From Candidatus Bathyarchaeota archaeon (GTDB lineage Archaea > Thermoproteota > Bathyarchaeia > TCS64 > PIYN01): a DNA stretch of 34,807 nt. Shown one piece after another: positions 1 through 34,807 of this stretch. The stretch lies in the NCBI GenBank assembly GCA_003601775.1, contig PIYN01000013.1, positions 1 through 34,807 on the forward strand, in the 5' to 3' direction. A program made the position numbers and the translations under genes. The number at the start of each line of letters is the position of its first letter. Within the stretch, counting starts at the first letter, position 1. Under the pieces are notes generated by a model. It saw only the letters and a list, made by a program, of their open reading frames with translations, did no database searches and was not told where the DNA came from.

Positions 1-1
1 G

Positions 2-85
2 GAGATAGCAGAGATACAGGAGATGGCCACAAGAAACTGGCAAAAACTACTGAAAGCAGACGAAAGAGGAGAAGTAATCATATAA
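2..85 (+). CDS. C-terminal fragment of a gene entering from the left edge (...EIAEIQEMATRNWQKLLKADERGEVII*)
   Basis: Open frame from the window edge to TAA at 83-85; no recognisable family. Confidence 0.35.
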   Translation, partial: EIAEIQEMATRNWQKLLKADERGEVII

Positions 86-113
86 AAAAGGAGACTCCCC
101 GTTTTATTGTCTC

Positions 114-532
114 CTATTCTCTTAGAAGTCTGGAGATCTCCTCTGCGATTCTGTCGATCTCAAGGCCCAGTTGCCTGTTCTCCTTCTTCAATCTCTCATA
201 GACCCTTTGGAGCTCCAGGTTCTCCTCCTCAAGTTCCTTCAGGCGGGCCCTCAGCCTCGATACCTCCTCCATCAGCGCCTTGAGGACCCCTTCTCTCGAC
301 CCCTTCACCCGGGGAACCCCCTCCTGAGTTCGGTCGTCTCCTCGAGCATCTCCCGGACCTCCCTCCTTAGAGACCGATTCTCCAGCTCAATTTCTTGGAT
401 GAGCTCCCTAAGCCTGGAATTGGCCTCCTCCAGCTCCTCGATCCTCTTGCGCAGGGCAGAGGCTTCCCTCTTTAACTCCTCTATCTTAACATCTTCCTTT
501 GCCAACTTCCCTCTTCTTAGAGCGATAGCCAA
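114..532 (-). CDS. Small coiled-coil protein, seen as two ORFs (305-532 and 114-308) overlapping by GTGA; possibly one frameshifted gene
   Basis: Both translations are heptad-rich in E/L/R/K. They overlap 4 nt at 305-308, and a +1 in the C5 run at 317-321 would join them. Confidence 0.5.
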
Positions 533-617
533 GGGATATTAATTTTACCGTGGAAGAGGCACCCATTAGGGAGGAGAGGAGATAATAAGTCCGTGCAACA
601 GGTGGAGTGAGGTAGGG

Positions 618-756
618 GGGAGGGTTACCAGCTTCCCCGGCTTCGCATGGCCGAAGACCATACTACAACCGGGGACGGAGCGTGGTTTAACTTCCGAGTT
701 CGGAATGGGATCGGGTGGTTCCCACGCCCTTTGGCCGGTAACCCACTACCTTCCCC
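618..756 (-). rRNA. rrf: 5S ribosomal RNA
   Basis: The reverse complement contains CCCGATCCCATTCCGAACTCGGAAGTTAAACC, the universal 5S core, closed by a GGGTTACC/GGTAACCC terminal stem. Confidence 0.9.
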
Positions 757-779
757 CCCTCCCCCTTCCTTAAATTTTT

Positions 780-1110
780 CGGTCCCCTCGGGGGCCCTAC
801 CCACGTATTCGAACTCTATGACCCAGGCCATGAAACCGTCGTCCCACAGAACCCGTAGATCCTCCGCCACTCCTCCTTGAACTCCTCTAAGGAGTTCATC
901 CCCTCTTTAGCCAGGTCCTCCTCCGTCAGCTCCCCCAGCCTCTGCCTGTAGATCTTCTTAACCCTTATATACTCCCCCAGATTGTGGAAACCCACCCGGA
1001 TCGGGTATAGACCTCCCTCCCTGAGCCAGGGTCTTTTCATCCTCCTCGTCGCTGTCTTCTCCCCTCAAGACGATGAGGTTGATATAGCGTCTCTTGAAGG
1101 ATAGGGCCAT
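780..1110 (-). pseudogene. ASCH/PUA-like domain protein broken by two frame changes
   Basis: Minus-strand pieces in different frames concatenate: MALSFKRRYINLIVLRG / GEKTATRRMKRPWLREGGLYPIRVGFHNLGEYIRVKKIYRQRLGELTEEDLAKEGMNSLEEFKEEWRRIYG / WDDGFMAWVIEFEYVGR, resembling an ASCH-domain fold order. Confidence 0.6.
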
Positions 1111-1231
1111 CCCACCTCTCCATAAGACGTAGATGGATCGACCCCAAGAATTTTGGATCAAGGCTTTATAAAAGTCCCCGGCCCCTGAAAGAAAAATTAA
1201 AAAGGGAGTTGAAGGATGTAACCCTTCTGGA

Positions 1232-1398
1232 GGGGCCGTGGTCTAGCCAGGGTATGACACCGGGGATGGGTGGGAGCCCCCTCGGCGTAAAGTCGGGCTC
1301 CAGAAACCAGAATTTGGGTTTGCTGACCCGGGAGGGGATGAGGAGTTTTTGGAGCGGAAACCCGAATGTCGAGGGTTCAAATCCTTCCGGCCCCACCA
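1232..1398 (+). tRNA. tRNA-Trp (CCA anticodon at 1300-1302), encoded CCA, two apparent introns (about 1260-1292 and about 1304-1359)
   Basis: Acceptor GGGGCCG/CGGCCCC, T arm GAGGG-TTCAAAT-CCTTC, anticodon stem TCGGG-CTCCAGA-CCCGA after intron removal, D arm GTC...GAC, 3' CCA. Confidence 0.85.
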
Positions 1399-1507
1399 AT
1401 CAATTCCGGTTTATCATCGGCTTGATCCGTCCATGTTTGATGATTCTTCACGCTTCCATCTTAAATGGGGATAGGAAGAGATATATGGAGGGGGGTTAAA
1501 ATATTAA

Positions 1508-1969
1508 TTGATGATTAAAAGGATTCTCGTCCCGATAGATGGCTCTGAACCTTCTAATAGGGCCCTTGATTACGCCCTTGATTTGGCTGAGGAGCTTGAC
1601 GCTGAGGTCGTCATCCTCAGTGTAGTCCCCCCTGTCATCCTACCGGTCTTCTCTGAGGAGCCGGGCATCACACCCATCATCACCCCCCGGGATATAGATA
1701 GGTATAACTCGAAGTTGAGGGCTACCTTCGAGAATGTCCTGACCGAGGCCCTGGCGAGGGCTCGGGCCAAGAAGCCCAATCTGAGGGTCTCTACCAAGCT
1801 CTTGGAGGGGAGGCCTGCGGATAAGATCGTGGAGGTCGCGGAGAGGGAGGGCTTCGACCTCATCATCATGGGGAGCAGGGGCCTGAGCGGGCTGAGGGAG
1901 CTCCTCCTCGGGAGCACGACACGGAGGGTCGCCGACCACTGCACCAAGCCCCTTCTGATCATCAAGTGA
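1508..1969 (+). CDS. Universal stress protein (UspA family)
   Basis: KRILVPIDGSEPSNRALDYA start and C-terminal MGSRGLSGLRELLLGSTTRRVADHCTKPLLIIK (G-2X-G-9X-G-S/T ATP-binding motif). Confidence 0.93.
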   Translation: MMIKRILVPIDGSEPSNRALDYALDLAEELDAEVVILSVVPPVILPVFSEEPGITPIITPRDIDRYNSKLRATFENVLTEALARARAKKPNLRVSTKLLEGRPADKIVEVAEREGFDLIIMGSRGLSGLRELLLGSTTRRVADHCTKPLLIIK

Positions 1970-2017
1970 GGGTAACCGACACTCTTTTCTATCGAGTCGA
2001 CGCTACTACTCTGAGTC

Positions 2018-2932
2018 ATGTCTCCATCTCTCTCAAGTTTTGTTGAGGCCTATAGGGAGGCGGGGAGGATCGCGGCGGAGGTGAGGGAGAGGGCCAAGAG
2101 ACTTGTGAGGGCAAATAAGAGATTGATCGAGATCTGCGACAGGGTCGAGGGGTGGATCATGGAGCTGGGTGGCGCCCCGGCCTTCCCCTGCAACCTAAGC
2201 ATAAATGAGGTCGCGGCCCACTACACCTCCCCGCTCGGCGATAGGAGCGTCGTCCCGGATAGGAGCATCGTGAAGGTCGATCTTGGGGTGCATATCGATG
2301 GCTATATAGCGGATACGGCGGTGACCGTCTGCTTAAACCCGGAGTATGAGGACCTCAAGAGGGCGGCTGAGGAGGGGTTGCAGGCGGCCATCGAGGTACT
2401 GAGGGCGGGTATCAGGGCCTCTGAGGTCGGGGCCGTGATAGAGAGGAAGATTAGGGAGTGGGGCTTCAAGCCCATACGCAACCTGACGGGCCATAGGATC
2501 TCCAAGTACAATCTCCACGCGGGAGAGGTCATCCCGAACGTCCATTCCCGGCTCTGCAGGCAGAGACTCGCCGTCGGGGACATCTACGCCGTCGAGCCCT
2601 TCACGACGCTACCCACCGCGGCCGGAGAGGTCGTCAACGGGGCGTGGGGGCATATCTGCCTCTTCCAGAGGAAGAGGCCGGTCAAGGGCAGGACGGCGAA
2701 GGAGATGCTGAGCTTCATAAGGTCCTCCTATAAGACCCTCCCCTTCGCGGAGCGCTGGGTCCTCCGTCGCTTTCCCTCAGAAGTGGGTAAGGAGGCCTTC
2801 CAGGAGCTCCTCCGCTCTAAGTGCCTCCACACGTATCCGATCCTCGTTGAGAGATCCAGGGCCCCCGTCGCGCAGGCGGAGCATACCGTCCTGATCAGGG
2901 AGAATGGGTGTCAGGTCCTCACCGAGCTTTAG
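2018..2932 (+). CDS. map: Methionine aminopeptidase, type II
   Basis: Archaeal MetAP2 motifs: AFPCNLSINEVAAHYTSP, VKVDLGVHIDGYIADTAVTV, NLTGHRISKYNLHAGEVIPN, YAVEPFTT, AQAEHTVLI. Confidence 0.95.
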   Translation: MSPSLSSFVEAYREAGRIAAEVRERAKRLVRANKRLIEICDRVEGWIMELGGAPAFPCNLSINEVAAHYTSPLGDRSVVPDRSIVKVDLGVHIDGYIADTAVTVCLNPEYEDLKRAAEEGLQAAIEVLRAGIRASEVGAVIERKIREWGFKPIRNLTGHRISKYNLHAGEVIPNVHSRLCRQRLAVGDIYAVEPFTTLPTAAGEVVNGAWGHICLFQRKRPVKGRTAKEMLSFIRSSYKTLPFAERWVLRRFPSEVGKEAFQELLRSKCLHTYPILVERSRAPVAQAEHTVLIRENGCQVLTEL

Positions 2933-3335
2933 CCCTCTCCCGGCCGTAGATCTTCACTATGTTCATCTTCCCCTTGCATCGGGTGCATTCATCGGCTTCC
3001 TTGAAGAGGTAGTCCCCGCGCCTGAAGGGCCTGATCTTCTTCAGTCCGCAGGTCTTACACTCCAGGGTTGTGACGACCTCTACCTGGGGGATGGAGAAGA
3101 TCCTCTCTATGGTGGACCTTGAGCGGAAGAACATGTAGCCTATGAGGGCGAAGCCGCTGGTTCCCATGAGGAGGTAGAGGCTTGCCCTCGCTGGGTGATC
3201 GGAGAGGTAGGCGTCGAAGCCGAGGTAGAGGCTCAGGAGGGATAGGGCGCCGATGAAGAGGAGGGCGATGAGTAACGTCCTCGAGATGCCGAAGGTTGGG
3301 TAGACGGATCGGTCATATCCGCTCATCCTTCTCAC
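2919..3335 (-). CDS. Two-TM protein with C-terminal zinc ribbon
   Basis: Two hydrophobic segments, then CKTCGLKK...CTRCKGKMNI; 3' end overlaps map convergently. Confidence 0.6.
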   Translation of the reverse strand: MRRMSGYDRSVYPTFGISRTLLIALLFIGALSLLSLYLGFDAYLSDHPARASLYLLMGTSGFALIGYMFFRSRSTIERIFSIPQVEVVTTLECKTCGLKKIRPFRRGDYLFKEADECTRCKGKMNIVKIYGRERAKAR

Positions 3336-3337
3336 CC

Positions 3338-4483
3338 CTACTGGGCAATGCCCACGGTGTTCCCCACGCCGACGACGATGATGACCTCCCCCTCAGCCGT
3401 CCTCTCCCTCACGAAGCGCTTCACGGCCTCCACCGCCTTCTCAGCCCCGTTGAAGATAGCCTCCTTCATCGGAGCCACCACGTCCTTGATGTCCTCCTTG
3501 ATGGCTATGGCGTAGAGCGGGAGGTTGTACTTCAGGGCGACCTCCTCGATCTTGTACTTCTCAACCCCAAGCCCCCCGATCGCCGCCCCGACCCCCTCGG
3601 CTATGGACCCGAGTTCCTCGCCCTCCAACTTCGCCGCTGCATCGATCATGATGATCTTGGAGACCTTCCCTCCCCGCTCCTCTATGAGGTTCCTCACCGC
3701 GTCGCCGGGCTTCCCGACATTGCCCCCAGGCCCCTTCGCCTTCACCACCAAGAGGGTCCTCCCCTCGAAGGGGACCTCCGCGACCACGGTATCCTTGGCA
3801 ATGGTACGCCACTGGTGTCCCCACATGATCTTCGCCGCGACGAGGGCTCCGGCCCCATCCCCTATCGGCGTCCCCTGGGTGAAGGCCTGGAGGGCGCTGG
3901 AGTAGGCCTCGACCTCCTGCAGGATCATGGGGAGGACCATCTGGACCTGCATGATGATGTAGAGGTTCATCGTCTTCTTTCCGAGGATGAAATAATGGCG
4001 TATTATCTTGTAGATCGAGTTCAGCGCCATAGCAGCCTCCAAGAGGTTCTCCAGGTTGTGGATCTCCCACTCGTTTGCCTCGGGGGCGATGGTCCTCACG
4101 TCCTCCTCGAACCTCGTCTCCCTTACATTCACGATCTTATCCAGCTTCCAGACGACCCCGGCTGGGTCGAGGTCGACGGGGGTTATCATGAACTGCTCAA
4201 GGATCTGGTCTATGCGGGGTGCCGGGTCCTCCTTGGGCTTCCCCACCTCCCTCACGGCCTTCAGGGCGACCCTCCTCCCCTCGTCCCTGATCGCCTTCAG
4301 CCGCAGGAGCGCCCCCTCCACCTGCTTCAACATCATCATCGTCTGGATGCGCTGGGCATAGAAGAGATAGATGAAGAAGACTAGGGAGAAGATGATCTGC
4401 ATTATGGTCCCAAGGTCGTTCTTGGGTGGAATCAGTTGGCCGGCCTGCTGGAACATCCTCACTGCTTTTGGAAGCACATCCAA
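3338..4483 (-). CDS. Archaeal DUF1512-type conserved membrane-associated protein
   Basis: N-terminal TM, then a long conserved archaeal-type sequence (QRIQTMMMLKQVEGALLRLK..., NLLEAAMALNSIYKIIRHYF, GDGAGALVAAKIM). Confidence 0.7.
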   Translation of the reverse strand: MDVLPKAVRMFQQAGQLIPPKNDLGTIMQIIFSLVFFIYLFYAQRIQTMMMLKQVEGALLRLKAIRDEGRRVALKAVREVGKPKEDPAPRIDQILEQFMITPVDLDPAGVVWKLDKIVNVRETRFEEDVRTIAPEANEWEIHNLENLLEAAMALNSIYKIIRHYFILGKKTMNLYIIMQVQMVLPMILQEVEAYSSALQAFTQGTPIGDGAGALVAAKIMWGHQWRTIAKDTVVAEVPFEGRTLLVVKAKGPGGNVGKPGDAVRNLIEERGGKVSKIIMIDAAAKLEGEELGSIAEGVGAAIGGLGVEKYKIEEVALKYNLPLYAIAIKEDIKDVVAPMKEAIFNGAEKAVEAVKRFVRERTAEGEVIIVVGVGNTVGIAQ

Positions 4484-4557
4484 AGTTATAAACTTTGAGA
4501 TGTTCCTACACGATATAAAGAAGGGGTCACAACCCTCCTTCTCTTACCACTCGCCGG

Positions 4558-5400
4558 TTAATGTCCCTCTGGAGCCTCCTTCATCCTCCTCTCAATCGTA
4601 GAACCGCCGCTGTCGGGTTTCTTAGCCACCAATATTATCCTATTTGAGTCTATGGTGCAGGGGTTCAGGTCGAAGTCCCCGAAGGAACGGATGTACCTCC
4701 ACCCAGTCCTCTCAATGAGGTTGATGAGCTCATGGAGGGAGTATAGTCGAAGGCTCATCCTCACAGTCGCCCTATGTCTTAGGTCCTCTCCCCGCCTCTC
4801 GTAGTATTCGTAGGTCGCCACTATCTCGGAGTTCTCGAGGACCAGCCTCCTGGCGACTACGTTGACTACCCCACCTGCATGCTCATAGTAATCCCGGGGG
4901 ATGAAGTGTCGGACGATCCAGTCCCTATTCGCGACATCAATGACGAGGACCCCGCCTGGGGCTGAGAGGTCCCAGAGTTGCCCCAGCACCTTCTCGTCTT
5001 CCTCCCCATAGTAGCCCAGGCTCGTGAACATGTTTATCACGGCGTTGAAGCTGCCCAGATGGTCCTTCAGGACCTCTCTCACGTTCAGCATATCACCCAC
5101 GAGGAATTCGATGCTCTACTCGACTCCTCTGGCCTTCGCCAACTCCCGCGCACGGGCGATCAGGACCGGTGAGAGGTCGATGCCGGTGACCTGATAGCCC
5201 CGCTCGGCGAGGGGGACTGAGTGCCTCCCGATGCCGCAGCAGAGGTCCAAGATCCTCCCCTTGGGGGGGACGCCCTCCTCGGAGAAGATCCTTAGGAGTG
5301 CCTCGACCTCCTTCTCAGCCCTCTCAAGTCTACTCTCTAACTCCTCCCTGTAGAGTTCGCCCTCCTCGATGAAGAGCCTCTCCGTCTAGTGTGAATCCAT
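4558..5400 (-). pseudogene. Class I SAM-dependent methyltransferase interrupted by two in-frame TAG codons
   Basis: ATG at 5398-5400 after a GGAGAGGAGG stretch; frame reads MDSH*TERLF...GRILDLCCGIGRHSVPLAERGYQVTGIDLS...ARGVE*SIEFLVGDMLNV... to the end of the annotated ORF. Confidence 0.75.
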
Positions 5401-5498
5401 CAGCCTCCTCTCCGATCTGTAACCAGAAGGGAAACATAAATCCCTTTCGACCTTCGTAAAAACCTTTAAGGTCTGATCGACCTCTATCTCAAGGGGGA

Positions 5499-7124
5499 TT
5501 GGAGTTGAGTTTCGATATTCTCATAAGGAACGGGCGGGTCGTCGATGGGACGGGGAACCCCTGGTTCTGGTCAGATATCGGCATAAAGGATGGTAGGATC
5601 GCGGCGATGGGAGACCTCTCGGGGGAGGATGGGGAGAAGGTCATAGACGCCTCCGGCCTCGTCATCTCCCCGGGCTTCATAGACATCCACACCCACTCCG
5701 ACACCGTCCTCCTCGTCAACCCCACGGGAGACAGCCACATCATGCAGGGCGTGACGACGAACCTCATCGGGAACTGCGGGGGGAGCGTCGCCCCCGTCAG
5801 CGAGCCCATGAAGAGGCGCTACGAGGTGATGTTAAGGAGGTACGACCTCGAGATCGACTGGACGACACTGGGAGAGTTCTTAGAGAAGGTCGAGGAGAAG
5901 GGCACCTCCCTCAACGTCGCCTCCCTCGTCGGGAACGCCACCGTCAGGATGGCCGTCATGGGAATGGAGCGCCGAGCCCCGACGAAGGAGGAGCTGAAGG
6001 AGATGAAGGACCTCGTTGCTGAGGCAATGGAGGACGGCGCCTTTGGACTCTCCACAGGTCTCTTCTATGCACCCAGCGGGTATGCCAGCACCGATGAGGT
6101 GGTGGAGTTGGCGAAGGTCGCGGCCGAGTACGGCGGGATCTACGCCACCCATATCAGGGGGGAGGGGGACCCCCTGATCGAGGCCGTGAGGGAGGCCATC
6201 GAGATCGGGGAGAGAGCTGGGATACCCGTCGAGATCAGCCATCACAAGGCTATGGGGAAAAGGAACTGGGGGAAGGTGAAGGAGACGCTGAGGATGATGG
6301 AGGAGGCCCGGAGAAGGGGCATCGAGGTGACCTGTGACGTCTACGCCTGGAGAGCAGGGTCCACCGGCCTCACAGCCACGCTCCCCCACTGGGTCCATGA
6401 GGGGGGCCTCGAGAGGCTCCTGGAGAGGCTGAGGGACCCGGAGACGAGGCAGAGGATCAAGAGGGAGATGGCTGAGGGGACACCCGGCTGGGAGAGTATC
6501 GTCCACGAGATCGGATGGGAGAACGTGATGATCTCGGGCTGCCCGGGCCATAGGGAGTACGAGGGAAAGCGGGTGGCCGAGCTCGCAGAGGAGAAGGGCG
6601 TCGACCCCTACGACTTCGCCTTCGACCTCCTCATCGAGGAGAAGGGTAGGGTCTGGATGGTCATCTTCGGGATGTCACCTGAGGATGTCGCCACGGTCAT
6701 CAAGAGCCCCCTCTCCATGATCGCCTCTGATAGCAGCGCGATAGCCCCGAGGGGCCCTCTGGGGGAGGGGAAGCCCCATCCAAGGACCTATGGGAACTTC
6801 GTGAAGGTCCTCGGGGAGTACGTCAGGGAGAAGAGGCTGCTCACCCTCGAGGAGGCGGTGAGGAAGATGACCTCCATGCCTGCCCAGAAACTCGGCCTCC
6901 TCGACCGAGGGCTCCTGAGGGTCGGGAACTGGGCAGACGTAGTGATCTTCGACCCAGATAGGGTTGCCTCAAGGGCGACCTACTTGGACCCCCACCAGTT
7001 CCCTGTCGGGGTGGAGTGGGTCATCGTCAACGGCGTGGTAACGGTCGAGAAAGGGAAGCACACGGGGGCGAGAGCGGGGAAGGTCCTAAGAAAGTCGGCC
7101 ATTAGATACGGGAAACGACTTTAA
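5499..7124 (+). CDS. N-acyl-D-amino-acid deacylase (D-aminoacylase) family amidohydrolase
   Basis: DILIRNGRVVDGTGNPWFWSDIGIKDGRIAAMG, SPGFIDIHTHSD, GVTTNLIGNCGGSVAP, ATHIRGEGD, SHHKAMGKRNWG, SDSSAIAPRGP. Confidence 0.9.
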   Translation: MELSFDILIRNGRVVDGTGNPWFWSDIGIKDGRIAAMGDLSGEDGEKVIDASGLVISPGFIDIHTHSDTVLLVNPTGDSHIMQGVTTNLIGNCGGSVAPVSEPMKRRYEVMLRRYDLEIDWTTLGEFLEKVEEKGTSLNVASLVGNATVRMAVMGMERRAPTKEELKEMKDLVAEAMEDGAFGLSTGLFYAPSGYASTDEVVELAKVAAEYGGIYATHIRGEGDPLIEAVREAIEIGERAGIPVEISHHKAMGKRNWGKVKETLRMMEEARRRGIEVTCDVYAWRAGSTGLTATLPHWVHEGGLERLLERLRDPETRQRIKREMAEGTPGWESIVHEIGWENVMISGCPGHREYEGKRVAELAEEKGVDPYDFAFDLLIEEKGRVWMVIFGMSPEDVATVIKSPLSMIASDSSAIAPRGPLGEGKPHPRTYGNFVKVLGEYVREKRLLTLEEAVRKMTSMPAQKLGLLDRGLLRVGNWADVVIFDPDRVASRATYLDPHQFPVGVEWVIVNGVVTVEKGKHTGARAGKVLRKSAIRYGKRL

Positions 7125-7215
7125 TTCCACTTTTTCTGGAACTCATCAACAGTTGTTAAGCTGGATCTCACTCTCCTATAAGGCTTATAAACTCGTAGAA
7201 GGCAACTCCTAACTC

Positions 7216-7719
7216 ATGAAGGACCCCATCGTCCCGAAGATGGAAAAATTTAAATTATTTTGGAGGAACTGCCTCTTTCAGATCCTCCTCGCCACCCTAA
7301 CGATGTTTGCTATAATTCTGGTCCTAACCATAGAGCATGCGGTGATAATCTCCTCCCTCGGTTCTACGGTCTTCCTCCTCTTCGCGATGCCGAGGAGCGC
7401 CACCGCGAGACCGAGAAACGTCATCGGGGGATACCTCTCCGCCCTCCTCTCCGGATCCCTCTGCTCCTCAATACCCCATCCATCCCTACTCCATTCCATC
7501 GCCGTCTACTCTCTCGCCGTGGGCCTCTCCTTCGCGATGATGGTGGTTACAAGAACGGAGCACCCACCCGCGGCAGGCGCCGCCCTGGGGATCGCGACGA
7601 AGGGATTTTCTCCAAATACGATACTCACCGTAGCGCTCGTCGCCATGATGATCTCGTTGATCCATTCCTTCCTCAAACCTATCCTAAGGGACCTGACGCA
7701 GTCCCCGATGTCCCGCTGA
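7216..7719 (+). CDS. HPP family integral membrane protein
   Basis: Multi-TM; SLGSTVFLLFAMPRSATARPRNVIGGYLSALLSG and HPPAAGAALG motifs. Confidence 0.85.
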   Translation: MKDPIVPKMEKFKLFWRNCLFQILLATLTMFAIILVLTIEHAVIISSLGSTVFLLFAMPRSATARPRNVIGGYLSALLSGSLCSSIPHPSLLHSIAVYSLAVGLSFAMMVVTRTEHPPAAGAALGIATKGFSPNTILTVALVAMMISLIHSFLKPILRDLTQSPMSR

Positions 7720-7831
7720 GGTCTGTCCTGAGAGCCCCTCCTACATATGGATACGAGAGGATTGTTTGGAAGAGGTTTTAAGTTTGGTGTCCTAATCGTT
7801 CATCGAGTTTAGAAGTCTGAGATGCCGGTTC

Positions 7832-8728
7832 ATGCTACTCGTCGTTGGGAGCCTTGTGATAGACGAAGTCTTCCTCGGGGAGGGGAGGAGAAGGATCCAG
7901 GCTGGTGGAGCGGCCCTATACTCCTCCATCGCAGCTAAGAAGATGAACCTCGAGGTCGGGGTCGTATCGAAGGTAGGGTACGACTACCCAAGGGAATACC
8001 TCGAGGAGATGAGAACTCAGGGGATCGACCTCTCCCGCGTCAAGATTCTCCAGGACAGCCCCACCACGAGGTTTGTTCTGAGATATCGTGAGGAGAAGAG
8101 GAGGCTCTACCTCAAGGGGCGCTGTAAACCCATAGAGCCACAGGACCTGAGGAGGCTGAGGGCGGAGGCCGTGTATATCACCCCCGTCTTAGACGAGGTC
8201 CCGAGGGAGACGGTCTTGGAGATCTCGAGACGGTGTGAGACCCTCTCCCTCGACCCTCAGGGCTACGTAAGAGAAGGGAAGGGGGAAGAGGCCATAGAGC
8301 CACGACCCTGGTTCGACGCCGAGGTCCTCTCCCGCCTGAAGATCTTCAAATCGTCGATGGAAGAACTCCACTGGATCGCCGGATCGGGGGACCCCTGGAC
8401 CGCCATGGAGAGGATCAGGAGTTGCGGTCCGGAGATCGTCATGGTCACCTGGGGGAGGAAGGGGGCCCTGATGTCGGCGGAGGAGAGACGCTACCACATC
8501 CCCGCCTTCCCCACGACCAAGGCAATCGACCCGACGGGGGCTGGTGACGCCTTCATGGGCGGGTTCCTCTCACAGTACCTCCGAGGACGAGACCCCCTCT
8601 GGTCCGCCTCGGTCGGTGCAGCAGTCGCCTCCTGTATAGTCGAGACCCTTGGCTGTCGACTCCAAGCCTCCGTGAGGGAGATCCATGAGAGGGCAAACTG
8701 GGTATGGAAGAGAGTAAAGGAGATGTAG
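7832..8728 (+). CDS. PfkB/ribokinase-family carbohydrate kinase
   Basis: GGAALYSSIAAKKM N-terminal motif and C-terminal DPTGAGDAFMGGFLSQYL. Confidence 0.9.
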   Translation: MLLVVGSLVIDEVFLGEGRRRIQAGGAALYSSIAAKKMNLEVGVVSKVGYDYPREYLEEMRTQGIDLSRVKILQDSPTTRFVLRYREEKRRLYLKGRCKPIEPQDLRRLRAEAVYITPVLDEVPRETVLEISRRCETLSLDPQGYVREGKGEEAIEPRPWFDAEVLSRLKIFKSSMEELHWIAGSGDPWTAMERIRSCGPEIVMVTWGRKGALMSAEERRYHIPAFPTTKAIDPTGAGDAFMGGFLSQYLRGRDPLWSASVGAAVASCIVETLGCRLQASVREIHERANWVWKRVKEM

Positions 8729-8735
8729 AGAACTG

Positions 8736-9146
8736 CTAAGAGAGCCTGCCCTTAAGGAAGAGGAGGTAGTTACAGCCGATGACGCCGATCACGAGGAGGA
8801 TGATCCCCATGGTGAACATTATCCTGGACTGCCTCTCGTTGTACCTGATCTGGCTCCCCTTGTAGGAGAGGATGAAGCCCGAGAAGATGAAGATATAGAA
8901 GGCTATGCTGAGGAGGCTCTCGTTCAGGGTCTGCTCATGCATGAGGGGATGGACGGCGATCCACCCTCCTCGAGGGCCACGGAGTATGCTGGGCGGCCTC
9001 TCCAGGAGGTCATAGATCCCCCCTCCCATGATGAAGACTGCGAAGGCCATGAAGCCGAAGATCAGGAGACTCTGGGGGATCCTGAGCCGGAACCTCCTCG
9101 ACCTCCGCTTGAGTCCACGGAGGAAGCGTTGAACTCTCCGCTCCAT
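8736..9146 (-). CDS. Membrane protein resembling the eukaryotic oligosaccharyltransferase subunit OSTC / OST3-OST6 family
   Basis: GGGIYDLLERPPSILRG followed by two TM helices; pattern like OSTC GGIIYDVIVEPPSVGS and its TM layout. Confidence 0.6.
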   Translation of the reverse strand: MERRVQRFLRGLKRRSRRFRLRIPQSLLIFGFMAFAVFIMGGGIYDLLERPPSILRGPRGGWIAVHPLMHEQTLNESLLSIAFYIFIFSGFILSYKGSQIRYNERQSRIMFTMGIILLVIGVIGCNYLLFLKGRLS

Positions 9147-9269
9147 GCCTGAAACCCCGGCGATATCCTTGGTATACTGACCCTTTAGTTAGGTTTCCTC
9201 CCTCCTACAATATATGTCTTTACTCAGGGGCCCTCGAAAGGTTTTAAGGGTGGTTTCCTCTCCATCTCC

Positions 9270-9485
9270 ATGAGGAGGGGACCGATGCCTCAGGAGATCA
9301 TCTGTTCAGGCTGTGGCTATGTTCTCTACAAGGGGGAGATCCTGAAGTCACCCCAGGATATTCTAAGGAAGTATGAGGGGAAATGCCCTCGATGCGGGAA
9401 GACGTTGAACTTTGACGTCAACAACATCGAGATAACCAGTATCTACGACGCCAAGAGGGCGAAGGAGGGACGAGCGTCTTCCTGA
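9270..9485 (+). CDS. Small zinc-ribbon protein
   Basis: CSGCGYVLYKGE...CPRCGKTLNF. Confidence 0.7.
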   Translation: MRRGPMPQEIICSGCGYVLYKGEILKSPQDILRKYEGKCPRCGKTLNFDVNNIEITSIYDAKRAKEGRASS

Positions 9486-9551
9486 TGGGGAGACCGCCTT
9501 CAAGAGATAAAGGTATTAACTCCTACCCCCTCACAGTTAGGTGTGATAGGA

Positions 9552-10691
9552 ATGGCTCTAAGACGTACACACCTCTATGAGTATCATCGGCTTCATGGGA
9601 GGCTCGTCGAGTTCGCTGGGTTTGAGATGCCCATCTGGTTCGAGGGGATCATCCCGGAGCATAACGCGGTGAGGAACTCCGTCGGCATCTTCGACACCTC
9701 CCACATGGGGAGGGCGTCGGTGACCGGGGAAGGAGCTGAAGAGCTCTTGGACTACCTCCTCACCAACGACATCTCACGCCTTGAGCCCATGAGGGGATGC
9801 TACACGCTGATGTGCAACGAGCAGGGGGGCATAAAGGACGACCTCATAGCCTATCGCCTCTCAGAGAATCACTTCTTCCTCGTCTATAACGCGAGCAATA
9901 GGGAGAAGGACTACAACTGGATCCTGAAACACTCGAGGGACTTCGACGTCGAGGTGAGAGACCTCTCGGACAGCGTCGCTATGATGGCCGTTCAGGGTCC
10001 CAGGGCCGAGGAGGCCCTGCAGGGAATAACCTCGGAGCCCCTGAGCGAGGTGGGACGCTTCCACTGCAGGGAGGTGATCATCGGGGGGCAGAGGGCCCTG
10101 ATCGCGAGGACGGGATACACGGGCGAGGACGGCTTCGAGATCTACCTCTGGGATACCCCCCTCTCCCAGCCCTCGAAGGCCCTGGACCTCTGGGGGAAGA
10201 TCCTCTCCGCCGGGAGGAAGTTCGGCATCAAGCCCTGTGGGCTCGGCGCGAGGGACAGCCTGCGGCTGGAGGCTGGGATGCCCCTCTATGGGAACGATAT
10301 CGACGAGGAGACGAACCCCCTGGAGGCCCGCCTCAGGTTTGCGGTGAAGTTCAAGAAGAAGAGGCCCTTCATAGGGAAGGAGGCGCTGTTGAGGATCAGG
10401 AAGGAGGGGGTGAAGCGACGTCGCGTGGGGATCAGGATGGTCGAGAGGGGGATACCTCGCCATGGGTACGAGATCTGGAAGGAGGGGGAGAGGATAGGCT
10501 ACGTGACGAGCGGCGGGTTCTCCCCCACTCTCAACGCCGGGATCGCCATGGGATATGTGCCGACGGAGTACTCTAAGTTGGGGACAGAGGTCGAGGTCAA
10601 GATCCGGAGGAGGCTCGTCAGGGGAAAAATTGTTAAATTCCACCCCTTCTATGATGAGACTAAGTATGGCTATAGGAGGGAGAAGAGATGA
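9552..10691 (+). CDS. gcvT: Glycine cleavage system T protein (aminomethyltransferase)
   Basis: RTHLYEYHRLHGRLVEFAGFEMPIWFEGI, HNAVRNSVGIFDTSHMGR, ARTGYTGEDGFEIY, CGLGARDSLRLEAGMPLYGNDI. Confidence 0.95.
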   Translation: MALRRTHLYEYHRLHGRLVEFAGFEMPIWFEGIIPEHNAVRNSVGIFDTSHMGRASVTGEGAEELLDYLLTNDISRLEPMRGCYTLMCNEQGGIKDDLIAYRLSENHFFLVYNASNREKDYNWILKHSRDFDVEVRDLSDSVAMMAVQGPRAEEALQGITSEPLSEVGRFHCREVIIGGQRALIARTGYTGEDGFEIYLWDTPLSQPSKALDLWGKILSAGRKFGIKPCGLGARDSLRLEAGMPLYGNDIDEETNPLEARLRFAVKFKKKRPFIGKEALLRIRKEGVKRRRVGIRMVERGIPRHGYEIWKEGERIGYVTSGGFSPTLNAGIAMGYVPTEYSKLGTEVEVKIRRRLVRGKIVKFHPFYDETKYGYRREKR

Positions 10692-11098
10692 GCGAAGAGT
10701 ATGAGATACCCGAGGACCTCTATTACACGGAGGAACATGAGTGGCTGAAGGTCCTTGAGGATGGGACAGCCCTCGTTGGGATAACCGACTACGCCCAGAA
10801 GAGCCTCCACGAGGTCGTCTACGTCGAACTCCCCAACCCGGGGGATATGGTGAAGCAGGGAGAGGCCTTCGGGACCGTGGAGTCGGTGAAGGCGGTCTCA
10901 GACCTCTACTCACCCGTCTCAGGGATCGTGGAAGAGGTGAACGAGGAGCTCCTCGACAGCCCGGAACTCATAAACTCCGACCCCTACGGGAAGGGGTGGA
11001 TAGTGAAGATCAAGCCGAAGAGCCTGGAAGACGAACTGGAGAACCTGTTGAACGCGGAACAGTATAGGGAGCACTTGGGGTCCCTGGAGGCCAAGTGA
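10688..11098 (+). CDS. gcvH: Glycine cleavage system H protein
   Basis: YYTEEHEWLKV...GITDYAQKSLHEVVYVELPNPGD, GTVESVKAVSDLYSPVSG lipoylation motif; ATGA overlap with gcvT. Confidence 0.96.
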   Translation: MSEEYEIPEDLYYTEEHEWLKVLEDGTALVGITDYAQKSLHEVVYVELPNPGDMVKQGEAFGTVESVKAVSDLYSPVSGIVEEVNEELLDSPELINSDPYGKGWIVKIKPKSLEDELENLLNAEQYREHLGSLEAK

Positions 11099-11101
11099 TA
11101 A

Positions 11102-11187
11102 GCGGGGGTTCCCGAGTGGCCAAAGGGGTGGGACTCAAGATCCTATGGCTTAGGCCTTCGTGGGTTCGAATCCCACCCCCCGCACCA
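11102..11187 (+). tRNA. tRNA-Leu (CAA), encoded CCA
   Basis: GCGGGGG acceptor paired with CCCCCGC, anticodon arm TGGGA-CTCAAGA-TCCTA, long variable arm, GTGGG-TTCGAAT-CCCAC T arm, terminal CCA. Confidence 0.93.
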
Positions 11188-11489
11188 AACCTATTTTTAA
11201 GGGCTCTGAGAGATTGAGGGAGAGATTGTTCTTTAACTCATAAAAATTCCATAGGTTTAGTGGAGGTTAGGAGAAACATGGCCGAGGAAAACCTCCTCTT
11301 GTAATGAGTCACAGTGGATCAAATGGGTCTTGATTGTTCTTGGAGGGAACTCTTCCCGAGCCTCTCAGAGAATCTTAAGGTTGAGCAGTGCTTAATTGAT
11401 GAGGGATAGTGAATGGAGTCCTAATAGCCGGGATGCGATGGTCAAATTACATATAAGCGGTGGGTTGAGTTGTATGGTGGTGGTAGGGG

Positions 11490-12446
11490 GTGAGTGAGAG
11501 AACTCATTCCAGAGTTGTGAGGCAGATGCGTCTGAGGGCGGGGATGACGGTGGATGAGCTGGTCAGGGAGATGGGAGGTGCGGGGGTCATCGGCGCGGGG
11601 AGGGTTGCGAGGGCGGTGGATATAGTGGCGGAGATGTTCGAAGATCCGGAGTACACGGTCTTCCTCTCCATCGCGGGTCCCCTCGTCCCCAGTGGGATGC
11701 GCCTCATTTTCACGGATCTCATCCGTGGGGGCTATGTGAACGTCGTCATCACGAATGGGGCGAACGTCGTTCACGACCTCATCGAGGCGATGGGGGGGCA
11801 CCACCTCGTCGGCTCCCTCGCGGAGGATGACAGGGAGCTCTGGAGAAGGGGGATCAACAGGGCCTACGACATCTTCATAGAGAGCCACACCTTCATCGAA
11901 CTGGAGAAGTACCTCGACCACATCCTCGACTCCATACCTGAGGAGCGGCGCATCGACATACCCATCTACGGGCTACTGGAGGAGATCGGATGGAGGATCA
12001 AAGATGAGGACTCAATCCTATACAACGCCGCAAGACACAGCGTCCCCATCTTCTCCCCAGGCCTCCTCGACTCCATGATCGGGATCCCCCTCTGGATGTA
12101 CACGAAGCGAAGCCATCTCAGGTTGAACCCCGTGAAGGACTTCGAGCGCCTCGCCGAGGTCGTCTACGAGGCGAAGAAGGCGGGGGCCATCATACTCGGC
12201 GGGGGGACGCCGAAGCACCACACCCTCTACATCAACACCCTGAGGGAGGGGCTGGACGCCGCCGTGCAGATCTCCACGGCGAGGATGGAGGACGGCAGCC
12301 TCAGCGGGGCCCCCCTCACGGAGGCGATCTCCTGGGGGAAGGTGAAGGGCGATAAGATCGTCTCCGTCTTCGGCGACGCCACTATCGTCTTCCCGATCAT
12401 CATCGCCGCAGCCCTGGAGAGGATCAAGAGTCAGAGGGAAAGTTAA
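11490..12446 (+). CDS. dys: Deoxyhypusine synthase
   Basis: VFLSIAGPLVPSGMR, NVVITNGANVVHD, SILYNAARHSVPIFSPGLLDSMIG, AGAIILGGGTPKHHT, SGAPLTEAISWGKVK. Confidence 0.95.
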   Translation: MSERTHSRVVRQMRLRAGMTVDELVREMGGAGVIGAGRVARAVDIVAEMFEDPEYTVFLSIAGPLVPSGMRLIFTDLIRGGYVNVVITNGANVVHDLIEAMGGHHLVGSLAEDDRELWRRGINRAYDIFIESHTFIELEKYLDHILDSIPEERRIDIPIYGLLEEIGWRIKDEDSILYNAARHSVPIFSPGLLDSMIGIPLWMYTKRSHLRLNPVKDFERLAEVVYEAKKAGAIILGGGTPKHHTLYINTLREGLDAAVQISTARMEDGSLSGAPLTEAISWGKVKGDKIVSVFGDATIVFPIIIAAALERIKSQRES

Positions 12447-12482
12447 GGCTCTCCCTCCATGTAACGGGATCTCCTCCTTCGC

Positions 12483-13028
12483 TCATACACGCTTAACCGC
12501 GTAGATCTTCAGGACGAGGAGGCCCCTGACCCTTCCCTCGACCGCCTTGGTCCAGTAATTAACCCTGATCACTATGCCGTAGTCGGGCTGCCCCCGGGGG
12601 AGTAGGTCCTCCAAGGGGATCTTCCCATCAACCTCCCCCATGCCCTTTCCATCCTCGACGAGGAGGAGCAGAAGCGAGTCGACGAGGACGTCATCCCCCG
12701 TCCCGAGCACCCCATCCTCTCCAGGGGAGAAGACCTCGATGGAGAGGGCGAGACGCCAGTAGGCCTGGGAGAGGGTATGGACCTCCCGCCCGCCCACATG
12801 AAAGTGGATTTCGATGGGCGCTTCCACCTCGATGACGGTGATGTAGCCGTCGTCTCCTTCTCCCAGGGTGTAGGAGCCTATGATCGCACCAGTAGTCCTT
12901 AGAACTGCTATCCTCTTAAGATCCATCAACGGGGTGATCCCATAGTAGATCGGCCAACCCTGATATTGGGTCGTGTAGGCGCCCATGGTGAAGGAGACCA
13001 CCATAAGGGCTAAGAACCCTCTCCACAT
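12483..13028 (-). CDS. Secreted protein of unknown function
   Basis: N-terminal hydrophobic signal-like segment; SPGEDGVLGTGDDV acidic motif; no known family recognised. Confidence 0.55.
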   Translation of the reverse strand: MWRGFLALMVVSFTMGAYTTQYQGWPIYYGITPLMDLKRIAVLRTTGAIIGSYTLGEGDDGYITVIEVEAPIEIHFHVGGREVHTLSQAYWRLALSIEVFSPGEDGVLGTGDDVLVDSLLLLLVEDGKGMGEVDGKIPLEDLLPRGQPDYGIVIRVNYWTKAVEGRVRGLLVLKIYAVKRV

Positions 13029-13133
13029 AACAGATATGTGGGTCTATCTGAGAATATTTAGGGAACTTGGTTTTTAGATAGGGTTTAGAGAGATAGTCCC
13101 TAAATGAGTTTCTCTGCTCCATGAAACCTCTTT

Positions 13134-13546
13134 TCACCTTAGGAAGAGGGATAGCCAGCTGAGGAGGCCGGTTAGGTGTAGGTGTAGGAAGATGATGTAG
13201 AGGGTGAGGGCGACGAAGATGGTGAGGTCCCGGCCTGAGACGCTCTCGCTGTTCCAGAGGTACCTCCCCACGTCCCCCAGCCCCTCTGAGTAGGGCTCCT
13301 CCGTGAGATAGCTCCTGACGAGGAAGTAGGAGGCGAGGGTGAGGAGGAAGGTTATGAGGAAGACGACCGTGGCCGAGAGGAAGGGGCTGAGCCCCCTGCT
13401 CATCAGGAGCCTTATGTAGACATTCCTCTCCATGAAGGGTGTGAACCTCTCGAAGCCGAGGATCGTGATGAAGTAGTCCGCAACGTCCACTGAGAGGGCG
13501 GAGAGGAAGATAGCCTGGAAGAGGAGCTTGAACCTCAGATCCCCAT
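13134..13546 (-). CDS. Membrane protein, frameshift suspected at codon 2-3
   Basis: ORF 13134-13490; coding-like GDLRFKLLFQAIFLSALSVDVADYF continues upstream and would join ATG 13544-13546 if the C4 run at 13541-13544 had one more base. Confidence 0.5.
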
Positions 13547-13714
13547 CCTCCTAACAGGGTTTAAATCTCCCAAACTTATAAAAAGGTCACCCATCCAATG
13601 GGGATCTCAGGTCCAAGCTAACCGAGGAAAATCTTCTCCCTTTTCTCATCGCCTCGATCTCCAACGTTTTCCTCATCAAAAGGCTAAATAAATTATGAGG
13701 AGGAATATGATTCC

Positions 13715-14119
13715 ATGACACTGTATAAGGTTGTTGCCACAGTTCACAAGGTGAGCCGCCCTGCTCCCGTAGCCCCGGGGGAGTCCACACATGTACTGCT
13801 TCCCTGCAGGCTCTTCAAGGAAGGGGACAAGATCGTCTTCGAGGATAATCAGATCAACATGGCTGAGACTACGGGGGCGCTCTGCCTCTCCCTCATCGCA
13901 TCAATGATACCCGTCCTAAAGGCCCTACAACGGAGTGTGGAGCCCCTCATGGATGAGGAGACGGGTGAGCCATTACCGGACTCGACGCAGAAGGTCACTT
14001 GGTTCTCCTGCCCCGACGCTGAGAGGCCCGTCATCTTCAAGATAGAGCGGGATCCCACTGAAGAGGAAGCCGGGGTGGGTCATAGCCGAAGGAGATCGCC
14101 CGCAGGAATCCCGGTATGA
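13715..14119 (+). CDS. TIGR04076-like conserved protein
   Basis: C-terminal RPVIFKIER motif and overall layout resembling that family; preceded by a GAGGAGGAA RBS-like sequence. Confidence 0.45.
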   Translation: MTLYKVVATVHKVSRPAPVAPGESTHVLLPCRLFKEGDKIVFEDNQINMAETTGALCLSLIASMIPVLKALQRSVEPLMDEETGEPLPDSTQKVTWFSCPDAERPVIFKIERDPTEEEAGVGHSRRRSPAGIPV

Positions 14120-14256
14120 GAGTTCATTTACACCTGCCTAACCCCAACGACCGACTGAGAGAAGTACAGGACAATCTATGGGAGGAGATAGTGGAACCTA
14201 AGATCAGGGAGGGGGCCTCTACATAGGCTGAGTTATCTTAGATAAATCACCCAAAC

Positions 14257-14625
14257 CTACAGGAGCTTCAGGTTCCCCGTGACCTTGTCGACGAGCTCCG
14301 ACCTCTCGGGGCCCACGCCCAAGGCCGTCACCGTCCCTGGAGGGACTTCGGTCAACCCTCTATCCTCGATGAGGGCGTGGGGGAGGCCGAGTTCCTCCGC
14401 CCTCCTCGCCAGCCTCAGGAGCTCTTCGAGGGATTCCACACGGAGGACGACTTTCTTCGCTCCCTCGTCACGCCAACGTCTCCAGGCCTCGCTCCGCGTC
14501 CTCTTCGCCTCCTCCACGGCCTCGAGGGAGGCGTGGCAGGCTTGGGAGATGAGCTTCCCCACACTCATCCCCAGGTCGGTCCTGAGGACGATGGCCTGCT
14601 TGTACTCGAAGGGGCTCCTACGCAC
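14257..14625 (-). CDS. pth2: Peptidyl-tRNA hydrolase, archaeal type Pth2
   Basis: [62 protein letters not shown]. Confidence 0.95.
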
Positions 14626-14640
14626 CTCCCATCCCCCCTT

Positions 14641-15930
14641 CTAAGGGATAAGCCTGTTCCTATCCCTGGGGAACATGCAGCATTCCCGGATGTTCTTCAT
14701 CCCTGTGATGGTCATCGTCAGCCTCTCGAGGCCGATGGACCACCCCGCGTGGGGCGGGGCTCCATAGGCGAAGCAGTTGATGTAGTACTCGAAGTCCTTC
14801 GGGTTCAGGCCCTTCGCCAGGATCTGCCTCCTTAGGAGCTCGGGGAGGTGTATCCTCTGGGTCCCGGAGCTGATCTCCAACCCCTCGTAGAGGAGGTCGA
14901 AGGCGTGGCAGATCTCCGGGTTCTCCTCGTGGGGCATCACGTAGAAGGGCTTCTGCACCGTTGGCCAGTCCTTTATGAAGAAGGCCTCCTCTTCGACGAG
15001 GCTGGAGAGGAGCCTCTCCTGGGGCTTAGAGAAGTCCTCCCCCCACTCCATCTCTTCTCCCCTCTCGTGGAGGAGCTCCACGGCCTCCGTGTAGGTGACG
15101 CGCCTGAGGGGGAGGGAGGGGATCTCGTACTTCCTCCCCAGAACCTCGAGCTCCCCGCGGCACCTCTCCCTCACCTCCTCGAGGATGTAGACCAGGACCT
15201 CCTCCAGGAGCCTCATCACATCCTCGTCGGAGGCAAAGGCGACCTCCACATCCATCTGCCTGATCTCGTTCAGGTGGGTCGGCCTGTTGAATTTCTCAGC
15301 CCTCCAGACGGGGACGACTGTGAAGACCTTCTCGAAGGAGATGGCGCACATCTGCTTGTAGAGCTGGGGGCTCTGGGCGAGGTAGGCCTCCTTCTCGAAG
15401 TAGGGGACCTTGAAGAGCTCGGCGCCCCCCTCGGAGGCTGAGGAGATGATGCAGGGGGGCTGGATCTCTATGAAGCCGCGGTCCAGGAGGAACTCCCTGA
15501 AGGCCCTGAGGATCTGGGTCTGTATCTTGAAGATGGAGGAGGTGCGGGGTGTCCTGAAGTCGAAGAACCTGTAGTCGAGCCTCGTATCCAGCTCCGCCTT
15601 CACCTTCCCGGTGGGGTCGAAGGGGAGCGGCGACGCAGACCTGTTGAGGACCTCGATCTCCCTTGGGATGAACTCGATGCCGGCGTGGCTCACCTCGCTC
15701 AGCTCGGCGTGACCCCTGACCTTGATGACATCCTCCCTCCCCAGGCTTGAGGCCGTCTCCCAGACCTCCGGGTTATCCTCCCTCTTCACCGTGACCTGGA
15801 TGACCCCAGAGGCGTCCCGAAGGAGGAGGAAGATTATCCTGCCGAGGTCCCTCTTCCTGGCAACCCATCCCGCGAGGGTCAACTCCTCGCCTATCCTCCT
15901 CCTCACCTCCCCGATCATAGTCCTCCACAA
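14641..15930 (-). CDS. aspS: Aspartyl-tRNA synthetase, archaeal type
   Basis: OB-fold GWVARKRDLGRIIFLLLRDASGVIQVTV, LAQSPQLYKQM, FTVVPVWRAEKFNRPTHLNE, GWSIGLERLTMTITGMKNIRE. Confidence 0.96.
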   Translation of the reverse strand: MWRTMIGEVRRRIGEELTLAGWVARKRDLGRIIFLLLRDASGVIQVTVKREDNPEVWETASSLGREDVIKVRGHAELSEVSHAGIEFIPREIEVLNRSASPLPFDPTGKVKAELDTRLDYRFFDFRTPRTSSIFKIQTQILRAFREFLLDRGFIEIQPPCIISSASEGGAELFKVPYFEKEAYLAQSPQLYKQMCAISFEKVFTVVPVWRAEKFNRPTHLNEIRQMDVEVAFASDEDVMRLLEEVLVYILEEVRERCRGELEVLGRKYEIPSLPLRRVTYTEAVELLHERGEEMEWGEDFSKPQERLLSSLVEEEAFFIKDWPTVQKPFYVMPHEENPEICHAFDLLYEGLEISSGTQRIHLPELLRRQILAKGLNPKDFEYYINCFAYGAPPHAGWSIGLERLTMTITGMKNIRECCMFPRDRNRLIP

Positions 15931-16024
15931 GGCAGATCACCTTGTTATGGGTAACCTTGAGAATAGGTTGTAAAATCCAATAAAAAGGTTCAGTCAGGGA
16001 AAGGAGTTCTCCGACCTGTCGTGC

Positions 16025-16534
16025 CTATATGACCTCGACCCGCAGGTTCAGGTTCCCGACCTTCTTCGCGATCTCCGTCAGGGCTCTCATCCTCCTTGCG
16101 CTGGGACGCTGTGACCTCCTCCCCCTCAGAACGACCTTCGTCTCCGTTGTCCCATCTGGGAGCCAGACGGTGTTTATAGTGAGCACCCTCATGTTCGAGA
16201 AGAGGTCTTCGAGGAAGCGGCGACTGGAGACCCCCTTCTCGAGGACCTTCACGCGTTTTCGGAACCTCTCTCGGAGGGCCCTGATGACCTCGCCACCGTA
16301 GCCCTGTAGTTTCCCCTTCTCACCCCGCCCGACCACGAGGGCCAGGATATCCCCCTCCTGGACGACGTTGTGGAGGGTCACATCCTGGAGGAGGGGGTAC
16401 TTCCTCTCCAAGTTCACCAGGAACCTGCCTACCTCCATGTACAGGGGTGTGATGGCGCCGCTCCTCACCTTCTCCTGGCACCGGGCACACAGCATCCCGC
16501 TCCTGAGGCAGAAGTCGCATAGCAGTGTTTTCAC
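16025..16534 (-). CDS. Zinc-finger plus KH-type (NusA-like) nucleic-acid-binding protein
   Basis: N-terminal CDFCLRSGMLCARCQ, then KH-like ALRERFRKRVKVLEKG...; archaeal conserved type. Confidence 0.55.
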   Translation of the reverse strand: MKTLLCDFCLRSGMLCARCQEKVRSGAITPLYMEVGRFLVNLERKYPLLQDVTLHNVVQEGDILALVVGRGEKGKLQGYGGEVIRALRERFRKRVKVLEKGVSSRRFLEDLFSNMRVLTINTVWLPDGTTETKVVLRGRRSQRPSARRMRALTEIAKKVGNLNLRVEVI

Positions 16535-16581
16535 CGATTACCCTCCGACCGAGCGGAGGAGCCGGTGGGGGACGACTGAAC

Positions 16582-16857
16582 TCACCGCGTCAGCACGATC
16601 TCAATGGTGCTTACGTTCGTCGTGCGATTCTCCTCTTCCGACGTGATCTCCTCGGTCCCGATTTTGATCTCCTTGACCTTCACGTCCGGCATGAACCGAT
16701 TCCTTATGACCTCCACGACGTCCACGGCCCTGCTTATCGCCCTCCCTCTGGCCTTCACGACGACCTCCTCTGCATCACCTCGGAAGAGGGTTATGCAGGC
16801 CAACACATAGTTCAAGACCGGTTTCCTTCCCACGAAAACGGTGTTGGGTCGTGACAC
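16582..16857 (-). CDS. albA: DNA/RNA-binding protein Alba
   Basis: [51 protein letters not shown]. Confidence 0.95.
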
Positions 16858-17005
16858 CTTGACTCCTCCTTTAACCTTGGTTTCCTAAGATAGATATCGT
16901 TTACTATTAAAAGGTTTATCGTTTGGAGGTAGAAAAATAGATATAGAAGAGGGCCTCCCTTATCTCAAGTCAGTGTATCGAAACAGGCGCTCGGATGTGG
17001 TGTAA

Positions 17006-17170
17006 GTGTCCATCAGAGACCCCTTCAAGCTGGAACTCGCCAGGAAGTACCTGCTGGATTTCAAGATCTGCAGGAGATGTGGGGCGAGGAACCCCCCCAA
17101 GGCAGTCAAGTGTAGGAAGTGCAGGAGTAAGAACCTGAGGCCGAAGAAGAGGAGGCTGGCAGGCCACTAA
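17006..17170 (+). CDS. rpl40e: Ribosomal protein L40e
   Basis: VSIRDPFKLELARKYLLDFKICRRCGARNPPKAVKCRKCRSKNLRPKKRRLAGH*, CxxC-x10-CxxC; GTG start; absent from the ORF track because it is only 54 aa. Confidence 0.92.
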   Translation: MSIRDPFKLELARKYLLDFKICRRCGARNPPKAVKCRKCRSKNLRPKKRRLAGH

Positions 17171-17330
17171 TCCTCGCAAGGTAGAGCTTTGAGTTTAGAT
17201 CCCCAAAGGAAGATAGATTCTAAGACGGGAAGATTACCCAGCTAACTTATATTATTTCGTTGCTATGAGAACCGATGCCGATCCTCTCCATCTCTTTTGG
17301 GGAAGTAAGAAAGGGAGACTTACGGATAAG

Positions 17331-17945
17331 TTACTTTAAGGGGATGGTCTCCTCCCTCACCTCATCGGCTGAGATGAGTAGGAGGTCCACCCCATCGCCG
17401 CTCATCGCATCCCGCTTCACAGCCGAACTGATCGCCTTCAGAACGAGCTCTTTCGCCTCCTCCAGGGTCATGTCCTCCCTGTACTCCGCCTCCAAGACGC
17501 CTATAGCGATCTCGGCTCCGGAGCCCACGGCGATGAAGACATCCTTCAGGAGGGAGCCGAGGGCGTCCAGGGCGTAGAGGGCCGGTCCCTCCTCGTCGAC
17601 GCCCCCCACGAGGGTCTGGGTGAGGAGCGGCCTCAGGCCCCTCTGGAAGAGGAGGTTCGAGAAGAGCTTCGCCGCCGCCCTCACGGAGATAGGGCGGTGG
17701 TACTCGAGCTTGAAGAGGTTCGCGTAGGCGGCGGCCTCCCTTGAAAGGGCCTGCATATCTGAGATCAGGCCAGCGCAGGCCGCTCCGATGTTGGGGGTTA
17801 TCTTGAAGACCTTCTTCCCAGCCCTGCTGAGGACCATGTAGCCGTGGGAGACCCTCTTCTCCGAGGCCAGGATCACTCCTTCCTTGCATGCGACGCCTAT
17901 CGTGGTAGCGCCCGAGATGTTGATGTACTCGGCCAAATCTGCCAC
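17331..17945 (-). CDS. psmB: Proteasome beta subunit with Ala at the position of the catalytic Thr1
   Basis: INISGATTIGVACKEGVILASEKRVSHGYM, AAAKLFSNLLFQRG, VGSGAEIAIGVLEAEYREDMTLEEAKELV, KRDAMSGDGVDLL. Confidence 0.92.
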   Translation of the reverse strand: MADLAEYINISGATTIGVACKEGVILASEKRVSHGYMVLSRAGKKVFKITPNIGAACAGLISDMQALSREAAAYANLFKLEYHRPISVRAAAKLFSNLLFQRGLRPLLTQTLVGGVDEEGPALYALDALGSLLKDVFIAVGSGAEIAIGVLEAEYREDMTLEEAKELVLKAISSAVKRDAMSGDGVDLLLISADEVREETIPLK

Positions 17946-17991
17946 CCTCCAACCATTATAGATGAAGCAGAAATATTAACGTGTTGATCCC

Positions 17992-19051
17992 TCATCGCCT
18001 CAGCCCCACCCCCTGACACCTGATCAGGGTCGGTTCCCCGAGGGACCCCTTGACCACGAAGCGGGCTTCGGTGATCATCTCCGCGAGCCTGATCGCCGTG
18101 AGGGTGTGGAGGGTCAACTCACTCGTCCTGAAGAGGGACTCCCCGTCGGCGAGGGAGCACCAGAGGATGAGGTTATCCGCGGTGTGGAGGTCCACGGGGG
18201 CGCCCGTCCTGAGCTGCCTTACGAGGAGCTTGGCTGCCTCCCTCCCCACCTCCTCCGCGGGCTTCCCCTTCTCACCCAAGGCGTCTGAGCCGAGGTAGGA
18301 GGGCTCCTCCGATTCCACCCAGAGACAGATGAGGCTCCCCGGCGACAACGGCGCTCGTTCTCCCCTCAATACCTCCCTCCTGATCTCCACGTCGCGGTAA
18401 CCCGCCTCCCTCAACAGCCTCTCGGCGCTCCCCGCCTGCCTCTCAGCGACGTGAGCGGGGAGCCGCCCACAGAGGGAGACTCCCCTGATACGCTTAACCC
18501 TCACCTCTCCTTCGATCCTCAGAGGCTCCAGCCCCTCCACTGGGGTGATGCGGACGCTGACGATGCCTCCCCCCCCTGGGGTAGAACCCCTCCCTCCTGA
18601 TCGTGAGTTCCCCCTTGAAGCCCATCTCCTTCAGGGCCCTCCAGACGACCTCCCTGAGCATGAGCACCGGCATCGCCCATCTCACAGAGGTCCCCCCAAC
18701 GACCTCCAGCTCCGTGGTCTCCTCCGCATAGGCGGCTACAGGGGTGACGCACTGGAGGAGGAGACCGATGCTCCCGGCGGTCCCTATATCAAACCTGTGC
18801 CGACCTCCCCGGATCTCGCCCGGGTAGAAGACCACCTCCCCGGACCCTATCTCCAGACCCTCAACCCTCGCAGAGCAGAGCTCCGCGACCGCCCTAATGG
18901 CCGTGAGATGTTGGTTCCTCAGACCCGGGTTGGAACGCCTCGCCCGGATGTTATATACCCTCACGGGTTTCCCCATGACGGCGCTATAGGCTATGGCCAT
19001 CCTGAGGAGCTGCCCTCCCCCCTCAAGCATGCTCCCGTCGACTTCGTTCAT
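17992..19051 (-). CDS. rtcA: RNA 3'-terminal phosphate cyclase, reading frame broken at a G8 run
   Basis: MNEVDGSMLEGGGQLLRMA...RRSNPGLRNQHLTAIRA...FDIGTAGSIGLLLQ...GFYPRGG | frameshift | GIVSVRITPVEGLEPLRIEGEV...GAPVDLHTADNLILWCSLADG. Confidence 0.85.
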
Positions 19052-19315
19052 CTTCCCCTTAAGGATGACGTAGAGGTCCAATTTAAGGACTGAGACGATA
19101 AAGGGTCGGTATGAGGGCGTGAGGGAGGAAGCCCTTCTTAGGGCAGGCATACTGCGCCGAGTTGAATAATCAAAGATGAGAGCCACGGGGAGCAAGTACC
19201 TCATCTTCCTCCTCTTCGCCCTCCTCCACTTCCTCTCAGCCACCGACGTCCTCGCCCTGGGCGTAGAGACGAAGGGAAAGCCCCTGGAATAGTTCAAATA
19301 CCCCTTTGATCCTCT

Positions 19316-19603
19316 TTGAGATTGAAGGAGGTTAGAGGAGTGCCCTATATAAAACCCGAGAGGAGGAAGAAGTATGAGAAGGTCCTCGGAGAACTGATCA
19401 GCATCCTGAAGTCACTGCCAGTGGAGCAGGTCGACGGGGAACTGAACTATGTCATAACGAAGATCCTCAAGGAGGTCTACCCCCTACGATACTTCCACAT
19501 CAACAGAGCCATGGGCGTCCTGGAGTGCATCAAGCAGGAGTTCTACAGACGCGTCGCAGCTCCCTACGAGGATATAAAGATAAAAGAATCTGGCGACGTA
19601 TAA
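19316..19603 (+). CDS. Small conserved protein (DUF6899-like)
   Basis: YIKPERR...DGELNYVITKIL...GVLECIKQEFYRRVAAPYEDIKIKESGDV, a recognisable conserved family ending. Confidence 0.6.
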   Translation: MRLKEVRGVPYIKPERRKKYEKVLGELISILKSLPVEQVDGELNYVITKILKEVYPLRYFHINRAMGVLECIKQEFYRRVAAPYEDIKIKESGDV

Positions 19604-19725
19604 ACTTCCTGAGAAAAGACGCTTAAATCCATCGGGGAAAGTCTAAATATTGAACTGAAGAGAGCCATCTCCAAGGATCTGATACGCTTCTTAACTCTGA
19701 GCCTCTTAACAAAAAGTAGGGAAGA

Positions 19726-21978
19726 TTAGGTTCTTCTCCTTAGAAGGGCTATTGCAGCTACTGCTATGACCACGATCGCGATGATTGAAATCTGCCACAG
19801 AGGTATCCCTGGCTTTGACGGTGGGGCTTCCTCGTATTGGATGGTCAGGGCTGTATCGCCAGTCAGTTCTATCGTCCTCGTGGGAGTGGTGATGTCATCA
19901 TCCCACTGAACAAACTCATAGGACGTCCCCTCAACGGTGACCTCCTGAGGGACGGTAACCGTGTAGTTTCCGGCCTCTAAGGTCGCCGAGTAGGGAGTCG
20001 TGTACTCCTCCCCGTCGAGGGTGAAGGAGACGCCAGAGATGGGGGATGAGGTAATGCTCAGGGTATAAGAGGGAGGTGGCGGTGTCCCTACGATAACACT
20101 TCCCATGGCTTCACTACTCTCCTGGCCAGCGAAGTCTACAGCCCTGGCCTTCACCGTCACCGTCGTATTCGTGCTCGGCGCCTTTATCCAAACCCTGTAG
20201 GTGATCATTCCTGCCTCAGCGCTTTGGAGATCCAGGAGATCCGGCTCAGCCCAGTGATCTCCATCCGTGGAGTAGGTCACTACAACCTCGTCGACCCCCC
20301 ACCCCTGATCAGACGCCACTATATCGAAGCATATCCAAGAGCCGGGCTTCACAGCCTCGGGGACCCCCTGAAGACTCAACGACGGGGGTGCGGTATCGTT
20401 GATAGATTTGACTGTGAAGGATAATTCAGAGGACGCTGGGATCGTGATGTTCTCAAGGATCACGTAATATATTCCATCTCTCTCGACCACATCGTAAGCG
20501 GGTTTATAGGGAAGCCACTCATAGTCCTCCAAGGATACGTCGGCTGGCAACTTAAAGACGATCCTTGGGTCGTCGAACCGCTGGTTCAACTCATTCTTGA
20601 CTTTAAAGCTCACAGCGTGGTGTTGACCATCGTTGGCCGGGGCATAGTAATACTCGAGATAGCCGATTTTATAGGGCTCGATGGGCTGATAATTCAAGGT
20701 GGTTCCTGTATCTATCGGGATCGAGTTAGGGTAGTCGAACATCCCTGTCCCGTTGTAGTAGAGAGTGGACTCATCGAGGGTCCCGTTGGCGTAGATCTCG
20801 ATCAACTTAAAGCCCCGTAAGTCGTGGTCAGGTATGTCGAAGGCGAGGGCTGCGGGGCTGATGAAGTAGTGCCTTTTCCCGGTCGTGTTATCTTGGATTA
20901 TAACGTTCAGATCCGTGTGAATATGCTCAGATAGGATCAGCCTCACGTCATACTCGACGATCAGCCTGAAGAGTTCCTTCGCCTCGTCCGGATGGCCTGC
21001 CCATGTTGGATATACGATTTCCTCATCGAGGAAAGTGGTGAAATTCTCCCAGGAGGTTATATTGAGTAAGGCGCTTCCCAACGGCTTCAGGGCATCAGGG
21101 GCAAAGAGGGGATAGTGGAAGAAGACGATCTTCGTTTTATTGATGTTCTCACTCAGAACCTGCTCGGCCCAGTGAAGCCTATTCATCTTCACGTAGCCCA
21201 CCAAATCCGTGTCTAAGGATAGGAGCAGGAAGTCCCCTACCGTCACTGAGTAATTCACAGGACCCATGATCCGCTCGTAGATATCAGCATCCCCCTCCGC
21301 AGTATATTCATGGTTACCTGCAGTCACATACACGGGATCGACGAAGACCTCGAAGGCTTCCTCGAATTTGGTCCACTCGGTAGCCGATATAGGCTTATTA
21401 ACAAGGTCCCCGAGGAAGATGATGAGGTCTGGGTCTATGAGATTCGACTCCACCGCCATCTCATACCAGAATGGGGCGCCGCCTGCCCCCGGTTTTACAT
21501 CACCACAAGCTAAGATTCTGAGTCTCTGCGGCCATTTCGGGAGGACCCACAGACATCTCGGCTGAGTTAGGGTTTCGACTTCCCCTGATCCGTTAGGCTT
21601 GTATCTTAGCCGCAGGCTATAGGCACCTTCACGGAGCCCTGAAGGAAGGTCGAAGGTGAGATTCCAAGTACCTGTCTGGACATCGTAGTTGGAATCCAAT
21701 AGGGTCGCATTTACCGTCGTAAACTCATCGAATACTGTTGCGTTCTTCCATACAGTCTCAGACCCGAGGCTCACTTGAACTGTAAAATTCTCTCCGTCCA
21801 AGATGACCTCAGGGATACTTGGCAAGGGGTATCTGATCACATCAGCGTAGTATTTTATGCTCTGAGCCGAGACGAAAGGGACGTTAATTACAAGGGCCAT
21901 AGAAAGTGACGCTAGAACAATGAACGCCACCAATAGAGGGCCGGTCTGCCTCCTCTTGATCGATATATAACGACTCAT
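19726..21978 (-). CDS. Surface-anchored calcineurin-like metallophosphoesterase with C-terminal PEGA-like domain and TM
   Basis: Signal/TM at N-terminus; GDVKPG, IIFLGDLVNK, VTAGNHEYTAEG, LILSEHIHTD; C-terminal SITSSPISGVSFTLDGEEYTTPY and TM plus RRRT. Confidence 0.85.
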   Translation of the reverse strand: MSRYISIKRRQTGPLLVAFIVLASLSMALVINVPFVSAQSIKYYADVIRYPLPSIPEVILDGENFTVQVSLGSETVWKNATVFDEFTTVNATLLDSNYDVQTGTWNLTFDLPSGLREGAYSLRLRYKPNGSGEVETLTQPRCLWVLPKWPQRLRILACGDVKPGAGGAPFWYEMAVESNLIDPDLIIFLGDLVNKPISATEWTKFEEAFEVFVDPVYVTAGNHEYTAEGDADIYERIMGPVNYSVTVGDFLLLSLDTDLVGYVKMNRLHWAEQVLSENINKTKIVFFHYPLFAPDALKPLGSALLNITSWENFTTFLDEEIVYPTWAGHPDEAKELFRLIVEYDVRLILSEHIHTDLNVIIQDNTTGKRHYFISPAALAFDIPDHDLRGFKLIEIYANGTLDESTLYYNGTGMFDYPNSIPIDTGTTLNYQPIEPYKIGYLEYYYAPANDGQHHAVSFKVKNELNQRFDDPRIVFKLPADVSLEDYEWLPYKPAYDVVERDGIYYVILENITIPASSELSFTVKSINDTAPPSLSLQGVPEAVKPGSWICFDIVASDQGWGVDEVVVTYSTDGDHWAEPDLLDLQSAEAGMITYRVWIKAPSTNTTVTVKARAVDFAGQESSEAMGSVIVGTPPPPSYTLSITSSPISGVSFTLDGEEYTTPYSATLEAGNYTVTVPQEVTVEGTSYEFVQWDDDITTPTRTIELTGDTALTIQYEEAPPSKPGIPLWQISIIAIVVIAVAAIALLRRRT

Positions 21979-22088
21979 TTCCCATCAGTGTATGATTTCT
22001 CTGCTTTAAAATAATTATTTTCCTCATCCGGTGTGAGACCTGAGACGGCCTTCCTTAAGATCTCAGTCCTTGAAAAGGAAGGGGGGAC

Positions 22089-24323
22089 CTACGGTCTCCT
22101 TTTCGCTCTGAGAAGGACCACAATAACAATTGTGACGATAACCGCTGTAGTGGCTGAGATCTGCCAAGGGGTTATCCTTGGCTTAGGAGGTGGAACCTCT
22201 CGGTATTGGATTGTCAGGGCTATATCCTCCATTAGTTCTATCGTCCTCGTGGGAGTGGTGACGCCATCCTCCCACTGGACGAACTCGTAGGACGTCCCCT
22301 CGACGGTGAACTCGGTAGAGATGGTGAGGGAGTGGTTTCCCTCCTCTAAAGTAGCGAGGTAGGGTGTTGTATGTTCCTCCCCATCAAGGGTGAAGGGAAC
22401 GCCGGAGATGGGGGAGGAAGTAATGTTTAGAGTATGGGCTGGAGGGCCGATGGTGTAGTTAAACTGACGGGTTACTTTATGCCCCGCATAATCCCGTGTG
22501 GCGATGGTAACAGACAACGTTACACCGGCTGGTTGCCCTGGGATGGTAACCTCAACCTCGAGTGTTGGATACTCTATGATGTACTCATCTTTGTTTATAC
22601 GGAGGGTGGGTTCCAACGGCGGTAGTGGATAGATGTTAGTCACCCCGTCTGTGGTTAAGTACGCCCCTCCGACGTCCCTTATACCCCACCCCTTATCACT
22701 CACCTTAACTAACAACGTTAGGGGCGTCTCCGCTTTAATCTCTCCCTTAACCTTAATGTCGATCGAAGGAGGGTCTTCATCCTCGACCGCCGCTAAGGTG
22801 AGGTGGAGAAAGGTCTTAGGAGGCATATCGACGTGGGTGATAAAGCAGTACCCCTTCTCCGTCATCAGAGTCCTGTAATATACGAGCCTAGGTAGGGCGG
22901 TAGATGACTTCGGATCATCGAAAGTTACGTTATCATTGTCTTGAATTGAACTTACCAAGGGTGTGGTTGATGTTGTGATGTTAAATTCATAGTCTTTGAC
23001 ATCATATTCCTTGCTCACATAGAACTCTAACACCACATCCGTCAGGTTCTGCTCCTGATCATTTATGATCGTCGCCGATACGGCAGGCTCCGTACCATCA
23101 TTAAATGACCGATAGTAATAGGTGAGGTGCCCAACGGGTATAGCGTTTGGGGGATTAAACAAACGTCTCTCCATATACGCATCAAAATTGACATTACCCT
23201 CCGCATCGACCTCGATAAGCCTATAACCCGGATAATAGCCCTCAGGAAGGCTACCCCCACAGGCCACAGTGGTCACGAAGTAGTGTCTGTTATTATACAC
23301 GTAGACGATATCCCTGTGTATATGACCAGTCAGGATCAGCCTAACGTCATACTCCTCAACTAACCTAAGTAACTCGCGGGTTTCATTAAGGTGAGTTCTC
23401 CAGCTGTAATAGAGGTAGTTGTTAAGGATTTCTACGTTCTTCCAGCTCCCCGTGATATTCCCCCCAGGCCACCGGCTGAACAGTGGGTAGTGGAAACCCA
23501 GGATCTTAACCTTATCAGAATATTGCTGTAAGATACGTTCCGCCCATTTAAGCTGACTCAGTGCTACAAACCCTGCATCGGTAGAGTCCAGGGCTATGAA
23601 AAGAAAGTTTCCTATAACAATTGAGTAGTTTAGAAGCCCGCATTGGCTCTTATAGATGGATGCTCCGGCACCTTTGTAGTCGTGGTTCCCTGGCAAGAGA
23701 TAGGTCGGTACCCTTAACCGGCCAAGGACCCTGTGGAGATAGGTCCAAGCCGAGTAGATGGTCTCCGTATCTACTACATCGCCTGTATGAATGATTAGAT
23801 CTGGGTGAATGAGGTTTGTCTCATAGGCGAATGTGGCGAAGAGATCTGCCCCATAGGGGAGGTGTGTGTCGCTGATATGGTTGATCGTAAGCTCCTCGGG
23901 CCATCTTTCTAGGAGCCAAACACTCCTCGGCTGCGTGCAGTTGATCAGTTCCTCCCCGCTTTCATAGGCGATGTTTAGTGAATACAGCCCGGGATGAAGA
24001 TTTGAGGGGATCCTGAAGAAGATAGTCCACCCATCATCTTCGATATAGCTCTCATTTAGAAGGACGAGGAAAGTGGATCCATAGTTGGAGATCAGTTTTG
24101 CGGTCCAATTCCCTGCCTCGGGTCCCGCCCCTATTTCCACTTTAAGGGTGCCATTAACAAGAACCGGTTCCGGGACCGTTGAGAGGGGGTATTCAACTGG
24201 GTAGTCATGACGAATAATGGCCGGATATCCTTGAGATAGTGGAGGATGAAGGATAACGAAGGAGCAGAGGGTCCAGCTTACCAATAATCCTATAACGAGC
24301 AGCCTTTGCAGGCTTCTCTTCAT
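22089..24323 (-). CDS. Surface-anchored calcineurin-like metallophosphoesterase, paralogue of the adjacent gene
   Basis: HISDTHLPYGADL, IIHTGDVVDTE, LPGNHDYKG, LILTGHIHRD; same C-terminal PEGA-like domain and TM anchor. Confidence 0.88.
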   Translation of the reverse strand: MKRSLQRLLVIGLLVSWTLCSFVILHPPLSQGYPAIIRHDYPVEYPLSTVPEPVLVNGTLKVEIGAGPEAGNWTAKLISNYGSTFLVLLNESYIEDDGWTIFFRIPSNLHPGLYSLNIAYESGEELINCTQPRSVWLLERWPEELTINHISDTHLPYGADLFATFAYETNLIHPDLIIHTGDVVDTETIYSAWTYLHRVLGRLRVPTYLLPGNHDYKGAGASIYKSQCGLLNYSIVIGNFLFIALDSTDAGFVALSQLKWAERILQQYSDKVKILGFHYPLFSRWPGGNITGSWKNVEILNNYLYYSWRTHLNETRELLRLVEEYDVRLILTGHIHRDIVYVYNNRHYFVTTVACGGSLPEGYYPGYRLIEVDAEGNVNFDAYMERRLFNPPNAIPVGHLTYYYRSFNDGTEPAVSATIINDQEQNLTDVVLEFYVSKEYDVKDYEFNITTSTTPLVSSIQDNDNVTFDDPKSSTALPRLVYYRTLMTEKGYCFITHVDMPPKTFLHLTLAAVEDEDPPSIDIKVKGEIKAETPLTLLVKVSDKGWGIRDVGGAYLTTDGVTNIYPLPPLEPTLRINKDEYIIEYPTLEVEVTIPGQPAGVTLSVTIATRDYAGHKVTRQFNYTIGPPAHTLNITSSPISGVPFTLDGEEHTTPYLATLEEGNHSLTISTEFTVEGTSYEFVQWEDGVTTPTRTIELMEDIALTIQYREVPPPKPRITPWQISATTAVIVTIVIVVLLRAKRRP

Positions 24324-25393
24324 GGAGACTCCTCCAGCGGCAAGATTATTGTATCCTCCTGGGGGATATAAACTCTGATCCTCTCCCCCACTGAGACCTT
24401 CACATCGGGTGGGACGTCGATAAGGATCTTATTGCCGCCCACACTGACCCTGACTTCGGTATAGGGACCGACAAATGCCGTCCACTCCACCACCCCCTCG
24501 AACAGATTTGATGGCCCCTTGGGCTTTTCCAATGAGAAATTCTCGGGGCGTAGAACACAGGCGACTTTATCACCCCTCTTTACCTTTTTGTGATCGGAGG
24601 AGAACCTCCCCTGAAAAATCAGGTCTCCAACCCTGATCCTCGCGGGCTCCTCCTCTCTCTCCACTATTCCCTCAAGTAGGGTTCCACGTCCTATGAAGGT
24701 CGCTACGAAGAGATCTTTGGGTCTATTATAGACCTCCCCTGGATCTCCGACCTGGTGAATGACGCCCTTATTCTGAATAGCCACCCTATCTGAGATTACC
24801 ATCGCCTCCTCCTGGTCGTGGGTGACGTAGATCGTCGTTATCTTCAATCTTCTCTGTAGGTCCTTGATCTCCTCCCTCATCTCGATCCTCAACTTCGCGT
24901 CGAGATTACTCAGGGGCTCGTCCAAGAGGAGGACCTCTGGCTCTACGACTAGCACTCGCGCCAAGGCAACCCTCTGCTGCTGCCCTCCACTGAGCTGTGA
25001 AGGAAACCTCCTCTCCAGCCCCCTTAATTTCACCAGGTCTAAGACCCTCTGGACCCTCTCCTTTATCTCCTCCTTTGGAACCTTCCTGACCTTGAGACCA
25101 TAGGCTATGTTATCGAAGACGGACATATGGGGCCAGAGGGCGTAGTTCTGGAAGACCATGCCGGTGTTCCGCTTATAGGGGGGGAGGTCCGTTACGTCCC
25201 TGTCGCCGAAGTAGACCCTTCCCTCATCAGGTTGCTCGAGGCCTGCTATGATCCTCAGGGTGGTGGTCTTCCCGCACCCACTGGGACCCAGTAGGGTGAA
25301 GAATTCCCCGTCCTTGATCTCCAGGTTCACGTTTCCGGCGGCGACGACGTCCCCGAACCTCTTCGTTATTCCCTTCAGCACCACCTTAACCAT
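24320..25393 (-). CDS. ABC transporter ATPase (Fe3+/polyamine/thiamine-type importer)
   Basis: LGPSGCGKTTTLRIIAGLEQPDEG, LSGGQQQRVALARVLVVEPEVLLLDEPLSNLDAKLR, ATYVTHDQEEAM-type region (IYVTHDQEEAMVI), C-terminal TOBE-like. Confidence 0.95.
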   Translation of the reverse strand: MVKVVLKGITKRFGDVVAAGNVNLEIKDGEFFTLLGPSGCGKTTTLRIIAGLEQPDEGRVYFGDRDVTDLPPYKRNTGMVFQNYALWPHMSVFDNIAYGLKVRKVPKEEIKERVQRVLDLVKLRGLERRFPSQLSGGQQQRVALARVLVVEPEVLLLDEPLSNLDAKLRIEMREEIKDLQRRLKITTIYVTHDQEEAMVISDRVAIQNKGVIHQVGDPGEVYNRPKDLFVATFIGRGTLLEGIVEREEEPARIRVGDLIFQGRFSSDHKKVKRGDKVACVLRPENFSLEKPKGPSNLFEGVVEWTAFVGPYTEVRVSVGGNKILIDVPPDVKVSVGERIRVYIPQEDTIILPLEESP

Positions 25394-25396
25394 GAC

Positions 25397-27226
25397 CTAC
25401 ACCCCCAGGAAGGCTACCCGTTGCTTCAACACGTAATTTGAGATGACCATCGCGATGATCTGAACGGACATAAGGAGGACGCATAGAGCGGCTCCGATGC
25501 TGACCGCCCCAACGGCCGCAACGCCGTAGACGATCTGGCTTATGAAGAAGGTTATGGGTACTCTGTCCTCCCGGAGGGCTCCTAGGGTTACGCTCGTGCT
25601 GACCTCCGCCATGGAATACACGAAGGAGAGGATACTGCCCCCAATTATGTTGGGGGCTATTAAAGGGAGGACGATCCTGAAGAAGGTTGTGGGCCTCCCG
25701 GCGCCCAGGTTCAAGGACGCTTCCTCAAGGCTCACATCAATCTGTTGGAGACCAGCAAAGATCGCCCTGCTTGTGAAGGGAAGCCTCCGAACGGAATAAG
25801 CGAAGACGAGGAGAGGCGCGGGATCGATGAGGGGATCCAGAAGAGTCCTCCTGAAATAGGAGGAGAAGAAGAGGAAGTAGCCGATCGCCAGAGCGATCCC
25901 TGGAACGGCGACGGGAATGGTAGCCAAGATATCCAACAACGACCTTCCAGGGATGTCTCTCCTGGCCACGACGTACGCGATACTGGCCCCAACAAGAATC
26001 ATCAGTGTGACCGCGGCTCCTGAGTATAGTAGGCTGTTTACAATCGCCCGTGTCACATCGGGGTTGGTTGTCAGCGCCTTTAGATACTCCCAGGTAAATC
26101 TCGTCGGAAGGACCCCGCTGGTAGCCCAGTTCGTCGTCGCGAGTAAGATCGTCCCTATCTGAGGCATCGAGGCTGTAACTACCAAGAGGAGGAGGAAGGC
26201 GTAGATGACGATCTGAGCCCTCCAAGGGAGCTTCCTAACTCTAGGACTCCACCGTCCGCCCCGGGTCAGCATCGCATAAGACCTGAGGCTGACATAACGC
26301 TTTATCGCTATGAAACCAGCCACCGTTATGAAGAGCATAAGGACAGCCAAGGCCGCAGTTCTAGGCGAGATCCCCCCGGTCAAGGCCTCGGCGAAGGAGC
26401 TATAGATCTGATATGAGACGACCTTTCTTGCCAGGGGGTTCGCTCGAGCGCCTATGAAGCCTATCGGCGCCCCTAGATCTTCCATACTGAATATAAACAC
26501 TATTATGGCCCCTGCCGCCAGCCCCGGGAGAGAGAGGGGAAGGGTGATAGTTCTAAAGAGTCTGAAGCCCCTTGCCCCGAGATTCTCGGCTTGTTCCTCG
26601 AGACTGGGGTCTATGTTCATCAGGGAGGCGTAGACATTAAGGTATACAATTGGATAGAATGCCAAGGTCTGAGCCAAGGCGATGCCGACAAGACCGTCGA
26701 TATCGATCCTCCAGGGCAAGATATGGAGGACGTCGCAGAGTAGAAAGTTTATAAGACCCCTCCGAGGGCTGAAGAGTTTGCCTATTACATAGGCGTTCAC
26801 AAAGGGTGTGGCGAGGAGGGGGATCAGAAGCAGTACGCGGAAGAACTCCTTTCCTTTGAAGCTATAGCGGGCCATGATCACCGCCACAGCAACCCCTATG
26901 AGGGAGCATAGGATCATCACAGATAGGGCGACGATTAATGTATTCATGAGGATTCCGTAGTCAAGCCCCCAGAGGTACATTATCCCTCTATGCACCTTAA
27001 AGAGCATCCCTCCTCTAGGGGTGAGGGAGACAAATTCACGATTCCCGAGGATTTTAAGGAACCATGTAAGGGATGGAGTACCTTTATAGAGGAAGGCTTG
27101 GCCTACCATGAGGGCGAGGGGGGCTATAAGGAAGAGGAGAAGGACGACAGAGGCTATCACGGTCTGGGAGATCGTCATCAAGTCAAACTCCCTCCTCAGT
27201 CTCTTGAGGAATCCTCTGAGATCCAT
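25397..27226 (-). CDS. Fused two-domain ABC permease (FbpB-like)
   Basis: Two EAA-type loops: EEQAENLGARGFRLFRTITLPLSLPGLAAGAI and EEASLNLGAGRPTTFFRIVLPLIAPNIIGGSI; many TM helices. Confidence 0.93.
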   Translation of the reverse strand: MDLRGFLKRLRREFDLMTISQTVIASVVLLLFLIAPLALMVGQAFLYKGTPSLTWFLKILGNREFVSLTPRGGMLFKVHRGIMYLWGLDYGILMNTLIVALSVMILCSLIGVAVAVIMARYSFKGKEFFRVLLLIPLLATPFVNAYVIGKLFSPRRGLINFLLCDVLHILPWRIDIDGLVGIALAQTLAFYPIVYLNVYASLMNIDPSLEEQAENLGARGFRLFRTITLPLSLPGLAAGAIIVFIFSMEDLGAPIGFIGARANPLARKVVSYQIYSSFAEALTGGISPRTAALAVLMLFITVAGFIAIKRYVSLRSYAMLTRGGRWSPRVRKLPWRAQIVIYAFLLLLVVTASMPQIGTILLATTNWATSGVLPTRFTWEYLKALTTNPDVTRAIVNSLLYSGAAVTLMILVGASIAYVVARRDIPGRSLLDILATIPVAVPGIALAIGYFLFFSSYFRRTLLDPLIDPAPLLVFAYSVRRLPFTSRAIFAGLQQIDVSLEEASLNLGAGRPTTFFRIVLPLIAPNIIGGSILSFVYSMAEVSTSVTLGALREDRVPITFFISQIVYGVAAVGAVSIGAALCVLLMSVQIIAMVISNYVLKQRVAFLGV

Positions 27227-27268
27227 CGCTAATTAAACACCCCTCGCCCAGTTCATCATCCAAGGTTC

Positions 27269-28936
27269 CTAGCCTATTAAGCTCTCCAGCTCCGCCCGGA
27301 CACTATCGTAGCGGTTCTCTGCTGCCTTAATCCATTCAGAGACAAGTTCATCCCGGAAGGTCGGGTTGGTCCTGATCTTCTCGTTGACGCTTTGAGCGTA
27401 TTGTTGAGTGAAGGTAACTTGTTCCCCTGTCTCCGGATCCGTAAAGTTCAGCAAGAGTGGATTGCTCAATCTGTTAGCTAACTCCAAGAACTCTTCATGC
27501 GTTATTGATCCTTCAAACTTTGCATTTGTGAGCGCCATCCATGCATTAACGAGCTTTCCCTGAGCTCGCACGATTGTGGCATGGTAGAAGTACATCATGG
27601 AATACTCGTAGGAGAGGGCGAGGTCATCGCTGAACTCAATCACCATAGCTTCAAGAGTTCTGTTATATATCGCGTAGAGATCAGACCTCTCCTGGCCTTC
27701 AGGCGTGTTAAAGACCTTGGGGTTTATAGGTAACCTATTGATCTTTGGGTCAAGCCAGGGCTTCTGGCCCTCCGCGGAGATCACCCAAGCTATAAACGCC
27801 TGTGCCGCCTCGGGGTGTTTAGACGTGCTTAGCAGGGCGATGGGGTCTCCGTTGACTATCGTCCCGTCCTCCGGGAGGATGTACTCACACGCCTCTGGGT
27901 TCTCCAGCTGTGCCGTGTAACCGTAGAAGTCGATGGTAGTCCCCACCCCAATATCCCCTCGGATGACCGCATCTCTGACGAGCTCTGATTTATCGAAGAT
28001 CAGTGCGTTGGCCCCCTTTAACGTCAGGATCTTCCACCCCTCCTCCCACCCATATCTCTGGAGGATTATCTCGAACATCCTAGTATTCGAGGTGGACTTA
28101 GTGGCATCCGCTGTCCCAACACTCGGCATGGGAAGGGTGACTGCATAGGTCTCATTTGCGAGATCGGCCCAAGTCCTAGGCTCAGGCAACTCCTCTGCCT
28201 CCAGGTATTGTTTATTGATAGTGAAACCGAAGGAGGCGATGGCGCTCCCAACCCAATAGACCTTACTCTGGTTGTACCTCTTCATCGCCACCCCTGCGAT
28301 CTCATCCGGAATCTCTGCTAGGGCCTCTGTGACATTGTCACTGGTCAGTGGAGCGAGGAGTCCAGCATAATAGAGAGTGTCAAAGAGAACCGGACCGCCT
28401 CCCCATCCAACGTCGATGTCCCCTGAACTCTTTATAGTATCAACCCAGAGGGTAGGGCCTACAGGTAGCCATTTGATGTCTGTGATATTGTATTTTTTAG
28501 CATATTCACTCTTTAGAAAGAGGCTCTCGGCCTTGAAGGTAATGTCCATCCCATGTCTCGTTATGACCTTCAGAACAACCTCAGATGGAGCGGGTGGAGC
28601 TGGCGAGGCTCTCAAGGTGATGTTTACGGTGTACACCCCCTCCTCTGTCGCATCTATAGACTGAGTACTCATCTCATATCCCTCGGAACTCACGGAGATG
28701 GTGTAGGAACCGATAGCCACAACCAGAGAGTAGCTCCCATTTGACGCGGTAGTAACGCTGTTTCCATCGATTGTGACGGTCGCGCCTTCGATGGGAGTTC
28801 CTGTATCGGCATCTGTGACTACGCCCCTTATGGTTGCATTACCCTCAGGCTTAGGTCTGCTTAGAATGAAGTATCCCACCGCAGATATTACAACTATAAT
28901 GATCAAGACAGCCCCGATGAGGACCCTTCTATCCAA
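27269..28936 (-). CDS. ABC solute-binding protein with N-terminal TM anchor and carboxypeptidase-regulatory-like domain
   Basis: TTG start at 28934-28936 after GAGGGGATGAT; RRVLIGAVLIIIVVISAVGYFIL TM; IRGVVTDADTGTPIEGATVTIDGNSVTTASNGSYSL domain; then extracellular binding protein (GWGGGPVLFDTLYYAGLLAPL...). Confidence 0.88.
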   Translation of the reverse strand: MDRRVLIGAVLIIIVVISAVGYFILSRPKPEGNATIRGVVTDADTGTPIEGATVTIDGNSVTTASNGSYSLVVAIGSYTISVSSEGYEMSTQSIDATEEGVYTVNITLRASPAPPAPSEVVLKVITRHGMDITFKAESLFLKSEYAKKYNITDIKWLPVGPTLWVDTIKSSGDIDVGWGGGPVLFDTLYYAGLLAPLTSDNVTEALAEIPDEIAGVAMKRYNQSKVYWVGSAIASFGFTINKQYLEAEELPEPRTWADLANETYAVTLPMPSVGTADATKSTSNTRMFEIILQRYGWEEGWKILTLKGANALIFDKSELVRDAVIRGDIGVGTTIDFYGYTAQLENPEACEYILPEDGTIVNGDPIALLSTSKHPEAAQAFIAWVISAEGQKPWLDPKINRLPINPKVFNTPEGQERSDLYAIYNRTLEAMVIEFSDDLALSYEYSMMYFYHATIVRAQGKLVNAWMALTNAKFEGSITHEEFLELANRLSNPLLLNFTDPETGEQVTFTQQYAQSVNEKIRTNPTFRDELVSEWIKAAENRYDSVRAELESLIG

Positions 28937-29052
28937 CGTATCATCCCCTCGGACTAATTTTCTCACAAACAGAGTATAAAAGGTTACTTCTAACCCTGAG
29001 AAAGTATTATAAAGTAATAAAGAGAATTTGAGAGGGAAGGAGGGGAATAATA
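28937..29052. promoter_or_regulatory. Divergent promoter region between the ABC operon and the coiled-coil surface protein
   Basis: AT-rich; GTATAAAAGG near 28973 and ATTATAAAGTAATAAAG near 29007 look like archaeal TATA boxes. Confidence 0.5.
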
Positions 29053-30138
29053 TTGAAGAGAAGTCTACTTCCATACATACTGCTTGCGTCCTTGATGGTC
29101 TTGAGTTTCATGCCTTCCTTCGCTTCCACTGAGTCCAAGCCCATCGTGGTCGTACATTACAAGGGTGCACTCGAAGTCGGGGTGCAGCTAGAGGCGGCTA
29201 TGAACAACATAACTTCGGTCGATTGGGTTGTAGTCACAGGTAATCTAACCTCCACGAACCTCACCGAGGCCTCCATGCTGATCATGATCCAGGTCGACTC
29301 CTCGCTGAACTACACCGACGAAGAACTTAGCGCAGTGAAGGATTGGTTTGACACTGGTGGGAAGACGATATGGGTGGCAGGTGATAGTGACTACGGTACC
29401 GATAGATTTAGGATCCCAAGCGCAAACGCGGTATTGGAGGAGATAGGAAGCGTTCTCAGGTTAGAGGACTGTGAGGCAGTGGATCCATCCTCAAACGCTG
29501 GGGCAGACTATAGGGTAATAGGCCTCTCCGAGAACTGTGACGAGGAAGTTGACTTCCTCGTTGACGGCGTCACACGAGCACTCTTCCACGGTCCAGGCAT
29601 AATAGTGGGTTACGTAAATGGTAGCTATGTCAAGTTGGAGGAAGAGAAGCCTGAAAACGTATATGTCGTCATGACTACGAGCGAAAATGGGACGGTAGCG
29701 GAGTTCAACGCACCGAGTCCAGAGATCCATGAAGTGGGCGATAACGGCACCTTCGTCCTCATGGCTTTAGAGCTAGACGAGACGAAGAAGAACATAATCA
29801 TCGCAACTGCGGATGCACCCTTCGACCACTACACTGGCATGTACATGCCTGAACTAATAAAATACGAGAGGTATGCTGTGGAATACCCCCAGCAGGGGGC
29901 GAGGCTCTTCGAGAATATCATCGATTACATGATTGCTAACAAGATCGCCTTTTTACAGGGGCAGGTGACGGATCTAGAGGGACAGGTGACAACTCTTCAA
30001 GACCAGGTGACTGACCTACAGGGGCAGGTGGATACTTTAAAGAAGTCAATAGGGACTTGGCAAGGCGTATCAGCAGGGACCTTTGTAATAGGTTTGATCA
30101 TAGGCGTCGTCGTAGTATACTTTATGAAAAGAAGCTAA
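29053..30138 (+). CDS. Secreted C-terminally anchored protein (GATase/DUF4350-like ectodomain), coiled coil and TM
   Basis: Signal peptide, DEELSAVKDWFDTGGKTIWVAGDSDYG, heptad repeats, terminal TM VSAGTFVIGLIIGVVVVYFMKRS. Confidence 0.75.
   Translation: MKRSLLPYILLASLMVLSFMPSFASTESKPIVVVHYKGALEVGVQLEAAMNNITSVDWVVVTGNLTSTNLTEASMLIMIQVDSSLNYTDEELSAVKDWFDTGGKTIWVAGDSDYGTDRFRIPSANAVLEEIGSVLRLEDCEAVDPSSNAGADYRVIGLSENCDEEVDFLVDGVTRALFHGPGIIVGYVNGSYVKLEEEKPENVYVVMTTSENGTVAEFNAPSPEIHEVGDNGTFVLMALELDETKKNIIIATADAPFDHYTGMYMPELIKYERYAVEYPQQGARLFENIIDYMIANKIAFLQGQVTDLEGQVTTLQDQVTDLQGQVDTLKKSIGTWQGVSAGTFVIGLIIGVVVVYFMKRS
29956..30039 (+). repeat. Four consecutive 21-bp heptad-encoding units (QGQVTDL/EGQVTTL/QDQVTDL/QGQVDTL)
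   Basis: CAGGGGCAGGTGACGGATCTA and three diverged copies in direct tandem. Confidence 0.85.
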
Positions 30139-30139
30139 A

Positions 30140-30153
30140 CCCCCCTTTTTTTA
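30140..30153 (+). terminator. Possible T-rich archaeal terminator
   Basis: CCCCCCTTTTTTTA just after the stop of 29053-30138. Confidence 0.35.
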
Positions 30154-30232
30154 TACGATATTCATCAGGGCTAAGAGGTTATTCTTCAGAAACTTTATCA
30201 ATCACCCCAAATTAAATAAAAAGGGGGCCCAT

Positions 30233-31357
30233 ATGGAGGGATTAAATAGAGTAGTGATCTGCACGGGACAACCAGGGAGCGGGAGGGATGAGTACCTAAG
30301 GGAACTGAAGAAAAGGCAGGAATTCTTCTACTACCACCTCTTTGAGTACATCGTGGGGGAAGCGGGGAAGGAGGGATACATCCTTAACAAGCTAAACGTT
30401 CTGGATTTCTACGACAGTAAGCCAGAGAAGTTGGAGGAGTTTCGGGCAAGGGCCTTGAAGAGGATCATGGGAGAGATTAAGGAGCGAGGCGGCGTCCATG
30501 TCATCAGCACTCCTTATCACTTCGAATGGAAGGGGAAGTCTTACAGAGGATTGAAGGAGGAGGAGGTGAAAGTCTTGAACCCTGACCTCTTCCTCGTCGT
30601 CATGGATGATTTAGCCAGAGTGAGGGAGAGGCTGAGGGAGGATCCGCAGTGGAGAGAGCATCGTTTCACTCTCGTCGAGCTCGCCCAGTGGAGGAGGGAG
30701 GAGATCATGGGCGTCTACAAACTCTCTCATATCTTCACACCCTACAAGGAGTTCTATCTCGTTGCGAGAGAGCATGGCATGGACTTCCTGCGGGACCTCA
30801 TCTTCAACAGCCATAAGAAGAAAGTCTATCTAAGCCACCCCATCACGGGGGAGGGGGGTGAGTTCTTCAAGGGGGTAAGGCGTTTCGCCGAGACCCTCCA
30901 GCCCTACTACATTGTCTTCGACCCCTACATGATCAAGGATTGGGATATGGTCGAGACTTGGAGGAGGGTGCGGAACGAGGCGATGAGGGAGGGGAGGGAG
31001 GTCCCCGAGAAGATCAGGGTTACCATCGAATACGCCGACGGGTCGAGGGAGTACGAGCTGGATTCCTGGGATATAGAGGCGGCGATCAAGAACATCAGGG
31101 CCCAGATCATCGACATTGACTACAAGATCATCGAGAGCTGCTACTGCGTCGTCGTCTACCATCCTCGGGAGCGGATCTCCGCGGGGGTCGTCTGTGAGAT
31201 GGTCCAGGCGAAGGGGATGGCGAAGTTCGTCTACGCCTTCTACCCCTTCGAGCCGAGCCCCTTCTTCGAGTGGTACTCAACTAAGATCTTCCAAGACGAA
31301 GAAAGCCTCATCGAGTTCCTAAAGGGCATCTCAGAAAGGGAAGGCGTCTCACCATAA
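30233..31357 (+). CDS. Fusion of a degenerate P-loop kinase-like domain with a nucleoside 2-deoxyribosyltransferase-like domain
   Basis: N-terminal VVICTGQPGSGRDEYL; C-terminal KKVYLSHPITGEGG...DYKIIESCYCVVVYHPRERISAGVVCEMVQAKGM (NDT-like fold order with candidate Glu). Confidence 0.65.
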   Translation: MEGLNRVVICTGQPGSGRDEYLRELKKRQEFFYYHLFEYIVGEAGKEGYILNKLNVLDFYDSKPEKLEEFRARALKRIMGEIKERGGVHVISTPYHFEWKGKSYRGLKEEEVKVLNPDLFLVVMDDLARVRERLREDPQWREHRFTLVELAQWRREEIMGVYKLSHIFTPYKEFYLVAREHGMDFLRDLIFNSHKKKVYLSHPITGEGGEFFKGVRRFAETLQPYYIVFDPYMIKDWDMVETWRRVRNEAMREGREVPEKIRVTIEYADGSREYELDSWDIEAAIKNIRAQIIDIDYKIIESCYCVVVYHPRERISAGVVCEMVQAKGMAKFVYAFYPFEPSPFFEWYSTKIFQDEESLIEFLKGISEREGVSP

Positions 31358-31557
31358 GAGCGGGGCCTTCAACCTCTTCAAATGGTTACCTGAACAGTCA
31401 AGGGACTCTTATTCCCTGATTTGGCAGTAGATGCCGCCAGAGGCGATGTAGTCATCTCTTTAACCGAGATGATCGCTGGCGCTTTGATGTTACAGGCGTC
31501 ATCAAAGTCGCAGAAGATTCTTTAAAGAAGAGGAGAAGTAGATAAAAGGAGGTAATT

Positions 31558-32232
31558 GTGTTGAAGTGGGAAGTGGAGTACAGCCCTGCCTACTCTCTGC
31601 TTAAGGTTCAGTTGGAGCCAGGGGAGGAGCTGACATCCGAGGCGGGAGCCATGGTCCTCTTCAGGGGGAACCTCGAGATCAAGACGCATACGGGCGGGGG
31701 TCTCCTGAAAGGCCTGCTCAGGGGGATCGCAGGCACAGAGGCAGTCTTCCTCAACACCTATAGGGCCAAGAGCCTGGCAGAGGTCCTGCTGGCTCCGAGC
31801 CTACCGGGGGACATAGCCTACATACCCCTCGAGGATGGCTCCTACGTGGTCCAGGACAGCGCCTACCTGGCTCATATCGGTGACGTAGATGTAGAGGTGG
31901 CCTGGCGAGGGCTGAAGGGGGTCCTCGCGGAGGGGGAACTCGTATGGCTCAGGCTGAGGGGCAGGGGAGGGGCTTGGGTCAACTCCTATGGGGCGATGGG
32001 GAAGATGGAGCTTAAGGCAGGGGAGAGAGTGACCTTAGATAACATGCACTTCGTGGCCTTGAACGAGGAGACCAAGTGGAGGATCAGGAAGTTCGGGGGG
32101 TGGAAGACCTTCCTCCTGGGAGGGGAGGGTTTGGTGGTGGAGGTGGAGGGCCCGGGAACCCTTTTCTACCAGACAAGGATACTGCCGCCCTTCGCCAGAC
32201 TACTGAAGAAGTTCATACCCTCGAGGAAGTAA
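31558..32232 (+). CDS. AIM24/TIGR00266 family protein
   Basis: LLKVQLEPGEELTSEAGAMVLFRGNLEIKTHTGGGLLKGLLRGIAGTEAVFLNTYRA. Confidence 0.92.
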   Translation: MLKWEVEYSPAYSLLKVQLEPGEELTSEAGAMVLFRGNLEIKTHTGGGLLKGLLRGIAGTEAVFLNTYRAKSLAEVLLAPSLPGDIAYIPLEDGSYVVQDSAYLAHIGDVDVEVAWRGLKGVLAEGELVWLRLRGRGGAWVNSYGAMGKMELKAGERVTLDNMHFVALNEETKWRIRKFGGWKTFLLGGEGLVVEVEGPGTLFYQTRILPPFARLLKKFIPSRK

Positions 32233-32296
32233 GTGCCTAAGGCCTCTTCTTCATTAGAAGATGGAGGAGGTCTTCCCCGATTTCTTTTGTTAGGAG

Positions 32297-32325
32297 CGTT
32301 CAAATTATTTGAACGGGCGTTCAAA
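32297..32325. promoter_or_regulatory. Palindromic operator-like element CGTTCAAA-TTA-TTTGAACG plus a third half-site CGTTCAAA
   Basis: Perfect 8-bp inverted repeat at 32297-32315 and a direct half-site at 32318-32325 (21 bp spacing), upstream of ATG 32371. Confidence 0.8.
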
Positions 32326-32370
32326 AACGTAGTATTAAGTAGCGAGGGAGGAGTTCATTAATCGAGCAGA

Positions 32371-34266
32371 ATGGGGTATCCCAGGCCATATCTCAGTAAG
32401 AGGAGACTGCTCTCCTATGCCATAGTGGCCCTAGTGATGGGGGGCGTCTTAGGCGGCGTCCTATGGAACATCGGTGGAGTCTACTTCCCCAAGCCGTCTC
32501 TGGGGAGATTCTCCTCCTACCAAGAACTGGTGGCCTTCCTGAAGAGGGAGCCGGAGGCTCCGAGGTCCCTCTTTGAGAGGCTCCGATCGGGTTTCACAAT
32601 CATATGGGGATTCTCGATACGGGGTAGTTTTAGTACTTATGCTTCTGAAACAGCCTCTGGAGAAGCCCCAGAATTCTCAGCGAATATCCAATTCTCAGCG
32701 ACTAATATCCAAGTGGCGGGGGTTGACGAGGCCGATATCGTGAAGACCGATGGGAGGTACCTATACCTCGTCTCGGGCTCAGCGCTCTATATCCTACGGG
32801 CTTATCCTCCTGAGGAGGCTGAGGTGTTATCGAGATTAGAGCTGAGCGGAGCGATCGCCGGGATCTTTGTGAATGATGATAAACTGGTCGTCTTCCAAGA
32901 GGACTCAGGCCTCTACAGCCCCGGTGGCTCCTATAGGATCTATGCCCCCTTCTCTATCCTGGTCTACGACCTCTCAGATAGGTCCCGCCCCCTCTTGGAA
33001 AGAAATGTGACGATCGATGGCTACTACTTCAACTCGAGGATGATCGGCGACTACGTCTATGTCGTGGTAAACAAGCCGGCTCGCCTCATCAACGATAGTG
33101 TCGTGTCTCTTCCAGTGTTCTACTCAGATGGCAACAAGAGGGAGGTAGAGGCCACAAGCATCTACTACATCAATCTGACAGACTACTGCTACTCCTTCAC
33201 GAGCATCATCGCCGTAAACGTCCAAGACTCTCTTGAAGAGCCTACGGTCGAGACCTTCCTCCTGGGATGCACCTCATGCCTCTACGTCTCAAGGGAGAAC
33301 CTCTACCTCGTCTCACCGTCCCGCCAGACCTCCGCCACCAGCATCTACAAGCTCAGGATAGAGGGGAGGAACATCGACTGGGTCGCGAATGGGACCGTCC
33401 CGGGATACGTCCTAAATCAGTTCTCCATGGATGAGCATGACGGCTACTTCAGGATAGCGACCACAACGGGTCATGTCGCGAGGAGGCAGGGGGAGGCCTC
33501 ATCTAAGAACCATGTATATGTCCTTGACGGGGAGCTGAACATCGTCGGGAAGTTAGAGGACCTCGCACCTGGGGAACGTATCCACTCCGCGAGGTTTATG
33601 GGGGACAGGTGCTACCTCGTGACCTTCAGGAAGGTGGACCCCCTCTTTGTGATCGACTTGGAGGACCCTGAGAACCCCCGGGTTCTGGGTAAGCTGAAGA
33701 TCCCAGGCTACTCCGATTACCTACACCCCTATGATGAGACCCACCTCATAGGCGTGGGGAAGGAGACTGTCCCGGCGGAGGAGGGGGACTTCTCCTGGTA
33801 TCAGGGGGTGAAGATCTCCCTCTTCGATGTCAGCAACGTCTCAAGCCCCAGGGAAGTCAGCAAGGTGGTCATCGGCGACAGGGGGACGGATACTCCCGTC
33901 CTCCGAGACCACAAGGCCTTCCTCTTCAGCAGGTCGAAACACCTCCTCGTCCTGCCAATTCTACTCGCGGAGATAGACCCGGAGAAGTACTCCGGCGAGA
34001 TCCCACCCTACGCCCAAGGCGACTACGTCTTCCAGGGCGCCTACATATTCAACATAACCCTGGATGAGGGACTCGTGCTCAGGGGCAGGATCACCCACCT
34101 GGAGAACAACACGGATCTATTGAAGAGCGGGTACTACTTCTCCTCCCCCTACTCCGTGAAGAGGGCGCTGTACATAGGCAACATCCTTTACACCATCTCA
34201 GACAGGATGGTGAAGATGAACAGCCTGGAGGACCTGAAAGAGATCGGCGCCGTGGAGCTCCCCTAA
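32371..34266 (+). CDS. Secreted beta-propeller domain protein (PF09826-type)
   Basis: N-terminal TM; NIQVAGVDEADIVKTDGRYLYLVSGSALYIL; GERIHSARFMGDRCYLVTFRKVDPLFVIDLEDPENPRVLGKLKIPGYSDYLHPYDETHLIGVG. Confidence 0.93.
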   Translation: MGYPRPYLSKRRLLSYAIVALVMGGVLGGVLWNIGGVYFPKPSLGRFSSYQELVAFLKREPEAPRSLFERLRSGFTIIWGFSIRGSFSTYASETASGEAPEFSANIQFSATNIQVAGVDEADIVKTDGRYLYLVSGSALYILRAYPPEEAEVLSRLELSGAIAGIFVNDDKLVVFQEDSGLYSPGGSYRIYAPFSILVYDLSDRSRPLLERNVTIDGYYFNSRMIGDYVYVVVNKPARLINDSVVSLPVFYSDGNKREVEATSIYYINLTDYCYSFTSIIAVNVQDSLEEPTVETFLLGCTSCLYVSRENLYLVSPSRQTSATSIYKLRIEGRNIDWVANGTVPGYVLNQFSMDEHDGYFRIATTTGHVARRQGEASSKNHVYVLDGELNIVGKLEDLAPGERIHSARFMGDRCYLVTFRKVDPLFVIDLEDPENPRVLGKLKIPGYSDYLHPYDETHLIGVGKETVPAEEGDFSWYQGVKISLFDVSNVSSPREVSKVVIGDRGTDTPVLRDHKAFLFSRSKHLLVLPILLAEIDPEKYSGEIPPYAQGDYVFQGAYIFNITLDEGLVLRGRITHLENNTDLLKSGYYFSSPYSVKRALYIGNILYTISDRMVKMNSLEDLKEIGAVELP

Positions 34267-34284
34267 AACCCCTTATAAGCTTAA

Positions 34285-34740
34285 ATGGATAACAGGATTC
34301 CTGGAGGGCTCTCCTTCAAGATGCCGGGTTCAAGGAGGATATCAGGGACCACCTGGGAGGTCTACCTCTACATCCTCACCTCAGAGAGACCCCAGGGGGT
34401 CAGGGAGATCTGGAGGGCCCTAAATCTCTCCAGCCCCAGCCTGGCGCAGTACCACGTGAACAAGCTCCTGGATCTGGGTCTCATCGAGGCTACCTCCGAG
34501 GGGAAGTATCGGGCGAATGAGAGCGAGCGGATGGATGTGCTGAGGAGCTTCGTCCTTCTAAGAGGAAGGCTCATCCCCAGGCTCGTCTTCTACGGCGCCC
34601 TCCTCCTCGGCATCTTCCTCGCATACATCCTCTTCTGGCCCTTCAGATGGGACTTCCGCGACCTCGTCGTCTCCCTCTTCAGCATCTCCGCCTTCTTCTT
34701 CGAGGCCTACAACCAGTACAGGGGCTTGGTAGGGAAATAG
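34285..34740 (+). CDS. wHTH transcriptional regulator with C-terminal TM helices
   Basis: REIWRALNLSSPSLAQYHVNKLLDLGLIEATSEGKYRAN wHTH; two TM helices at the C-terminus. Confidence 0.8.
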   Translation: MDNRIPGGLSFKMPGSRRISGTTWEVYLYILTSERPQGVREIWRALNLSSPSLAQYHVNKLLDLGLIEATSEGKYRANESERMDVLRSFVLLRGRLIPRLVFYGALLLGIFLAYILFWPFRWDFRDLVVSLFSISAFFFEAYNQYRGLVGK

Positions 34741-34761
34741 TAAGGCTTGGAAACGGGGCTC

Positions 34762-34807
34762 TCACAAGCATTCCTCCAGCAGCCTGCCATAGCCGAAGAC
34801 CCTCTCT
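34762..34807 (-). CDS. C-terminal fragment of a gene running off the right edge (...ERVFGYGRLLEECL*)
   Basis: Open minus frame ending with TGA at 34762-34764. Confidence 0.35.
   Translation of the reverse strand, partial: ERVFGYGRLLEECL

Follow-up and report, generated by a model that had tools for sequence, protein, structure and literature searches.

The window analysed here, a stretch of 34,807 nucleotides from a Candidatus Bathyarchaeota archaeon, holds on its minus strand the genes of an ABC importer together with those of two phosphoesterases. These encode a binding protein (SBP, 27269..28936) with an N-terminal transmembrane (TM) anchor, a CarboxypepD_reg domain and an SBP domain carrying an AfuA/P5PA-like phosphate cup; an ABC permease of PhnU2/FbpB-like layout (25397..27226), which is fused, since two BPD_transp_1 stretches lie in one protein; a PotA/PhnT2-like ABC ATPase with a TOBE_2 domain (24320..25393); and two surface-anchored metallophosphoesterases, MPE2 (22089..24323), with the full canonical metal ligands, and the K-type MPE1 (19726..21978), which ends in a PEGA-like domain and a TM segment. 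The original prediction had placed all of these reading frames correctly, and Pfam and NCBIfam models (SBP_bac_6/8, CarboxypepD_reg, BPD_transp_1 twice, ABC_tran with TOBE_2, and two Metallophos proteins) confirmed the identities it gave them. SBP, permease and ATPase are adjacent and are homologous to the subunits of ABC importers of the iron/organophosphate SBP class. The plus strand carries SURF (29053..30138), with a signal peptide, a GIFT-like domain (IFT52/Ost48 fold), a coiled coil and a C-terminal TM segment, followed by AK (30233..31357), with an adenylate-kinase-like and a 2'-deoxyribosyltransferase-like domain. Elsewhere in the window, an open reading frame at 18494-19297 resembles, by eye, RNA 3'-phosphate cyclase; its frame seems to change near 18500, and it may be broken or misassembled.

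The ATPase stop and the MPE2 start overlap as ATGA (24320..24323, minus strand), as had been claimed, and a -4 overlap of the same type was found again in six other loci (L062, L063, L064, L152, L153 and L167), so the overlap is more than chance. The 3-bp gap between permease and ATPase is likewise real. The minus-strand run is as claimed, with MPE2 overlapping the ATPase; MPE1 lies 110 bp behind MPE2 (6 bp in L152), and its place on a shared transcript is for that reason less certain in the window's genome. The SBP and the divergent surface protein do share a promoter region, of 116 bp (28937..29052), with the start of the SBP moved: in the window this is probably TTG 28936 and not ATG 29074. 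The SBP homologues begin MDRK or MDRR, and the TTG is preceded by GAGGGG, gives a 555-aa protein equal in length to the SBP of L152, and leaves the 116 bp up to SURF's own TTG at 29053, whereas a start at ATG 29074 would run into SURF. Scans with sigma-70 and terminator models, both inapplicable to archaea, gave results at chance level.

We used 398 genomes drawn from the phylum Thermoproteota, with cut-offs of E<=1e-40 for the MPE and E<=1e-50 for the SBP, to follow the cluster beyond the window. The MPE occurred in 73/398 genomes and the SBP in 85/398, with both present in 71 (Fisher p 1.5e-61 over the 398 genomes, by a statistic that ignores relatedness). Where a distance was computed, the nearest MPE and SBP lay within 8 kb of one another in 58/69 genomes and were unlinked in 11/69; a further 14 genomes had an SBP and no MPE detected, and one (G014) had the importer on one contig and the MPE on another. 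Across 47 clustered loci, most of them chosen for holding an MPE, the families recurred as MPE 44, ATPase 40, permease 38, SBP 36 and SURF 33, and beyond these five core families came AK in 9/47 and the next family in 8/47. Within the window's order, clustering of all flanking ORFs found SURF, SBP, permease, ATPase, MPE and AK widely common between genera and most of the remaining flanking genes confined to one genus. Relatives within the window's order keep the same block, with SURF divergent from SBP-PERM-ATP-MPE and AK at one end, and the order varies between lineages, some having SBP-PERM-ATP-MPE with divergent SURF, some MPE-SURF-SBP-PERM-ATP, and some other orders. That the genes stay adjacent despite such reshuffling strongly indicates that they are functionally linked. 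Carriers include the cultured hyperthermophiles Staphylothermus marinus (G205) and Thermofilum pendens (G162). A scan of contigs with MPE2 as query returned weak bacterial MPEs only, and the true relatives came from the wider genome search. The original prediction had made its case depend on the neighbourhood being conserved in relatives, and conserved it is, as a phylum-wide unit with a shuffled order; we found no close homologues already characterised in a different role and, in the literature searched, no description of this gene set.

One locus, L152, from another family and order of the class (G428), repeats the window's gene set and gene order without change, AK-SURF|SBP-PERM-ATP-MPE-MPE. 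Its permease and SBP are 80% and 72% identical to those of the window, compared with 73% and 59% for L061, from the window's own order. This closer likeness suggests that the whole cluster may have moved horizontally. Two further arrangements were observed. A paralogous SBP-ATP-PERM unit without an MPE (L078, L050, L051, L052 and L053) stands beside AK in four genomes and at a contig end in the fifth, and in one family that includes T. pendens (L173, L176, L178 and L189) two more conserved genes, with products of roughly 213 and 614 aa, adjoin the MPE.

MPE2 retains every metal ligand of a calcineurin-like enzyme (D152, H154, D182, N213, H278, H334 and H336, in the motifs D-x-H, GD, GNH, H and H-x-H). 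The closest solved relatives of the MPEs are Rv0805 and 2dxl/2zo9, which we take to be the glycerophosphodiesterase GpdQ, and the MPE profile has purple acid phosphatases among its matches too; MPE2 is a candidate phosphodiesterase of a kind that sequence does not separate from a phosphomonoesterase. It shares the calcineurin-like fold family with GpdQ and the Rv0805 phosphodiesterase, but differs from them in being a membrane-anchored ectoprotein of about 744 aa with added N- and C-terminal domains. MPE1 departs from the canonical pattern: the motif I His is replaced by Lys and GHIH by EHIH, giving the K-type motifs D-x-K, GNHE and EHxH, so that its metal ligands are incomplete, and its match to the Pfam Metallophos model is nonetheless over cut-off. 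Of 59 MPEs, 47 retain His in motif I and 57-59 retain the remaining metal ligands, and the 11 sequences with Lys in motif I form one clade (support 0.979). The activity of MPE1, belonging as it does to a clade that lacks a metal-ligand histidine, is uncertain, and the two phosphoesterases of the original prediction may be one canonical enzyme and one diverged. We rejected the idea that MPE1 is a decaying copy, as the D-x-K clade is well supported and conserved in several families. K-type copies are the importer-adjacent MPE in four loci (L160, L164, L165 and L167) and can also stand alone; a PDB search with MPE1 alone gave no match. The predicted membrane anchoring of both enzymes agrees with a hydrophobic segment at the N-terminus and another at the C-terminus of each. 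Their PEGA-like C-terminal domains (TLxITSSPISGVxFTLDGEE) are nearly identical, and a related copy lies inside the binding protein of L061 (L061:9598-11541), a distribution that points to domain shuffling within the cluster.

Of the two plus-strand proteins, SURF gave a model (pLDDT 78) that matches the N-terminal domain of IFT52 and the yeast OST chain 7oci_G, and it ends in a coiled coil and a TM segment. A TM anchor of NNLYMGLGGG type ends both the paralogous SBPs of loci without SURF and the SURF of L066-L068, those SBPs thereby bearing the coiled-coil/TM end that elsewhere belongs to SURF, and this common anchor suggests that SURF may serve the binding protein as scaffold or anchor. The AK model (pLDDT 89) has an archaeal adenylate-kinase fold and a C-terminal 2'-deoxyribosyltransferase-like domain, that half having no Pfam name. 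Its P-loop reads GxPGxGRD in 14/14 aligned sequences and so lacks the Lys and Ser/Thr of adenylate kinases. Linkage of AK with the importer is confined to the window's class, and in family f2 AK is near-universal whether the importer is present or not. We rejected AK as a phylum-wide core part given its low recurrence among the clustered loci and its occurrence without the importer.

Another way to view the function of the cluster is through the pocket of its binding protein. Profile searches placed 8x1a, P5PA (pyridoxal phosphate) and AfuA (sugar phosphates) as the top solved relatives of the SBP, and the phosphate contacts of AfuA and P5PA are published (PMC4546632, PMC8427247). The AfuA residues S148, T150 and S184 map to S327, S329 and S363 of the SBP (numbered from ATG 29074), which are kept in 49/50, 50/50 and 50/50 homologues, so the Ser/Thr phosphate cup common to AfuA and P5PA is present. 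The sugar-ring residues that mark AfuA proper, a hexose-phosphate binder, are not: the position of E229 is an invariant N408 and the H205/D206 region reads IDFYGY. The SBP has its own near-invariant set, H174, D382, Y384, N408, D410 and R447. The cluster resembles the AfuABC (hexose/heptose-phosphate) and P5PAB (pyridoxal-phosphate) systems of Actinobacillus in SBP subgroup, cup Ser/Thr and ABC layout, while its SBP differs from AfuA in the replaced H205/D206/E229 positions and the invariant or near-invariant D382, Y384, N408 and D410, and from both systems in its membrane anchor and its linkage with SURF and a surface MPE. From these residues we infer that the SBP recognises one conserved, probably phosphorylated ligand throughout the phylum, and that this is not a hexose phosphate. 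Pyridoxal phosphate was rejected as a general ligand because PdxS is present in 23/54 carriers, which is no consistent auxotrophy; in the window's genome, where PdxS had no match, it may yet be the ligand. Inorganic phosphate was rejected as well, since it already has an importer: PstC-like matches occur in 47/54 carriers, 31 of them over cut-off, and the window's genome has Pst-type permease genes.

Around the observed gene content, the linkage across the phylum under rearrangement, the conserved catalytic and pocket residues, and a surface topology read from the sequences, we propose a cell-surface module with which these archaea would scavenge organic phosphorus. The canonical MPE (24323-22089), held by its C-terminal membrane anchor, would hydrolyse an extracellular phosphodiester; the membrane-anchored SBP, near the GIFT-fold, coiled-coil SURF as its presumed scaffold, would capture the released phosphorylated organic compound by its Ser/Ser/Ser cup; and the fused permease and ATPase would import that compound intact. 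The module would then be an ecto-phosphodiesterase feeding an organophosphate importer. In E. coli, the extracytoplasmic phosphodiesterase GlpQ feeds the organophosphate ABC importer UgpBAEC; the working principle would be alike, whereas the enzyme fold and SBP family differ, and we claim no membership. Candidate ligands are of nucleotide type, suggested by the linkage of AK in the window's class, or derived from a glycerophosphodiester. The strong linkage, the metal ligands of MPE2 and the phosphate cup all fit the original prediction that the phosphoesterases feed the importer, which is thereby partly supported, with uptake of the MPE product as the inferential step. Against the reading count the four loci whose importer-adjacent MPE is of K-type, the 14 genomes with an SBP and no MPE detected, and the separate contigs of G014; carriers also include organisms both with and without PurM, so no single auxotrophy explains the cluster. 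We hold this reading tentatively, judging it nearly as apt to be right as wrong. A more elaborate version, in which the ecto-phosphodiesterase, the Lys-type MPE and a GIFT-fold stalk form a phylum-wide surface complex feeding an AfuA-like importer with a phosphorylated ligand (nucleotide- or lipid-head-group-like), and so supply a missing nutrient route of hyperthermophile heterotrophs such as Thermofilum, seems to us doubtful.

The same linkage data would also fit a surface MPE that strips phosphate for an importer of the dephosphorylated product, be it a nucleoside, a sugar or an alcohol, a possibility that the original prediction covers as one of its branches. The matches of purple acid phosphatases to the MPE profile and the linkage of the nucleotide-type protein AK in the window's class agree with this, as does the rarity of PurM (E<=1e-40) in carriers, by a hand count that is confounded by phylogeny (roughly 21/71 carriers against about 218/327 non-carriers). 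The S. marinus paper reports that three crenarchaea are purine auxotrophs and that T. pendens has no recognised nucleoside transporter (PMC2678158); two of the three are among the carriers found here. However, carriers of genus g64 retain PurM. BMP-type nucleoside binding proteins, which neither the window's genome nor T. pendens has, are present in 40/54 carriers, and the SBP pocket retains the phosphate cup of organophosphate binders. We consider uptake of a dephosphorylated product unlikely.

It is less likely still that the two halves of the cluster are separate, with the MPE modifying the cell's own envelope (a glycan, S-layer or lipid phosphodiester) and merely co-regulated with the importer. 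The architecture is envelope-like, with Ig-like and PEGA-like domains, a coiled coil and TM segments, the SURF fold matches IFT52 and an OST chain, and both the unlinked MPEs of 11 genomes and the solitary K-type copies speak for it. Against this, the MPE stays beside the importer in the 58 linked genomes despite their rearranged orders, and the stop/start overlaps recur.

An importer of the FbpABC kind for ferric iron or ferric phosphate, with an accessory phosphoesterase to free iron from organic phosphate complexes, would draw on the SBP's membership of the superfamily of HitA, YfuA and SfuA. FbpA binds iron through a His, a Glu and two adjacent Tyr, and in iron binders of the FbpA type a similar Ser-Gly-Ala/Thr turn binds a synergistic phosphate, so the cup alone is no proof of an organophosphate. 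By our own placement, H174 and Y384 stand at the positions of FbpA His9 and Tyr195, so the His and one Tyr are kept, but the Glu position is an invariant glycine (G226) and the second Tyr is Gly/Ala (G/A385); the top solved relatives also include two proven organophosphate binders. On these residues iron is the less likely ligand, with a metal-phosphate complex compatible with the cup, and we regard a ferric importer as improbable. Least credible of all, and in our view close to dismissible, is an importer of the PhnS2-T2-U2 kind, the putative 2-aminoethylphosphonate transporter (TIGR03261/03265/03262), which is alike in its fused two-domain permease, PotA-like ATPase and related SBP and whose NCBIfam models rank first for the ATPase (PhnT2) and among the best for permease and SBP (PhnU2 and PhnS2), but whose curated cut-offs all the cluster's subunits fall under (ATPase 393/458, permease 137/593 and SBP 49/393 bits), whose phosphonate catabolism genes are here replaced by an MPE, and whose companion phosphonatase was over cut-off in 0/54 carriers, as in none of the control genomes either.

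Units that join a surface enzyme to an importer reveal the diet of uncultivated archaea, and this one is conserved from metagenome-assembled genomes to cultured hyperthermophiles; because cultured carriers exist, the question of the substrate is directly testable. The Lys-type MPE clade poses a separate question of enzymology. Should the ligand prove to be a phosphorylated metabolite, new names would be due for those Thermoproteota importers that automatic annotation would call iron or phosphonate systems, and organisms with reduced biosynthesis would have one of their nutrient routes explained.
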